NCBI GenBank assembly: GCA_031291305.1
Contig: JARLJH010000069.1
Coordinates: 21,783 to 85,782, forward strand
DNA from: Rhodoferax sp.
Lineage (GTDB): Bacteria; Pseudomonadota; Gammaproteobacteria; Burkholderiales; Burkholderiaceae_C
Direction of reading: 5' to 3'
DNA: 64,000 nt
Shown here: positions 1-64,000 of the stretch, one piece after another
How positions within the stretch are numbered: position 1 is the first letter of the stretch
How the letters are laid out: each line of letters opens with the position of its first letter
Position numbers and translations under genes: made by a program
Notes under the pieces: model-generated
Database searches by the model: none
Told to the model about the DNA's origin: nothing
What the model saw: only the letters and a program-made list of their open reading frames with translations

Positions 1-299
1 AGCAGCCCATGCACACCGCGCCTATAGTCAACGATACGAAACTGGATGCACCAGAATTCGATTCAGTCCAGTCCGCCGCTCTAAATCAAGCCACACCGGA
101 AACTTCACCCTGCGACCTGCAAACAGCGCTGGACCAGCTGGAGCGATCCTTATTGTTGCAAGCGCTACATGCGACCCAGTTCAACCGTACAGCAGCAGCG
201 GCACGTCTGGGCCTGAATTTGCGTCAGATGCGCTACCGAATGGCACGCCTGAAAATCGAAGCACCCCATGCAGACGAGATCCAGGATGAGTCAAACTGA
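1..299 (+). CDS. pilR: C-terminal end of a sigma-54-dependent response regulator (PilR-like), 5' cut by window edge
   Basis: Only the last part of the protein is present; the frame is open from the left edge. Residues of the visible part run through a Fis-type helix-turn-helix (LERSLLLQALHATQFNRTAAA and LGLNLRQMRYRM), the DNA-binding end of NtrC-family activators, which bind enhancers and contact sigma-54 RNA polymerase. The preceding linker is polar and low in complexity, as is usual between the AAA+ domain and this helix-turn-helix. The stop overlaps the start of ampD. The pilS-pilR-ampD order is common in Comamonadaceae, so PilR (type IV pilus regulation) is the best guess, but the receiver and AAA+ domains lie outside the window and another NtrC-family member cannot be excluded. 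Confidence 0.75.
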   Translation, partial: QPMHTAPIVNDTKLDAPEFDSVQSAALNQATPETSPCDLQTALDQLERSLLLQALHATQFNRTAAAARLGLNLRQMRYRMARLKIEAPHADEIQDESN

Positions 300-894
300 A
301 ACACACGCCAAAGTCGCTGGCGATACCTTATGGCGAAATGGCTGGTACCGGTTTGCAGCGCAATTGCCGTCTCCCAACTTTGGCCCACGCCCACGACACT
401 GTCACATTGATTTGATCGTGCTGCACTCCATCAGTCTGCCACCAGGTCAGTATGGTGGCCATGAGGTACAAGACCTATTTACCAACCAGCTGGACTGGCA
501 AGCCGACCCGTATTTTCAGAGCATCCAAGGCATCACAGTGTCCTCGCACTTTTACATTCGGCGACAGGGCGAGCTCATCCAGTTTGTCAGTTGCGATGAT
601 CGCGCCTGGCATGCGGGCACATCAAACTACCGTGGCCGTAGCAACTGCAACGACGACAGCATTGGCATTGAGTTTGAGGGGCTGGAAGGCGAGCGTTTTG
701 AACCCGCGCAGTACGCCACCCTGAACGCCTTGTGTGCTGGCATCATGCAACGTTATCCAATTGAACATCTGGCCGGACACGAGCACATTGCACCGCAGCG
801 CAAGCACGACCCAGGCAAAGGATTCGACTGGTTGTGTGTGCAAAATTCGCTGGCTCTGCATCACCGTTATTTACCCAGCTCCGTGCAACTCTGA
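286..894 (+). CDS. ampD: 1,6-anhydro-N-acetylmuramyl-L-alanine amidase AmpD
   Basis: Cytoplasmic zinc amidase of peptidoglycan recycling; it removes the stem peptide from anhydro-MurNAc-peptides and thereby lowers the muropeptide signal that induces AmpR-controlled beta-lactamase in other bacteria. The 202-residue protein is an N-acetylmuramoyl-L-alanine amidase type 2 domain: LIVLHSISLPPG near the N-terminus holds the first zinc His, SSHFYIRRQGELIQFV and AWHAGTSNYRGR the substrate pocket, and GHEHIAPQRKHDPGKGF carries the second zinc His and the catalytic region. I chose the ATG at 286, which overlaps the end of the upstream regulator gene by 14 bases; an ATG 18 bases earlier is possible. 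mpl and anmK, which act in the same recycling pathway, are also in this window. Confidence 0.95.
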   Translation: MSQTETHAKVAGDTLWRNGWYRFAAQLPSPNFGPRPRHCHIDLIVLHSISLPPGQYGGHEVQDLFTNQLDWQADPYFQSIQGITVSSHFYIRRQGELIQFVSCDDRAWHAGTSNYRGRSNCNDDSIGIEFEGLEGERFEPAQYATLNALCAGIMQRYPIEHLAGHEHIAPQRKHDPGKGFDWLCVQNSLALHHRYLPSSVQL

Positions 895-1290
895 ACATTT
901 CGGTGCACTGACGTGTCATTGACGCAAAACTTTGCTCACTTACCTCCTAATTGCGCCTTGAATGTCTTTTCATTTCCTGTCTGAACTCTCATAATTCACA
1001 GATTGGAAAATACTATGCTGTCACGTGACGAAAGCGTTACGCCCATTATTCGGTCGCCCATCTTGCCGCGATTACCAGATCCGCTTTTAGCCAGACGTCA
1101 TGCTGCTCCCGCTAAAGGACGCATTCGCGCCTCCTGGCCCAAATCCCTTTTCACAAGTCCAATTCGAAATCCAGTTTTTGGTGGGCCTGTGTGTTCCCAT
1201 TCAAGGCGTTGGGACCAACCCGACGACATGAATCGCTTTATGCCAAATCATTGACATAAAGTGCTTTCCACCTCGACCCAGGAGAAGATG
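895..1290. other. Intergenic region between ampD and the H1-like gene
   Basis: This stretch of almost 400 bases has no gene I can support. An 83-codon frame (1003-1254) has no clear ribosome binding site, and its composition looks like random translation. A TTGACG at about 918 and a TTGACA at 1251 could be -35 elements, but no good -10 partner is visible. The region probably holds the promoter of the downstream H1-like gene. Confidence 0.4.
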
Positions 1291-1821
1291 ATGGCAACTG
1301 CAAAAAAAACAGCCGCAAAAAAAGTGGCTCCAGCACCCAAGGCCGCTGTGGCCAAAACACCTGCGCCAGCCAAGAAAGCTGCCGCTGTGAAAACTGCGGC
1401 TCCCGCCAAGAAGGCGGCAACACCAGCGACCAAAGCGCCTGCTAAGAAAGCGGCAACACCAGCAAAAACTGCACCCGCTAAGTCATCGGCAGCATCCGTC
1501 AAAAATACAGCGGTAGCTCCCAAGGCTGCTCCCGTTAAAAAAGCAGTTGTTGCGACGAAGGTTACGCCATCCAAAAAGGCTGCTGCAGTAGCGCCTAAGG
1601 TTGCCCCGATTAAAAAAACAGTCGCTGCGACGAAGACCACACCAGCCAAAAAGGCACCGGTTCCTGCCAAGAAAGTAGCTGCAGAGAAGAAATCTGTGGC
1701 TACCCCGGCGAAGAAAGCCACCGTACCCACCAAGGCCGCAGCACCCAAAGCTACCCCTGCTTCCAAAACCAAGCTGAACCCACAGGCTGCGTGGCCGTTT
1801 CCGACAGGCACGAAACCCTGA
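1291..1821 (+). CDS. Lysine/alanine/proline-rich histone H1-like DNA-binding protein
   Basis: The 176-residue product consists almost wholly of short imperfect repeats of the type PAKKAA/APxKKA, with hardly any aromatic or acidic residues. This is the composition of bacterial H1-like (AlgP/Hc1-type) proteins, which bind DNA non-specifically through their charge and are thought to compact the nucleoid. The tail ends in a short non-repetitive stretch (NPQAAWPFPTGTKP). AGGAG sits six bases before the ATG at 1291, which favours this start over the GTG at 1261 or the ATG at 1288. The gene is followed at once by a strong terminator, so it is monocistronic. Repeat number in such genes usually varies between strains. 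Confidence 0.85.
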   Translation: MATAKKTAAKKVAPAPKAAVAKTPAPAKKAAAVKTAAPAKKAATPATKAPAKKAATPAKTAPAKSSAASVKNTAVAPKAAPVKKAVVATKVTPSKKAAAVAPKVAPIKKTVAATKTTPAKKAPVPAKKVAAEKKSVATPAKKATVPTKAAAPKATPASKTKLNPQAAWPFPTGTKP

Positions 1822-1844
1822 AGCTCATCGAGAACAAGGTCACC

Positions 1845-1882
1845 AGCCCGCTGCCTTCATGCAGCGGGCTTCTTCGTGTTTT
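1845..1882 (+). terminator. Rho-independent terminator after the H1-like gene
   Basis: A perfect 10-bp stem AGCCCGCTGC/GCAGCGGGCT with loop CTTCAT is followed by TCTTCGTGTTTT. It lies between two converging genes and terminates the H1-like transcript. Confidence 0.8.
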
Positions 1883-3065
1883 AGGGGTAAAAAGCAAGCA
1901 ACCGGTAGCCGACAAAAGATGCGTCCGAAGCTTTTGGCGTGATACGCAGATTGACCGTCACCGGCAACTCAGAGCTGGCCGCCAAACGGTCTGACGCTGC
2001 AACCTGCTCTGATGGCAACAACACACGACGAACCACCACGCGATCCTGTATATCTGTCAGGGTCAACTCGACACTGGGCCAAGCCAATATGACACTGGCT
2101 GCATTTTTGAGCGTAAAACTCAGCCGATAGCGCCCATCTCCCAGTTTGCTGAAAGCTGCCGCATCAATTGAGATGGACTCGATCTGTTGCCATGGCTTGA
2201 CCAAACAATGTAAGGGTATGCAGATAGTCTCCAGCGCCGGTTTCCATGGCGGCTGCGCGGCAGCCAGCCGGTCATGATCCTGATAAATCCACTGCGCTCC
2301 AAGCGTAAGAGTGAGTAACACGACCAGACTCACCTGCGCGAATCGAGCAAAAGGGTGGCGCCGCACCGAAGTCTGTCCGGCGTCGCGCATGAAAGTTACC
2401 GGCGTAGATGAGGCGAGCGGCTCAGTCGCTTCCACCTCCTGATCGGGTGCCAACCCAGACACTGCTGGCTGCTGTTGCGCTGGTTCGTGGTCTGGCTGCG
2501 CGTCGACGTCGGTTTGCAAAGCAAGCGCATCAGGCTCCAAGATGGCCAGACTGTGCGGCGCCCACTCTGGCGGGACTGGAGTCGCGTCTTCAAGACTGCC
2601 CTCACTTTGACCACGATCCAAATCTATCTCAGAGCCAGGCCCTGTGGGCAGACTGACAGCTGGCACAAGTTCCAAAGACAGTCCAGGTTCTGCTTGGGGT
2701 ACATGTGAGGATTCTGTTATCAGCTCGGGTGAAGATGCTGGTCTTGGCTCGGACTCCACCGCAGGCAGATCCCCAAACTGCGGGTCTGTCTGTTCTGCTT
2801 GTACGGACTGCTCTAACCGCAGGTCGCGGACAAATGCTGACTGATCAATGTCATTCGATTCCGCCGTTGTCTCCAACTGTGGCTTTGGGGACGAATCAAC
2901 GACCAGATTTTCAGGCGGCTCTGTCGACACCTCCATCAGATGCTGCGAAGCATCAAATATCTCGCCGCACTGCCCACATTTGACCCAACCTTGAGAAATT
3001 CGCAACTGATCTGGCACAACCTTGTATAAGGTTGAGCAAGCAGGGCAGCGTGTCAGGAGACTCAT
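1881..3065 (-). CDS. Zinc-ribbon (MJ0042-type) membrane protein with DUF3426 domain
   Basis: A 394-residue protein with three parts. Residues 1-40 form an MJ0042-type zinc ribbon with two CxxC knuckles (C7/C10 and C30/C33) and the usual Q-W-V-K-C-x-x-C-G context. Residues about 45-230 are an acidic, Pro/Glu/Ser-rich, probably disordered linker. A single membrane segment (VSLVVLLTLTLGAQW, about 240-260) is followed by a DUF3426 domain that probably faces the periplasm. The family is common downstream of prmA in Burkholderiales and its function is not established; the N-terminal ribbon suggests a cytoplasmic nucleic-acid or protein contact. The gene is 37 bp downstream of prmA and probably cotranscribed with it. 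Confidence 0.85.
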   Translation of the reverse strand: MSLLTRCPACSTLYKVVPDQLRISQGWVKCGQCGEIFDASQHLMEVSTEPPENLVVDSSPKPQLETTAESNDIDQSAFVRDLRLEQSVQAEQTDPQFGDLPAVESEPRPASSPELITESSHVPQAEPGLSLELVPAVSLPTGPGSEIDLDRGQSEGSLEDATPVPPEWAPHSLAILEPDALALQTDVDAQPDHEPAQQQPAVSGLAPDQEVEATEPLASSTPVTFMRDAGQTSVRRHPFARFAQVSLVVLLTLTLGAQWIYQDHDRLAAAQPPWKPALETICIPLHCLVKPWQQIESISIDAAAFSKLGDGRYRLSFTLKNAASVILAWPSVELTLTDIQDRVVVRRVLLPSEQVAASDRLAASSELPVTVNLRITPKASDASFVGYRLLAFYP

Positions 3066-3102
3066 AAAACGGTTGGTATGACTGCCGTTGAGTCGAGCCG
3101 CG

Positions 3103-3990
3103 TCAACGCCGGGCAGTCATCAATATCCAGCCGTCCTCCTGGTCGACAACGCTCAGCTCTGCATAGGGCGCATAGGCGGCCTTGAGCTCATCCGCTTGGC
3201 GCTCCAGAATACCTGCAAGCACCAGGTGCCCACCCTCGGCCACGCGCGACCACAACAGCGGCGCCAGTACCTTCAAAGGTGTCGCCAAAATATTCGCCAG
3301 CACGGTCTGGTAGGCGCCGGACGCCAGATCAGACATGCCAGCGTGCAAGACCACCTGATTGGACTGCGCGTTCAGGCGGGTAGCCTCAATGGCTGCAGCA
3401 TCGATATCGATAGCATCAATGTCTACCGCACCGAACTTGGCGGCCCCAACAGCCAAAATGCCGGAACCGCACCCATAGTCCAGCACCCTTGATAGTTCAG
3501 CACCACCCTCGTGACGGGCAATCCAGCGCAAGCACATACGCGTGGTAGGGTGCGTGCCGGTGCCAAAAGCCAGACCAGGATCAAGCCGAATCACCACCCG
3601 CGCTGCAGCCGGAGGCTCGTGCCAAGTCGGAACGATCCAGAAATCTGAGGTGATTCCGACAGGCGTAAATTGCGACTGCGTCAGACGAACCCAGTCTTGC
3701 TCTGGCACCTCATCGATACCCAAGACTTCACAGCCAACAAAAAAATCCTGAACCTGCAAAAGTTGCAACGCGCTTTGCGCCTGGGCTTGCTCATGAAACA
3801 GCGCCAGCACCCGCGAGCGTTGCCAACCGTCCTTGGGCGGCGGCATGCCTGGCTCGCCAAACAGGGCTTGTTCAGCGTCGGTTTGGGCATCCGCATCCTC
3901 CACGCTGACGCTCAGAGCATCCAGCGCGTCCAGCGCATCACTCAGAGACTCAACCCGTTGCTCCGGGCACATCAATTTCAACTCAAACAT
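3103..3990 (-). CDS. prmA: Ribosomal protein L11 methyltransferase
   Basis: SAM-dependent enzyme that trimethylates several amino groups of ribosomal protein L11. The 295-residue length fits the family. An N-terminal substrate-recognition domain (about 1-110) precedes the Rossmann-like methyltransferase domain, with motif I VLDYGCGSGILA near residue 170, the GTGTHPTT signature before it, and the substrate-site motif LANIL near residue 233. The gene sits 12 bp downstream of accC in the accB-accC-prmA order typical of Burkholderiales. Confidence 0.96.
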   Translation of the reverse strand: MFELKLMCPEQRVESLSDALDALDALSVSVEDADAQTDAEQALFGEPGMPPPKDGWQRSRVLALFHEQAQAQSALQLLQVQDFFVGCEVLGIDEVPEQDWVRLTQSQFTPVGITSDFWIVPTWHEPPAAARVVIRLDPGLAFGTGTHPTTRMCLRWIARHEGGAELSRVLDYGCGSGILAVGAAKFGAVDIDAIDIDAAAIEATRLNAQSNQVVLHAGMSDLASGAYQTVLANILATPLKVLAPLLWSRVAEGGHLVLAGILERQADELKAAYAPYAELSVVDQEDGWILMTARR

Positions 3991-4002
3991 GCACAGCCTT
4001 CT

Positions 4003-5352
4003 TCAGCGAGCGTGATCAGCCAGCCACCCTTCAAGGTAATGAATATTGGTCCCCCCCTCCATGAACTTGGCATCAATCATCAGTTCACGATGCAGGGCAA
4101 TGTTAGTGTTGATACCCTCCACGACCATCTCGCCCAAAGCAGTACGCATGCGAGCCAACGCCTGCTCCCGGGTATCACCATGCGCGATGATTTTGCCGAT
4201 CATTGAGTCGTAATTTGGCGGTACAACATAATTGGTATAGATATGCGAATCTACTCGGATGCCTGGTCCGCCCGGTGGGTGCCACATGCTGATTCGGCCA
4301 GGCGATGGAACGAACTTGAAGGAGTCCTCGGCATTGAGGCGACATTCGATGGCGTGACCGCGAATCTGTATCTGACGCTGGGTAAACGGTAATTTTTCAC
4401 CCGCTGCAACCATGATCTGCGTCCTGACAATATCAATGCCTGTCGTCATTTCAGTCACTGGATGCTCCACCTGCACACGGGTGTTCATCTCAATGAAGTA
4501 AAACTCACCATCTTCGTACAGGAATTCAAACGTGCCTGCACCACGATATCCAATGCGTTTGCAGGCTGCTACACAGCGCTCGCCGATGCGTTCGATGATC
4601 TTGCGGGGAATCCCCGGTGCAGGGGCCTCCTCAATCACCTTCTGGTGGCGCCGCTGCATCGAACAGTCACGCTCACCCAGATAGACAGCGTTCTTGTACT
4701 TGTCAGCAATGATCTGGATTTCAACGTGTCGAGGGTTCTGGAGAAACTTCTCCATGTACACCGCCGGGTTGTTGAAGGCCGCACCCGCCTCATTCTTGGT
4801 CATGGCCACGGCATTGATCAGCGCAGCCTCGGTGTGTACCACACGCATACCGCGCCCACCGCCGCCACCTGCAGCCTTGATGATCACCGGGTAACCAACG
4901 GCCTTGGCCATGCGCCTGATCTGCGCCGGGTCATCGGGCAACTCCCCTTCCGAACCAGGTACGCAGGGAACACCCGCCTTGATCATGGCCTGCTTGGCAG
5001 ACACCTTGTCACCCATGATACGGATCGACTCCGGTGTGGGCCCAATGAATTGGAAACCGCTGCGTTCGACGCGCTCGGCAAAGTCGGCGTTTTCACTCAA
5101 AAAACCATAACCGGGGTGAATCGCCTCCGCATCGGTGACCTCTGCAGCTGAAATGATGGCAGGCATATTCAAATAGCTCAATCCCGACGGAGCAGGCCCG
5201 ATACATACCGCTTCTTCGGCCAACTTGATGTATTTGGCTTCGCGATCAGCCTCCGAATAAACCATGACCGCCTTGATGCCCATTTCGCGACAGGCCCGCT
5301 GAATTCGCAAAGCTATTTCGCCACGATTCGCAATCAGAATTTTCTTAAACAT
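4003..5352 (-). CDS. accC: Acetyl-CoA carboxylase, biotin carboxylase subunit
   Basis: Carboxylates the biotin on AccB with ATP and bicarbonate in the first half-reaction of fatty-acid synthesis. The 449-residue length matches stand-alone AccC. It starts with the biotin-carboxylase N-domain ([17 protein letters not shown]), has the ATP-grasp glycine loop GGGGGRGMR near residue 165, the [14 protein letters not shown] catalytic segment near 290, and the C-domain up to the end. It follows accB by 15 bp. A second, longer biotin-carboxylase gene at 32.4-34.4 kb carries its own biotin domain and belongs to leucine degradation, so this one is the housekeeping enzyme. Confidence 0.98.
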
Positions 5353-5367
5353 GGGTGATGCCCGACC

Positions 5368-5820
5368 TCATTCAATAATGAACAGCGGCTGGCCGTATTC
5401 GACGGCCTGACCGTTTTCAGCCAGGATGCGCTTGATGTTGCCCGACTTGTCCGCTTCAATTTCATTGAGAATCTTCATGGCCTCGATAATGCACAAGGTA
5501 TCACCCTCCTTGACTGCATCGCCGATCTCCACAAAAGACTTGGAACCAGGCGACGCTGACCGGTAAAACGTGCCCACCATGGGCGACTTGGTGACATGAC
5601 CCGTCTCCGCCACTGCAGTGGGTTCGTTGGACTCAGCAACCACGACAGGTGCCGTAGCAGCGACCGAAACGACAGGCGCCATGGCCTGGCTATACTGAGG
5701 AACCATCACGCCGCCACCTTTGACGATACGGACTTTGCCTTCGGCTTCGGTAATTTCCAGTTCCGAGACATTTGACTCTGACACCAGGTCAATCAGGGTT
5801 TTGAGCTTTCTAAGGTCCAT
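5368..5820 (-). CDS. accB: Acetyl-CoA carboxylase, biotin carboxyl carrier protein
   Basis: 150-residue carrier whose biotin shuttles CO2 between AccC and the carboxyltransferase. Residues 1-35 are the conserved [16 protein letters not shown] start; a Pro/Ala/Val-rich mobile linker follows; the biotinyl domain (about 75-150) has the biotinylation motif [12 protein letters not shown] with K116 as the modified lysine. It is the first gene of accB-accC-prmA-DUF3426. The 120-bp AT-rich gap before it probably holds the operon promoter. Confidence 0.98.
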
Positions 5821-5941
5821 GAGTTCTCCAACGAGCGACGAGGAAATTCAGACTGAACAGACTTCAATTTCTACTAACGAATAGCAAATTGCATTCAATT
5901 CAATCTAAAAAACAATATTTTACAGCCAGGAAATCCCAGCA

Positions 5942-6490
5942 TCAGGCAACATCCATCCCTCTCAAAGCTTCCAGATCGCTGGGTGACAGCCGACCTATTT
6001 TACGGTGCCGAATTTCACCCTCAGGACCGAATACCACGGTGAACGGCAATCCACCACTTAAATTACCAAGTGATCGACTCAAGTCTGTACCCGCCGCCCC
6101 TGCCAAGGCAACAGGGAAAGATAAAGGATTTTCAACCAGGAACCGTTTAACAGAACTTGGCTGGTCCACCGCCAACCCCACAACTTGCCAACTTTTAGCT
6201 TTATTTTCCAGAAAGAAAGCATTTAGTAATGGCAACTCAGCAATACACGGCGGGCACCAGGTGGCCCAGAAGTTGAGTACCAGCGGTTTACCCCTGAATG
6301 CCGACATGCTCAGCATGGAACCATCAAGCTGACCAAACCGCTGCTGCCAGAAGGCAGTCTCAACAACTCCGCGCTCCCCACTTGCCCCAGACGGGCTGCG
6401 CAACGCATAGGCGGTACCTCCCGCCACAACGGCAACACCCGCTGCTGCCAGCCATGTTCGACGCGAACTGCCTGCCTGCTGCGCACTCAA
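5942..6490 (-). CDS. TlpA-family thioredoxin-like thiol-disulfide protein
   Basis: A 182-residue protein anchored by one N-terminal membrane helix (about residues 11-30, preceded by RR), with a periplasmic thioredoxin domain holding the redox motif WATWCPPC (C79/C82). The later residues VGLAVDQPSSVKRFL and FTVVFGPEGEI fit the TlpA/ResA group, which reduces disulfides in the periplasm, for example during cytochrome c maturation or on other secreted partners. Its start overlaps the stop of the upstream unknown gene by four bases (ATGA), so the two are translationally coupled. The specific substrate cannot be read from the sequence. Confidence 0.9.
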   Translation of the reverse strand: MSAQQAGSSRRTWLAAAGVAVVAGGTAYALRSPSGASGERGVVETAFWQQRFGQLDGSMLSMSAFRGKPLVLNFWATWCPPCIAELPLLNAFFLENKAKSWQVVGLAVDQPSSVKRFLVENPLSFPVALAGAAGTDLSRSLGNLSGGLPFTVVFGPEGEIRHRKIGRLSPSDLEALRGMDVA

Positions 6491-7080
6491 GCCAGTACCT
6501 CGCCCAGCAAGCGACGCAGAGCCCGAATGTCACCACGCGGCGCCCGACCTCTGTTATCTGGCAAGAGCGCGCCGCGCACATCATCGCAGTCATAAATCAT
6601 CAAATGCACACCAACCTCCTCTTTCAAATCTGCACAAAACGCATGAATACTCAGTGCATCCACAACCTCACCATGGAACCCGTTGACGCTGCGTGGCACA
6701 TAGCTGACTTTTTTGTCAATCAAGGCAATTTCCGCCGATTTGCAATCATCGCAAAACAATTGCAAGTAAATATCAGACAAGCGTGTTGCCGTGCCATGCC
6801 ACACTGCCCCCCCCAAATGCGGGCGAAATTCCTGTAGCCGCTCCATCCAGAGAAGTGCCAGGCGGCGCAACGCCAGCAGTTCCTGCGGTTGCGAGTCACC
6901 ACAAAATACCTTAATGTAGTCACGCACCGCATCCTCTACTAGCTCATTGCCAGGCAATGCCGTACGGCCGCTTAACCCCAACGTTTTCACAGCACGTCGC
7001 TTGGCCGGTCCATACTCGAGCCCCTCTTCGATCACCCAACGGGCAGCCTGCGTGGCGATCTCGATCTGCAAATCATTCAT
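6487..7080 (-). CDS. Conserved protein of unknown function, upstream of the TlpA gene and divergent from mpl
   Basis: I do not recognise this 197-residue family with certainty. It looks like a soluble cytoplasmic protein. An N-terminal helical part (AARWVIEEGLEYGPAKRRA) is followed by a central stretch GTATRLSDIYLQLFCDD, whose Gly-Thr...Ser-Asp-Ile...Asp-Asp pattern faintly resembles a nucleotidyltransferase-fold active site; this is only a resemblance. The C-terminus is basic (RGDIRALRRLLGEV). I chose the ATG at 7080 (MNDLQIEIATQ) because longer starts would run into the mpl coding region. The gene is coupled to the TlpA-like gene by an ATGA overlap. Confidence 0.75.
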   Translation of the reverse strand: MNDLQIEIATQAARWVIEEGLEYGPAKRRAVKTLGLSGRTALPGNELVEDAVRDYIKVFCGDSQPQELLALRRLALLWMERLQEFRPHLGGAVWHGTATRLSDIYLQLFCDDCKSAEIALIDKKVSYVPRSVNGFHGEVVDALSIHAFCADLKEEVGVHLMIYDCDDVRGALLPDNRGRAPRGDIRALRRLLGEVLA

Positions 7081-7164
7081 AGAGCGCGGATTTTGCCCTG
7101 ATTCAGGCCACCACCGAACTGTAAGGGCGCCCGGACAACTTGGCGCGCTCTCTAAAATCAGGCG

Positions 7165-8577
7165 ATGCACATTCATATTCTGGGTATTTGCGGCACCTTC
7201 ATGGGAGGACTGGCTGCGCTGGCACGAGAGGCCGGTCATCGGGTTACGGGTTGCGATGCGGGCGTTTATCCGCCGATGAGCGACCAACTTCGCGCCTTGG
7301 GCATTGATCTGATGGAAGGCTTTGGCGTCGACCAGTTGGACCTCAAGCCCGACGTGTTTGTGGTGGGCAACGTGGTAAGTCGCACCCGGCTGAGCAACGG
7401 CAGCCCCAAATTTGCGTTGATGGAAGCCATTCTGGACGCTGGCTTACCCTACACCAGCGGCCCACAGTGGCTCAGCGAACATATTTTGCAAGGGCGCCAC
7501 GTGCTCGCCATTGCAGGAACACATGGCAAAACCACCACCACAGCCATGACAAGTTGGATTTTGGAATACGCTGGCCTGCAACCTGGCTTTCTGGTCGGTG
7601 GCGTACCCTTGAATTTTGGTATTTCTGCACGCTTGGGTCAGGGCAAGTCCTTTGTCATTGAGGCTGACGAATATGACACAGCTTTTTTCGACAAACGTAG
7701 CAAGTTTGTGCATTACCGCCCGCGTACCGCTGTCTTGAATAATCTGGAATTCGACCACGCTGACATCTTTGACGACCTGTCGGCCATCGAGCGCCAATTT
7801 CACCATCTGGTGCGCACTGTACCTGGCGCGGGACCACACGGCAGTGGTCGCATTGTCGTCAATGGGCTCGAAGAAAGCCTGGCGCGCGTGCTACACATGG
7901 GGTGCTGGAGTGAGGTCCGCAGCTTTGGTGCGGCGGTAAGCGATTTCACCGCGAACGGGCCTGCGCATGACTTTGACGTCTTGCACCAAGGCCGGGTTGC
8001 CGGACATGTAACCTGGAACCTGACCGGCATTCACAACCAGCTCAATGCGCTGGCAGCCATCGCCGCTGCCGAGCACTTGGGCGTGCCGGTTGATCAGGCG
8101 ACGCTGGCCTTATGCAGTTTCGAGAACGTCAAGCGCCGCATGGAGGTGCGTGGTTCAGTGGTTGTCGGGCATGGCGCGTCACGCGGCCCGGTCACCGTTT
8201 ATGACGACTTTGCACATCATCCCACCGCTATCCGTACAACGCTGGACGGCTTGCGTAGCAGCTTGAAAGCAGGGGAACGGATTCTGGCTGTGTTCGAGCC
8301 GCGCTCCAACACCATGAAACTGGGCACCATGAAGGCTTTGCTGCCATGGAGTCTGGAAAACGCTGATCTGGCCTTCTGCCACAGCGCCGGGCTGGGCTGG
8401 GACGCCGCGAATGCACTAGCGCCAATGAGTGACAGGGCGCTGGTGAGTGATCAGCTGAACACCCTGGTGACGGCAGTCACAGACGTGGCGCGGGCCGGTG
8501 ACCACATCGTCTGCATGAGCAACGGCAGCTTTGGTGGTGTGCATGCCAAGCTGCTAGAGACACTACACAATAAATAG
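7165..8577 (+). CDS. mpl: UDP-MurNAc:L-Ala-gamma-D-Glu-meso-DAP ligase
   Basis: Reattaches the recycled tripeptide L-Ala-D-Glu-mDAP to UDP-MurNAc with ATP, returning salvaged peptide to peptidoglycan synthesis. The 470-residue protein starts directly with the Mur ligase Rossmann fold (MHIHILGICGTFMGG), then has the ATP P-loop AGTHGKTTTTAM at about 117-128, the central EADEYDTAFFDKRSKFVHYRP motif that is characteristic of Mpl rather than MurC, and the C-terminal domain with YDDFAHHPTAI. It works downstream of AmpD, which is about 6 kb away. Confidence 0.96.
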   Translation: MHIHILGICGTFMGGLAALAREAGHRVTGCDAGVYPPMSDQLRALGIDLMEGFGVDQLDLKPDVFVVGNVVSRTRLSNGSPKFALMEAILDAGLPYTSGPQWLSEHILQGRHVLAIAGTHGKTTTTAMTSWILEYAGLQPGFLVGGVPLNFGISARLGQGKSFVIEADEYDTAFFDKRSKFVHYRPRTAVLNNLEFDHADIFDDLSAIERQFHHLVRTVPGAGPHGSGRIVVNGLEESLARVLHMGCWSEVRSFGAAVSDFTANGPAHDFDVLHQGRVAGHVTWNLTGIHNQLNALAAIAAAEHLGVPVDQATLALCSFENVKRRMEVRGSVVVGHGASRGPVTVYDDFAHHPTAIRTTLDGLRSSLKAGERILAVFEPRSNTMKLGTMKALLPWSLENADLAFCHSAGLGWDAANALAPMSDRALVSDQLNTLVTAVTDVARAGDHIVCMSNGSFGGVHAKLLETLHNK

Positions 8578-8620
8578 CTGCATGTCCTTTCGTTGCCTGG
8601 GCTAGAGGCCAATAAGTCAT
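8572..8620 (+). repeat. Dispersed intergenic repeat, copy 1
   Basis: TAGCTGC is followed 18 bases later by GGGCTAGAGGCCAA, the same layout found at 26007, 36705, 41745, 46479 (inverted) and 54947. It fills the gap between mpl and aroG, which are convergent. Confidence 0.6.
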
Positions 8621-8674
8621 ATAACTCTTGGCCACCGCCGCAGATTCAGAGGTCATCAACAGCGCAGCTTGGCT

Positions 8675-9817
8675 TTACCGCACCCGGCGCGCCTTGACCG
8701 CCTGCGAGAGCACCTCAAGCACTTGCAGGGAGTCATCCCAACCCAGGCAGGCATCGGTGATGCTCTGGCCATAGATCAACTTGTCGGTCTTGTCCTTGCC
8801 GGGTGAAAACTTCTGTGCGCCAGCGTTGAGGTGGCTTTCAACCATCACGCCAAACACCTGCCGCGAGCCACCAGCGATCTGCGCCGCAATATCGCGCGCG
8901 ACGTCGATTTGCTTCTCATGCTGCTTGCTGCTGTTGGCATGGCTGCAATCGACCATCAGCGTGGCGGGAAGTTTGGACTTTTCCAGTTCGGCACAGGCTG
9001 CAGCCACGCTAGCCGCATCGTAGTTGGGCGCTTTGCCACCGCGCAGGATGACGTGGCAATCCTTGTTGCCCTTGGTCTGCACAATCGCCACCTGGCCGTT
9101 CTTGTGAACCGACAAAAAGTGATGCCCGCCCGCGGCGGCGTGGATCGCGTCGGTGGCGATGCGGATATTGCCATCCGTGCCATTTTTGAAGCCAATCGGT
9201 GCCGACAGGCCCGAGGCCAGTTCACGGTGCACCTGGCTTTCGGTCGTGCGTGCGCCAATCGCGCCCCAACTGATCAAATCACCCAGGTATTGCGGAGAAA
9301 TCACGTCCAGAAATTCGCTGCCAGCGGGCAAGCCCAAGCGGTTGATCTCGATGAGCAACTGGCGCGCGATGCGCAGGCCTTCGTCAATGCGGAAGGATTC
9401 GTCCAGGTACGGATCGTTGATCAGCCCCTTCCAGCCGACCGTGGTGCGGGGTTTTTCGAAATACACGCGCATCACGATTTCCAGTGAATCGGCGTATTTC
9501 TCGCGCTGTGCCTTGAGCTTCCTGGCGTAGTCCATCGCCGCCGCCGGGTCGTGAATGGAGCATGGGCCAATCACCACCAGCAACCGGTCATCCTTGCCGA
9601 CCATGATCTGGTGGATGTTGCGCCGGGTGGCGCTGATCATCTTCTCGACCGGTGTACCGTGAATCGGGAAAAACCGGATCAGATGTTCTGGAGGAGGCAG
9701 CACGGTGATGTCCTTGATGCGTTCGTTGTCGGTTTCACCGGTTCGATCAGTGGCGTTTACATTCAAAGAATTGGCCCAGGCATCCTGGTCGGGCGAAACA
9801 ACGGTTTTGGCATTCAT
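8675..9817 (-). CDS. aroG: 3-deoxy-7-phosphoheptulonate (DAHP) synthase, class I
   Basis: Condenses phosphoenolpyruvate and erythrose-4-phosphate, the committed step to Phe, Tyr and Trp. The 380-residue protein has the class I AroFGH landmarks: VVIGPCSIHDP, MRVYFEKPRTTVGWKGLINDP, ARTTESQVHRELASGLSAPIGFKNGTDG, and MVDCSHANSSK. Its N-terminus is about 25 residues longer than that of E. coli AroG. AAGGAAAC precedes the ATG. Expression is very probably controlled by the attenuator directly upstream. Which aromatic amino acid inhibits the enzyme allosterically cannot be told from the sequence. Confidence 0.96.
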   Translation of the reverse strand: MNAKTVVSPDQDAWANSLNVNATDRTGETDNERIKDITVLPPPEHLIRFFPIHGTPVEKMISATRRNIHQIMVGKDDRLLVVIGPCSIHDPAAAMDYARKLKAQREKYADSLEIVMRVYFEKPRTTVGWKGLINDPYLDESFRIDEGLRIARQLLIEINRLGLPAGSEFLDVISPQYLGDLISWGAIGARTTESQVHRELASGLSAPIGFKNGTDGNIRIATDAIHAAAGGHHFLSVHKNGQVAIVQTKGNKDCHVILRGGKAPNYDAASVAAACAELEKSKLPATLMVDCSHANSSKQHEKQIDVARDIAAQIAGGSRQVFGVMVESHLNAGAQKFSPGKDKTDKLIYGQSITDACLGWDDSLQVLEVLSQAVKARRVR

Positions 9818-9851
9818 GAAAGGTTTCCTTGCAGGGTTGACATCAAAAACA

Positions 9852-9885
9852 CAAAAAAAAACCGCCGGTGGTGCCGGCGGTTTTT
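9852..9885 (-). terminator. Attenuator terminator of the aroG leader
   Basis: On the minus strand a perfect 12-bp stem AAAAACCGCCGG/CCGGCGGTTTTT with loop CACCA is followed by a run of T. It lies between the aromatic leader peptide and aroG, 35 bases before the aroG start codon. Its 5' arm (ACCGCCGGC) can instead pair with GCTGGCGGT inside the leader peptide's last codons (9928-9936), with one G-U pair, which gives the antiterminator alternative. Confidence 0.9.
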
Positions 9886-9915
9886 GAGGAATCAGGACGT
9901 TTTTTTTGGGTACGT

Positions 9916-9984
9916 TCAGAACTCTCTACCGCCAGCGGCGCTTGAGAACCAAAAGTAGCTAAAGAAGAAGTTCACTGATTTCAT
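9916..9984 (-). CDS. Aromatic-amino-acid leader peptide of aroG
   Basis: A 22-codon frame starts MKSVN, continues FFFSYFWF at residues 6-13 and ends SSAAGGREF, so seven of eight consecutive codons are Phe, Tyr or Trp. This is the signature of an attenuation leader, as in pheL of enterobacteria. The Ala-Ala-Gly-Gly codons lie in the RNA segment that can pair with the 5' arm of the terminator. A ribosome stalled on the aromatic codons leaves that segment free and prevents termination, while one that reaches the UGA covers it. There is no Shine-Dalgarno sequence (CCCTCCC precedes the ATG), so the peptide may be translated from a leaderless transcript. Confidence 0.88.
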   Translation of the reverse strand: MKSVNFFFSYFWFSSAAGGREF

Positions 9985-9992
9985 GGGAGGGA

Positions 9993-10001
9993 AATGTAGC
10001 A
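9993..10001 (-). promoter_or_regulatory. Candidate extended -10 promoter of the aroG leader
   Basis: On the minus strand TGCTACATT matches an extended -10 (TGnTATAAT) and ends eight bases before the A of the leader ATG, so transcription would start at or next to the start codon. The region 17 bp further upstream (AGTTTT) is a poor -35. Confidence 0.45.
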
Positions 10002-10046
10002 CAGTCGATTCGCGGAAAACTGACACTGCGCCAAGACAGAGCCTGT

Positions 10047-11507
10047 TCAGGCGGTGCCGCCGACGGTCAGGCCATCGAGCCGCAAGGTGGGTTGACCGAC
10101 GCCAACTGGCACGCTTTGCCCCTCTTTGCCGCAGGTGCCGACACCGCTGTCGAGCTTCATATCGTTGCCGATCATGCTCACGCGTTTGAGGCACTCGGGG
10201 CCACTTCCCACCAGCGTGGCCCCTTTCACCGGGTACTGGATCTTGCCGTTTTCCACCCAGTACGCCTGACTGGCCGAGAACACGAACTTGCCCGAGGTGA
10301 TATCCACCTGACCACCGCCAAAGTTAGTGGCGTACAAACCTTTTTTGATACTGGCAACGATTTCCTCTGGTGGTTTGTCGCCGCCCAGCATGTAGGTGTT
10401 GGTCATACGTGGGATTGGCACATGGGCGTAGCTTTCACGCCGACCATTGCCGGTGGGCTTCACACCCATCAGACGCGCGTTCATGGCGTCCTGGATGTAG
10501 CCTTTGAGAATACCGTCTTCGATCAGCACATTGCGACCGCTGGTGTTGCCCTCGTCGTCCACATTGAGCGAGCCGCGACGGTCGGTAATCGTGCCGTCAT
10601 CCAACACCGTCACCCCCTTTGCTGCCACACGCTGACCAATGCGACCACTGAAGGCGCTTGAGCCCTTGCGGTTGAAATCGCCTTCGAGTCCGTGACCAAT
10701 GGCCTCATGCAGCAAGATGCCGGGCCAGCCTGGGCCCAGCACCACAGTCATTTCACCGGCGGGTGCGGGGCGTGCTTCCAGATTGGTGAGCGCAGCCGTC
10801 ACGGCTTCATCAACGTAGCGCTCGATCAAGGCATCGTCAAAATAGGCAAAGCCAAAACGGCCACCACCGCCGGCCGACCCAACCTCGCGACGGCCCTTTT
10901 GCTCAGCAATCACGGTCACGCTCAGGCGAACCAGCGGGCGCACATCAGCTGCAAGGGTGCCATCGGCGCGGGCGACCAGCACCACATCGTGTTCAGCCGC
11001 CAGGCCGGCCATCACCTGAGCCACACGCAGGTCTTTGGCGCGCGCCAGTTTCTCCACCTTTTCCAGCAAAGCCACTTTGGCCGTGCTGTCCAGGCTGGCA
11101 ATCGGATCCAAGCCGCCGTACAACGAACGCGAAGACGCTATTTTTTTAGCAGCTACTCGCGCTTTCTTGTCCTGGGCTGCAGCCGAAATTGATCTAACAG
11201 TGTTGGCTGCATCCATGAGCGATGCCTCTGAAATATCATCCGAGTAGGCGAACGCCGTTTTCTCGCCGCTGACCGCCCGCACACCCACACCCTGGTCAAT
11301 GGAAAATGAGCCCGTTTTGACAATCCCCTCCTCCAGGCTCCAGCCCTCACTGCGGGTGTATTGGAAATACAGATCAGCCTCATCGACCTGATGCGCCTTG
11401 ATGGCAGCCAGAGCCCGGCTCAGGTGCGCCTCATTCAGACCAAAAGGGGTTAACAGGAGGGACTTGGCAACGCCAAGGCGTTCAATGGTGGGTTCACGTG
11501 AAATCAT
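10047..11507 (-). CDS. tldD: Metalloprotease TldD
   Basis: Catalytic subunit of the TldD/TldE protease (PmbA partner), which trims unfolded peptides and, in other bacteria, matures modified peptides such as microcin B17 and degrades CcdA. The 486-residue length is normal. The zinc motif HEAIGH is at residues 267-272, followed by GLEGDFNRKGSSAFSGR and the NVDDEGNTSGRNVLIEDGIL region. Residues 107-125 (ISAAAQDKKARVAAKKIAS) coincide with a degenerate copy of the dispersed repeat at DNA level. The partner gene is not in the window. The gene is followed by the aroG leader. Confidence 0.95.
   Translation of the reverse strand: MISREPTIERLGVAKSLLLTPFGLNEAHLSRALAAIKAHQVDEADLYFQYTRSEGWSLEEGIVKTGSFSIDQGVGVRAVSGEKTAFAYSDDISEASLMDAANTVRSISAAAQDKKARVAAKKIASSRSLYGGLDPIASLDSTAKVALLEKVEKLARAKDLRVAQVMAGLAAEHDVVLVARADGTLAADVRPLVRLSVTVIAEQKGRREVGSAGGGGRFGFAYFDDALIERYVDEAVTAALTNLEARPAPAGEMTVVLGPGWPGILLHEAIGHGLEGDFNRKGSSAFSGRIGQRVAAKGVTVLDDGTITDRRGSLNVDDEGNTSGRNVLIEDGILKGYIQDAMNARLMGVKPTGNGRRESYAHVPIPRMTNTYMLGGDKPPEEIVASIKKGLYATNFGGGQVDITSGKFVFSASQAYWVENGKIQYPVKGATLVGSGPECLKRVSMIGNDMKLDSGVGTCGKEGQSVPVGVGQPTLRLDGLTVGGTA
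11138..11185 (+). repeat. Dispersed repeat inside tldD (degenerate copy)
   Basis: The plus strand reads TAGCAGCTAC, then CGCGCTTTCTTGTCC and TGGGCTGCAGCC, a degenerate match to the layout of copy 1. It lies in frame in tldD and codes for part of an Ala/Lys-rich loop. Confidence 0.4.
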
Positions 11508-11625
11508 GTGGCGATTTTAGGTCGCACAGTGATCCGTACCACTGGCAATGGCTTTGGAGGTCCATCCGGGCAGACTGTCATCCGACGGACAAGCCCTCAA
11601 TGTTGACCATTGGAATGGATAGACC

Positions 11626-12707
11626 GTGCTACAACCCGCGTATGCTCAGCACCAGGCGGCGGGCTTGAACGCCAATCTGGGTGGTCGAGACCAAATGGCA
11701 CTGGAGGTCGAGCGGCAAATCGTGCACTGGATACGTGATCTTTTCCAGTTCCCTGACACCGCCTCAGGACTGTTTGTCACCGGTTCATCCACAGCCAACC
11801 TCATGGGTGTGCTGGTGGTGCGCACCAAGGCCTTGAGTACGGATTCCCTCCTCAGTGGCATCAGCCGGTCAACGAACATGGCCAGATGGACACCTGGGCC
11901 ATGACACCGCGGATCTTGGCAGACAAATCCACAGGCCTGAAGCCGTTTCTGGTGATTGGCACCGCAGGCACGGTCAACACCAGTGCCATGGACGACCTAG
12001 CCAGCATCGCCGCCATCGCCCGCCAGCATGGCCCGTGATTTCATGTGGACGACGCGCTAGGCGCCCTGGGCATGCTATCGCCAACTATTGCGCCTCTGCT
12101 CAAAGGCATTGAACGGGCCGACTCCTTGGCGCTGGACTTTCACAAATGGGGGCAAGTTCCATACGACGCAATCTTTTTCATGGTGCGCGACGGCGCCGCG
12201 CAATCCGACACGTTTGCCTCACCAAGCGCCTATCTGGCACGCCACACGCGTGGTCTGGGCGGTGGCTCACCGTGGCCTTGCGACCTAGGTGTTGACTTGT
12301 CGTGCAGTTTTCGCGCCCTGAAAACCTGGTTCACCCCGATGTGTTACGGCACCGATCAGTTGGGTGCTGTGATGGAGCACACCTGCACACTGGCACAAAC
12401 CATGAAACAACAGCTCCAAATCTACCCCGAACTGGAGCTGATGGCCCCCGTCGCACTCAACATCGTTTGTTTTCGCCACCGCTGCGATAACGTCAACTGG
12501 GTCAACGCCGATGAGATCAACGCCGAGATCGTGGCGGATTTGCACGAATCTGGCATCACCGGGCCTTCAGTCAGTCAGATCCACGGTCATACCGTCATTC
12601 GCGCCACCGTCGTCAATCACCGCACCACGGAGTGTGACATCGATGCCCTGCTAAACGCTGCACAAGCCATGGGCCGTGCACGTTGCGAGCCACACTCTGC
12701 CGACTGA
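11626..12707 (+). pseudogene. Decayed pyridoxal-phosphate-dependent group II amino-acid decarboxylase
   Basis: Fragments of an aromatic-L-amino-acid/glutamate-type decarboxylase can be followed across three defects. The N-terminal part begins mid-protein (AYAQHQAAGLNANLGGRDQM, then GLFVTGSSTANLMG), so about 80-90 residues are missing. Between about 11840 and 11865 the reading frame changes and roughly 60 residues are lost. The second part (VNEHGQMDTWAM, then VIGTAGTVNTSAMDDLASIA) is interrupted by a TGA at 12036-12038 where the family has Trp (HGxWFHVD). The remaining frame keeps the PLP lysine (LDFHKWGQ) and runs to a normal C-terminus. The three lesions make it non-functional. Substrate cannot be assigned. 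Confidence 0.85.
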
Positions 12708-12752
12708 ATTGACTGGCTGGCGTCACCAGTCTGACACGAGACAACGTGCAGA

Positions 12753-13139
12753 CTACGCTTGTTTGCGGATGATCGCGCCGGTGACCCGGTCGATGGACCG
12801 GGCGATCTGCAGCATGGCCTCGGAGGGAAATTGCAACAGAGTTTCGCCCGTTTGCTGATTGACCATTTTGACCACCGTGATATCTGTGCTTTTATCCACA
12901 GAAAACTGCAATTCATTTGAGGTTTTCGCCTTCAGCACTTTGTTGGCCTGCTCCACCGCCTGCTGCAATTCAACGGCCGTCGGTGTCTGCGTCTGTTTGC
13001 TTTCAGCAGACACCACAGTGGCGTTGGCGGCAAGCGTTACATCCGAGTCAGACGAAGAACTTTTGAGCGGAGCCACGCGCGCAACCGACGCTGGGGTAGT
13101 CACACTGACAATTGACTGAAGATTAGAGGTGATGTTCAT
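12753..13139 (-). CDS. flaG: FlaG-family flagellar protein
   Basis: 128-residue protein with a Ser/Thr/Ala-rich, variable N-terminal half and a C-terminal FlaG domain (about 65-125: NELQFSVDKSTDITVVKMVNQQ, then TGETLLQFPSEAMLQIARSI). FlaG proteins affect flagellar filament length and usually sit next to fliC/fliD. Here no flagellar gene is nearby, which is odd; its neighbours are a pseudogene and rodA. It could be a displaced copy or a remnant of a flagellar locus, but the frame is intact. Confidence 0.85.
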   Translation of the reverse strand: MNITSNLQSIVSVTTPASVARVAPLKSSSSDSDVTLAANATVVSAESKQTQTPTAVELQQAVEQANKVLKAKTSNELQFSVDKSTDITVVKMVNQQTGETLLQFPSEAMLQIARSIDRVTGAIIRKQA

Positions 13140-13210
13140 GGTCGCGGACTCCTTCAGGGGATTACCTTCCCTATCGGCATTTCATGAAACAACTTGAATA
13201 GCAAACTAAA

Positions 13211-13246
13211 CTATCAATAAGGATAGCCCTCCGCCCTTATTGATAG
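13211..13246. repeat. 12-bp perfect inverted repeat between flaG and rodA
   Basis: CTATCAATAAGG and CCTTATTGATAG face each other with a 12-base spacer. On the minus strand TTTAGTTT follows the hairpin, so it may end the tyrS-dtd-rodA transcript, but the AT-rich stem and lack of a good T-run leave an operator for flaG possible as well. Confidence 0.5.
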
Positions 13247-13317
13247 GGACGAATTGGCCATCATGCATTCACCCCATTCCCCCTAAACCTCCCCACGCCC
13301 AGGGTTGCCAGACCGCG

Positions 13318-14472
13318 TCAAGACTGCATCAGACGATGCGACTTGGCAATCGACATCAAAATCCCCAGCCCCAATCCAAGCGTCACCATGGCTGTTCCGC
13401 CATAGCTGATGAAAGGCAAGGGCACGCCCACCACCGGCAAAATACCACTGACCATGCCCATGTTCACAAAAGCGTAACTAAAGAAAATCATCGCCATAGC
13501 TCCCGCTAGCAAACGCGTAAACATGGTGGGTGCCTCCAGCGCAATAACCAACGCCCGCAGTACCAAAAAGAGAAAAGCGGCAATCAGCAGCAGATTGCCA
13601 ACCAATCCGTATTCTTCAGAAAATGCAGCAAAAATAAAATCGGTAGTGCGCTCCGGGATGAATTCGAGGTGGGTTTGCGTGCCCTGCATGAACCCCTTGC
13701 CCCACACGCCGCCCGAGCCGATGGCAATCATGCCCTGAATGATGTGAAACCCTTTGCCCAGCGGGTCACGCGAGGGGTCAAGCAAGGTACACACGCGTTG
13801 CTGCTGGTAATCGCGCAGCAGCGGCCAGTTCACGCCGTCTGCGCATAAACGGGGTTCAAACACCACCAGCAAGGTGACACCGATCAGCCCCACGAGCAGC
13901 GGCGGCGCCACCAGCTTCCAACTCAATCCTGCAAAAAAAATCACCGACAAACCCGCTGCCAGCACCAGCAGCGCGGTACCCAGGTCAGGTTGCTTCATGA
14001 TCAGTCCCACCGGCACCGCCAGCAGAACACCCGCCACCATAAAGTCCAGCGGGCGCAGTTGCCCTTCACGCTTTTGGAACCACCAAGCCAGCATCAAAGG
14101 CATGGCAATCTTGAGAATCTCACTGGGCTGGATGATCACCCCCACATTGAGCCAGCGCGTGGCGCCCTTTTTGGTAACACCCAAAAGGGCCACAGCCACA
14201 AGTGCCATGACACCCAGAGCGTAAAGCGGCACGGCAAGAGTCATCAGTCGCTGCGGCGGTATTTGGGCCACGACAAACATGATGAAGCCAGCAATCAGCA
14301 TGTTGCGTGCATGGTCATCAAAGCGGCTGCCATTGTCATAACCCGAGGAATACATGGTGAGCAAGCCTGCGCAGACCAGCAAAAACACGGCAAAAGCCAA
14401 AAATCCATCAAAGCCACTCACCCAGGGCGAGAGGCGACGCAACAACGAGGGACGTTCAAAAACATGGGACAT
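13318..14472 (-). CDS. rodA: Rod-shape-determining peptidoglycan polymerase RodA
   Basis: SEDS-family glycosyltransferase that polymerises lipid II with PBP2 in the elongasome. The 384-residue protein has about ten hydrophobic segments. The SEDS signatures are present: GATRWLNVGVIIQPSEILKI, KQPDLGTALL and, near the end, GVPLPFISYGGTAM. The ATG at 14472 gives the usual start MSHVFERPSLLRRL; a GTG 36 bases upstream overlaps dtd and lacks a ribosome site. mrdA (PBP2) and mreBCD, the common neighbours, are not in this window. Confidence 0.95.
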   Translation of the reverse strand: MSHVFERPSLLRRLSPWVSGFDGFLAFAVFLLVCAGLLTMYSSGYDNGSRFDDHARNMLIAGFIMFVVAQIPPQRLMTLAVPLYALGVMALVAVALLGVTKKGATRWLNVGVIIQPSEILKIAMPLMLAWWFQKREGQLRPLDFMVAGVLLAVPVGLIMKQPDLGTALLVLAAGLSVIFFAGLSWKLVAPPLLVGLIGVTLLVVFEPRLCADGVNWPLLRDYQQQRVCTLLDPSRDPLGKGFHIIQGMIAIGSGGVWGKGFMQGTQTHLEFIPERTTDFIFAAFSEEYGLVGNLLLIAAFLFLVLRALVIALEAPTMFTRLLAGAMAMIFFSYAFVNMGMVSGILPVVGVPLPFISYGGTAMVTLGLGLGILMSIAKSHRLMQS

Positions 14473-14500
14473 GGGCGTGATTATCCCGTGCCCAGAGCTT

Positions 14501-14959
14501 TCAGACACTCATGCGTAGCGGTATCGTCACCGGCCCATCGTTGACCAGATGCACCTGCATGTCAGCCCCAAATTCACCGGTTTGCACCAGCGAATGCGTT
14601 TTGCGTGCCTGAGCCACCACGTAATCAAACCATCGCCTGCCTTCATCGGGAGGCGATGCACCGGTAAAACCGGGGCGGTTGCCGCCAGATGTGTCAGCTG
14701 CAAGCGTGAACTGGCTGATCAAGAGTAGGCCACCGGGGTGGCCTTGACCATCCATGTCCTGCACGCTGTGGTTCATTTTTCCCGCATTGTCACTAAAGAT
14801 GCGTAGCTTAAGTATTTTCGCCAGCATCTGGTCACCAACCGCCGCAGTGTCGCCACGCTCGACACACAGCAGCACCAGCAGACCGGCATCGATCGCGCCG
14901 ATCACCTGCCCGGCCACTTCGACACGGGCCGATCGCACCCTTTGTAACAGAGCCATCAT
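14501..14959 (-). CDS. dtd: D-aminoacyl-tRNA deacylase
   Basis: Removes D-amino acids, and Gly from tRNA-Ala, by hydrolysing mischarged tRNAs. The 152-residue protein begins [17 protein letters not shown] and holds the active-site motifs [15 protein letters not shown] and, near the C-terminus, the Gly-cisPro-type region [11 protein letters not shown] longer frame extends into tyrS and is rejected because family members start at this Met. It lies 43 bp downstream of tyrS and 28 bp before rodA, probably one transcript. Confidence 0.95.
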
Positions 14960-15002
14960 GAACGACGCACCTTCGTCAGATGAACAGATTTGCCTGACCG
15001 TG

Positions 15003-16247
15003 TCAAGCCAAGGTGACACGTGCAAACTTACGCTTGCCAACTTGCAGCACATAGGTGCCAGCACCCAGCTTCAAGCCCTTGTCGCTAACCACGCTGGTAT
15101 CGATACGCACGCCACCGCCATCAATCAAACGGTTGCCTTCGCCACTGGAAGCCGCCAGCCCAGCCGATTTCAACAGCGCGCCAATGCCTAGCGCAGCCCC
15201 TCCCTCACCCAGCGGCAGACTGATCTCGGCGATCTCGTCTGGAATGCCACCCTTGCTGCGATTGATGAAGTCCTGCTCGGCGGCATCTGCTGCCGCCGCA
15301 TTGTGGAAACGGGCGGTAATCTCCTTGGCCAGTGCCACTTTGGCATCCTTGGGGTTGCGACCAGCGGCCACTTCAGCTTTGAGCACGGCGATATTGGCCT
15401 CACTCTTGAAGCTCAACAACGTATACCAGCGCCACATCAGCACGTCGGAAATGCTCAACACCTTGGCGAACATGGTGTTGGCATCCTCGCTGATACCGAT
15501 GTAGTTATTCTTGCTCTTGGACATCTTTTCGACACCATCCAGTCCTTCAAGCAATGGCATGGTCAGGATGCACTGCGGCTCCTGGCTGTATTCAGCCTGA
15601 AGATGGCGGCCTACCAACAGGTTGAATTTCTGGTCGGTGCCACCGAGTTCCAAGTCGCTCTTCAAAGCCACCGAGTCGTAGCCCTGCATCAGCGGATACA
15701 AAAACTCGTGCAAAGAAATCGATGCGCCTGCGTGATAGCGGTCATGAAAGTCGTTGCGTTCCATCATGCGTGCCACCGTGTACTTGGCCGCCAACTGAAT
15801 CATGCCTCGCGCACCCAGCGCATCGCACCATTCGCTGTTGTAACGGATCTCTGTCTTGGACGGATCCAGCACCATGGATGCTTGGCGGTAATACGTCTGG
15901 GCGTTGATGTCAATCTGCTCGCGGCTCAGTGGTGGACGTGTGGTGTTACGTCCAGACGGGTCACCAATCAGCGTGGTGAAGTCGCCAATCAAAAAAATGA
16001 CCGTGTGCCCCAGATCCTGCAGCTGGCGCATTTTGTTCAACACCACAGTGTGGCCGATGTGAATATCGGGCGCAGTCGGGTCCAAGCCCAGCTTGATGCG
16101 TAGCGGCGTGCCGGTCGCTTCAGAACGCACCAGTTTTTTGACCCAGTCGTCTTGCGGGATTAACTCTTCGCAACCGCGCAAGGTCACCGCCAAGGCTTCG
16201 CGGACGCGGTCAGAAGCAGAGAATTCAGGTGTTTTGGATTCGGTCAT
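15003..16247 (-). CDS. tyrS: Tyrosyl-tRNA synthetase
   Basis: Class Ic synthetase charging tRNA-Tyr. The 414-residue protein has the HIGH motif at 63-66 (PDIHIGHTV), the KMSKS loop ([14 protein letters not shown]) and a C-terminal S4 RNA-binding domain ([34 protein letters not shown]). It diverges from the M23 peptidase gene, so both promoters lie in the 140-bp gap. Confidence 0.98.
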
Positions 16248-16387
16248 AAGGGTTTTCCCGCCCCCATCCTGAGGATGCGGGTTTATACTCGTTTGCTGTT
16301 TTAAAACGTGATTTTAAGTGGGTGTTTTTCGGGATTTAAGCAGCTTGTGTTGCGCGCAATCCACGACCGCCAACAGAGGACCTTCCC

Positions 16388-17758
16388 GTGATCAACACCG
16401 CACTGAATCGTGGCCAAGCCCTGCTTCTGACATCCGTCACCACGCTGGCCAAATACCCCAAACACCTGACCACCATTGTTGCCGCAACGCTGCTTGCCGG
16501 TGGCGGCGGCGCCTGGGCGTTGGCATCTTTGGGGCCGGATGTCTCCCAACTACCCGTGCGAATGGTGCTAGAAGCCGTACAGCCCCTGCCGCAAGTGGCT
16601 GACGCTGACGCGGGCGTGCGAAGTTTGAATCTTTATCGCTCCGACATCACTCGCGACACCGACTCCGCCGATACCCTGCTCAAGCGTCTGGGCGTGGACG
16701 ACCCGCAGGCTGCCCAGTTTTTGCGCACCGATCCGCTGGCGTGGCAATCCCTGTTCTCGCGCAGTGGCCGCAATGTCACCGCCGAAACCAATGATACGCA
16801 TCAGCTCACCAAGCTCAGTGCACGTTGGAGCCCGGACGATGGGCCAAACTTCAAACGCTTGGTGATTGAACGTGATGCCAACGGCTTCACAGCGCACCTG
16901 GAATCCGCCCCGTTGGTAGCCTCAACACGACTAGCCAGTGGCATCATCCAGTCATCCCTGTTTGCAGCCACCGACGAGGCAGGCTTGCACGACAACATCG
17001 CGATACAAATGGCCGAGATGTTTTCAGGCGATATCGACTTCCGGCGCGCTTTACGCAAGAACGACCACTTCAGCGTGGTCTATGAAGTACTGGAAGGTGA
17101 TGGTGAACCCTTACGCACCGGGCGCGTGCTAAGCGCTGAATTCGTCAATGCGGGCAAGGTGTTTCAGGCGATGTGGTTTCAGCCACCGGGCACTGGTAGC
17201 AATGGTCAAATCAATGCCGGCGGATACTACTCACTGGACGGTCAGAGCTTGCGCCGTGCGTTCCTGAGTTCACCAGTGGCATTTTCCCGAGTGACAAGTG
17301 GTTTTTCGATGCGATTTCATCCCATCCTCAAACTTTGGAAGCGCCATCTGGGCACCGACTTTGCCGCGCCTACCGGCACCCCCGCTCGCACGGTGGGTGA
17401 CGGTGTGGTGGAGTTTGCTGGTGTGCAAAATGGTTACGGCAACGTGATCTTCATCCAGCACAGAAACCACACCGAGACCGTTTACGCGCACCTGAGCAAG
17501 GTCCTGGTTAACCGTGGCCAAAACGTGACCCAAGGTCAAACCATTGGTTTGGTCGGTGCCACGGGCTGGGCGACCGGGCCACATCTGCATTTTGAGGTGC
17601 GCGTCAATGGTGTGCAACAGGACCCCATGAAGATGGCCCAAAGCAGCGAGACCGTTCCGGTGCCCGCCGCTGCCATGCCTCTGTTCAAACGGGTTGCCAG
17701 CAATTTCAAGGCTGAGCTGCAGGCCGCCGCCCGCATGCAACCCACGCGATTTGAGTAA
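16388..17758 (+). CDS. M23-family peptidoglycan endopeptidase (membrane-anchored)
   Basis: 456-residue periplasmic metallopeptidase predicted to cut peptidoglycan cross-links. An N-terminal membrane helix lies around residues 27-48. A middle region (about 160-290) matches the OapA/Csd3-type domain (SGDIDFRRALRKNDHFSVVYE). The LytM/M23 domain follows, with the zinc-site residues in HPILKLWKRHLGTDFAAP and the HLHFEV motif near residue 400. The start is a GTG at 16388 with AGAGGA six bases before it. It lies 50 bp upstream of anmK, a linkage between cell-wall opening and sugar recycling that is common in Burkholderiales. Confidence 0.92.
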   Translation: MINTALNRGQALLLTSVTTLAKYPKHLTTIVAATLLAGGGGAWALASLGPDVSQLPVRMVLEAVQPLPQVADADAGVRSLNLYRSDITRDTDSADTLLKRLGVDDPQAAQFLRTDPLAWQSLFSRSGRNVTAETNDTHQLTKLSARWSPDDGPNFKRLVIERDANGFTAHLESAPLVASTRLASGIIQSSLFAATDEAGLHDNIAIQMAEMFSGDIDFRRALRKNDHFSVVYEVLEGDGEPLRTGRVLSAEFVNAGKVFQAMWFQPPGTGSNGQINAGGYYSLDGQSLRRAFLSSPVAFSRVTSGFSMRFHPILKLWKRHLGTDFAAPTGTPARTVGDGVVEFAGVQNGYGNVIFIQHRNHTETVYAHLSKVLVNRGQNVTQGQTIGLVGATGWATGPHLHFEVRVNGVQQDPMKMAQSSETVPVPAAAMPLFKRVASNFKAELQAAARMQPTRFE

Positions 17759-17808
17759 CAACGCGGACGCCCTACGGATCTGACGGCACAGGGCCTGGAG
17801 AGCTTGCC

Positions 17809-18945
17809 ATGGCAGAGTATTACATCGGGTTGATGTCAGGCACCTCTCTCGACGGTGTAGATGGCGTACTGGTTGATTTTTCCGGGTCAACCTTGCAGGT
17901 GCTTGCACAAGCATCCATGCCGTTTGATGCGGTGTTCAAAGCCGAGCTGCTGGCGCTCAACAGTCCTTCACACAACGAACTACACCGCGCCGCGCAGGTC
18001 GGCAATCAGATTGCGGCTGCCTACGCCCAAGTGGCCTCTGATCTATGCCAGCAGGCAAACAGCCTGGGCGTGGACGCTGTAGACATCCTTGCCATCGGTG
18101 CGCATGGGCAAACCGTTCGCCATCAGCCGCATCGGGTATCTGACGCGGCGCATGGCGCAGGCTACACCTTGCAGCTTGGCAACCCAGCCCTGTTGGCCGA
18201 GTTGACCGGCATCACCGTGGTGGCCGACTTTCGTAGCCGTGATGTGGCGGCTGGTGGCCAGGGCGCACCGTTGGTTCCAGCGTTTCATCGGCATGTTTTC
18301 GCTCAGGCCGACGCGATGGTGGCAGTGCTGAACCTCGGAGGCATCGCCAATCTGAGTGTGCTGCCGGCCAATGCTGCCAGTCCAGTGCTGGGTTTTGACT
18401 GTGGCCCAGGTAACGTTTTGATGGATGCCTGGTGCCTAAAGCATACCGGTCAACCTTATGACACCGCAGGTGCCTGGGCGGCCAGTGGGCGATGTCTGCC
18501 TGACTTGCTAACCTTACTGCAAAGCGAACCCTACTTCGTCCAGCCCCCCCCAAAAAGCACCGGCAGGGATTTATTCAGCCTGACCTGGCTGACGGACAAG
18601 CTGCGAGATTTCAGTGCTGCACGCCCGCAGGACATTCAAAATACTTTGACAGAATTGACTGCTAGCTCCTGCGTACAAAGCGTTACCAGCTACGCAAACG
18701 ATAGTAAATCGTTGGTGGTATCTGGCGGTGGCGCCTTCAATGATTACCTGATGCAGCGCCTGCAGGAGGGTTTACCGGGTGTATTGGTGAGCACATCAGA
18801 CCAGCACGGCTTGCCGCCACTGGAGGTGGAAGCCGCAGCCTTTGCCTGGCTGGCTCGACAGACCATGCGCCATTTGCCCGGCAATTTACCCAGTGTTACC
18901 GGGGCGGCTGGCCTGCGGATTCTGGGCGCAATTTATCCTGCCTGA
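17809..18945 (+). CDS. anmK: Anhydro-N-acetylmuramic acid kinase
   Basis: Phosphorylates and opens 1,6-anhydroMurNAc released during cell-wall turnover to MurNAc-6-phosphate. The 378-residue protein has the family start IGLMSGTSLDGVDGVL, IGAHGQTVRHQP, VVADFRSRDVAAGGQGAPLVPAFH (catalytic Asp region), NLGGIANLSVL and GFDCGPGNVLMDAW. A segment near residues 282-305 (LTASSCVQSVTSYANDSKS) is less conserved and may contain decayed dispersed repeat. A strong bidirectional terminator follows. Confidence 0.96.
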   Translation: MAEYYIGLMSGTSLDGVDGVLVDFSGSTLQVLAQASMPFDAVFKAELLALNSPSHNELHRAAQVGNQIAAAYAQVASDLCQQANSLGVDAVDILAIGAHGQTVRHQPHRVSDAAHGAGYTLQLGNPALLAELTGITVVADFRSRDVAAGGQGAPLVPAFHRHVFAQADAMVAVLNLGGIANLSVLPANAASPVLGFDCGPGNVLMDAWCLKHTGQPYDTAGAWAASGRCLPDLLTLLQSEPYFVQPPPKSTGRDLFSLTWLTDKLRDFSAARPQDIQNTLTELTASSCVQSVTSYANDSKSLVVSGGGAFNDYLMQRLQEGLPGVLVSTSDQHGLPPLEVEAAAFAWLARQTMRHLPGNLPSVTGAAGLRILGAIYPA

Positions 18946-18960
18946 AAACACCAGACGTAA

Positions 18961-18988
18961 AAAAGCCGCCTCGTGAGGCGGCTTTTTT
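18961..18988. terminator. Bidirectional terminator between anmK and erpA
   Basis: A perfect stem AAAAGCCGCC/GGCGGCTTTT with loop TCGTGA has T-runs on both strands. It serves the two converging genes. Confidence 0.9.
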
Positions 18989-19000
18989 ACGAAACAAGGC

Positions 19001-19366
19001 TCAGGTCGAAAAACTCGACCCACAGCCACAGGTGCTGGTGGCATTGGGGTTCTTGATAACAAATTGGGCCCCTTGCAGGTCTTCCTTGTAATCAATCTCG
19101 GCGCCCACAAGATACTGATAGCTCATGGCATCAATCAACAGCGACACGCCATTTTTGGTCATGGTGGTGTCATCTTCATTGGTGATTTCGTCAAAAGTGA
19201 AGCCGTATTGGAAACCCGAGCACCCACCACCCTGCACAAAAACACGCAGTTTCAGGTCTGGGTTTCCCTCTTCAGCAATCAGTTCAGCCACCTTGGCGGC
19301 AGCACTATCGGTGAACAAAATCGGTGCTGGCATTTCGGTTTGAATAGCTTCGGCTACGACACTCAT
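19001..19366 (-). CDS. erpA: Iron-sulfur cluster insertion protein ErpA
   Basis: A-type carrier that delivers Fe-S clusters to apoproteins. The 121-residue protein has the HesB/IscA fold with the three cluster Cys in the expected places: [10 protein letters not shown] and the C-terminal [14 protein letters not shown] precedes the ATG at 19366; a Met four codons earlier is less likely. Confidence 0.96.
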
Positions 19367-19423
19367 ACAAGTCTCCAATCGGTTGAATCAGGCAATGCTA
19401 CAACAAGTTGATCTCGAGAAGGC

Positions 19424-19834
19424 TCACAAGTTATTTGCCGCTAGTTTCAGTGTGGGTTTTTCTTCCAACGGCAACTGTGCGCCCTCAACCATGGGGCACA
19501 AACGGCCATCCACCATGGCGCCCTGATGCATTTCCAGCATCTTGTAGGTGACATCACCGGTAATGCGTGCCTTGGGCTGCAACTCCAGCATCACACGCGC
19601 ATGTACCGGGCCGCACACCTGACCATTCACAATGACATGGTCTGCGTGAACTGCGCCGGTGACCAGAGCTGACTCGGAAATAACCAGAATACTGGGGCGG
19701 TCCGACACGCTGGTGATGCTGCCCCTGAGTTCGCCATCCACGCGCAGACCGTCGGTAAAGCTGAAGTTACCATCAATCAGACAGCCTTGGGCAATCAGAC
19801 TCTTGATGGGAGGTTGTTTTTTCTTGTCAAACAT
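19424..19834 (-). CDS. Bactofilin family cytoskeletal protein
   Basis: 136-residue protein with a beta-helical bactofilin domain (about 13-110: LIAQGCLIDGNFSFTDGLRVDG, continuing with VITGAV- and GPVHARV-type repeats every 17-18 residues) flanked by short polar tails. Bactofilins polymerise at the membrane and organise cell-wall enzymes or cell shape. It is only 10 bp downstream of a membrane coiled-coil protein gene, suggesting a functional pair. An M23 endopeptidase, the usual bactofilin partner elsewhere, is about 2 kb away on the other strand. Confidence 0.9.
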   Translation of the reverse strand: MFDKKKQPPIKSLIAQGCLIDGNFSFTDGLRVDGELRGSITSVSDRPSILVISESALVTGAVHADHVIVNGQVCGPVHARVMLELQPKARITGDVTYKMLEMHQGAMVDGRLCPMVEGAQLPLEEKPTLKLAANNL

Positions 19835-19844
19835 GAATCGCCTT

Positions 19845-20582
19845 TCAGTTGATTTTGATGGTTTGCTGGGCCCGAACCGTTTGCCCTTCGAACGCTTTGA
19901 CCGTCACGGTTTTGATCACCGTCTTATCCGGTGGCTGGTAGACACCCTCGACTCTGCCATATTGCTTGATTTTGACCGCTATAGCCCCGCTGGACGGGCT
20001 ACCGGACCAGGCTTTGCCGTTGGACAGTCCCGAAAATACCAGTTCCAGACGCCCCTCAAATTCAACCGGATTCTTCACCCCTTGAATCAGCAGAACCTGC
20101 CACTTGATCTCTCCAGATGGCAGCACCTCGGTCTGAAACCCGCGAACGGCCAGCGTATCTGCACCAGGGCCCGTGGCGGGAATCAACTTTTCAAAAAAAC
20201 CCAGATCATTTTTGAGTTGCTGGTTTTCAAGCACCAATTGACGCGAGTCCTCAATCAGTTTCTCCTGCGCAGTTTTGCTGGCCGTCAGAACAGTATCTAC
20301 CGTATTGGCCACGGATTGTGCCTTGTCGCGCTCGACCGTCAATATCTGTACCTGAGCTTTCAGGGCGTCGTTCTCGAGCCGCACCTGCTGCAACTGCTCT
20401 TTGCTGCCATGGTCCAGTCCGGCAATGTCCTTGCCAAGCTCAAAAGCCCACAAGGCAATGGCTGCACAAAACCCTGCCACGATCGCCAATACCGCCCAGC
20501 GAAACGGCCAAGGCAAAGCGCTACGCACCGCCATGCGCGGTGCGCTAACAGTGAGGCGGCGCATAAGCAGTTTCAGTCGCAT
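19845..20582 (-). CDS. Single-pass membrane protein with coiled coil (DUF6776-like)
   Basis: 245 residues, basic at the N-terminus, then one membrane helix (AVLAIVAGFCAAIALWAF, about 27-44), a long coiled coil (about 55-130, rich in Glu, Gln, Leu) and a C-terminal beta-rich domain that is probably periplasmic. I believe it belongs to the DUF6776 family but cannot verify this. I chose the ATG at 20582 (MRLKLLMRRL); an upstream TTG start would overlap the rpsI terminator. It precedes the bactofilin gene by 10 bp and may be its membrane partner. Confidence 0.75.
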   Translation of the reverse strand: MRLKLLMRRLTVSAPRMAVRSALPWPFRWAVLAIVAGFCAAIALWAFELGKDIAGLDHGSKEQLQQVRLENDALKAQVQILTVERDKAQSVANTVDTVLTASKTAQEKLIEDSRQLVLENQQLKNDLGFFEKLIPATGPGADTLAVRGFQTEVLPSGEIKWQVLLIQGVKNPVEFEGRLELVFSGLSNGKAWSGSPSSGAIAVKIKQYGRVEGVYQPPDKTVIKTVTVKAFEGQTVRAQQTIKIN

Positions 20583-20599
20583 CAGGTGTTTCCCGACAT

Positions 20600-20644
20600 C
20601 AAAATGCAAACAGCCGCCAGAACTTGCATCCAGGCGGCTGTTTT
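20600..20644 (-). terminator. Terminator after rplM-rpsI
   Basis: On the minus strand AAACAGCCGCC and GGCGGCTGTTT form an 11-bp stem with a 14-base loop, followed by TGCATTTT. It lies between rpsI and the DUF6776-like gene, so those downstream genes need another promoter or read-through. Confidence 0.75.
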
Positions 20645-20657
20645 GGGCAAAGCAAGA

Positions 20658-21050
20658 TTAACGCTTGGAGAACTGCTTGCGACGGCGAGCACCGTGCAAA
20701 CCGACCTTCTTACGTTCGACTTCACGGGCATCGCGGGTGACGAAGCCAGCTTTGCTCAGTTCAGACTTGAGCGTTGCATCGTAGTCGATCAGGGCACGGG
20801 TGATGCCGTGACGCACTGCGCCAGCCTGACCAGACTCACCACCACCTGCAACATTGACCATGACGTCAAAGGTTTCAGCGTGGTTGGTCAGCAGCAGGGG
20901 CTGCTTGCAAATCATGATGGACGTTGCACGACCAAAGAAGTTTTCAATGGCTTTGCCATTCACCACGATTTGGCCGGAGCCTTTTTTCAGAAATACACGG
21001 GCGACGCTCGATTTGCGACGGCCGGTACCATTGTTCCATTCACCAATCAT
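20658..21050 (-). CDS. rpsI: 30S ribosomal protein S9
   Basis: 130-residue ribosomal protein; the C-terminal tail [16 protein letters not shown] reaches the decoding region. The start [20 protein letters not shown] is the family start; a longer upstream frame would overlap rplM. It follows rplM by 10 bp. Confidence 0.98.
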
Positions 21051-21060
21051 CAAAAGCTCC

Positions 21061-21489
21061 TTAAAGAACCAACACTTTGGGTTGCTGGGCAGTGTGCGGG
21101 TGCTCTGCACCACCGTACACCTTGAGCTTCTTGATCATGGCGTAGCCAAGCGGCCCCTTGGGCAGCATGCCCTTGACGGCTTTTTCCAAAGCGCGGCCGG
21201 GGAATTTGGCTTGCATGTCACGGAAGTTGGTAGAACTGATGCCACCGGGAAAACCGGAGTGGCTGTAATACATTTTGTCCAAAGACTTGGCACCGGTCAC
21301 GCGCAGTTGTGCTGCGTTGGTCACGATGATGAAGTCGCCGGTATCGACGTGAGGCGTGTAAATGGCCTTGTGTTTGCCGCGCAAACGGAGAGCAACTTCG
21401 CTGGCTACTCGTCCGAGGACCTTGTCGGTCGCGTCAATCACAAACCACTCGTGCACGACCTCAGCGGGTTTTGCGCTGAAAGTTGACAT
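21061..21489 (-). CDS. rplM: 50S ribosomal protein L13
   Basis: 142-residue early-assembly protein of the large subunit, with the expected [14 protein letters not shown] and GMLPKGPLG motifs. It is the first gene of the rplM-rpsI operon; the promoter lies in the gap before rlmJ, which is transcribed the other way. Confidence 0.98.
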
Positions 21490-21655
21490 GAGATTTCTCT
21501 TTAAAAAGGGATGGTTTGGCGGGCTCTTTTCTACGGTCGGCGTTCCTCTGATGGGAATCTCTTAGGTAGGTGTTCTGGCTTCGCCGCGGAGCCACAAAAG
21601 CGCTGCGAAGCCAAGCATTATACAAATTTCATGACCAACGCGGTAACATCAACGG

Positions 21656-22669
21656 ATGTTCAGTTATCGCCACGCCTTTCATGCCGGCAACCATGCCGAT
21701 GTCCTCAAGCACACTGCCCTACTGGCGGTGCTGCGCCACATGATCCAAAAGGACACGGCGCTCAATGTGTTTGACACCCACGCCGGGGCGGGACTGTACC
21801 GGCTGGACGGCGATTACGCGCAAACCAGCGGCGAAGCAGCCGATGGTTATCTGAAATTGTTGGCTGCCATCACACCAACGACTTCAATAGAAAATAAGCC
21901 TATACCCCCCGCCAATCAAGGGCATTCAGCTATGGATAGTGCAGCATTAAAGCCTGCCGCACCCACGAAAATCGTCAAAAAACCACCCCAAAGCGGCCCG
22001 CTGGCACCGGCCCTGCAGGACTACCTGGACATGGTCGCCAGTTTCAACAAAGCGGGCAGCCACAAGGTGTACCCAGGCTCGCCTTTCATCATTCATCACC
22101 TGCTGCAAGAGCGTGACCGCGATCGGCTGAAGCTGTTTGAGATTCACCCCACGGATGCCAAAACATTGGGTGCCAACATTGCCCAGTTAAACGCCGGGCG
22201 ATCAATTGCGGTGCTGCAGGAAGACGGCTTTGAGGGCCTGAAGAAGTTTTTACCGCCGCCGTCGCGTCGCGCCCTGGTGTTGTGCGACCCGAGCTACGAG
22301 ATCAAGAGCGATTACCCGCGCGTGGTGGAGATGATGACTGACGCGGTGAAGCGTTTTGCCACCGGCACCTACATGGTGTGGTACCCGATCATTCCGCGCC
22401 CCGAGGCGCACGACCTGCCGCGCAAGCTCAAAACCCTGGCCAACCGCGAAAAATTGCCCTGGCTCAACGCCACACTGACCGTCAAGTCCAGCAAGCTCGG
22501 GCACGACGACGCGGGAGATGTGGTGCGCCCCGGTCTACCCGCCAGTGGCGTGTTTGTGATCAACCCGCCGCACACGCTCAAAGCGTCACTCACTGCGGCG
22601 CTGGGTCAGGCTGCGCAATTCCTGGCACAGGGCAAACACAAGGCGTTTGAGGTGGAGTCGGGGGGATAG
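21656..22669 (+). CDS. rlmJ: 23S rRNA (adenine-2030-N6)-methyltransferase
   Basis: Methylates A2030 of 23S rRNA with SAM. N-terminal signature FSYRHAFHAGNHADVLKH, SAM site DTHAGAGLYRL, and catalytic NPP motif (VINPPHTL) near the C-terminus. The usual length is about 280 residues; this protein has 337. The excess is a low-complexity stretch at about residues 76-120 (PTTSIENKPIPP, AALKPAAPTKIVKKPP) between two conserved blocks. Its DNA (about 21885-21950) looks like a decayed copy of the dispersed repeat. The insertion lies in a surface loop and the frame is intact, so the enzyme is probably active. Confidence 0.93.
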   Translation: MFSYRHAFHAGNHADVLKHTALLAVLRHMIQKDTALNVFDTHAGAGLYRLDGDYAQTSGEAADGYLKLLAAITPTTSIENKPIPPANQGHSAMDSAALKPAAPTKIVKKPPQSGPLAPALQDYLDMVASFNKAGSHKVYPGSPFIIHHLLQERDRDRLKLFEIHPTDAKTLGANIAQLNAGRSIAVLQEDGFEGLKKFLPPPSRRALVLCDPSYEIKSDYPRVVEMMTDAVKRFATGTYMVWYPIIPRPEAHDLPRKLKTLANREKLPWLNATLTVKSSKLGHDDAGDVVRPGLPASGVFVINPPHTLKASLTAALGQAAQFLAQGKHKAFEVESGG

Positions 22670-22685
22670 TGTTCCCCGTTCGCAG

Positions 22686-23306
22686 TTATCGGCCCACTTG
22701 GTCTGTTGCGCCCCACGTGTTTTCAAACCACGGGTCGGCGTCCAAGTAGGCTTTGAGCATGGGCAATGCATCGAAGCCCCAGAACAATTTGCCGTCGACC
22801 TCGAAAGTTGGCACGCCAAACACGCCGCTGGCAACGGCATCATCTGTGTTCGCCCTGAGTTGAGCCTTGGTCAGACCGTCGTTGGCATCCCGCGGCAGGG
22901 CCAACTGCGCCGTCAAGGCCTGCAGGCGTTCGGTATCGGCCACGTCCTGCCCACCTTGCCAGACATGGCGGAAGATGGTTTCACACACATAACGGTTGGG
23001 CAAGCCTGATTCGCTGCACGCCAGCGCCAGGCGCAGCAACCCAAGCGGGTTGAATGGGTGTTGCGCAGGTAGTTGCAGATCGACCCCGTTTTGCCGCGCC
23101 AGCCACAGCACGTGGCGGTACGTCCACTCGCGTTTGCCGGGAATTTCCGCGGGGCCCAGTTGACCGTGGTGCTTGAGCAAGGCGGCAAACAACACCGGTT
23201 TGTAGCTGACGCTGTAACTTTGTCCCATCAGCGCCTCTGGCATTTTTTCAAACGCCAGCCAGGCGTAGGGTGAAATGAAATCGAGATAAAAAGTAATGTG
23301 CTTCAT
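22686..23306 (-). CDS. 2-hydroxychromene-2-carboxylate isomerase family (DsbA-like) protein
   Basis: 206 residues with the thioredoxin/DsbA-like fold of the kappa-GST/HCCA isomerase group. It starts FYLDFISPYAWLAFEKMP, where the Ser takes the place of a redox Cys, and it ends with GVFGVPTFEVDGKLFWGFD, the cis-Pro region. Such enzymes use glutathione; in aromatic degradation they isomerise 2-hydroxychromene-2-carboxylate, but many have other unknown substrates. No naphthalene genes are nearby, so the substrate is open. It is the last gene of a four-gene operon with four-base overlaps. Confidence 0.85.
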   Translation of the reverse strand: MKHITFYLDFISPYAWLAFEKMPEALMGQSYSVSYKPVLFAALLKHHGQLGPAEIPGKREWTYRHVLWLARQNGVDLQLPAQHPFNPLGLLRLALACSESGLPNRYVCETIFRHVWQGGQDVADTERLQALTAQLALPRDANDGLTKAQLRANTDDAVASGVFGVPTFEVDGKLFWGFDALPMLKAYLDADPWFENTWGATDQVGR

Positions 23307-23554
23307 GCCAAATACCGCGCCAGGCGCGCCTCAATGTCTGACCAGATACTGCGTTTGAACGCATCGTCTGCATTGCCCCAGAGCCGGATTTCATCAATCG
23401 TGCGCAAGCAACCCTGGCACAACGCCGCCTCCTCGTCCATCTGGCACACCGACATGCAGGGCGACGGCACAGGTTGTGAATGATTTTGCCCATTGGCCCT
23501 TATTTGACAGGCACTGGCAGCTAGAAAACTCATAGCTTTTGCGTTGAGTGTCAT
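23303..23554 (-). CDS. DUF1289 small cysteine-rich protein
   Basis: 83-residue protein. The core PVPSPCMSVCQMDEEAALCQ and GCLRTIDEIRLWG holds four Cys (CxxxC, CxxC) that probably bind a metal. The first 28 residues are unusual and coincide with a stretch like the dispersed repeat (GGCAGCTAG ... ATAGCTTTTGCG), so the start may have moved. ATGA overlaps join it to the ybaK-like gene before it and the isomerase gene after it. Function unknown. Confidence 0.8.
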   Translation of the reverse strand: MTLNAKAMSFLAASACQIRANGQNHSQPVPSPCMSVCQMDEEAALCQGCLRTIDEIRLWGNADDAFKRSIWSDIEARLARYLA

Positions 23555-24066
23555 GTGCCACCCTGTTCCGTCACATCGGCTATCGGCGCGCCCGTGAGTT
23601 GCACCAGATTCTCCGGATGCAGCTTGAACACCCCGTGCGGATGACCCGCGGCAGCCCATATTTCCTCAAAGCGCAGCAGGTCGCGATCAATCAAAGTCAC
23701 CGGAGGCAGGACATGCCCCACTGGCGACACGCCACCAATCGAGAACCCGGTGGAGGCTTTGACAAACTCTGCATCGGCACGGCCGAGCTTTTGTCCGTCT
23801 GCGCACACCAGCGCCTGCACCTTTTTTTCATCGACCCGCCGGTCGCCCGATGTGATGACCAGCACTGCGGCAGCGTCTGGCTTGCGTTTGAAGATGATGC
23901 TTTTGGCAATCTGCCCCAATGAGATACCCAACGCATCAGCGGCCTGCTGGGCGGTGCGGGCCGCGTCGTCGAGCATTTTGGGCGCGTGAGGGTGGCCCTT
24001 GTCGCGCAGCACCTGGGCGACGCGCTGCACGCCTTCAGGCAGGGGTTTGGCAGGTGCGTGGCTCAT
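23551..24066 (-). CDS. YbaK/EbsC-type aminoacyl-tRNA deacylase
   Basis: 171-residue single-domain editing protein of the YbaK/ProX family, which hydrolyses mischarged tRNAs in trans (Cys-tRNA-Pro or Ala-tRNA-Pro, depending on subgroup). Visible marks are GQIAKSIIFKRKPDAAAVLV with the catalytic Lys region, and GGVSPVGH, the GxxxP loop. Which tRNA it edits is not decidable by eye. It overlaps HMG-CoA lyase by four bases. Confidence 0.88.
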   Translation of the reverse strand: MSHAPAKPLPEGVQRVAQVLRDKGHPHAPKMLDDAARTAQQAADALGISLGQIAKSIIFKRKPDAAAVLVITSGDRRVDEKKVQALVCADGQKLGRADAEFVKASTGFSIGGVSPVGHVLPPVTLIDRDLLRFEEIWAAAGHPHGVFKLHPENLVQLTGAPIADVTEQGGT

Positions 24067-24974
24067 GATGACGAGCGCTTGTTGAACAGCGCCTTGCCAG
24101 CGCGGGCGTTGGTGGGGCGCCCCAGATAGTCACTGATGAACTGGCCCGCGTCGATCAGCTTGTCCAGGTCAATCCCTGTGTCGATGCCCATGCCGTGCAG
24201 CATGTAGACCACGTCCTCAGTCGCTACGTTTCCGGTAGCTCCTTTGGCATATGGGCAGCCGCCCAGACCCGCTACAGATGCATCAAATTGCCAGACACCC
24301 ATTTGCAGGCAGATCAAGGTATTGGCCAAGGCTTGGCCGTAGGTGTCGTGAAAATGACCCGATATGTCGTTGATATCAAAGTGCTTCAAAGTAGCCTCGA
24401 CCGCGCGCTGCACCTTCAGCGGTGTGCCCACACCAATGGTGTCGGCCACCCCCACATGCTGTACACCAATGCCTTTCATCAGCCCCGCCAGGTAGCTGAC
24501 GCGCTCTGGCGCAATGTCGCCCTCGTACGGGCAGCCAACGGTGCAGCTCATCGCGCCACGCACATAGATGCCCGCCGCACGCGCAGCCGCCACCACGGGC
24601 GCAAAACGCTCGATGCTCTCGGCAATGCTGCAGTTGATGTTCTTCTGGCTGAACGCCTCGCTGGCCGCGCCAAACACCACAATCTCATCGGGTTTGGACA
24701 GCAGCGCCGCTTCAAAACCTTTCAGGTTGGGCGTCAGCACCGAATAACGCACGCCGGGTTTGCGGTTGATTCCAGCCATGACCTCGGTGTTGTCGGCCAT
24801 CTGCGGCACCCACTTGGGGCTGACGAAACTGGTGACTTCAATCTCGGTCAGACCAGCGGCCTGCAGCCGATGCACCAGTTCGATCTTGACCGCCGCTGGC
24901 ACGGTTTGTTTTTCATTCTGCAAGCCGTCGCGCGGGCCGACTTCAACGAGTTTGACTTTGGAGGGGAGATTCAA
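24063..24974 (-). CDS. Hydroxymethylglutaryl-CoA lyase
   Basis: Splits HMG-CoA to acetoacetate and acetyl-CoA, the last dedicated step of leucine degradation. The 303-residue TIM barrel begins VKLVEVGPRDGLQNEKQTVP (catalytic Arg and metal Asp), has HFHDTYGQALAN (metal His pair) and the signature loop VAGLGGCPYAKGATGNVATED with the active-site Cys. It is the first gene of an operon with the YbaK, DUF1289 and isomerase genes, joined by four-base overlaps. It is the liuE equivalent but lies 8 kb away from the liuBCD genes. Confidence 0.95.
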   Translation of the reverse strand: MNLPSKVKLVEVGPRDGLQNEKQTVPAAVKIELVHRLQAAGLTEIEVTSFVSPKWVPQMADNTEVMAGINRKPGVRYSVLTPNLKGFEAALLSKPDEIVVFGAASEAFSQKNINCSIAESIERFAPVVAAARAAGIYVRGAMSCTVGCPYEGDIAPERVSYLAGLMKGIGVQHVGVADTIGVGTPLKVQRAVEATLKHFDINDISGHFHDTYGQALANTLICLQMGVWQFDASVAGLGGCPYAKGATGNVATEDVVYMLHGMGIDTGIDLDKLIDAGQFISDYLGRPTNARAGKALFNKRSSS

Positions 24975-25060
24975 GCGTTGCTCCTATTGGCTTTGATCTG
25001 GTTTGATGGGCAAGAATGCCACAATTCAGCTGAACAGGCGACTCAAGGTGCCTTTTTTTG

Positions 25061-26002
25061 TCAATAACCGCTCCCCACGTTAACGATGCCTGATAGCGGC
25101 TCGCCACGCTGCATGGCCGATATCTTGTCGGCGATCTGCGCGATGCTTTCACTGCGCAAGGTCCGCGCCGAAGTGTGCGGGGTGATCGTCACCTTGGGGT
25201 GCTGCCAGAACGGATGATCTGGCGGCAGCGGCTCGGTGCGGAACACGTCAAGCGTCGCGCCAGCCAAGTGGCCGCTGTGGATCAGCGCCAGCAAATCATC
25301 GTCCACCAGATGTGCACCGCGCGCCACATTGATGACATAGCCGCCTGGCTGCAGTCGGCCCAAGGTGTCGCGGTTCAAGATGTTGGTGGTGTCAGGCGTG
25401 AGCGGCAGCAGGTTCACCAGCATGCGGCTGCTGGCCAGAAAATCATTGAACTGCGCCGCACCGCTGAAGCCGTGCACACCTTCCAGCACCTTGGGCGAGC
25501 GGCTCCAGCCATTGACGGGAAATTCAAAGTGCTGCAAAGCCTGCGCCACGCGCGCGCCCAGCACCCCCAGCCCCATCACCCCCACGGGGAAATCACTGCG
25601 CTGGCGCGGCTTGTAAAACGTCCAACGCCCGGCACGGGCGTCTTCTGCATAGGCGTTGAGATCACGAAAGTGGCGGATCACGGCTTGGCAGACGTATTCA
25701 GCCATCTGCACCGCCATGCCCGCGTCCTCCAGTCGCACCACAACGGCCTGCGGCGGCAGGCGCAGTTTCATCAGCGCATCAACCCCGGCGCCGATATTGA
25801 ACACGCCCTTGAGTTGCGATTGCTCGTCAAAAAAAGCCTGTGGCGGCGCCCAGACCACGGCGTAGTCGGCAGCGGGTACACCGGGCTGCCAAACCGATAC
25901 TTCAGCCAGCGGCAAAGCCGCGCGAAGACCTGTCAGCCAGGGTTCGGGGTCGGTGTTGGTACAGCAAAAGCTGATGCGAATGGGGGAAATGTCTGCTTTC
26001 AA
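25061..26002 (-). CDS. D-2-hydroxyacid dehydrogenase (glyoxylate/hydroxypyruvate reductase A type)
   Basis: 313-residue NAD(P)H-dependent reductase. The Rossmann motif VGVMGLGVLGARVA, the conserved NLLPLTPDTTNILNRDTL, INVARGAHLVDDDLLALI (catalytic Arg), LDVFRTEPLPPDHPFW (catalytic Glu) and TITPHTSART (catalytic His) match the GhrA branch. The likely job is the reduction of glyoxylate and hydroxypyruvate. GhrA-like enzymes accept several 2-oxoacids, so the physiological substrate is uncertain. A dispersed repeat copy lies directly upstream. Confidence 0.9.
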   Translation of the reverse strand: MKADISPIRISFCCTNTDPEPWLTGLRAALPLAEVSVWQPGVPAADYAVVWAPPQAFFDEQSQLKGVFNIGAGVDALMKLRLPPQAVVVRLEDAGMAVQMAEYVCQAVIRHFRDLNAYAEDARAGRWTFYKPRQRSDFPVGVMGLGVLGARVAQALQHFEFPVNGWSRSPKVLEGVHGFSGAAQFNDFLASSRMLVNLLPLTPDTTNILNRDTLGRLQPGGYVINVARGAHLVDDDLLALIHSGHLAGATLDVFRTEPLPPDHPFWQHPKVTITPHTSARTLRSESIAQIADKISAMQRGEPLSGIVNVGSGY

Positions 26003-26006
26003 GTTT

Positions 26007-26046
26007 GTAGCTAGTAGCCAATAATATACGTGGGCTAGAGGCCAAA
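26007..26046 (+). repeat. Dispersed intergenic repeat, copy 2
   Basis: GTAGCTAGTAGCC is followed by TGGGCTAGAGGCCAAA with the same order and spacing as copy 1. It fills most of the gap between the VOC gene and the dehydrogenase gene. Confidence 0.65.
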
Positions 26047-26081
26047 TGTGCCCACAACTTTACAGACTGGGTCCACGACAC

Positions 26082-26474
26082 TCATTCAGGTTCATGGCAG
26101 GCGACACACAGTTTATTGCCATCCGGATCACGGAAATAGGCCCCGTAGTAATGTGCGTGGTACTCCGGGCGCAGCCCCGGTTCGCCTTCAGAGGTGCCGC
26201 CGTTTTGCAGGGCCACTTCATGCGCCTGCCGAACCATGAGCCGAGTAGCGGCCATAAACGCCACCATGGTGCCATTGCCCGGCGAGGGTGCCTGACCATT
26301 GTGGGGATGTGCAATCACAAACAAAGGCCGCGCCACCGGCTGAGACTGCCAGCCCGCCCAGGGCCGATCTCGCTCGCAAAAGCGCTGCTGGACGCCCAGC
26401 ACGCGCATCAGCGGCTCGTAAAACGCCAGGGCGCGGTCGAAGTCTGTGATGCCTACGAAGATGTGGGAAAACAT
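26082..26474 (-). CDS. VOC-family (glyoxalase/bleomycin resistance-like) protein
   Basis: 130-residue single-domain VOC protein: FSHIFVGITDFDRALAFYEPLMRVLG at the start (first metal His), HNGQAPSPGNGT in the middle and YYGAYFRDPDGNKLCVACH at the end, where Glu is often the metal ligand. Such proteins act as lyases, isomerases or dioxygenases, or bind antibiotics; no specific substrate is suggested. Its first two thirds, plus the leader before the start, are duplicated 2 kb away beyond azlD (see the repeats). Confidence 0.85.
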   Translation of the reverse strand: MFSHIFVGITDFDRALAFYEPLMRVLGVQQRFCERDRPWAGWQSQPVARPLFVIAHPHNGQAPSPGNGTMVAFMAATRLMVRQAHEVALQNGGTSEGEPGLRPEYHAHYYGAYFRDPDGNKLCVACHEPE

Positions 26475-26512
26475 CTGGAGAGCCTTTCTAAAAAAAAGTA
26501 CCTAGCAATTGA
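26260..26512 (-). repeat. 253-bp direct repeat, complete copy (5' part of the VOC gene)
   Basis: About 85% identical by eye to 28221-28472 over its full length, including non-coding leader up to CCTAGCAATTGA. Both copies have the same orientation and bracket exactly xre-azlC-azlD. Confidence 0.88.
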
Positions 26513-26558
26513 AGGAGGCGTCGCGTCCCAGCAAAAGCCGAACAGCATTTTTCATCAA

Positions 26559-27128
26559 CTACGGGTACTCAACAATCAGAATTGCCCGAGTATCGGGTTC
26601 GTTCGCTTCGTAAGAATGTGCCACGTCACCAGCATAAGAGGCGTAGTCTCCAGGTAGAAGTTCAATTGTTTTCCCGACAGGTCCCAGACGAGCTTTACCG
26701 CTTGTCAGGATGACATGCTCAACCGTACCGGCGGCATGGGGGACAGAGGTTTTTGTGATACCGGGCTCAAAATGGATGCGATAAATGTCCCGGCGTACAC
26801 GCTGCGGGCACACGGACAGCAAAACCGCCTCATAAGCAGCATCCGCGGCTCGCGCAATCATCCCTTCAGAAGCACGAACAACTTGCACCTGCACGGTCTG
26901 AGGATCAAGCAATCGACTGAATGGCACGTTTAGCCCCATTGCAAGGGCCCACAGGCTCTCCAATGATGGGTTTCCAACGCCCGCTTCAAGCTGAGAAAGC
27001 GTGGATTTGGCAACGCCAGATTTACGGGCAAGTTCTGAAATCGATAACCCAACCTGTTCGCGCTCGCGCCTCAACGCGGCAGCAATGGCGGGTAATGGTC
27101 CTGTGTGCGTGTCTTTTGCAATCTTCAT
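26559..27128 (-). CDS. XRE-family regulator with C-terminal cupin
   Basis: 189 residues: a helix-turn-helix (about 15-69, LSISELARKSGVAKSTLSQLE) and a cupin sensor domain (about 100-185, with LLPGDYASYAGDVAHSYEA). This architecture is typical of regulators that sit next to AzlCD or amino-acid transporters and sense a small ligand. The gene diverges from azlC, and the 57-bp gap (with TTTCGTTTGACAAACATCG) would hold both promoters and its operator. It probably controls azlCD. Confidence 0.9.
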   Translation of the reverse strand: MKIAKDTHTGPLPAIAAALRREREQVGLSISELARKSGVAKSTLSQLEAGVGNPSLESLWALAMGLNVPFSRLLDPQTVQVQVVRASEGMIARAADAAYEAVLLSVCPQRVRRDIYRIHFEPGITKTSVPHAAGTVEHVILTSGKARLGPVGKTIELLPGDYASYAGDVAHSYEANEPDTRAILIVEYP

Positions 27129-27185
27129 TATAAAAAACGATCGTTTCGTTTGACAAACATCGTGATGTTGTTCATTATCTCGAAC

Positions 27186-27890
27186 ATGCGTTCTTTATTC
27201 AAAACAATCACCAATGCAACTCTACGTGACGTCGGGCTCGTTTGCTTGGCCGACGGCATCGTTGGCATCTCGTTTGGTGCCATTTCGGTATCCGGTGGAC
27301 TTCCCCCATGGTTTCCAATTGCGCTTTCCCTGCTGGTTTTTGCTGGCGGTGCTCAATTTGCCACAGTGGGCGTTCTTTTGGCAGGAGGAGATCCTCTGAC
27401 CGCTGCGGCAACCGGATTAGCGTTAAACGGGCGACTCGTGGCCTACGGGTTTACGGTGTCTGAGGTACTTGGTCAGGGCCGGATAGCACGCTTGCTCGGT
27501 TCGCATTTCATTCTGGACGAGTCAGTCGCATTCGCCATGAAGCAAACAGAACCCGATGCCAAACGAGCTGCATTCTGGGCTAGCGGAATCATGATCTTTG
27601 TGGTGTGGAACCTTGCTGTCTTGGCTGGTGCTCTGGCTGGTAAATCCATCGGTAACGCAAGCAGCTTTGGTCTTGATGCTGCCTTCCCGGCCTTATTGTT
27701 TGCCCTCGTACTACCAGCACTGTCCAACAAGACAACCCGTCACCATGCATTGGGGGGGTGCTTGGTGGCGACCATTAGCACGCAGTTGATGGCCCCCGGG
27801 TTGTCTGTGTTGGCAGCGCTGCTGGTTCTTGTGCCGTCAGCGTGGCGGTCACGCATACATCAACTCCATTCAACGAAGACACCAAGTTAA
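27186..27890 (+). CDS. azlC: AzlC-family branched-chain amino-acid exporter, large subunit
   Basis: 234-residue integral membrane protein with the AzlC signature GLVCLADGIVGISFGAISVSGG near the N-terminus and GGAQFATVGVLLAGG. About six to eight membrane segments are expected. AzlC works with AzlD to export branched-chain amino acids or related compounds. The ATG at 27186 is my choice; an ATG seven codons upstream is possible because no clear ribosome site marks either. Confidence 0.9.
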   Translation: MRSLFKTITNATLRDVGLVCLADGIVGISFGAISVSGGLPPWFPIALSLLVFAGGAQFATVGVLLAGGDPLTAAATGLALNGRLVAYGFTVSEVLGQGRIARLLGSHFILDESVAFAMKQTEPDAKRAAFWASGIMIFVVWNLAVLAGALAGKSIGNASSFGLDAAFPALLFALVLPALSNKTTRHHALGGCLVATISTQLMAPGLSVLAALLVLVPSAWRSRIHQLHSTKTPS

Positions 27891-27895
27891 GAACC

Positions 27896-28201
27896 ATGTA
27901 TCAAACCCTTTGGATGCTTGCCGTTGGCACTTTTTGTCTTCGGTTGGCGGGACCATTTTTTGCGGGGAAACTCACCTTGACGACCAGCTTGCAATCCCTG
28001 CTTTCAGAGGCAGCCATCGTGCTCCTTTGTGCACTTGCTGCAGTGTCCAGCGTCTTGGATGGAGCCCAATTTGCCGGTTGGGCACGCCCCATCGGGGTTC
28101 TTGTGGGCATTGTTTTAACCCTGAGAAGAGCACCGTTCCCAGTCATCGTCGTTACCTCTGCCTGTGTCACGGCTGGATTGCGCTACTTGGGACTTTCCTG
28201 A
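27896..28201 (+). CDS. azlD: AzlD-family transport subunit
   Basis: 101-residue membrane protein with three hydrophobic segments (TLWMLAVGTFCLRLAGPFF, a central LLSEAAIVLLCALAAVSSV and a C-terminal RAPFPVIVVTSACVTAGLRY). This is the small partner of AzlC. The ATG at 27896 is five bases after the azlC stop; a GTG start that overlaps azlC is also possible. Confidence 0.87.
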   Translation: MYQTLWMLAVGTFCLRLAGPFFAGKLTLTTSLQSLLSEAAIVLLCALAAVSSVLDGAQFAGWARPIGVLVGIVLTLRRAPFPVIVVTSACVTAGLRYLGLS

Positions 28202-28435
28202 GAATCGGCTGCGACCGCATGCCACCAAGGTGCCATTGCCCGGTGCGCGTGCCTGACCATTGTGCGGATGCGCGATAACGAACAAAGGCCACGCCACCGG
28301 CTGCGACTGCCAGCCCGCCCAAGGCCGATCACGCTCGCAAAAACGCTGCTAAATGCCCAACACATCCATCAGCGGCTCGTAGAACGCCAGGGCGCAGTCG
28401 AAGTCTGTGATGCCTGCGAATACGTGTGAAAACAT
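28202..28435 (-). pseudogene. Truncated, interrupted second copy of the VOC gene
   Basis: Reads MFSHVFAGITDFDCALAFYEP and then LMDVLGI followed by TAG where the intact copy has Gln. The same frame continues with QRFCERDRPWAGWQSQPVAWP and HPHNGQARAPGNGT before homology stops just next to the azlD stop codon. The C-terminal third is missing. It is a fragment with a nonsense codon and is not functional. Confidence 0.88.
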
Positions 28436-28472
28436 CTGGTGAGGTTTTCTGAAAATAGTGCCTAGCGATTGA
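28221..28472 (-). repeat. 252-bp direct repeat, truncated copy beyond azlD
   Basis: Partner of 26260-26512 in the same orientation. It starts 20 bases after the azlD stop and ends at CCTAGCGATTGA, 14 bases before the DUF4145 gene stop codon. Confidence 0.88.
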
Positions 28473-28485
28473 CGGTTGAAGCTCC

Positions 28486-29163
28486 TCATTTGAATGTTTG
28501 CTTTGCATAGTGAGGAATGAGGTACACCCCTTGCAACAGATGTTCGCAAACATCGATAGCCAGCATAAGCTGATCCGATTTATGCGGTTTGACTTCATGT
28601 GCGGCATCGTTGCCGAGGGTCCGTATTTTGTGCAAGATAGTTGCCCCATCCGCAGTGAGCACCCCAACAGTGATTAGGGCATCAATCTTTTCATACAGAT
28701 TGTGCCCAGTGGCTTGCTTATCCTTACAGATAGTTTCGACCAATGCACGGATACCGATTCCTGCCAACACTGGCTGGTCGTTGTTCATCGCCTTTATGGT
28801 TTCTTCGTAGATGCGTTGCACAGTTGGAGGGAGCAGGTGAATGTCCTTGACTGGGGTGCGCCCCTCGTTTCGGCTGGGATACAACGTTACTGATTCGACA
28901 CACTCCAAGTGATCATCGACAAAGTCATAGTCTTCCGAATTTGTACTAATGATGCGGAACGACGTGGTTTCGCACCCTTGGCATTGGACTATCTGGTGAT
29001 GTATGTCATATTGAACCGAGTTCTCGCCATACCAGTCTTCGCCGTCGAGATCGGCTGAGGCAAGAACTTTGTGTTTCGTTGACCGCTTGCACTCGGTGCA
29101 TGGAACGTCCACTACGGTACCAGCAGTCTTATTGACATTGAGGGTGCGAATGTTCTGTGGCAT
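28486..29163 (-). CDS. DUF4145-domain protein with N-terminal zinc ribbon
   Basis: 225 residues. The N-terminal half has two CxxC pairs (VPCTECKRSTKHK and VQCQGCETT) that make a zinc ribbon. The C-terminal half is the helical DUF4145 domain (AMNDNQPVLAGIGIRALVETICK-like, then IRTLGNDAAHEVKPHKSDQL). DUF4145 domains occur in stand-alone proteins and fused to restriction or other defence proteins, where they are thought to be accessory binding modules. No such genes are nearby. Function unknown. Confidence 0.82.
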   Translation of the reverse strand: MPQNIRTLNVNKTAGTVVDVPCTECKRSTKHKVLASADLDGEDWYGENSVQYDIHHQIVQCQGCETTSFRIISTNSEDYDFVDDHLECVESVTLYPSRNEGRTPVKDIHLLPPTVQRIYEETIKAMNNDQPVLAGIGIRALVETICKDKQATGHNLYEKIDALITVGVLTADGATILHKIRTLGNDAAHEVKPHKSDQLMLAIDVCEHLLQGVYLIPHYAKQTFK

Positions 29164-31746
<2,583 letters not shown>

Positions 31747-31764
31747 GTCGGTGGCTTAAAGAGG

Positions 31765-31786
31765 GCCTTGGCCTGCGGGCCAAGGC
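31765..31786 (+). terminator. Possible terminator hairpin after katG
   Basis: Perfect stem GCCTTGGCC/GGCCAAGGC with a four-base loop 18 bases after the katG stop. The tail (TTGCGATG) is poor in T, so rho-independent termination is uncertain. Confidence 0.4.
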
Positions 31787-31835
31787 TTGCGATGTCCCAT
31801 CGGAATGACCGATTTACACGTCGAATGCAAGCGAC

Positions 31836-32318
31836 CTATTCGCGCCCAGTGTTTCGCTCCATCCGTGGGCCAATGACAGAAAACCCGTTGTTCAAATAGA
31901 AGTCAACCGTAGACTGCCACCGTGGTAAGCCTGGTGCACCGACCTCCAGTACGGACCAGCCCTTCTCTACAGCAAACTTGTCTGCCGCCGTCAAGAGCAT
32001 TGCGCCAATGTCCTTGCTTCTGAATTCAGGCAGCACATAAAGCTCCGAAATTTCCCCAAAAACGCCACCGGCATAGATGGCCGCACATTCATTCAAGACG
32101 ATCACGCCAACCGGCCTATCTTCCCTCTTTGCCAGCATGGCCCACACTTTGGTTGCATCGCCGAGCAGCTCGACGGCCGCAGCGACGTAGGTTGCCTCTG
32201 CAAAGTTGTGCGCTTGCTCCGGAAACAGCTCTCGCAACAGCGCGCAAACAAATATGCCGACTTGCGGATGTTCATGGGCGTCAGCCAAAGAGATGACGAT
32301 GTCGGAGGAGTTTTTCAT
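31836..32318 (-). CDS. GNAT-family N-acetyltransferase
   Basis: 160-residue single-domain acetyltransferase with the acetyl-CoA signature ELYVLPEFRSKDIGAMLLTAA (motif A) and a downstream GFSVIGPRMER. The substrate is unknown. AGGTG precedes the ATG at 32318. It is 62 bp from mccA and in the same direction. Confidence 0.85.
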   Translation of the reverse strand: MKNSSDIVISLADAHEHPQVGIFVCALLRELFPEQAHNFAEATYVAAAVELLGDATKVWAMLAKREDRPVGVIVLNECAAIYAGGVFGEISELYVLPEFRSKDIGAMLLTAADKFAVEKGWSVLEVGAPGLPRWQSTVDFYLNNGFSVIGPRMERNTGRE

Positions 32319-32379
32319 GCAGCACCTGTCATTAGATGTTGGTCCGTTTTGGACTCTAGACATGGCTTCCAAATTTGAC

Positions 32380-34419
32380 TCACGCCGCTTCGCTGCTTAG
32401 CCTCAGCAACTCTGCCCCTTCCACCACCTGATCGCCCGGCGCGTAGAGCAGTTCGGCCACCACACCGTCCATCGGCGCGGCGATGGTGTGCTCCATCTTC
32501 ATCGCATCCATCACCGCCAGCGGCTGACCTTTTTTGACCACATCACCAGCTTGCACGGCAAACGACACCACTTTGCCCGGCATGGGCGCGGTCAGGCGGC
32601 CGCCCTCGGCGGGTGCTTCACCGGCGTGCAGCAGCAAATCCACTGCAATGATTTGTGTAGCACCTTGCGCAGTATGGATGTGGGCTACCTCGCCTTTTCG
32701 ATACACATTCACCAACGCACGCTGGCCAGCGAATTGCAGGTCAATGCCTTGCCCCGTGGCTGCAAAGCTCAGCACGCCAGCGGCGTCACCCACCTTGAAC
32801 GACAGCGCACCGTCGTGCAAATAGGTCAGCCCCGCCCGCACATGTTCACCGCCAAATTCAAATTCGAAGCGGCGGGTGAACACACCGTGGCTGCGCCAGC
32901 CGTCGGTGCGACTGAACGGATCGGCGGTTTGCGTGGCGCGCTCGTCCAGCAGGGTTTGCGCCACGTCTGCAGCGGCAGCCAGCGCCAGACCGACGCGCTC
33001 CTGGTTGAACAGCACGGCGGCTTCGCGCGGGATCAGCGCAGTGTCGAGCTGGGCGTTGGCAAACGAGTCGCTGTGCACAACATGGCGCAAGAACTGCACG
33101 TTGGTGGTCAGGCCGACGATGTGGGTTGCGGCCAGCGCCGCATCCAGCCGTGCCAGCGCCTGTTCGCGCGTGTCGCCATGCACGATGAGCTTGGCCACCA
33201 TCGAGTCGTAAAACGGGCTGATGACATCGCCTTCGCGCACGCCGTCGTCAAAGCGCACGCTCTGGGCATCACGTGCGCGGCTGCCGTCGGGTGAGTTGAC
33301 CGGCGGTTGGAACGACACATGCGCGGGCTTGCGGTAGACATCAAGCGTGCCGGTGGCAGGCAGGAAGTTGTTGTCGGGGTTCTCGGCGCAGATACGCGCT
33401 TCGATGGCGTGGCCGGTGATCTTGAGCTGATCCTGGCGCATCGGCAGCGGTTCGCCACTGGCGACGCGCAGTTGCCACTCCACCAGATCCTGGCCGGTGA
33501 TGGCCTCGGTCACCGGGTGTTCAACTTGCAGGCGGGTGTTCATTTCCATGAAGAAGAATGACATGCTGCCATCGGGTTTCTGTTCGACGATGAATTCCAC
33601 CGTGCCCGCACCCACGTAGTTCACCGCACGCGCCGCAGCCACGGCGGCGTTGCCCATCTGCTGGCGCATCTCGGGCGTCATGCCCGGCGCGGGCGCTTCC
33701 TCCAGTACCTTCTGGTGGCGGCGCTGCACCGAGCAGTCGCGCTCAAACAAATACACATAGTTGCCCAGCGTGTCGCCAAACACCTGAATTTCGATGTGGC
33801 GCGGGCGCTGCACGTATTTCTCGATCAGCACTGCGTCACTGCCAAAGCTGTTGATGGCTTCGCGCTTGCACGATTCCAGCGCGGCCATGAAGTCTTCTGC
33901 CTTGTCCACCGCGCGCATGCCCTTGCCGCCGCCGCCCGCGCTGGCCTTGATCAGCACCGGGTAACCGATGGCATCCGCCTCGCGCTGCAGCAGCGCCGCC
34001 CCTTGGGCTGCACCGTGGTAACCGGGTACCAGCGGTACACCGGCGCGCTCCATCAACTGTTTCGATTCCGCTTTCAAGCCCATGGCCTGAATGGCGGATG
34101 CGGGAGGTCCGATGAAGACCAGTCCGGCGGCCACGCAGGCCTTGGCAAAGTCTTCGTTTTCGCTCAAAAAGCCGTAGCCGGGGTGAATGGCCTGCGCGCC
34201 GGTAGTCTTGGCCGCGTCGATGATGGTTTCCCAGCGCAGGTAGCTGTCTTTGGGAGCGCTTGAGCCGATGTGCACCGACTCATCGCAAGCGGCCACGTGT
34301 TTGGCACTGGCGTCCGCGTCGGAATACACGGCCACGGTCTGGATGCCCATACGGCGAGCGGTGGCGGCGACTCTGCAAGCGATCTCGCCACGATTGGCGA
34401 TCAAGATTTTTGTAAACAT
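32380..34419 (-). CDS. liuD: Methylcrotonyl-CoA carboxylase alpha (biotin-containing) subunit
   Basis: 679-residue subunit with biotin carboxylase at the N-terminus ([21 protein letters not shown]-grasp loop [26 protein letters not shown]), a middle BT domain and a C-terminal biotinyl domain with the motif VMDAMKMEHTIAAPMDG. The size fits MccA/PccA. The neighbours, MCC beta, methylglutaconyl-CoA hydratase and more distantly isovaleryl-CoA dehydrogenase, identify it as methylcrotonyl-CoA rather than propionyl-CoA carboxylase. It starts immediately after the stop codon of the DUF4126 gene. Confidence 0.92.
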   Translation of the reverse strand: MFTKILIANRGEIACRVAATARRMGIQTVAVYSDADASAKHVAACDESVHIGSSAPKDSYLRWETIIDAAKTTGAQAIHPGYGFLSENEDFAKACVAAGLVFIGPPASAIQAMGLKAESKQLMERAGVPLVPGYHGAAQGAALLQREADAIGYPVLIKASAGGGGKGMRAVDKAEDFMAALESCKREAINSFGSDAVLIEKYVQRPRHIEIQVFGDTLGNYVYLFERDCSVQRRHQKVLEEAPAPGMTPEMRQQMGNAAVAAARAVNYVGAGTVEFIVEQKPDGSMSFFFMEMNTRLQVEHPVTEAITGQDLVEWQLRVASGEPLPMRQDQLKITGHAIEARICAENPDNNFLPATGTLDVYRKPAHVSFQPPVNSPDGSRARDAQSVRFDDGVREGDVISPFYDSMVAKLIVHGDTREQALARLDAALAATHIVGLTTNVQFLRHVVHSDSFANAQLDTALIPREAAVLFNQERVGLALAAAADVAQTLLDERATQTADPFSRTDGWRSHGVFTRRFEFEFGGEHVRAGLTYLHDGALSFKVGDAAGVLSFAATGQGIDLQFAGQRALVNVYRKGEVAHIHTAQGATQIIAVDLLLHAGEAPAEGGRLTAPMPGKVVSFAVQAGDVVKKGQPLAVMDAMKMEHTIAAPMDGVVAELLYAPGDQVVEGAELLRLSSEAA

Positions 34420-35139
34420 TCAAACCACCTTCTGGGAACTGGAAAAGAAAGCCGACATGCGGCGAAAAAAGGCACGCAAAAACCGGAACAGCGTCACGGT
34501 CACCACCCACATCAGCACCACGGTGACAGCCAGCACGACACCAAACACCATCGGGTGGGCAGTGGCCAACCAGACGGCCCCCACCACCAATCCGTCTTCC
34601 AGAAGGCTGGCAAAGATATTGGAAAACGGTTCGGGCGAGGTGTTGATGGCGGCGCGCGTGGTGGTTTTGGCTGCCTGACTGGTAGCGGCCAGCGAGCCGC
34701 CCATCAGCGCCGCCGCCATGGCCATGGTGTTGCTGTCCGCACCCAAGGCGCCAGCGGCCAAGGCCGCTCCGGCAGGAATGCGGATCACGCTGTGGACGAG
34801 GTCCCACAACGAGTCCAGACCCGAAATCTTGTCGGCAAAAAATTCAAGAAAAAGCATGAAGCCACTGGCGGCCAGCATGGCCGGGTGCTGCAACACGGTC
34901 AAACCTGCGGGCAAGGCAATCCAACCCAAAGCGCCCGCTGAACCCACCAGAAAAACCGCTGCATACAGCCGAAACCCACTGGCCCACCCCAGCGCCGCGG
35001 CCAGCGCCAGCAAGCCAGGCATGTCCATTTTGGCGGCGGCATCGCTCACCACGGGCAGCACCTGGGTGCCTGCACGCTCGCCAATCTGCATGCCCAGCGA
35101 CTGCAGCCAGTCCATCAGCTGTTGCCAGATCAGTTCCAT
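34420..35139 (-). CDS. DUF4126-family membrane protein within the leucine-degradation cluster
   Basis: 239 residues with about five hydrophobic segments, for example GLLALAAALGWASGFRLYAAV and VFGVVLAVTVVLMWVVTVTLF. The conserved core GFRLYAAVFLVGSAGALGWI, FADKISGLDSLWDLVH and RIPAGAALAAGAL matches DUF4126. Function is unknown. It is placed between liuC (26 bp) and mccA (0 bp), so it must be cotranscribed with them; this suggests a link to the pathway or to membrane traffic of its substrates. I chose the ATG at 35139 (MELIWQQLMDWL). Confidence 0.82.
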   Translation of the reverse strand: MELIWQQLMDWLQSLGMQIGERAGTQVLPVVSDAAAKMDMPGLLALAAALGWASGFRLYAAVFLVGSAGALGWIALPAGLTVLQHPAMLAASGFMLFLEFFADKISGLDSLWDLVHSVIRIPAGAALAAGALGADSNTMAMAAALMGGSLAATSQAAKTTTRAAINTSPEPFSNIFASLLEDGLVVGAVWLATAHPMVFGVVLAVTVVLMWVVTVTLFRFLRAFFRRMSAFFSSSQKVV

Positions 35140-35164
35140 GCTCTCTGCCACCTTGCCCAGACGC

Positions 35165-35944
35165 TCATACCAGCCAGGACGGCTTACGTTTGCCCAGAAA
35201 TGCCTGCACGCCTTCTTTGCCTTCGGCGCTGGCACGGATGCTGGCGATGCCGTCCACAGTGCGGCCGATCAGTCCCGCGTCAATGTCTTTGCCTGCGACG
35301 TCATGCAGCAGGGCTTTGCACTCCTTGACCGCGTTCGGGCTGGCAGTCACCAGCGCCTGGGTGATCTCGGTCAGCTTGTCATCAAGTTGCTCTGCGGCGA
35401 CCACCGCGTGCACAAAACCAAGGCGCAAGGCCTCTACCGCATCAAAGCGTTCAGCCGTCAAAAAGTAGCGGTGTGCGGCGCGCGCACCCATGGCACGAAT
35501 CACATAAGGACTGATGGTGGCCGGATACAGGCCGAGCTTGACTTCGCTCAGACAGTAATTGGCCGTGTCAACACTCACCGCCATGTCGCACGCCGCCACC
35601 AGGCCCATGCCACCCGCATACACATCGCCCTGGATGCGCGCCACGGTCGGTTTGGGGCAGGTGTAGATCACGCGCAGCATCTCGGCCAACTGCGCGGCAT
35701 CGGCCAGGTTTTCGGCATGGGTGTAGTCGGCCATGCGCCGCATCCAGTTCAGGTCGGCACCGGCGCAAAAGGCCGGGCCTTCTGCCGCCAACACAATAGC
35801 GCGAACCTGAGGGTCTTGCCCAAGCTGGGTGAAGGCGGCGGTGAGCTCAAGAATCACCTCGTCGTTGAAGGCATTGCGAACCTCGGGACGATTCAGGGTG
35901 ACCGTGGCAATAGCGCCGGACAGTGAGATTTGCAGCGACTTCAT
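35165..35944 (-). CDS. liuC: Methylglutaconyl-CoA hydratase (enoyl-CoA hydratase family)
   Basis: 259-residue crotonase-fold enzyme; AEGPAFCAGADLNWMRRMA and the oxyanion-hole segment IQGDVYAGGMGLVAACDMA are visible, followed by the KLGLYPATISPYV motif seen in methylglutaconyl-CoA hydratases. It hydrates 3-methylglutaconyl-CoA to HMG-CoA. Its stop lies 25 bp before the DUF4126 gene and its start follows liuB by three bases. Confidence 0.92.
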   Translation of the reverse strand: MKSLQISLSGAIATVTLNRPEVRNAFNDEVILELTAAFTQLGQDPQVRAIVLAAEGPAFCAGADLNWMRRMADYTHAENLADAAQLAEMLRVIYTCPKPTVARIQGDVYAGGMGLVAACDMAVSVDTANYCLSEVKLGLYPATISPYVIRAMGARAAHRYFLTAERFDAVEALRLGFVHAVVAAEQLDDKLTEITQALVTASPNAVKECKALLHDVAGKDIDAGLIGRTVDGIASIRASAEGKEGVQAFLGKRKPSWLV

Positions 35945-35947
35945 GGC

Positions 35948-37570
<1,623 letters not shown>

Positions 37571-37690
37571 GGTGTGGGCTCAGGTGTTATTCCATTTTCA
37601 GATCGATTCGACACTAGGCGCGAAGCCGCAGACAGTACAAAGGTACGGCAAGGCTAAGCAACAACGTGTCGGATGGATCTGGACATGGAA

Positions 37691-39418
37691 TCAGGCGGTT
37701 TTTTCTTCGGCCAGCCCGAGCTGGTCTTTCATCTCGTCACGGATGCGGAACTTCTGAATCTTGCCAGTCACGGTCATCGGGAAGCCCGGCACAAAGCGGA
37801 TGTATCGCGGCACCTTGTAGTGGGCGATCTGCCCCTTGCAAAAGGCGCGAATATCGTCTTCGGTTGCGCTCTGGCCGGGCCGCAGCACAATCCAGGCGCA
37901 CAGTTCTTCGCCGTAGCGCTTGTCCGGCAAACCGACCACCTGCACGTCCTGCACGGCGGGATGGCGATAGAGAAATTCCTCGATCTCGCGCGGGTAGATG
38001 TTTTCGCCGCCGCGGATCACCATGTCCTTGATGCGACCCACGATGTTGACGTAGCCGCCGCTGTCCATGGTGGCCAGGTCGCCGGTGTGCATCCAGCCAG
38101 CGGCGTCAATCGCCTCTTGCGTGCGCGGCGCGTCGTCCCAATACCCATGCATGACCGAGTAGCCGCGTGTGCACAGCTCACCCGAGACACCGGGTGCAAC
38201 GACGTCGCCACTCTCGGGGTCGATGATCTTCACCTCCAGATGCGGCTGCACCAGACCCACGGTAGAGACGCGCTTGTCCACCGGCGTGTCAATCGAACTC
38301 TGGCAACTTACTGGGCTGGTCTCGGTCATGCCGTAGGCAATGGTGACCTGGCTCAGGTGCATGTCGGTCATGACGCGTTTCATCACCTCGCTGGGGCACG
38401 GCGAGCCGGCCATGATGCCGGTGCGCAGCGTTGACAGGTCAAATTCCCGGAAGCGCGGGTGGTCCAACTCGGCGATGAACATGGTCGGCACTCCGTGCAG
38501 CCCGGTGCAGCGCTCGTCCTGCACGGCTTGCAACACGGTCAGCGGATCAAAGCCGTCGTTGGGATAAACAATCGCCGAACCGTGGGTGAAACAAGCCAGA
38601 TTGCCCAGCACCATGCCAAAGCAGTGGTACAGCGGCACCGGGATGCACAGGCGGTCATCAGGCGTCAGGCGCATGGCCTCGCCAACGAAGAAGCCGTTGT
38701 TCAGAATGTTGCGATGCGTCAGCGTGGCACCTTTCGGGAAGCCCGTGGTGCCGCTGGTGAACTGGATGTTGATCGGGTCGGTGCCTTTGAGCGTGGCGGC
38801 AATCTGGCCCAGGCGCGGATCGTCCGGGTTGCCGCTGGCCAGCAGGTCCGTGAAGCGTTGCATGCCGGGCTGCTCATCGCCCTGCCCGGCCACGTCGATC
38901 CAGACCACACTTCGCAGGTGCGGCAGCCGCCCCGACGCCAGACTGCCGGACTGGGCGTGTTCCCACTCCGGCGCCAGTTCGCGCAGCATGGCCAGATAGT
39001 CGCTGGTCTTGAAGCTGGCCATGCTCACCAGCGCCTTGCAAGCCACCTTGTTCAGAGCGTATTCCACCTCGGCCACGCGGTACGCCGGGTTGATGTTGAC
39101 CAGAATCAGCCCCACCTTGGCGGTGGCCAGTTGCACCAGGACCCACTCGGCATTGTTGTGCGACCAGATGCCGACACGGTCGCCCGGCACCAGCCCCAAA
39201 CCCAGCAACGCGCTGGCCAGGCGGTCGGCCTCACGCCGCAGTTCACGGTAGCTGTAGCGGCGCTGCTGGTGCACGCTGACCAGCGCCTCACGATCGGGTT
39301 GGCGCGTCACCATGGCGTCAAAAAAGGCGCCAATAGGTTCCTCGATCAACGGCACCGTGGTGTCACCCTGCGCCATGCTGCGGGTCAATAGCGTTTCTGA
39401 CATTGGTTCTGCACTCAT
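37691..39418 (-). CDS. AMP-forming acyl-CoA synthetase
   Basis: 575-residue ANL-superfamily ligase with the P-loop-like [32 protein letters not shown] and the C-terminal [19 protein letters not shown] and [10 protein letters not shown]-like lysine region ([14 protein letters not shown]). It activates a fatty or branched-chain acid to its CoA ester. It is upstream of and in line with liuB (120 bp gap), so isovalerate, methylated acids or acetoacetate are candidates, as suggested by context only. AGGAG precedes the ATG at 39418. Confidence 0.9.
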
Positions 39419-39543
39419 GTTTGTCTCCTTGTCATGGCCAGCGCGCATCGGGGCGCCGACGTCGTGCAAGCATAGTCCTGTTAGCCCCTTGGCAACGGCC
39501 ACCATGGTTGCAAATCACGCCAAGTAGAGGCACACTTAACAGC

Positions 39544-40560
39544 ATGCCAACCCTGCTTGCACCCGCCTTGACACCCATCGCCTTCGTGCAATCCATTGTG
39601 CTGGCTTATGAACGCAGGGGGCTCGACCCAGTCGATACGCTGAAACAGGCACAAATCCCGCCAGATACCTTGAAAGATCCGGCAGCCCGCATCACCGCCT
39701 TGCAGTTCGAGCGGCTCTCGGGTGCGGCGATGCAAGAACTAGATGACGAAGGCTTGGGCTGGTTCAGCCGTCGGCTGCCCTGGGGCAGCTACGGCATGCT
39801 GGCACGTGCCTCCATCAGTGCGCCCAACCTGGGCGTGGCCTTGCAGCGCTGGTGCCGCCACCATGGGCTGATCGCCGACGACATCACCCTCAGCCTGTCG
39901 GTCAGCGGCCAGACGGCCACGCTGACCATCTCCGAGCACCGCGACCTGGGCGCGCTGCGCGAGTTCTGCCTGGTGTCGGTGCTGCGCAATTTTCATGGGC
40001 TGGCCTGCTGGTTCATAGACTCGCGCATCCCGCTCACAGGTGCGCAGTTTCCGTTTGCAGCGCCAGCGCACCAGGATGTTTATCAAGTGCTTTTTTCGGC
40101 TCCAGCCCTTTATTCATCAGGGCAAGCAGCTATTCAATTCGATGCAAGCTACCTGAGCCTGCCGCTGCGCCGCGACGAGGCCGCCTTGCGGCAGATGCTG
40201 CAACGCGCCCTGCCGCTGACGGTGCTGCAATACCGCCGCGACCGCCTGCTGGTGCAGCGCGTGCGCCAGGCGCTGGCCAGCCAGAGCACCACCATCCACA
40301 ATGCCGACGATCTGGCGGCGCTGCTCAACATCTCCCCGCGCACCCTGCACCGGCAGCTCAAGGACGAAGGCGCGTCACTGCAAACACTCAAAGACGAGGT
40401 GCGCCAAGCCCGCGCCACCAACCTGCTGCTGCGCACCACGCGCCCGATCAAGCAAGTGGCGCTGGCGGCGGGGTTTCAGAATGACAAGAGTTTTATCCGG
40501 GCATTCAAGGGGTGGACGGGACAGTCGCCGACGGTATTCCGGCAGGCCGGGCCAAGCTGA
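39544..40560 (+). CDS. AraC-family transcriptional regulator
   Basis: 338 residues: an N-terminal Arabinose_bd-type ligand domain (about 15-200, with the LSGAAMQELDDEGLGWFSR motif) and a C-terminal AraC DNA-binding domain (about 235-335, LAALLNISPRTLHRQLKDEGA and IKQVALAAGFQNDKSFIRAFK). It is divergent from the acyl-CoA ligase gene with 125 bp between them and probably controls it. The stretch at about residues 181-200 (LFSAPALYSSGQAAIQFDAS) coincides with a repeat-like DNA segment. Confidence 0.9.
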   Translation: MPTLLAPALTPIAFVQSIVLAYERRGLDPVDTLKQAQIPPDTLKDPAARITALQFERLSGAAMQELDDEGLGWFSRRLPWGSYGMLARASISAPNLGVALQRWCRHHGLIADDITLSLSVSGQTATLTISEHRDLGALREFCLVSVLRNFHGLACWFIDSRIPLTGAQFPFAAPAHQDVYQVLFSAPALYSSGQAAIQFDASYLSLPLRRDEAALRQMLQRALPLTVLQYRRDRLLVQRVRQALASQSTTIHNADDLAALLNISPRTLHRQLKDEGASLQTLKDEVRQARATNLLLRTTRPIKQVALAAGFQNDKSFIRAFKGWTGQSPTVFRQAGPS

Positions 40561-41086
40561 GTCCGGCTGACTCGGACATGCCCGAGCGGATGGATTTGAT
40601 CGTGCACCGCTCCAACAAACGATGGCCAACCGGCCTTTTTCTGCTACCACAAATCGCCAGCCACGCAACCCACAAATTTTGTGGATAACTTTGTGTACCA
40701 TCACCAGAACAACCCGCCAAAGCCTTGTCTGGCGCGGCCTGCAACGGGGTGCCTCAGAAATAGGCAGCGCTATTGGCAGTCGAAAAAAAAGATCAAAATC
40801 AGGTGACGGCAAGCTATTTTCGAGGTGGGCGGGGCAGTTGTCAGCCGTATTCTGGCAAACCGGGCCGGGAAGATCGCTCCATCAACGGTCTGGAACAAAC
40901 CTGTCAACACTGATTGACGGACTCCGTTGTGCTACCACAAACGGCAAGTCAGCCAACCCACAAATTTTGTGGATAACTTTGTGTACCAGTAACGGAACAA
41001 CCCGCCAAAGCCTTGTCTGGCGCGGCTTGCAACGGGGTGCCTCAGAAATAGGCAGCGCCATCGACAGCCGAAAAAAAATTAACAAA
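40561..41086. other. Non-coding region between the AraC and HAD genes
   Basis: It holds the two 173-bp elements and a 115-bp spacer without recognisable genes. Open frames exist on both strands in each copy but have no ribosome site and show the same residues in each copy because the DNA is repeated. Confidence 0.55.
40642..40814. repeat. 173-bp element, copy A
   Basis: Direct repeat of 40930-41102 (about 85% identical by eye, same length, start points 288 bp apart). It contains the palindrome CCACAAATTTTGTGG, a perfect DnaA-box sequence TGTGGATAA at 40680-40688, a hairpin CGCCA...TGGCG around AAGCCTTGTC, and a second hairpin TGCCT...AGGCA. Confidence 0.88.
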
Positions 41087-41102
41087 TCAGGCGACGGCAA
41101 GC
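40930..41102. repeat. 173-bp element, copy B, overlapping the HAD gene end
   Basis: Partner of copy A in the same orientation. It has the same palindrome, DnaA-box sequence (40968-40976) and hairpins. Its last 16 bases include the stop codon and last codons of the HAD gene, so the gene's end lies in the element. Confidence 0.88.
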
Positions 41103-41746
41103 AGGCCTGGCAGTTCGGCCATGCTGGAAAACAAGCGTTGCGCCCCGACCTGCAACAAAGCCGCACCGGCAGCTGGTTGCGGACAATAGGCCCAGACGGT
41201 GGCTCCTGCAGCCACCCCGGCGGTGACGCCAACCGTGGTGTCTTCGATCACCAGGCAGTCTGAGCCCGCAAGCCCCAACTGCCGGGCAGCGGCCAGGTAA
41301 ACGTCGGGCGCAGGTTTGGAGCGGGGCATCTCATGGCCGCTGAACACACGCCCGACAAAGAAGTCCATCAAGTCCACCTGGGTTAACTGCATTTCCACCT
41401 TGAAACGATCCGCCCCGGAGGCGCAGGCAATGCGGCCCTGGGTCAGCGAATGGGCCGCCTGCACCGCCGCCATGGCACCCGGGATGATCTCCAAGCCGTC
41501 CATCAAAGCCTCGTTGCGGCGCTGATAGAAGGCTTGCAGCCAGTCGCCTGAGAAGGGCTTGCCGGTGTGCGCCTCAATCGCAGCACGTTCCTCGCGCACG
41601 GTTTTGCCGATAAAGCGCCGCATGCACTCAGCCAGCGTCATGGCCCAGCCGATTTCTTCGAGCATGTCGCGTAACACACCGCAGGTGATGGCTTCGCTGT
41701 CCACCAGCACGCCGTCGCAGTCAAACAGAATTGCTTTAAATTTCAT
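41087..41746 (-). CDS. HAD-superfamily hydrolase (phosphatase/phosphomutase type)
   Basis: 219 residues. Motif I is LFDCDGVLVDSEAITCGVL (nucleophile Asp), a helical cap follows, motif II is ACASGADRFK, motif III is the Lys in SKPAPDVYLAAA, and motif IV is VIEDTTVGV. Together these match the beta-phosphoglucomutase/phosphoglycolate phosphatase group; the substrate is unassigned. The ATG at 41746 has no clear ribosome site. The 3' end lies in a 173-bp repeat. Confidence 0.9.
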   Translation of the reverse strand: MKFKAILFDCDGVLVDSEAITCGVLRDMLEEIGWAMTLAECMRRFIGKTVREERAAIEAHTGKPFSGDWLQAFYQRRNEALMDGLEIIPGAMAAVQAAHSLTQGRIACASGADRFKVEMQLTQVDLMDFFVGRVFSGHEMPRSKPAPDVYLAAARQLGLAGSDCLVIEDTTVGVTAGVAAGATVWAYCPQPAAGAALLQVGAQRLFSSMAELPGLLAVA

Positions 41747-41788
41747 AGCATATTATTGAGTTTATACGGGGGCTAAGAGCCTATTTTT
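41745..41788 (+). repeat. Dispersed repeat, copy 3 (intergenic)
   Basis: ATAGCATATTATTGAG followed by GGGGGCTAAGAGCCTA; the core is diverged (CTAAGAGCC for CTAGAGGCC). It lies between the HAD gene and the patatin gene. Confidence 0.5.
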
Positions 41789-41796
41789 CATATACA

Positions 41797-43188
41797 TCAA
41801 GGCACAACCGTCGCCCCACCCATCGACTTCACCAGTGCATTGAACTCAGGCGATGCCAGCAAAATGCTGCGCCCAGCATCGATCAAGCTGCTGACTTCGG
41901 CAGGGGCTATGGAAAACGCGGTGGGAATCTGCAGCAAATAGCGCCGCCCAACGTCATCAGGCGCATCGCGCAAGTTGACGTTGATGACATGAATTTGCGC
42001 ATCCGGCGCAAACGGGTCGTTACCACCGCCTGACATAGCGCGACGCAACTCGCGTCTCCAGGCTTGCGCGGTATCGTTAAGCAGCGCCAGCGTCTCTTGC
42101 GTGGCACGCGCACCCGTACCAAACAACAATGCATCAATAACCTGCGCCGTGCTAGGCACTTTGTCACTGGTGTCGATGCGCTCTGACGGGTCTCTCTCGG
42201 CGTTAATGGCAATGATCACCAGTTTCTGGATTTTGGCGCTAGAGACATTGCGCACGCTGTCGCGAATGCTACCGTCCGCCTGCGAGCGATCCATCAGGCC
42301 GCGCAGGCCCAGGTTATCGGCCAGTCCACCGTCTACCAGATGGATATAGGGCCGCGCGTTGGCATCCAGATACGAACGTTGGCTGTCACGCAACAAGCGC
42401 ACACGGTAGTCGTTGGCGCCAGTGGGGGTTAAAGCCACAGACTGCGGGCATTCATCGCTGAAGTTTTTCAGTGTCATGGGGCTCAACACCATCGGCACTG
42501 CCGAAGAGGCCGCCACGGCAAATGACAGCGGCACGCTGTCCAGGTCCGAGCAAATCAGCGAGAACTGCCGCCAGCTGAATTCAAAACTGGTTCCCAGCGT
42601 CAAGTCTGTGGCCGACACCAGCAAACGCGGCTGCCCAGGGCGATCCTTCAAATCACCAAAAGTCTTGCCCTTGAACAGTTCGTCCAGTCGGCGCTCCAGT
42701 AAATTCGAGCGACCAAACCAAGGCGAGGTCAAATCATATAAATTGCCTGGTTTGAACGCGTTGCTGATCAAGTTGTCCTGGAACTTCTTACGCAAGAACT
42801 GCTGTTCAAACGCCGGAAAGGAGTCCTTGCCAAACGCGGCAAAGTACGCCGCCATGATGCTGCCACCGGACACACCGCTGATCACATCAATCTCGTCGAG
42901 CAAGCTGGTGTCGTGGCCTTGCCAATGCACCTGCGTCTGGCGCAGGGCATCTAGCACACCGTAACCAAATGCCGCCGCCCGCGCACCTCCGCCAGACATG
43001 CTGACCAACATCAGCATGGAGCGGTCATTGGCCTCAGGGGCGTCCTGCATGGCTGCCACCCGGTCCACAGTGGGGCGCATTGGCAGGTTTTGCCAGGGCC
43101 TAACGCTGGAACACCCATCCAACATCAGCACCGCGCACATCAGCACGAAGGACCACCCCATGTGTTTCATACGCTCAAACCCGTTCAT
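41797..43188 (-). CDS. Patatin-like phospholipase, predicted lipoprotein
   Basis: 463 residues. The N-terminal signal peptide MKHMGWSFVLMCAVLMLDGC has a plausible lipobox (LDGC), so the protein is probably an envelope lipoprotein. The patatin domain has the oxyanion loop SGGGARAAAFGYGVLDAL, the nucleophile GVSGGSIMAAYF (GxSxG) and the catalytic Asp in VDGGLADNLGLRGL. It is expected to hydrolyse acyl lipids. GGAAGTG precedes the ATG at 43188, which supports this start. Confidence 0.9.
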   Translation of the reverse strand: MNGFERMKHMGWSFVLMCAVLMLDGCSSVRPWQNLPMRPTVDRVAAMQDAPEANDRSMLMLVSMSGGGARAAAFGYGVLDALRQTQVHWQGHDTSLLDEIDVISGVSGGSIMAAYFAAFGKDSFPAFEQQFLRKKFQDNLISNAFKPGNLYDLTSPWFGRSNLLERRLDELFKGKTFGDLKDRPGQPRLLVSATDLTLGTSFEFSWRQFSLICSDLDSVPLSFAVAASSAVPMVLSPMTLKNFSDECPQSVALTPTGANDYRVRLLRDSQRSYLDANARPYIHLVDGGLADNLGLRGLMDRSQADGSIRDSVRNVSSAKIQKLVIIAINAERDPSERIDTSDKVPSTAQVIDALLFGTGARATQETLALLNDTAQAWRRELRRAMSGGGNDPFAPDAQIHVINVNLRDAPDDVGRRYLLQIPTAFSIAPAEVSSLIDAGRSILLASPEFNALVKSMGGATVVP

Positions 43189-43270
43189 ATCACTTCCAAA
43201 GGCTCTCATTGACATGAGAATACGCATGAAAACGCTCTGAAAAGCTCAAATCATAGCGGGGCCACGCGCC

Positions 43271-44215
43271 CTACACGTTGTGCAGCCTGCTGCCTTGCCA
43301 GCGTGCGGCACCGGAACGCACCAGCTCTTGCACCAGCACATCCAGCCCTTGTGCGAACGGCCTATTTGCAAACAAGCGCTCAAACAGGTGCGCCAGATAC
43401 GGCGTGCCGTGGGCCCAGGCCAGCAAGGCGTCGCGCGTCATCGACTGCGCCTGCAGCAGCTTGAACTTGAGCATCACCTTGGCCGCGTATTGGATGTGCT
43501 TGCGCGGACTGGCCACGAAATCCGTCAACCTCTGGCGCGCCACGGTCAATGCCAAGGACACGTCGACAAAGGGCGCGCCGTGGCCGGGGATGACCGTGCG
43601 CGGGTTCAGCTCCTCGATCACATCCAGGGTGGCCGCCACCTCATCAAACGCTTGTGCGCCGTCCAGTTCGGGAAACACGACACCAAAGCCGCGCTGCCAC
43701 AGCGCGTCTGCCGAGATCAAACAGCGACTGATCGGTTCAAACAGAATCACCGAATGCGGGTCGTGCCCGGGCGCCGCATGCACCTGCCAAAGCGCATCTC
43801 CCAGGCGCAGATCCGTGCCTGGCTGCAACACCTCATCGAATTTGAAACGCGGGCAATCCTGGCCGGTGGGCGTGTAGCTCAGGGCATACGGGTCCCAGGC
43901 CCGCACCTGCTGCGCCTGACCAGGCGGAATCAGCGTGCGCAGTAGCGGGTAAGCCGCCTGCAGCGCCGCATTGCCACCGCAATGGTCGCTGTGCAGATGG
44001 GTATTGGCCAGCAAGTCCAGGGGCCGCCCCTGCAAATCCGCCTGAACCAGCGCCAGCGTTTGCGGCGCGTGGGTGCAGTAGCCGCTGTCGATCAGCGCCG
44101 TCCCGGTCAGGCCCTGAATCAGGATGTTGTTGCTGGAGAGCCAGCCACGCTCCAGCACCGTGACGCCAGTGGGCAAAGCGAGCGACAGCACCGGGTCAAT
44201 GCCGGAGTGGGTCAC
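43271..44215 (-). CDS. Metallo-beta-lactamase fold hydrolase
   Basis: 314 residues with the metal motif ANTHLHSDHCGGNAAL and a conserved HAAPGHDPHSVILF plus PGHGAPFVDVS, typical of the broad MBL-fold hydrolase group (glyoxalase II- and RNase Z-like folds). A C-terminal helical extension (FVASPRKHIQYAAKVMLKFKLL) resembles the LACTB2 group. Substrate unknown. ACTGGGTAGG precedes the start. Confidence 0.88.
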   Translation of the reverse strand: MTHSGIDPVLSLALPTGVTVLERGWLSSNNILIQGLTGTALIDSGYCTHAPQTLALVQADLQGRPLDLLANTHLHSDHCGGNAALQAAYPLLRTLIPPGQAQQVRAWDPYALSYTPTGQDCPRFKFDEVLQPGTDLRLGDALWQVHAAPGHDPHSVILFEPISRCLISADALWQRGFGVVFPELDGAQAFDEVAATLDVIEELNPRTVIPGHGAPFVDVSLALTVARQRLTDFVASPRKHIQYAAKVMLKFKLLQAQSMTRDALLAWAHGTPYLAHLFERLFANRPFAQGLDVLVQELVRSGAARWQGSRLHNV

Positions 44216-44306
44216 GCCCTACCCAGTTAACGAGAGGCGACGGCAATCGGCCGCCAGATGTTGCAAAAAAGTGCAAAGAAGGCCCTGAAAAGACCATACA
44301 AAAACA

Positions 44307-44320
44307 CTGACATATATCAA
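44307..44320. promoter_or_regulatory. Candidate FNR/CRP-family box upstream of the 61-residue gene
   Basis: CTGACATATATCAA: the right half ATCAA is perfect and the left half CTGAC differs at two positions from TTGAT-N4-ATCAA. It lies 77 bp before the ATG of the small gene. Confidence 0.45.
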
Positions 44321-44396
44321 GGTTCATAAATAGTGTGTAAACTGGGTAAACGATATAAACGATTTACACATAAATCTTGCCAATAGGAGGTGCTTC

Positions 44397-44582
44397 ATGA
44401 AAAAAATCGGACGTAACCATCGGACAGCCATACCACGCGTCAACACCTCCAAAGGGTGGGGTAAAAAGTTGCGCGATGCCCTGTGGCTCTGGGTACACCC
44501 TGCTGCACCCGATCATGTGGGTATGTTTGCGGGCTCGCTGCTGGAATATGACAGCTGGGGCGACCACAAAGCGCCTCATTGA
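44397..44582 (+). CDS. Small basic protein of 61 residues
   Basis: A short gene with a strong ribosome site (AGGAGG, seven bases before the ATG), which supports that it is translated. The product is basic and Trp-rich (GWGKKLRDALWLWVHPAAPDH, ending SWGDHKAPH), without membrane segment or cysteine. I do not recognise the family. It is isolated between an MBL gene and an acyl-CoA dehydrogenase gene on the opposite strand. The leader has an AT-rich stretch with an FNR-like box, so anaerobic or low-oxygen control is possible but not shown. Confidence 0.6.
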   Translation: MKKIGRNHRTAIPRVNTSKGWGKKLRDALWLWVHPAAPDHVGMFAGSLLEYDSWGDHKAPH

Positions 44583-44617
44583 CCGTCGGCGGGCTGTGAT
44601 GCAAAAGCCGGGCGTGG

Positions 44618-45745
44618 CTAGAGCGAGCGCTGAATGATGATTTTCTGCACATCTGAGGTGCCCTCGTAGATCTGGCAGACGCGCACATCGCGGTAGATGC
44701 GCTCCAGCGGAAAGTCACTCACATACCCATAACCGCCCAGCGTCTGGATGGCCGCTGAGCACACCCGCTCTGCCATCTCGCTGGCAAACAACTTGGCCAT
44801 CGCCGCTTCCTTGAGACACGGACGACCCGCATCGCGCAGCGCAGCGGCATGCCAGATCAGTTGCCGCGCCGCTTCCAGCTGCGTCGCGCAATCTGCCAGC
44901 CTGAAGCCAACGGCTTGGTGATTGAAGATGGCCGTGCCAAAGCTGGTGCGGTCTTTGGCATAGGCGATGGCGACTTCAAGCGCACTGCGCGCCATGCCCA
45001 CACTCTGCGCCGCAATGCCGATGCGCCCGCCTTCCAACCCACCCAGCGCGATGCCATAGCCCTGCCCTTCCTGGCCGATCAGGTTCTCGGCGGGGATGCG
45101 GCAATCATCAAAGTTGATCTGCGCGGTGTCACTGCTGTGCTGCCCCAGTTTGTCCTCGAGGCGCGCCACCACGTAGCCCGGCGCGTTGGTGGGCACCAGA
45201 AACGCGCTCATGCCTTTTTTGCCTGCGCCCTTGTCGGTGACGGCAATGACGATGGCCACATCGCCGTTCTGGCCGCTGGTGATGAACTGCTTGACGCCGC
45301 TGATGACGTAGCTGTCTCCGTCTTTGACCGCCGTGGTTCGCAAACCGGACGCATCACTGCCGACATGCGGCTCGGTCAGGCAAAACGCACCCAATAGCTG
45401 ACCCTGCGCCAGCGGTTCCAGCCACTGCTTCTTCTGCGCGGCGTTGCCAAACTTCATCAGAATGGCGTTAACCGGGCAGTTAGTGACGCTGATCACCGTG
45501 CTGGTGCCGCCGTCACCTGCGGCAATTTCCTCCAGAACAAGCGCCAGCGTCAGGTAGTCCAGTCCGGCGCCGCCCTGCTCTTCGGGCACACAAATGCCGT
45601 AAGCGCCCAGCGCTGCCAGGCCTTGGTGCGCCTCCTTGGGAAAAGTGTGCGCCTTGTCCCACTTGGCAGCGTTGGGCCACAGTTCGGCTTGGGCAAAAGC
45701 GCGAACGGCGTCGCGGATCATTTCCTGGTCTTGGGTCAACAGCAT
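44618..45745 (-). CDS. Short-chain-type acyl-CoA dehydrogenase
   Basis: 375-residue FAD-dependent dehydrogenase with the family signatures CLTEPHVGSDASGLRTTAV, ISGVKQFITSGQ, GGLEGGRIGIAAQSVGMA and the C-terminal YEGTSDVQKIIIQRSL, whose Glu is the base in short-chain enzymes. It introduces a double bond in short acyl-CoAs, and the close SDR and thiolase genes suggest a beta-oxidation operon. It is the last gene of this minus-strand run. Confidence 0.93.
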   Translation of the reverse strand: MLLTQDQEMIRDAVRAFAQAELWPNAAKWDKAHTFPKEAHQGLAALGAYGICVPEEQGGAGLDYLTLALVLEEIAAGDGGTSTVISVTNCPVNAILMKFGNAAQKKQWLEPLAQGQLLGAFCLTEPHVGSDASGLRTTAVKDGDSYVISGVKQFITSGQNGDVAIVIAVTDKGAGKKGMSAFLVPTNAPGYVVARLEDKLGQHSSDTAQINFDDCRIPAENLIGQEGQGYGIALGGLEGGRIGIAAQSVGMARSALEVAIAYAKDRTSFGTAIFNHQAVGFRLADCATQLEAARQLIWHAAALRDAGRPCLKEAAMAKLFASEMAERVCSAAIQTLGGYGYVSDFPLERIYRDVRVCQIYEGTSDVQKIIIQRSL

Positions 45746-45775
45746 GGTGTCTCCGTCAATGTGTGTGGGCGACGT

Positions 45776-46462
45776 TTACCAACCGGCAAACGGGGTGCCA
45801 TCCCAGCGCAAGAAGGGCACGTCTTCACAGCCGTGGGAAGCCTTGGCGCTCTTATGCGCGGCCAGCGTCTGGCGCATGGCAGACACGCTCTCTTGTACCG
45901 TCAGCGGGGCATGGGGGTCACCCATGTCGGTTTGCACCCAGCCAGGATGTAGCAGCAGGAACTGCGCACGCGGGTAATCCGGCTGCGCCGCCACCACCGC
46001 CATGTTGAGCGCGGCTTTGCTCACCTTGTACAGCCAGGCCCGGCTGCTGCGGGTGTCGCTGATGTGCCCCATGTCGCTGGATAAAAAGGCAAACTGCCCA
46101 CCGGCTTCTTCGACCCAAGGCGCCACCTGGGGCAGTGCCTGCATGGCGCCCAGCAGGTTGGTGTGCATCATGGCATCGAAGGCTTGCTGGGTGGGGGGCG
46201 ACTTGGCGTCATCGGCCGTGAACACGCCGGCCACGTACAGGGCCAGATCCAGCTTTTCGCCATCCAGCACCCAGCTCAGCCCGCTCACACTCGCGGGGTC
46301 AGCCACATCAAGTGTGATGGCCTGAGCGCCCATGTCACGCAACCGCGCCAGACCGGCCTCATCACGCGCGGTGGCGATCACACGGTGGCCCGCGTCGAGA
46401 TACTGGCGCACCAGCTCCAGGCCAATGCCGCGCGATGCACCAATGACGAATACCGTGCTCAT
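45776..46462 (-). CDS. Short-chain dehydrogenase/reductase
   Basis: 228-residue SDR with the cofactor motif VIGASRGIGLEL and the catalytic YKVSK (Ser and Tyr-x-x-x-Lys) near residue 150. The C-terminus is shorter than that of classical 250-residue SDRs. It may reduce a short-chain acyl or keto compound of the same pathway as the flanking acyl-CoA dehydrogenase, but this is inferred from position. Confidence 0.88.
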   Translation of the reverse strand: MSTVFVIGASRGIGLELVRQYLDAGHRVIATARDEAGLARLRDMGAQAITLDVADPASVSGLSWVLDGEKLDLALYVAGVFTADDAKSPPTQQAFDAMMHTNLLGAMQALPQVAPWVEEAGGQFAFLSSDMGHISDTRSSRAWLYKVSKAALNMAVVAAQPDYPRAQFLLLHPGWVQTDMGDPHAPLTVQESVSAMRQTLAAHKSAKASHGCEDVPFLRWDGTPFAGW

Positions 46463-46478
46463 GACAAAGCTTTCAAGA

Positions 46479-46535
46479 CTTTTTGGCCTCTAGCCCCCAT
46501 GAAACAAGGGCCTAAAGATAGGCTATTCATAGCAT
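46479..46535 (-). repeat. Dispersed repeat, inverted copy
   Basis: The plus strand reads TTTTGGCCTCTAGCCCCCAT and then GGCTATTCATAGC, the reverse of the GGGCTAGAGGCC and TAGCTGC layout. It fills the gap between the thiolase and SDR genes. Confidence 0.6.
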
Positions 46536-47708
46536 TTCCAACGCTACCGCCGTCGCCTCACCGCCGCCAATACACAGTGTGGCAATGCCTTTTTTCAGGC
46601 CACGTGCTTGCAAGGCATACAACAGCGTGACCATGATGCGCGCACCGGATGCGCCAATCGGGTGGCCCAGCGCGCAGGCACCGCCGTTGACGTTAACGAT
46701 GTCGTGGCTCAGACCCAGGTCGTGCATCAGCGCCATCGGTACCACGGCAAACGCTTCGTTCACCTCCCACAAGTCCACGCCGCTGACCGCCCAGCCCGCT
46801 TTGGCCAGCACCTTACGCACCGAACCCACCGGTGCGGTGGCAAACCAGTTAGGTTCCTGCGCGTGCACAGCGTGCGCCACCAACCGCGCCAGCGGTTTGC
46901 AGCCCAGTTTGGCAGCGGTGGATTCACGCATCATCACCATGGCCGCTGCACCGTCGTTGATGCTGGAGCTGCTGGCCGCGGTGATGGTGCCGTCTTTCTT
47001 GAACGCGGGTTTCAGACTGGTGATCTTGTCGAGCTTGATACGGCCCGGACCTTCGTCAATGCTGATCACCTTGTCGCCAGCGCGGCCTTTGACCGTGACT
47101 GGCGTGATTTCAGCCGCAAAAGCGCCGGACGAGGTGGCCGCCTGCGCGCGCGTCACGCTGGTGGTGGCGAATTGGTCTTGCTGCTCGCGGGTGAAGCTGT
47201 ACTTGGCGGCGCAGTCTTCGCCAAAGGTGCCCATGGAGCGGCCTGGCTCGTAGGCGTCTTCCAGGCCGTCGAGCATCATGTGGTCAAAAATGCGGTCATG
47301 GCCGATGCGGTAGCCGCCGCGTGCCTTGGGCAGCAGGTACGGTGCGTTGGTCATGCTCTCCATGCCTCCGGCGACGATCACATCGGCACTGCCTGCCAAT
47401 AACATGTCGTGCCCGAACATGGCAGCGCGCATGCCCGAGCCGCACATTTTGCTTAAAGTGACCGCGCCAGCGCTGATGGGCAGACCCGCCTTCAGGGCCG
47501 CTTGGCGGGCGGGCGCCTGGCCTTGCCCCGCCATCAGGCAATTGCCAAACAGCACTTCGTCCACCACATCGGGCGCGATACCGGCACGCTCCACCGCCGC
47601 CTTGATGGCGGCAGCGCCCAGGTCATTCGCGGCCAGCGCCGAGAAATCGCCCTGAAAACTCCCCATGGGGGTGCGGGAGGCCCCTACGATCACAATGGCA
47701 TCATTCAT
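46527..47708 (-). CDS. Acetyl-CoA C-acetyltransferase (thiolase)
   Basis: 393 residues. The catalytic Cys is in LSKMCGSGMRAAMFG near residue 90, the second motif NVNGGACALGHPIGASG holds the His, and CIGGGEATAVALE is the C-terminal Cys. This biosynthetic-type thiolase cleaves or forms acetoacetyl-CoA and could process the acetoacetate end of leucine degradation. AGGAGAC precedes the ATG at 47708. It is transcribed together with the SDR and acyl-CoA dehydrogenase. Confidence 0.95.
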   Translation of the reverse strand: MNDAIVIVGASRTPMGSFQGDFSALAANDLGAAAIKAAVERAGIAPDVVDEVLFGNCLMAGQGQAPARQAALKAGLPISAGAVTLSKMCGSGMRAAMFGHDMLLAGSADVIVAGGMESMTNAPYLLPKARGGYRIGHDRIFDHMMLDGLEDAYEPGRSMGTFGEDCAAKYSFTREQQDQFATTSVTRAQAATSSGAFAAEITPVTVKGRAGDKVISIDEGPGRIKLDKITSLKPAFKKDGTITAASSSSINDGAAAMVMMRESTAAKLGCKPLARLVAHAVHAQEPNWFATAPVGSVRKVLAKAGWAVSGVDLWEVNEAFAVVPMALMHDLGLSHDIVNVNGGACALGHPIGASGARIMVTLLYALQARGLKKGIATLCIGGGEATAVALEML

Positions 47709-47780
47709 ATCAGTCTCCTTATAAAAACCAGCTTTCGCCCTTGATGCATAAGGGCTGTCAGCTATTGAAATCAAAGTTTT

Positions 47781-49631
47781 TCAGATGGACTCAGGCAGCT
47801 CCGAGACCATCGGATCGGGATTGAAGCGCTTGCTTTGCTCATACGGGAACACGTCGAACATATGCCCTTTCAGAATGCGGTCCTTGTTCATTTGCCAAAA
47901 GTCGGCATCGAGCAGATTGGCGTGATGTTTCATGAACACCTCGCGCACCACCGGGTTACCGAGCAAAAAGGGGCCAAAGGTTTCCGGGAACACGTCCTTG
48001 GGGCCGACGGTGTACCAGACCTCGCCCGACATCTCGTCTTCTTCGCAGCGCGCTTGAGGCACCTTGCGAAAATTGCAGTCGGTGATGTACTCGATCTCGT
48101 CATAGTCGTAAAACACCACCTTGCCGTGGCGTGTGACGCCAAAGTTCTTCCACAACATGTCGCCCGGAAAGATGTTGGCGGCCATCAGGTCTTTCAAAGC
48201 ATTTCCATATTCGATGACACCACGCTCAATATCTTCACGCGCCCTCAGCGCGGCCGGACTGGTGTTGTTGGGGTCGGCACCGCCGGCGTCAAAGGCCTCT
48301 TGCAAGTAGATGTTGAGCGGGATCATGCGCCGCTCAATGTAGCAATGCTTGAGGATGACCTCAAACTGCCCGTCGCCGTCACGGTCACTGATTTCCAGCT
48401 GACTGGGAGCAAATTTCTCTATCTCAGCGATCAGCTCGTCAGTGAAGCGCTGGCGCGGAAAAGCCACGCCGCTGTACTCCAGCGTGTCGGCCATGCGCCC
48501 CACCCGGTCATGCTGCTTGACCAGCATGTACTTGCCCTTGATCTGCTCGCGCGTGGTGTCTTTGGGAGACGGGTAAAAATCCTTGATGACTTTGAACACG
48601 TAGGGGAAACTGGGCAGATCAAACACCAGCATGACCATGCCCTTGATACCCGGGGCGATGCGGAACTTGTCCGTGGAATGGCGCAGGTGGTACAAAAAAT
48701 CGCGGTAAAACAGCGTCTTGCCCTGCTTGGCCAGACCCAGCGCGTTGTAAAGCTCGTTGCGCGGCTTGCGCGGCATCATGCTACGCAGAAACTGCACGTA
48801 GGCGCTGGGGATGTCCATGTCCACCATGAAATAGGCCCGCGCAAAGCTGAACAGCACATGCAGGTCGTCATCGCCGGTCAGCACCGCATCAATCTTCAGC
48901 TGGGTTTCTGGCTTGTTGTAGAGGATGGGCAGGGCAAACGGGTATTCATTGAAGCCATTGATCAACTTGCCCACCACATAGGCCCCCTTGTTGCGGTAGA
49001 ACAAGCTGGAGAGCACCTGAAACTGAAAGTTGGCGTGCAGCTTGGCATTGGCCAGCAATGCCGTGAACACACCCATCACCCAAGCGGTATCGCGTGGCAG
49101 GTCCTCAAAATCACGGTTCAAGCTGAAGTCCCGCACGATCTGCTGCAGCACGGCCTGCATGTTGTTGGCCGTCGGGTAATAGGCGCGGTAGGTGGGCAGT
49201 GACTCGGATTCGGTGTTTTCGATGTACTCGGTGCTAACGGCCGGGCGATAGAAGATGAAGCTGTTCTGGAAATAGTTGCGGTGCAGGATCTTGGTGGTGA
49301 CCGAGTTGAAAAAAGTCTCGGCCAGCTCAGGCCGATGGTGATCCACCAGCAAGCCGATGTAGTGCAGCTTGACCTGTTGCCAGATGTCCATGGGCTGCTT
49401 GCCGGCCTTGAATTCACGCTCCAGACGGTTGGAGCACTCGCGCACACGCAGGTCATAAAACTCGATGCGCTCCCGCTGAGCGCGCTGCTGAGCGCGCCAG
49501 TCCGCCGTCTCAAAGCGATGTTTAGCGCGGGCCGACTCAGTGCGAAACAGACGGTAATGGCGGTTGAAGCCATCCATCATCGCTTTGGCGATTTCGTAGG
49601 CTACCGTAGAGTCCAGGCGGGTGGGAAACAT
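47781..49631 (-). CDS. aceK: Isocitrate dehydrogenase kinase/phosphatase
   Basis: Bifunctional enzyme that inactivates or reactivates isocitrate dehydrogenase by phosphorylating a serine, controlling the split between the TCA cycle and the glyoxylate bypass during growth on acetate or fatty acids. The 616-residue size and the motifs [42 protein letters not shown] and [19 protein letters not shown] match AceK. The start at 49631 gives the typical [18 protein letters not shown]. It is 26 bp from the carbonic anhydrase gene; glyoxylate-bypass genes aceA/aceB are not in the window. Confidence 0.97.
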
Positions 49632-49657
49632 GGAGCGATGCCAGGTCGGTGCGCGGC

Positions 49658-50326
49658 TCAAACCGGCGCCGTGCCACCCAGGTCGCGCGGGTAGCGTTTG
49701 AAGGCGTTGCTGAAAATGCGGGTCACTTCATGGCTGCCCTGCATGGTGACACCCAGATCGTTCACCAATCCGTCCTTGAGGCCATAACACCAGCCATGCA
49801 CCGCCACTTTCTGGCCGCGCGCCCAGGCGTCCTGCAAGGCGTTGGTGAGCGCAACGTTGCCGACCTGCTCAATCACGTTCATCTCGCACAGCACGTCTTC
49901 CTGCTCCGGCACGCTCAGGTGATCCAAGCGACGGCGGTGGCGTATTTTCACGTCATGCACATGGCGCAGCCAGTTGTCGGCCAGACCCACGCGGGTGCCG
50001 CGCAAGGTGGCCAGCACACCGCCGCAGCCGTAGTGCCCGACCACCATGATGTGTTCGACCTTGAGATGATCGACCGCGAACTGGATGACCGACAGCGCGT
50101 TCAGGTCCGAGTGCACCACCACATTGGCGATATTGCGGTGCACAAACACCTCGCCCGGGTCCAGCCCGGTGATCTCGTTGGCAGGCACCCGGCTGTCGGC
50201 GCAGCCGATCCACAGGTATTTGGGTGCCTGCTGCTGCGCCAACTGACTGAAAAACCCGGGCCGCTGTTGCTCCATGCGGTCAGCCCAGACGCGGTTGTTG
50301 TCGAGAAGGTTTTGCAATGAGTTCAT
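49658..50326 (-). CDS. can: Beta-class carbonic anhydrase
   Basis: 222 residues. The zinc site is Cys in [19 protein letters not shown] with Asp/Arg, plus His and Cys in [15 protein letters not shown]. It interconverts CO2 and bicarbonate, needed for the carboxylases and for pH. The start at 50326 ([18 protein letters not shown]) is the family start. It is followed in transcription by aceK. Confidence 0.96.
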
Positions 50327-50439
50327 AAAGTTGGGATTTGTTTTGTTGTTTGAAGGGGGCCGCTTGTCATTTTGCCTATTTGGCTTTATCTGTTCTTTGG
50401 GTACGTCTTCATATTCAGGATCGCGTGCGCGATGGCTTA

Positions 50440-50752
50440 CCCCCACTCACTCCCCCGCCCTCTCCCGCCCCGCCGGGCGGAAGAGGGAGCCAACAGCCGT
50501 ATTTGGCCAACACGTTGAAATGAAGACGTACAGGGCGGTTGGTCGGTGGTGCAACTGATTTCTTTATAAGAAATCGGACTGTAGCCCAGGAACAATCTAG
50601 GCAAGCAGCTATCAAATCCATACTAAAAAGTCTCCATGCTCTCACCACAGACCGTTCGGCCTGTACGTCTTCACTCAATCAACAAGTCCAAGTACGGCTG
50701 TTAGGCTCCCTTTCCACCCCGGCGGGGGTGGAAAGGGCGGGGGATAGGGGGG
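50440..50752. repeat. 313-bp foldback element with 105-bp imperfect inverted arms
   Basis: The left arm 50440-50544 aligns with the reverse complement of 50650-50752 over its full length: GAGCCAACAGCCGTAT matches GAGCCTAACAGCCGTAC, and ATGAAGACGTACAGG matches GTGAAGACGTACAGG. Each arm also has a GC-rich hairpin of its own (CCCCGCCGGGCGG; CCCCGGCGGGGG). The 105-base loop holds no gene. A further TACGTCTTCAT occurs at 50402. Together with the rest this fills the gap between can and the isovaleryl-CoA dehydrogenase gene. Confidence 0.8.
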
Positions 50753-50802
50753 ATCAACGATTAAAAATCGAGACATTCACCGTCAAAGAACTCAGAAATA
50801 TC

Positions 50803-51984
50803 TCAGCAAGTTTCAGCAAACAACTCCCTCCCAATCAACATCCTACGAATCTCGCTGGTACCCGCCCCAATCTCATACAACTTCGCATCGCGCCACAGCC
50901 GCCCCAGCGGGTACTCGTTGATATACCCGTTGCCACCAAAAATCTGTACACCCTCACCCGCCATCCAGGTGGCTTTTTCAGCGCACCACAGGATGACAGA
51001 CGCGCAATCCTTGCGCACCTGGCGCACATGCTCGGCGCCGAGCATGTCGAGGTTTTTGGCCACGGTGTAGGCGAATGAGCGCCCGGCCTGCAGCACGGTG
51101 TACATGTCGGCCACCTTGCCCTGGATGAGCTGAAATTCGCCAATGCTCTGGCCAAACTGCTTGCGGTCGTGGATGTATGGCACCACGTTGTCCATCACGC
51201 TTTGCATGATGCCCAGTGGCCCGCCGGTGAGCACGGCGCGCTCGTAGTCCAGGCCGCTCATGAGCACCTTGGCGCCCATGTTCAGACCGCCCAGGATGTG
51301 GGATTCGGGCACTTCGACGTTGTTGAATACCAGCTCACCGGTGTGACTGCCACGCATGCCGAGCTTGTCAAGCTTTTGTGCGACGCTGAAACCGGGCATG
51401 CCCTTCTCGATCAGGAACGCGGTGACGCCTCGGGCGCCCAGCTCGGGTTCGGTCTTGGCATAGACCACCAGCGTGTCAGCGTCGGGGCCATTGGTGATCC
51501 ACATCTTGCTGCCGTTGAGCACAAAGTAGCCACCCTTGTCCTCGGCCTTGAGCTTCATGCTGATCACATCGCTACCCGCGCCCGGCTCGCTCATCGCCAG
51601 TGCGCCCACGTGTTCGCCGCTGATCAGCCTGGGCAGGTATTTGGCGCGCTGCTCCGGCGTGCCGTTGCGCTTGATCTGGTTCACGCACAGGTTGCTGTGG
51701 GCGCCATAGCTCAAGCCCACCGAAGCGGACGCCCGCGAAATTTCCTCCATCGCAATCATGTGCGCCAGATAGCCCATGTTGGCACCGCCATATTCTTCGC
51801 CCACGGTGATGCCGAGCACACCCAGGTCGCCCATCTTGCGCCAGAGGTCCATCGGAAACTGATCGTTCTTGTCGATCTCTGCAGCGCGCGGGGCGATTTC
51901 GGCTTGCGCAAAGTCACGCACCGCATCACGCAGCGCGTCAATGTCTTCACCGAGTTGAAAGTTGAGTCCGGGCAAGTTGTTCAT
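50803..51984 (-). CDS. liuA: Isovaleryl-CoA dehydrogenase
   Basis: 393-residue FAD enzyme that oxidises isovaleryl-CoA to 3-methylcrotonyl-CoA, the first dedicated step of leucine degradation. Family marks: [35 protein letters not shown], the catalytic Glu in [17 protein letters not shown] as expected for isovaleryl-CoA dehydrogenases, and the terminal [16 protein letters not shown]. It lies 90 bp downstream of liuR and is probably controlled by it. Confidence 0.95.
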
Positions 51985-52074
51985 CGTGGTTGTCTCCTGT
52001 TTGAAAATTTTTTAGTCAGCTTTGTGCGTCGGCTTGAAGGTTTGCACAGCACGGCACGGGGTCTCAAGGCGATC

Positions 52075-52548
52075 TCAAGTCGGCTCTTCGCCGGGCACCG
52101 CATCGGAAGCTGGCGCAGACGCTTTTGCCACGGAACGCGGCTTGGCGGGCGACTGGCCCAGCGCTTTGGCCAGCAGCGTTTTGGCTTCGCGCTGGTGCAC
52201 CTTGAGCTCGTCCATATTCGCCTGCAAATCCATCATCTGCGCTTCCAGCTTTTGCTGATGCGAGGCAAGGACTTGCAAGAATTTTTCCAGCTGCGCGGCG
52301 GTGTCGCGCGGGCTGTCGTACATGTCGATGATGTCCTTGGCTTCCGTCAGGCTCAGACCCAGACGCTTGGCGCGCAGGGTGAGTTTCAGGCGCGTGCGGT
52401 CTCGCCCACTGTAAATGCGGCTGCGCCCGCCCGGGCCGCTACGCTCGGGCTGCAGCAGGCCCATGTCTTCGTAGAAGCGCATGGCGCGGGTGGTCAGGTC
52501 AAACTCTTTGGCCAGATCGCTGATGCTGTAGGTGGTTGGCGTGGGCAT
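52075..52548 (-). CDS. liuR: MerR-family regulator LiuR
   Basis: 157 residues: the MerR helix-turn-helix (TYSISDLAKEFDLTTRAMRFYED) with a winged part (GRSRIYSGRDRTRLKLTL), then a coiled-coil dimerisation helix (about 75-135) and a Pro/Ala-rich tail. LiuR proteins repress or activate branched-chain amino-acid and fatty-acid degradation genes in proteobacteria. It is followed by isovaleryl-CoA dehydrogenase and preceded by a palindrome fitting a MerR-type operator. Confidence 0.92.
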   Translation of the reverse strand: MPTPTTYSISDLAKEFDLTTRAMRFYEDMGLLQPERSGPGGRSRIYSGRDRTRLKLTLRAKRLGLSLTEAKDIIDMYDSPRDTAAQLEKFLQVLASHQQKLEAQMMDLQANMDELKVHQREAKTLLAKALGQSPAKPRSVAKASAPASDAVPGEEPT

Positions 52549-52560
52549 GGGTGGCTACGA

Positions 52561-52582
52561 TTGACGTTAACGTAAACGTCAA
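52561..52582. promoter_or_regulatory. Palindromic operator upstream of liuR
   Basis: Arms TTGACGTT and AACGTCAA are separated by AACGTA, with an internal ACGTAAACGT-like core. It is 13-34 bp upstream of the liuR start codon. The ACGTxAACGT type fits the LiuR sites known in other proteobacteria, so it probably mediates auto-regulation and control of liuA. Confidence 0.75.
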
Positions 52583-52847
52583 TTATGGCGCAAAGAAGCC
52601 AGTAACTCCGGTCAGACCTCTCCAATCCGTCCTTAAGCGATGTCAACCGATGCTGTGGCCTATCCCAATCAAAGTGCTGCGTCACCCTAAATCTATCTGA
52701 TGCCAATGCAGCGTCATTGAGCATTGGTCGCTGTAGTTTTATGGCGACCCAATTTCCTTCGAGTCAACAAGCCCTCGTGGCAATCCGAAAGGCTGTATGA
52801 GGATTTAGGGCCAAGTCCGCATGAGCGGCATCTCATTTTTGAAATAG

Positions 52848-52866
52848 AATACGAATCATTCGCATT
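52848..52866. promoter_or_regulatory. Fur box upstream of the cupredoxin gene
   Basis: AATACGAATCATTCGCATT is a near-perfect palindrome around a central C (AATRCGAAT/ATTCGYATT) and fits the Fur consensus. It lies 14 bp before the start codon and four bases before the ribosome site, so Fur binding would block transcription or translation start. Confidence 0.78.
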
Positions 52867-52880
52867 TAAACAGGAGTTTT

Positions 52881-53210
52881 ATGAAAAACCAACTCACGCT
52901 GATCGTCTTATGCCTCGCAGCCGTCCAGACATTTGCCGCGACCGATGAGCTCACATTAACCCTCAAGAACCATACCTTTGAGCCCAAGGAACTCAAAGTG
53001 CCCGCCGACAAGAAAGTCAAGATTCTTGTCGTCAATCAGGACGCAACGCCTGCCGAGTTTGAAAGCAAACCACTCAACCGCGAGAAAGTGATCCCTGGCA
53101 AATCCACTGGGGTGATCAATGTTGGACCGCTCAAGCCGGGTCGCTACGGCTTTGTCGAGGAATACCACGAAACCGAGACAGGCGCCCAAGGCACCATCGT
53201 CGTTGAGTAA
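52881..53210 (+). CDS. Periplasmic cupredoxin-domain protein of a ferrous-iron uptake system
   Basis: 109 residues with a signal peptide (MKNQLTLIVLCLAAVQTFAA) and a cupredoxin fold (LTLKNHTFEPKELKVPADKKV, ending GRYGFVEEYHETETGAQG). Typical type-1 copper ligands (Cys, Met) are absent. EFESKPLNREKVI is the conserved core of the EfeO/FetP-like cupredoxins, which bind iron or copper and help FTR1 permeases. Seventeen bases separate it from the FTR1 gene. CAGGAG precedes the ATG; the Fur box lies above it. Confidence 0.9.
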   Translation: MKNQLTLIVLCLAAVQTFAATDELTLTLKNHTFEPKELKVPADKKVKILVVNQDATPAEFESKPLNREKVIPGKSTGVINVGPLKPGRYGFVEEYHETETGAQGTIVVE

Positions 53211-53227
53211 TAAAAGGAGCACCCACC

Positions 53228-54052
53228 ATGTATGCAGCCGCCATCATTGTGTTTCGCGAGTCCCTTGAGGCCGCGCTGATCATCAGCATCATGTTGGCTG
53301 CCACGCGCGGCATCGCGATGCGCGGCCGTTGGGTCTTGGGTGGCATCTTCACGGGCTTGCTGGGTGCGGCAGTCGTGGCATCGGGCATGGAAATGATTGC
53401 CAATCTGGTCGACGGCATGGGTCAGGAGTTCTTTAACGTCGCCATTTTGCTCACTGCCGTTGTAATGCTGGCCTGGCACAACATCTGGATGGCCTCGCAT
53501 GGGCGTGAGTTGGCTTTGCAAATGAAAAACACAGCGCGCGCGGTCACCGATGGTCGCAGCGAGCGCTCGGTCATTCTCCTGGTGATTGCACTTGCGGTCA
53601 TGCGAGAAGGCTCTGAGACGGTGCTATTCCTCTATGGGGTAGCCACGGACAGCGCCAACGGTACGCGCGACACATTGTTCGGTGGCGCATTGGGCCTGGG
53701 CGCCGGAGCACTGGTTGCCAGTCTTCTTTACGCGGGCTTGTTGCGCATTCCGGTGCGCTGGTTCTTCGCGGCAACCGGTGCGCTGGTGCTATTGCTGGCG
53801 GCAAGCATGGCGTCCCAGGCCGCACGATTGCTGATCCAGGCTGATGTGCTCCCCAGCCTGGCAAGCCCGATCTGGAACACCTCACATGTCCTGTCACAGA
53901 ACACGGTGGTTGGAACCATTCTCCACGGACTGATCGGCTACGATGCCCAGCCCGCTGGCATGCAGGTTGTGGCATATGTTGGTGTACTGATCGTGATCGC
54001 CAGCGGCATGCTGTGGGTGTCCAGACGCGCGTCTCCCGTTCGAACGGCGTAA
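53228..54052 (+). CDS. FTR1-family high-affinity iron permease
   Basis: 274 residues and about seven membrane segments. The two REXXE motifs of Ftr1/EfeU are present: RESLEAAL near residue 11 and REGSETVLF in the middle. It imports iron across the inner membrane, together with the periplasmic cupredoxin encoded just before it. No EfeB-type peroxidase or multicopper oxidase is adjacent; the pair resembles minimal FetMP or FtrBC-type systems. Confidence 0.93.
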   Translation: MYAAAIIVFRESLEAALIISIMLAATRGIAMRGRWVLGGIFTGLLGAAVVASGMEMIANLVDGMGQEFFNVAILLTAVVMLAWHNIWMASHGRELALQMKNTARAVTDGRSERSVILLVIALAVMREGSETVLFLYGVATDSANGTRDTLFGGALGLGAGALVASLLYAGLLRIPVRWFFAATGALVLLLAASMASQAARLLIQADVLPSLASPIWNTSHVLSQNTVVGTILHGLIGYDAQPAGMQVVAYVGVLIVIASGMLWVSRRASPVRTA

Positions 54053-54154
54053 GTCGATGCCAGGTTGCCTTTGGTGTTCTGGCGGATAGCGGTCCCAAGA
54101 ACCACCACGATCATGACGATATGGTTGACGGGAGACTCATTCACACGACGCCGG

Positions 54155-55036
54155 TCAACCCCACCTAGGCACGGCCTCGCTTTTGAGTTGTGCGCGCTGC
54201 TCAGCAAAGTCGGGCACCACGGCGCGCACGGTGTCCCAAAAGCGCGGGCTGTGGTCCATCACCCGCAGGTGGCTGAGTTCATGCGCCACCACGTAGTCCA
54301 GCACCGACATTTTGAAATGCACCAGCCGCCAGTTCAAACGGATGGAGCCGTCGATGCGGGCGCTGCCCCAGCGGGTACCGGCGTTGCTCAAGGACAGCTT
54401 CTTCCATTGCACACCCAAGAGCGGTGCAAAGTGGTCCAGGCGCTCCTGAAAAATGCGTTTAGCTTGGCGCATGAGCCAGGCTTGCACCACGTCGCGAATC
54501 TGTTCGGGTGTGGCGTGGCGCGGCAGGCTGACGTACAGCTGCTGCTGCGCTGCCCCTTGCTGCTGAGCGCCATTCGTCACCACCGGGACTTCGGTCAGCA
54601 GCTGGGCACCCGCCGCGCCAAAGCGGTGTTCGGGGTCCAGCCGCAGCGTCAGGGTTTGTCCCAAAAAGGGCAAGGTGGCGCCGTCTTGCCAGACGATGAC
54701 CTGATCAGCCAGGCGCGCGTGGCGCTCGCGGCTTTCTTGCAGTTTGCGCAAAATCCAGTCTGACTTGGCTTGCAGCGCGGCATCCACATCGCGCAGGGTG
54801 ACCCATTTGGGCGCGCGCACCGCCAAGCCGTCCACGCCAACGCTGAAGCCGATGCTGCGCCGCTGTCCCCGATTAAAGGCGTAAGCCACCCGTGTATGCC
54901 CCAGCAGCACTTCGCGCGTGGCCTGCGGGTGTGCAAAATCAGCCACTTTTTTGATAGCTACCTGGCCTTTATCTACCTGGGCTAGAGGCGGATTTGACTC
55001 AAACAGATCAAGTGTGAAGCGCAGCAGCGGATGCAT
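54155..55036 (-). CDS. YgjP-like (M48/DUF45) metallopeptidase
   Basis: 293 residues. The zinc motif HELSHLRVMDHSPRFWDTV (HExxH and a third His) is at the C-terminal end, and the N-terminal half has VAYAFNRGQRRSIGFSVGVDGLAVRAPKWV. It belongs to the YgjP/SprT-like DUF45 group, whose substrates are poorly known. The N-terminal residues 15-30 (NPPLAQVDKGQVAIKK) are coded by a dispersed repeat copy. Confidence 0.85.
   Translation of the reverse strand: MHPLLRFTLDLFESNPPLAQVDKGQVAIKKVADFAHPQATREVLLGHTRVAYAFNRGQRRSIGFSVGVDGLAVRAPKWVTLRDVDAALQAKSDWILRKLQESRERHARLADQVIVWQDGATLPFLGQTLTLRLDPEHRFGAAGAQLLTEVPVVTNGAQQQGAAQQQLYVSLPRHATPEQIRDVVQAWLMRQAKRIFQERLDHFAPLLGVQWKKLSLSNAGTRWGSARIDGSIRLNWRLVHFKMSVLDYVVAHELSHLRVMDHSPRFWDTVRAVVPDFAEQRAQLKSEAVPRWG
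54947..54992 (+). repeat. Dispersed repeat inside the YgjP-like gene
   Basis: TTTTTTGATAGCTACCTGGCC followed by CCTGGGCTAGAGGCGGA. The same motif order and spacing as the copies at 8572 and 36705. It lies in frame near the N-terminus of the peptidase. Confidence 0.65.
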
Positions 55037-55057
55037 GGCGTGGAGCGCGGCAACGGT

Positions 55058-55795
55058 TCAGGAATACGCCTCGGGGTCGATGCGACGCATCTCGGCCTCA
55101 ATCCAGGCTTGCGCTTCGCGCATCAAGGCTTTGGGGTCGCGCCCCTGGCTTTCCATGAGCGGGCCAATCGACACCCGCACAACACCGGCGTGTTTGACAA
55201 AGCCTTCCTTGGGCCAGCAGCGCCCGGTCGCCACGGCGATGGGCACGATCGGCGCGCCGCTTTCGACGGCCAGGCGCGTGCCTGCGGTTTGATAGGTGCC
55301 GACCTCGCCGCGTGGGATACGTGTGCCTTCGGGGAACATGATGACCCAGGTGCCCTGGTCCAGCAGGCGGCGACCCTGCGCGATGACGTGCTTCATGGCG
55401 GCTGCGCGCGATTCACGGTCGATGTGGATCATGTCCAGCCGTGCCATGGACCAGCCAAAAAAAGGGATTCTCAACAGCTCACGCTTGAAGACAAACGCCA
55501 GCGGGTGCGACATGAGGGTAGGCAGCCACAGCGTTTCCAAGGTAGATTGGTGCTTGGACAGCAGCACCGCGGCGCTGGCCTTGCCCAGAGGCAGGTTGTC
55601 CAAGCCCTGCACTTCCATGCGCACGCCCAGAATGACGCGCGTGCCCCACATGACCACCCGAAACCAGTTCACCGCCACCCACCAGGTGGTGGTGCGTGGT
55701 GCAACCAAAGAGACCAACAAAACAGCCATGGTCCAGGGAATGACGGTGATGGACATCCACAGCAGATGCAGCACCGAACGAAGCCACGCCATCAC
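55058..55795 (-). CDS. plsC: 1-acyl-sn-glycerol-3-phosphate acyltransferase
   Basis: 245 residues. Membrane-associated enzyme that makes phosphatidic acid. The acyltransferase motif I is SKHQSTLETLWLP, with Glu in place of the usual Asp of HX4D, a variant I associate with Burkholderiales PlsC; motif III is FPEGTRIPRG. One or two hydrophobic segments lie at the N-terminus. It is part of the minus-strand run after gmhB. Confidence 0.92.
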   Translation of the reverse strand: MMAWLRSVLHLLWMSITVIPWTMAVLLVSLVAPRTTTWWVAVNWFRVVMWGTRVILGVRMEVQGLDNLPLGKASAAVLLSKHQSTLETLWLPTLMSHPLAFVFKRELLRIPFFGWSMARLDMIHIDRESRAAAMKHVIAQGRRLLDQGTWVIMFPEGTRIPRGEVGTYQTAGTRLAVESGAPIVPIAVATGRCWPKEGFVKHAGVVRVSIGPLMESQGRDPKALMREAQAWIEAEMRRIDPEAYS

Positions 55796-55850
55796 AAGCT
55801 TTTCAGGGCGCTAGCCCTTGTCAATAAGGCGCTGATCGCTATCAATTCTA
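55796..55850 (-). repeat. Dispersed repeat, inverted copy (intergenic)
   Basis: The plus strand reads AAGCTTTTCAGGGCGCTAGCCC and then CGCTGATCGCTATCA. It is an inverted-orientation relative of copy 1 with a GCTAGCC core and lies between plsC and gmhB. Confidence 0.5.
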
Positions 55851-55889
55851 TATTTTTCATCAGGCTATTTAAATTTCCCGGTATGCGCA

Positions 55890-56459
55890 TCAATTGGCCT
55901 CAGCCTCGCGGGCCAATAGATCATCAACAAACGTGGCCAGATCCGCATGCACCTGCGTATGCGCTGGAAAGGTCTCCGGCAGGCTGCGGCCTCGATAGGC
56001 TTCGCCCTTGCCGGTGAGCACCAGATGCGGCTCACAACCCACCGCCACAGCGGCCACCAGATCACGCGCGGAGTCGCCCACGGCGGGCACGCCTTTCAGC
56101 TGCGTACCGTAGCGCTCGGCAATCTGCTCGAACAAACCCGGTGCGGGCTTGCGACACCCGCAGGCTTCATCCGGTGAATGCGGACAATAAAAGACGGCAT
56201 CAATGCGGCCACCGACATTGGCCAGCTGCTGGTGCATCTTGGAGTGGATGTCGTTGAGTTCCGACACCTCAAACAATCCGCGCCCCAGGCCAGACTGGTT
56301 GGAGGCCACCACCACGTGCCAACCGGCATGGTTGAGCCGCGCAATGGCTTCAAGGGCACCGGGCAGTGCCTGCCACTCGTCGGCCGATTTGACGTAGTCC
56401 AGGCTGTCCACGTTGATGGTGCCGTCGCGATCCAGAATAACCAGCTTGTGGGGTGTCAT
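55890..56459 (-). CDS. gmhB: D-glycero-beta-D-manno-heptose-1,7-bisphosphate 7-phosphatase
   Basis: 189-residue HAD phosphatase of the ADP-heptose pathway for LPS core. Motif I LDRDGTINVDS, a zinc-binding loop YCPHSPDEACGCRKPAPG (Cys-x-His and Cys-x-Cys) and the motif IV region VGDSARDLVAAVA are typical. It is between plsC and glyS, 22 bp after glyS in the transcript. Confidence 0.95.
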   Translation of the reverse strand: MTPHKLVILDRDGTINVDSLDYVKSADEWQALPGALEAIARLNHAGWHVVVASNQSGLGRGLFEVSELNDIHSKMHQQLANVGGRIDAVFYCPHSPDEACGCRKPAPGLFEQIAERYGTQLKGVPAVGDSARDLVAAVAVGCEPHLVLTGKGEAYRGRSLPETFPAHTQVHADLATFVDDLLAREAEAN

Positions 56460-56481
56460 GGGGTGGTCCCTCCAGTCTGAA

Positions 56482-58638
56482 TCAAGCCGCCAGCCGCGAA
56501 AGGTCCGCCACCTGATTCATGGCCTGGTGCAAGGTTTTGAGCAGGCCCAGGCGATTCAGGCGCAAGTCCAGTGCCTCGGCATTGACCATCACATCTTCAA
56601 AAAATGCATCCACCGGCACGCGCAACGCAGCCAGGGTTTGCAGCGAGGCGGCGTAGTCACCCGCGTCAAACAGCGCCTGGGCACGGGGAGCAATGTCCTG
56701 CATGGCAGCGTACAGCGCAATTTCTGCCGACTCTTGAAGCAATAACTCGCTGACGTGAGCATCAGCCACGGCCGCCGCATCGGCTTTTTTCAGGATGTTG
56801 CTGATGCGTTTGTTGGCAGCAGCCAGGGCCGGGGCTTCGGGCAGGGCTGTGAAGGCGCGCACAGCGGCCAGGCGCTTGGGCACGTCACCCAGGCGCTGCG
56901 GCTTGAGGGCCAGCACGGCGTCTACTTCAAGCGCGCTGTAGCCTTGCTCGCGCAAGGAACCGGCGAGGCGGTCGTAGATGAAGTCGGTCAAAGCGGCTCC
57001 AGGATCGGTGATCTTGTCGCTAAATACCGGTGTGGCGGCAGCGACCAGATCGCTCAGGCCCAGCGGCAGGTCTTTTTCGACCAGCATGCGAATCACGCCC
57101 AAGGCGTGGCGGCGCAGGGCAAACGGGTCTTTGTCACCTGTGGGCAAGTTACCAATGCCAAACATGCCAACCAGCGTTTCCAGTTTGTCGGCCAGCGCCA
57201 CCACGATACCGGGCATGTTGCGCGGCAGCTCGTCACCAGCAAAACGCGGTTTGTAATGATCTTCAATCGCCTGGGCGACCTCGGTGCTCAGGCCATCGTT
57301 GAGGGCGTAGTAGCCGCCCATGATGCCTTGCAGTTCAGGGAATTCGCCCACCATGTCGGTCAGCAAATCGGTTTTGGCCAAGCGCGCAGCGGTGTCCGCC
57401 TGGTGGATCAGACTGTCTACGTCTGCCACCTGGGCAGCGGGGTCCAGCAGTTGGGCAATCGCGCGTGCCATGTCACAGACGCGGCCCATGCGCTCGCCCT
57501 GCGTGCCCAGCTTGTTGTGGTACACCACCTTGTCGAGCCCGGCCACACGCGAAGCCAAGGTCTTCTTGCGGTCCTGGTCATAGAAAAACTTGGCATCGGC
57601 CAGGCGCGGACGCACCACACGCTCGTTGCCACCGACGACTGCACTGGCATCCGTCGGGCTGATGTTACTGACTACCAGAAACTGGTTGGTCAACTTGCCT
57701 TGGGCGTCCAGTAGCGGAAAGTATTTCTGGTTGGCCTTCATGGTCAGGATCAGGCACTCTTGCGGCACCGCCAGAAACTCTGACTCAAACTCGCACACCA
57801 GCACGTTCGGGCGCTCGACCAGGGCCGTGACTTCGTCCAGCAATGCTTCGTCCTCAATAGCGTGAACCCCATGTCCCACCTGGGCTGCAGCCTGATTGAG
57901 TTGACAAACAATGTCGGCACGGCGCTCTGCAAAGCTGGCAATCACGGCACCATCAGCCAGCAGGGTCTGGGCATAAACGTCCGCATTGGCCAGCACTACG
58001 GGAGACTTGGCCGCTTCAAAACGGTGTCCCTGCGTGGTGTTGCCCGCCTTCAAACCCAGCACCTTGACTGGCACCACCGTGTCGCCATGCAAGGCTACCA
58101 ATCCGTGGGCCGGGCGCACAAAGTTCACACTGCTCCAGCCGGGCAGTTCGCAATCGGACTCCAGCTGGTAGCTCATCACTTTGGGGATGGGCAGCTTGGC
58201 CAGGGCCATTTCCAGCGCCTGCTGCAAGCCCACGTCCAGCGTGGCGCCGCTGACCAGACTGTCGTAAAACAGAGCCTCGGCCTTGCCGTCCACTGCCTTA
58301 CGCAAGGCTGCTACGGCAAACACCGGGTCGGAAACATCAGCACCCAGCGCCTGCAGCTTCTTGAGCAGCGCCGGGGTGGCATGGCCACTGGCATCCAGGC
58401 CCACGTTCACCGGCATCAGCTTTTGCTGCACGGCCTTGTCGGCCGCCTTGGCCGCCACATGGGTGATGTGCGCGCCCAGACGGCGAGGCGAGGCATAGGG
58501 TGTGACCACCGAATCAGCCGATGCCAGACCCAATGTGCGCAACTGGTCGGTCAACTGGTTGGCAAAAGCCTCACCCAGTTTTTTGAGCGCCTTCGGCGGC
58601 AGTTCTTCAACAAACAATTCAACGAGGAGGTTTCTCAC
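56482..58638 (-). CDS. glyS: Glycyl-tRNA synthetase beta subunit
   Basis: 718-residue beta chain of the heterotetrameric glycyl-tRNA synthetase, with [19 protein letters not shown] at the start, KIPKVMSYQ-type tRNA-binding region and the HD-like and DALR-type anticodon-binding domain near the end ([22 protein letters not shown]). It overlaps glyQ by four bases. Confidence 0.97.
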
Positions 58639-59657
58639 AGGGCCACCTTCTGGGTAACTTGGGGATTGACGGGCACAGCGCTGTCCTGCGCGGCGCGTCC
58701 GAGTTCAGCTTGGCGTGCGGCATCGACCACGGCATCGATGCCGTCGCTGCCCAGGACCATGGCGGCAATGCGGCTGTCGGCCATCGGGTAGCCCAGTCGG
58801 GCCCGGCTGTCGCGGTAGCTTTGTGCCACCCCGCGCGCCAGGTTGCGTATGCGGCCAATGTAGGCAGCGCGCTCGGTGACGCTGATCGCGCCGCGAGCGT
58901 CAAGCAGGTTGAAGCTGTGCGCGCATTTCAGAACCTGCTCGTAAGCGGGCAGCGCCAGTTTCACATCCATCAGATGCTTGGCCTGCTTTTCATGCGCACT
59001 AAAGGCTGTGAAGAGGAAATCGGCGTCGCTGTGCTCAAAATTGTAGGAGGACTGCTCCACCTCGTTTTGCTTGTACACATCGCCATAGTTGAGTCGGCTG
59101 CCGTCAGCAGCGGTGGTCCAGGTCAGGTTGTAGACGTTGTCCACGCCCTGCAAATACATGGCCAGACGCTCCAACCCGTAGGTGATTTCGCCAGTGATGG
59201 GCTTGCAGTCGATGCCACCGACTTGCTGGAAGTAGGTGAACTGGGTGACCTCCATACCGTTGAGCCAGACTTCCCAGCCCAGGCCCCAGGCGCCCAACGT
59301 GGGGTTTTCCCAGTCGTCTTCCACAAAACGGATGTCGTTTTTCTTCAGATCAAAGCCCAGCGCTTCGAGCGAGCCCAGGTAAAGCTCCAGAATGTTGCTG
59401 GGTGCAGGCTTCAGGACCACCTGGTATTGGTAGTAGTGCTGCAGGCGATTCGGGTTCTCGCCATAGCGGCCATCTTTCGGGCGGCGGCTGGGTTGCACGT
59501 AGGCGGCCTTCCAGGGCTCCGGCCCCAATGCTCTTAGAAAAGTAGCGGTATGCGATGTACCTGCGCCGACTTCCATGTCATAAGGCTGTAATAGCGCGCA
59601 ACCCTGGGCATCCCAATACGACTGCAATTTCAAAATAATTTGCTGGAAGGTCAACAT
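58635..59657 (-). CDS. glyQ: Glycyl-tRNA synthetase alpha subunit
   Basis: 340-residue class II catalytic chain. The start [15 protein letters not shown] is the family start. Motif 2-like [22 protein letters not shown] and the [15 protein letters not shown] segment are visible. It overlaps the glyS start (ATGA). Confidence 0.97.
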
Positions 59658-59777
59658 AAGTTGGAAGCGCCGGTCTAGCTGACGCCTGAAGTTTGGAAAG
59701 GGCACGCATGAGTTTGCGTGCTGTGCGGCAATTTTACGGGTTCATGACAGGCTACGACGCCACAAACATCCCTTGTA

Positions 59778-61352
59778 TCAAGGCAGATGCCGCCGCCGAG
59801 TCAGCACGGACACTAGGACGACCGCCAGCGCCACACCCCACAGCGGTAGCAAACCGAACTGACCTATCCAGCGAGCGTAGGGCGTCAGCCCGGTGCGACC
59901 TTGAACGACACCTTGCAAAGCGACAGCCGTGTGCGCGAGCGCCGTGTGAGTCACTTGGCCCAAATGGTTCACGATCGCCGTTTGCCCGGTATTGGTCGCC
60001 AGAAGAAAAGGGCGATCAAATTCCAGCGCACGCATACGGGCGATCTGCAAATGCTGGTCCATGGCCAGATGCTCACCAAACCAGCCCAGGTTACTGACAT
60101 TGACCAGGATGGTGGGGGATTTGGCTGCATCCGAAAACTGAGTGGCCAGTTCGTTGCTGTACAGGTTTTCATAACAAACCGTGGCCGCGATCCGCTGGCC
60201 TTGCCAGTCAAAGGTGGGCTGCGGCAGGGCACCACGGCTGAAGTCACCCAGAGGGATGTGCATCAAATCGGTGAACCAGCGAAACATCGGCGGAATGAAC
60301 TCGCCAAATGGCACCAGATGGTGTTTGTCGTAGCGCCACGGCGACGCCTGTCCTGGCTTGAAGCCGACTACCGAATTTGTATAGCCTTGCTCGTAGCTGC
60401 CCAAAGGTAGACCAACCAATGCGGCCTGGTTTCCTTGCCCAAACCGTGTTTGCAGTGCTTGCCAATAGCCGTCCGGCAATTGCTCGGGCAACACGGCCAG
60501 GGCAGTTTCCGGGGTGATGATGAGGGCGCTGCGGTTGGCCTGCAATTGCTCGCCGTACCAGCGCAAAGCCTTTAACACACCAGTAGCGGGCTCAAACTTT
60601 TCTTCCTGGGCAATGTTGCCTTGCAACAAGGTCACGCTGAGCTCACCCCAGTCCGCCCCTTTGGCAGCAGGCAACGTCAGCGGCAACATCAGCCAACCGA
60701 GCATAAGCACGCCCGCAAGCATCTTGACCTTGACCGCTGGCGCGCTCCATACCACGGCCAGCAGCGCAGCTATGGCGGCAGCCAATCCGCTGACTCCGTA
60801 CATGCCGATCCACCCCACCAGAGGTTGCAAAGGGCCGTCCACTTGCGAATAGCCGACGGCGCCCCAGCCAAAACCGGTTAGCCATTGCCCCCTCGCCAAT
60901 TCAGCCAGTAACCACAACGACGCAAAAACAATAGCAGAAGACACCCTATTCTTCTGGGCCAACATCCAAAATATCCAACAAGCTGCAGCGTAATAGATGG
61001 CCAGAGCGCCTGCCAATGCCAGCACCGCCAACACAGCAAGTACCGCCGACAGGCCACCGTAGGTATGCATGGAAATAAACAGCCAGGCAAACGTCACTGA
61101 CAACCAGGCCAATGTAAACAACCACCCGCGCCATGCGGCCTGCCGCGCTGTGCCTGAACGCATCAGTACCGTCACCAAGGTCGCCATGGCAAGCGTCTGT
61201 AACCACCATATGGGCTGTCCACGTACCAAACCCAGCGAGTCTGTCAAAGACTGCGCCGAGAACGGCCATGCCAAACTTGCCGCCTGCAAGGCACCAGCCA
61301 GAAGTGCCAATGCCCACCACATCTGCGACGTTGAACGCCAACGGGCCGCCAT
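59778..61352 (-). CDS. lnt: Apolipoprotein N-acyltransferase
   Basis: 524 residues. An N-terminal block of about eight membrane segments is followed by a periplasmic nitrilase-like domain with Glu in ITPETALAVLP, Lys in RYDKHHLVPFGEF and the catalytic Cys in TVCYENLYSNEL, and a final membrane helix. It adds the third acyl chain to lipoproteins. It lies 19 bp downstream of corC. The ATG at 61352 is favoured over an earlier Met that overlaps corC. Confidence 0.95.
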   Translation of the reverse strand: MAARWRSTSQMWWALALLAGALQAASLAWPFSAQSLTDSLGLVRGQPIWWLQTLAMATLVTVLMRSGTARQAAWRGWLFTLAWLSVTFAWLFISMHTYGGLSAVLAVLAVLALAGALAIYYAAACWIFWMLAQKNRVSSAIVFASLWLLAELARGQWLTGFGWGAVGYSQVDGPLQPLVGWIGMYGVSGLAAAIAALLAVVWSAPAVKVKMLAGVLMLGWLMLPLTLPAAKGADWGELSVTLLQGNIAQEEKFEPATGVLKALRWYGEQLQANRSALIITPETALAVLPEQLPDGYWQALQTRFGQGNQAALVGLPLGSYEQGYTNSVVGFKPGQASPWRYDKHHLVPFGEFIPPMFRWFTDLMHIPLGDFSRGALPQPTFDWQGQRIAATVCYENLYSNELATQFSDAAKSPTILVNVSNLGWFGEHLAMDQHLQIARMRALEFDRPFLLATNTGQTAIVNHLGQVTHTALAHTAVALQGVVQGRTGLTPYARWIGQFGLLPLWGVALAVVLVSVLTRRRHLP

Positions 61353-61371
61353 CAAGCCAGCACCCGCCCCA

Positions 61372-62256
61372 TTAACCCGGTTGCTGGTCAACGGGCGATA
61401 CCCTGAACCATTTGACTGCACCGCCTCGGGTATGCAAAACGGCGAAATCCAGTCCGGACATCACATGGTGCTCACCGCGCTTGGGGACGTGTCCCATCTC
61501 ATGCGCAATCAGGCCACCAATGGTCTCAAATTCGTCATCGGGGTCTGTGCTGTCCAGCGTCACACCAAAGGTCGCCTCGACGCGTTCGATCAACGTGTCA
61601 CCACTGACGCGGTAAGTGCGATCAGCCAGGCCAAAGATGTCACCTTCATCATCGTCGATGTCGAACTCGTCCTCAATTTCACCGACGATTTGCTCCAGCA
61701 CGTCTTCAATGGTGATCAGGCCAGCGACACGGCCAAATTCGTCAATGACGATGGCCAGGTGGTTGTGGTTGCTCTGAAAATCCCGCAGCAGGTCGTTGAG
61801 CCCCTTGCTCTCCGGCACGAACACTGCTGGTCGTAGTAGCGCCCGAATGTTGAGCTCCGGCGCACGTTGCAACTTGAGCAGATCTTTGGCCATCAGGATG
61901 CCGATGATGTTCTCGCGCTCGCCTTCAAACACTGGAAAGCGCGAGTGCGCGGTGTCAATCACGCCATGCATCATGACATCGTAGGCGTCTTCGATGTTCA
62001 CCAGTTCCATGCGCGGGGTTGGCACCATGACATCACCCGCGGTCATTTCCGCCATGCGTATGACACCTTCGAGCATCTTGCGCGAATCCGCGCCGATAAG
62101 CTGGTTGTGTTCGGCCTCAGCCAGGGACTCTATGAGTTCGTCGGTCGAGTCAGGGCCGGGGTGAATGAACTCCGCAATCTTCTGTAAAAAAGTACGCGTA
62201 TCTTCCCGTTCAGGACGGGCGGGGTAGGGGTCGGACACAGCCGGGGCGCAGGACAT
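61372..62256 (-). CDS. corC: CorC/YbeX-family CBS-domain protein
   Basis: 294 residues: an N-terminal acidic part (IAEFIHPGPDSTDELIESLAEAEH), two CBS domains (AGDVMVPTPRMELVNIE, VPESKGLNDLLRDFQSNHNHLAIVIDEFG) and a C-terminal CorC_HlyC domain (IEDEFDIDDDEGDIFGLADRTYRV). The family takes part in Mg/Co homeostasis and, as YbeX, in ribosome maturation. It precedes lnt, the order seen in many proteobacteria. Confidence 0.93.
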   Translation of the reverse strand: MSCAPAVSDPYPARPEREDTRTFLQKIAEFIHPGPDSTDELIESLAEAEHNQLIGADSRKMLEGVIRMAEMTAGDVMVPTPRMELVNIEDAYDVMMHGVIDTAHSRFPVFEGERENIIGILMAKDLLKLQRAPELNIRALLRPAVFVPESKGLNDLLRDFQSNHNHLAIVIDEFGRVAGLITIEDVLEQIVGEIEDEFDIDDDEGDIFGLADRTYRVSGDTLIERVEATFGVTLDSTDPDDEFETIGGLIAHEMGHVPKRGEHHVMSGLDFAVLHTRGGAVKWFRVSPVDQQPG

Positions 62257-62333
62257 GCAGTTGTTGAACAGACCTCAAGGATAGCGGATTGCGACGACAG
62301 CCGTCACCACGCCATCAAGGATTGGTCGTCAAG

Positions 62334-63044
62334 CTACTCTTCCTTGATCGGAGACCATGCCATTTGCATGCGTCCGAAGGTATCCCAGAACTGCTTCGTC
62401 TGCACCTTGAAGTGGTAGTTCGCCTGCGCCAAGTGCTCTTCGATGACCTCAGCCATCTGGGTTTGAAAAGTTGCAGGTGGCAGACTCAAATGAGCCTCCG
62501 ACTCGGCGCCGTCACGTACTACCGAGGCACCGGCTCGTCTGGCGATTTTTAACATCGCGATGTTTTCACTCAAAACGTGTACATACATCGTTGTCACACC
62601 TTCGTTGCGGGCGTGCATGACCGCGCGCTCGAACAGACGCCCGCCATACCCACGACCACGAACGTGTTCCAACACCGACACACCAAACTCCGACGAGGCG
62701 CTCAAGCGCTCGCCACTGGAATAGGCCAGGTGCGCCATTGCGATCAACTTAAGGCTGCGGTTATAGATACCAAAAATCTCATCACGGTCAAAATTCAAGC
62801 CATCAACATAAGACTGAACTTGATCGTCATTGGCAGAAAATCCGAAGCGGAAGTATCTATCCTGCGCACTCAACGACAACAAGTGCTCGCCGATCCGCGC
62901 ACGGTGGTTCTCACCTAGCGATCGAATCGGAACCATGAGGTCTGGCGATCGCCGAAGAGCATCCATCGTGACATTGGTAGCCAAAGCCTTACTCAAAAAC
63001 CCCACCTCAGTATGGCCACCGTCTGTAGTCATTGTATCAAACAT
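62334..63044 (-). CDS. GNAT-family acetyltransferase
   Basis: 236 residues with a single acetyl-CoA domain: LEHVRGRGYGGRLFERAVMHAR (motif A) and the preceding SSEFGVSVLEHV. The N-terminal 60 residues (LGENHRARIGEHLLSLSAQDRYFRF) resemble the lead segment of a GNAT subgroup often placed beside rRNA or housekeeping genes. The substrate is unknown. Confidence 0.85.
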   Translation of the reverse strand: MFDTMTTDGGHTEVGFLSKALATNVTMDALRRSPDLMVPIRSLGENHRARIGEHLLSLSAQDRYFRFGFSANDDQVQSYVDGLNFDRDEIFGIYNRSLKLIAMAHLAYSSGERLSASSEFGVSVLEHVRGRGYGGRLFERAVMHARNEGVTTMYVHVLSENIAMLKIARRAGASVVRDGAESEAHLSLPPATFQTQMAEVIEEHLAQANYHFKVQTKQFWDTFGRMQMAWSPIKEE

Positions 63045-63157
63045 GGCATTAATATAAGGGTTTTTACCTAGTTTTGCGACTCTAAAAGAAGTCCAGAACC
63101 GTTAGATGTGGGGTTTCACACGCATGATCCAACATTTGCGGCCTAAACTCGCCAGCG

Positions 63158-63898
63158 ATGGACGCATCAAAACGAATTCGAGACGCAATCTCTCGCGTGT
63201 CAGAGCTACGACAGATCGGTAGCCAAGATGCTGATTTGTCTAGGGCGCTTTCAGAAGTCAAGGGATGGCAAGCGAAGCGGTTTTCCAATTCTTACCAAGA
63301 CCTGCTTGCGTCGCCTATCTATTCAGGGTGTGCCAACTTTTTTTTGGAAGAGTTGTACAGTGCTCGGGATTACAGTCAACGCGACGCGCAGTTCGCCAAA
63401 GTGGCAGTGGCAATTGAGCTTACATTCCCCGCACAGGTCATGGATATAGCCGTGACTTTGGCTGAATTGCATCAAACCACAGAAGAGCTTGATCTTGAGA
63501 TGGCAAAAAGCTGGCAAGGTCTGGGGAAAAAAACACCATCCGTGCGTTACATCGAATCGTGGCTCAAAGTAGGCCAACGCGGCAAGCGTGAATGGCAGTT
63601 GGATACCGTGCTTAAGATTGGTTGGGAGCTGGCTGCCTTAACACGCAAACGCAGCTTGCGACTCTTATTAAAGATGATGCGCCGTCCTGCGGAGTTGGCG
63701 GGTTTGGGCGAGCTGCAAGTATTCCTCGAAACTGGCTTTGACCTATTCAGCGAACTCGCCAGAAATAGCAATGCTGTGAACGAGTTCATAGACAACATCC
63801 GTAAGCGTGAAAGTCAGTGGATTGATGACTTGTTTAACACTAACGCTACCCACAAAGCAAAAAACGCCCAATCTTGCGACTGGGCGTTTAGGGCATAG
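63158..63898 (+). CDS. Conserved protein with FFLEELY-type (DUF8198-like) domain
   Basis: 246 residues, soluble and helical, no signal peptide. The motif FFLEELYSARDYSQRDAQFAK resembles a family I recall as DUF8198; the name is unverified. The last 15 codons overlap the rRNA operon terminator on the other strand, and the stop codon is three bases from the 5S rRNA, so the C-terminal tail (KAKNAQSCDWAFRA) is probably an extension caused by this location and is not conserved. Function unknown. Confidence 0.72.
   Translation: MDASKRIRDAISRVSELRQIGSQDADLSRALSEVKGWQAKRFSNSYQDLLASPIYSGCANFFLEELYSARDYSQRDAQFAKVAVAIELTFPAQVMDIAVTLAELHQTTEELDLEMAKSWQGLGKKTPSVRYIESWLKVGQRGKREWQLDTVLKIGWELAALTRKRSLRLLLKMMRRPAELAGLGELQVFLETGFDLFSELARNSNAVNEFIDNIRKRESQWIDDLFNTNATHKAKNAQSCDWAFRA
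63855..63889 (-). terminator. rRNA operon terminator downstream of 5S
   Basis: Stem AAACGCCCA/TGGGCGTTT with a ten-base loop, followed on the minus strand by TTTTTTG. It lies just beyond the 5S 3' end and inside the 3' part of the DUF8198-like gene on the other strand. Confidence 0.88.
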
Positions 63899-63900
63899 GG

Positions 63901-64000
63901 AGCCTGACGATGACCTACTTTCACACGGGAATCCGCACTATCATTGGCGCAGAGGCGTTTCACTGTCCTGTTCGGGATGGGAAGGAGTGGAGCCACCTCG
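63901..64000 (-). rRNA. rrf: 5S ribosomal RNA, 5' end cut by window edge
   Basis: The reverse complement contains the conserved 5S parts CCCATCCCGAAC, GTGAAACGCC, GATAGTGCGG and the 3' stem ending GTCAGGC. The first bases lie outside the window. The 23S and 16S genes are expected to follow to the right. Confidence 0.95.

Follow-up and report, generated by a model that had tools for sequence, protein, structure and literature searches.

Competing RNA hairpins and a Phe/Tyr/Trp-rich leader peptide upstream of aroG point to a ribosome-mediated transcription attenuator in Rhodoferax and many other Burkholderiales

The aroG gene of Rhodoferax sp. is very probably controlled by a ribosome-mediated (classical) transcription attenuator, which lies directly upstream of the gene in the 64,000-nucleotide stretch of DNA analysed here (the window). 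We favour this reading because the RNA structures of the leader covary, because their predicted folding depends on where a ribosome stalls, and because the trpL leader of E. coli behaves alike in the same computation. DAHP synthase, the product of aroG, sets the flux into all the aromatic amino acids; the RNA switch appears to control aroG in many Burkholderiales families and in Xanthomonas, with a codon mix tuned by lineage, and how these bacteria regulate aroG becomes directly testable. The distinctive features of the element would be a probably leaderless leader ORF, in the window's family, and a mixed Phe/Tyr/Trp sensor. The probable leaderless start, an extended antiterminator and the breadth of the family go beyond the original prediction made for this locus.

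Table 1. Position of aroG, its upstream neighbour and the parts of the putative attenuator in the window.
Feature	Position	Strand	Basis
aroG, 3-deoxy-7-phosphoheptulonate (DAHP) synthase, 380 aa	8675-9817	minus	NCBIfam TIGR00034 aroFGH, 539 bits vs cut-off 173
tldD, upstream neighbour, same strand as aroG	10047-11507	minus	NCBIfam
Extended -10 element TGTGCTACATT, 8 nt 5′ of the leader ATG	9993-10003	minus	
Leader peptide ORF MKSVNFFFSYFWFSSAAGGREF, 22 codons and TGA	ATG 9984, TGA to 9916	minus	
Sensor codons F6 F7 F8 S9 Y10 F11 W12 F13	9946-9969	minus	
Hairpin P1, 5′ strand TTCTCAAGCGCC, codons F13 to A16	9937-9948	minus	
P1, 3′ strand GGCGGTAGAGAG, also the first antiterminator strand	9922-9933	minus	
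Antiterminator core GCTGGCGGT, complementary to the terminator 5′ arm	9928-9936	minus	
Inner antiterminator helix, 5′ strand ACGT	9912-9915	minus	weaker support
Inner antiterminator helix, 3′ strand ACGT	9897-9900	minus	weaker support
Intrinsic terminator, 12-bp stem, 5-nt loop, T run to about 9852	9857-9885	minus	
AAGGA, likely aroG ribosome binding site	9826-9830	minus	read in sequence

The original prediction had named all the parts of a classical attenuator, and each of these parts exists, is conserved and shows the selection that an attenuator should experience. Both the 22-codon leader frame and the perfect 12-bp terminator with its T run were confirmed where Table 1 places them. The leader ORF ends 98 nt upstream of aroG, and 30 nt separate its TGA from the terminator hairpin. 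The proposed pairing of leader codons with the terminator 5′ arm also held, as GCTGGCGGT (9936-9928) pairs with ACCGCCGGC (9881-9873) through nine pairs, one of them U-G, but the paired segment encodes three residues, Ala17-Gly18-Gly19, and not the four that had been proposed. An ORF on the minus strand at 15003-16247, about 5 kb from aroG, presumably encodes a tyrosyl-tRNA synthetase, which it resembles.

The aromatic array is far above the chance level. Residues 6-13 of the leader, FFFSYFWF, are aromatic at seven of eight positions, as had been predicted, and the leader is the sole site in the window where at least six of eight codons are aromatic (stop-to-stop frames; three overlapping octets). 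Twenty simulated first-order Markov windows of 64 kb contained three octets with at least six aromatic codons and none with at least seven.

A search for AroG in the genome of origin and 59 relatives gave 30 loci, the window being one of them, and in two of these the sequence stops short of the upstream region. The other 28, all of the same genus and the window among them, have a leader and a terminator directly before aroG. The comparison with relatives put forward in the original prediction thus found both the aromatic codons and the terminator conserved. For the codon analysis, the window and the 27 other leaders of the genus were combined with 60 leaders from other genera. Across these 88 leaders, the seven sensor codons are aromatic in 601 of 616 cells, and the order Y-F-W-F is conserved, with Trp just before the last Phe of the array in 80 leaders and Tyr three residues before that Phe in 76. 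As every Phe, Tyr and Trp codon begins with U, the array might instead be kept as an unstructured U-rich tract, serving pausing or the binding of a protein or an sRNA, and not as codons. This is very improbable, given that bases other than the majority one occur 13, 66 and 113 times at codon positions 1, 2 and 3, that 56 of the 77 nonsynonymous changes from the commonest codon (beside 80 synonymous ones) are Phe-Tyr exchanges, and that the Trp codon TGG, which makes no U tract, is kept as often as stated above.

Past the array the peptide is variable, with C-termini (GGREF, AVESS, HRTGGGEANA and VTDGRES are examples) that vary in both length and frame. Since GGCGG-like and GAGAG-like motifs persist all the same, the 3′ part of the leader is kept as RNA. 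An argument from conservation of the frame, with length changes in multiples of three, was dropped as circular, since the search itself had picked in-frame ORFs. In one same-genus locus (L011:2672-2798, minus strand), an early stop after GG shortens the leader to 19 codons, and the array, P1 and a shorter terminator are retained.

The leader is 3.2 standard deviations more stable in folding than dinucleotide shuffles, and it holds three competing elements. These are P1 (TTCTC..GCC with GGC..GAGAG), the terminator (AACCGCCGG with CCGGCGGTT) and the antiterminator, in which GGCGG pairs with CCGCC of the terminator 5′ arm. In an alignment of 65 leaders, the terminator is paired in 99.1% of the cells (nine pairs counted) and P1 in 88.1%, with 97.5% for its outer part (TTCTC:GAGAG) and 72.2% for its inner part (GCC:GGC). 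The antiterminator is paired in 84.4% of the cells in the window's family, where some of the misses reflect a segment shifted by one base. In eight leaders of the family, one antiterminator pair has changed from G-C to A-U, the terminator 3′ arm being unchanged and forming a U-G pair at this position. These eight leaders form one group on the AroG tree, with two changes of state, and so they amount to about one event and not eight; another leader (L118) shows a further change at the next pair.

Within the genus there was too little variation to assess covariation, no pair being changed on both sides. Across families (alignment A4, 49 leaders, 500 shuffles, which ignore kinship), five of the eight antiterminator pairs have changed on both sides, a number reached by none of the 500 shuffles, and the covariation score of the antiterminator was likewise reached by none, kinship again being ignored. 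Of five measures, one, further pair types, was reached by 37 of the 500 shuffles. One antiterminator pair occurs as U-A in 17 leaders, C-G in 16, U-G in five and A-U in one, with ten other combinations. When the alignment was slid out of register, 17-55% of the cells were paired, compared to 84.4% in register (49 leaders). Pairing is lost at the outer two pairs in 11 and 10 sequences, and at the eighth and last pair in 36 of 49. A leader segment changes in step with the 5′ arm of the terminator, something that terminator pairing alone would not call for, and the covariation backs an antiterminator that would exclude the terminator, with few independent events inside the family. An inner helix, nested inside the antiterminator, reads ACGT:ACGT in the genus and GCGT:ACGC or ACGC:GCGT in relatives. 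It is paired in 68.0% of the cells, its score was reached by 10 of 500 shuffles, and its duplex energy is -7.2 kcal/mol, compared to -5.5 kcal/mol for shuffled sequences (88 leaders), with an interior mean z of -1.15 (86 leaders).

In a rival explanation, the hairpin is a mere terminator of tldD, or a generic one, and the aromatic ORF is incidental. Although tldD does precede the leader in the window and shares its strand, we consider this explanation extremely improbable, since it leaves unexplained the codon-level constraint on the sensor codons as well as the covariation of the leader with the terminator arm, and since the leader is kept at five loci (L007, L011, L012, L013 and L015) where the upstream DNA, judged by eye, is unlike tldD.

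The attenuator reading was examined further with a folding model in which a mask covers the RNA as far as 13 nt from the A-site codon and the pairing of the terminator 5′ arm with the leader is computed before the 3′ arm is made. Averaged over the 88 leaders, the arm-leader pairing is 0.87-0.90 while the ribosome is within the array and 0.90 when the last aromatic codon occupies the A site; it is 0.66 at the next codon, 0.07 two codons on and 0.03 at the stop codon. In E. coli trpL, the same method gave a pairing of 0.62 up to R12 and a drop at T13-S14, beside W10-W11, and for trpL alone the mask was also set to 10 and 16 nt (13 nt was used elsewhere), which moved this boundary by one codon. 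A boundary was obtained for 155 of the 168 leaders in all sets combined, and in 117 it lies between -1 and +2 codons from the last aromatic codon; the exceptions are 38 leaders with a boundary farther off, ten with none and three lacking a terminator. The computation thus predicts that a stall within the sensor array frees the antiterminator and that one past it does not, with 38 of the 155 leaders deviating. In the absence of a ribosome, the mean arm-leader pairing is 0.40 (88 leaders), and the RNA of the window favours the antiterminator (0.99). In this RNA, P1 alone may therefore fail to enforce termination.

It had been suggested that the charge state of all three aromatic tRNAs is sensed. 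The conserved Y-F-W-F order speaks for this, but some lineages lack the Trp codon, as six of the 88 leaders and all eight Oxalobacteraceae leaders seen have no Trp in the array. The switch might then work as described and sense Phe alone, with a minor contribution of Tyr and little weight on the Trp codons. Phe codons do make up most of the array, and the C. glutamicum aroR-aroF system responds to Phe and not to Tyr in the part of the study considered here (PMC11802643). We nevertheless consider Phe-only sensing rather unlikely, since Trp and Tyr are kept in most of the 88 leaders, at the counts given above, and W12 and F13 sit exactly where, according to the folding model, a stall still frees the antiterminator.

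We also looked at how the leader begins. The motif TGNTANNNT ends 6-10 nt 5′ of the leader start in 80 of the 88 leaders, at 7 or 8 nt in 72 of them, and bases outside the search pattern are biased as well (among 79 leaders, G in 72 before the TG, C in 66, C in 59, A in 77 and T in 61). From -42 to -13, no column has one base in more than 37 of the 79 leaders, and so no -35 element stood out; a scan for consensus sigma-70 promoters with two hexamers found none at the locus. A Shine-Dalgarno-like motif (AGGA, GGAG, GAGG or AAGG) was found at the leader start in none of the 88 leaders. The usual spacing from a -10 element would make the A of the leader AUG, or a base beside it, the first one transcribed. 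Since the ORF starts 6-10 nt past an extended -10 box and has no Shine-Dalgarno motif, the leader mRNA is probably leaderless in the window's family. For S. meliloti trpL, a transcript start at the leader AUG is recorded in the part of the literature considered (PMC7298713). A leaderless start would not be general, because the leaders of Burkholderia and Oxalobacteraceae have likely -10 boxes, resembling TATAAA or TATAGT by eye, 25-40 nt before the start.

Taken together, these data suggest the following mechanism. RNA polymerase would begin transcription on the leader AUG or no more than a few bases away from it, and a ribosome would translate the 22-codon leader. With charged Phe, Tyr and Trp tRNAs plentiful, the ribosome would reach the stop codon and cover GGCGGUAGAGAG, the terminator would form and transcription would end after about 130 nt. 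If the charged tRNA for any of Phe, Tyr or Trp, the set presumably sensed in vivo, ran short, the ribosome would stall in FFFSYFWF and mask the 5′ strand of P1. The GGCGGU..GAGAG..ACGU strand, now released, could then pair with ACGU..AUUCCUC..ACCGCC, taking up the terminator 5′ arm, and aroG would be transcribed. Read-through into aroG would hence change with the supply of charged aromatic tRNAs.

The leader is widespread. A covariance model (R1), built from the window and the 27 other leaders of the genus and used at E ≤ 0.01, matches 315 of 399 genomes and 125 of 141 genera of the window's family. The 60 leaders from other genera used above were chosen as one listed R1 match per genus, all with E < 1e-6, and in all 60 genera AroG (70-85% identical) lies behind a terminator and, further upstream, an aromatic leader that is 22-29 codons long. 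Of the 84 genomes that R1 left without a match, 20 were tried with a second model (R2), built from 65 leaders, and 16 were recovered. In the order Burkholderiales, R2 matches 102 of 399 genomes, 12 of which belong to the window's family. When 20 of these matches were fetched, one or two per family, 14 of them, from 13 further families of the order, showed AroG with a leader and terminator. Six weak matches (L147-L152, E > 0.002) had no aroG in the fetched stretch and were read as plain terminators. Among 14 AroG regions from genomes of the order lacking an R2 match, a leader and terminator were present in one (L162) and absent in 13; they were also present in three AroG regions with an R2 match and in one more of the genus. 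The switch thus appears, on this comparative basis, to be common to many families of Burkholderiales.

Among 80 named AroG loci, 58 have a leader and terminator. The genera with the leader include Variovorax, Acidovorax, Polaromonas, Hydrogenophaga, Ramlibacter, Limnohabitans, Comamonas, Rubrivivax, Rhizobacter and their kin, then Burkholderia, Caballeronia, Paraburkholderia and Cupriavidus lacunae, typically with MSAKFYFYFFWHLRPLADREG, and also Massilia, Rugamonas, Janthinobacterium and Oxalobacter; two Xanthomonas carry it at aroG (FYFWYYGF). The 22 loci with no leader and terminator include those of Polynucleobacter (three), Cupriavidus necator, C. pampae, Thauera, Azoarcus, Rhodocyclus, Dechloromonas, Methylotenera (two), Enterovibrio, Pantoea, Colwellia and Shewanella (two). 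On a quick AroG tree of the 80 loci, the trait needs at least eight changes, so that the leader is largely inherited with aroG. At the class level (369 genomes, model R3), most of the matches listed cover the terminator part only. Nine of the stronger full-length loci listed were checked: four have an AroG about 61-64% identical with a leader and terminator (three genomes of family f63 and one of f68, both families lying outside the order), one has a distant AroG and no terminator, and four have no AroG. Five loci outside Burkholderiales (L248, L264 and L273-L275), from the two Xanthomonas and from f63, have the same kind of leader (FYFWYYGF; FYWYYFPKPLAEEG). The leaders outside Burkholderiales could reflect either transfer or old inheritance. 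In a gammaproteobacterial genome of family f92 (L278), a short aromatic-rich ORF, CFFYFSFFS, precedes a distant (34.5%) DAHP synthase-like gene, and no terminator was found there.

An attenuator of this kind is not new, because attenuators of DAHP synthase genes are known in Corynebacterium and have been proposed elsewhere. The original account of the aroR leader of aroF in C. glutamicum is reportedly that of Neshat et al. in 2014. The main text of a 2010 attenuator survey names neither aroG, aroF nor DAHP. As in the window, aroR places a leader with aromatic codons before a DAHP synthase gene, and transcription rises on Phe limitation, according to the parts of two studies considered (PMC11802643, PMC7356990); compared by description, that system belongs to another phylum and has Phe-Tyr-Phe, whereas the window has an F/Y/W array of seven codons. 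In the sections considered, attenuation has been hypothesised for E. coli aroF (PMC8632094, PMC2659441), and predicted RNA motifs upstream of Shewanella aroF and aroH were suggested to act through tRNA-sensing attenuation or premature termination (PMC2659441). Unlike the present case, these gammaproteobacterial proposals describe no aromatic leader array in those sections (PMC8632094, PMC2659441), and the AroG loci of two Shewanella and of Pantoea in our set of 80 have no such leader with a terminator. The uORFC-13-1 motif, also predicted, resembles the element in that a uORF with a Phe codon is followed by a terminator and the DAHP synthase gene aroF; it differs in comprising 24 sequences from Acholeplasma and environmental DNA, for which at least one Phe codon is reported and a mixed array goes unmentioned in the part consulted (PMC8632094).

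The pheA leader of E. coli, pheL (Rfam Phe_leader, RF01859), also has a Phe-rich leader peptide followed by a terminator, but it controls pheA and its peptide contains neither Tyr nor Trp. Between 9700 and 10100, an Rfam search at E up to 10 gave no fitting family, Phe_leader reaching 21.6 bits (E 0.27), below its gathering score of 55. At gathering thresholds, the only family found in the whole window was 5S rRNA, a partial copy of which lies at the window's end (63902-64000, minus strand, 61.7 bits). Since no Rfam family catches the aroG leader in the window, annotation will tend to miss the element.

In model enterobacteria and other gammaproteobacteria, the TyrR and TrpR repressors control the DAHP synthase genes, as stated in the consulted part of a comparative study of Proteobacteria (PMC5343134). 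A betaproteobacterial aroG attenuator was found in no report among the matches listed from the open-licence literature. In Ralstonia solanacearum, deletion of the other DAHP synthase gene raises aroG1-lacZ and aroG2-lacZ fusions about 10-20-fold, and Phe brings them down again two- to threefold, whereas deletion of a fusion's own gene gives no rise and Phe has little effect in the wild type, with 47 units going to 40 (PMC6379268). By analogy, an aroG attenuator may bear on these rises, and would explain them only in part.

A bolder proposal is a three-input gate, which a shortage of any one of the three aromatic tRNAs would open for aroG, and whose terminated, leaderless 130-nt RNA or FYW-rich peptide would also act in trans on other aromatic genes, by analogy with rnTrpL and peTrpL in Sinorhizobium. 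The trpL/rnTrpL system of S. meliloti is alike in having its leader ORF at the 5′ end of a leaderless RNA and in releasing the terminated RNA; in the portion of the study considered, it senses Trp only and controls trpE(G), and its trans role is shown, whereas that of the aroG leader is hypothetical (PMC7298713). We regard the trans-acting gate as distinctly unlikely; if true, it would place entry into the shikimate pathway under a widespread RNA regulator in Burkholderiales lineages. In the genome of origin, the matches listed beside the leader itself were the opposite strand of the same site or weak (E ≥ 0.27). No aromatic leader or terminator was found upstream of its second DAHP synthase (G000, contig C23:46565-47575, L169), which is 56% identical, and the same holds for the second paralog of a relative (L171).

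Some loci show unusual arrangements. One relative carries tandem aroG copies 79 nt apart (L164, G057:C1:2636366-2638526), with the leader before the upstream copy and a gap too short for another. In two same-genus loci (L008 and L014), an additional stretch of about 110 bases, containing long inverted repeats, separates the terminator from aroG and resembles, by eye, a small mobile inverted-repeat element.
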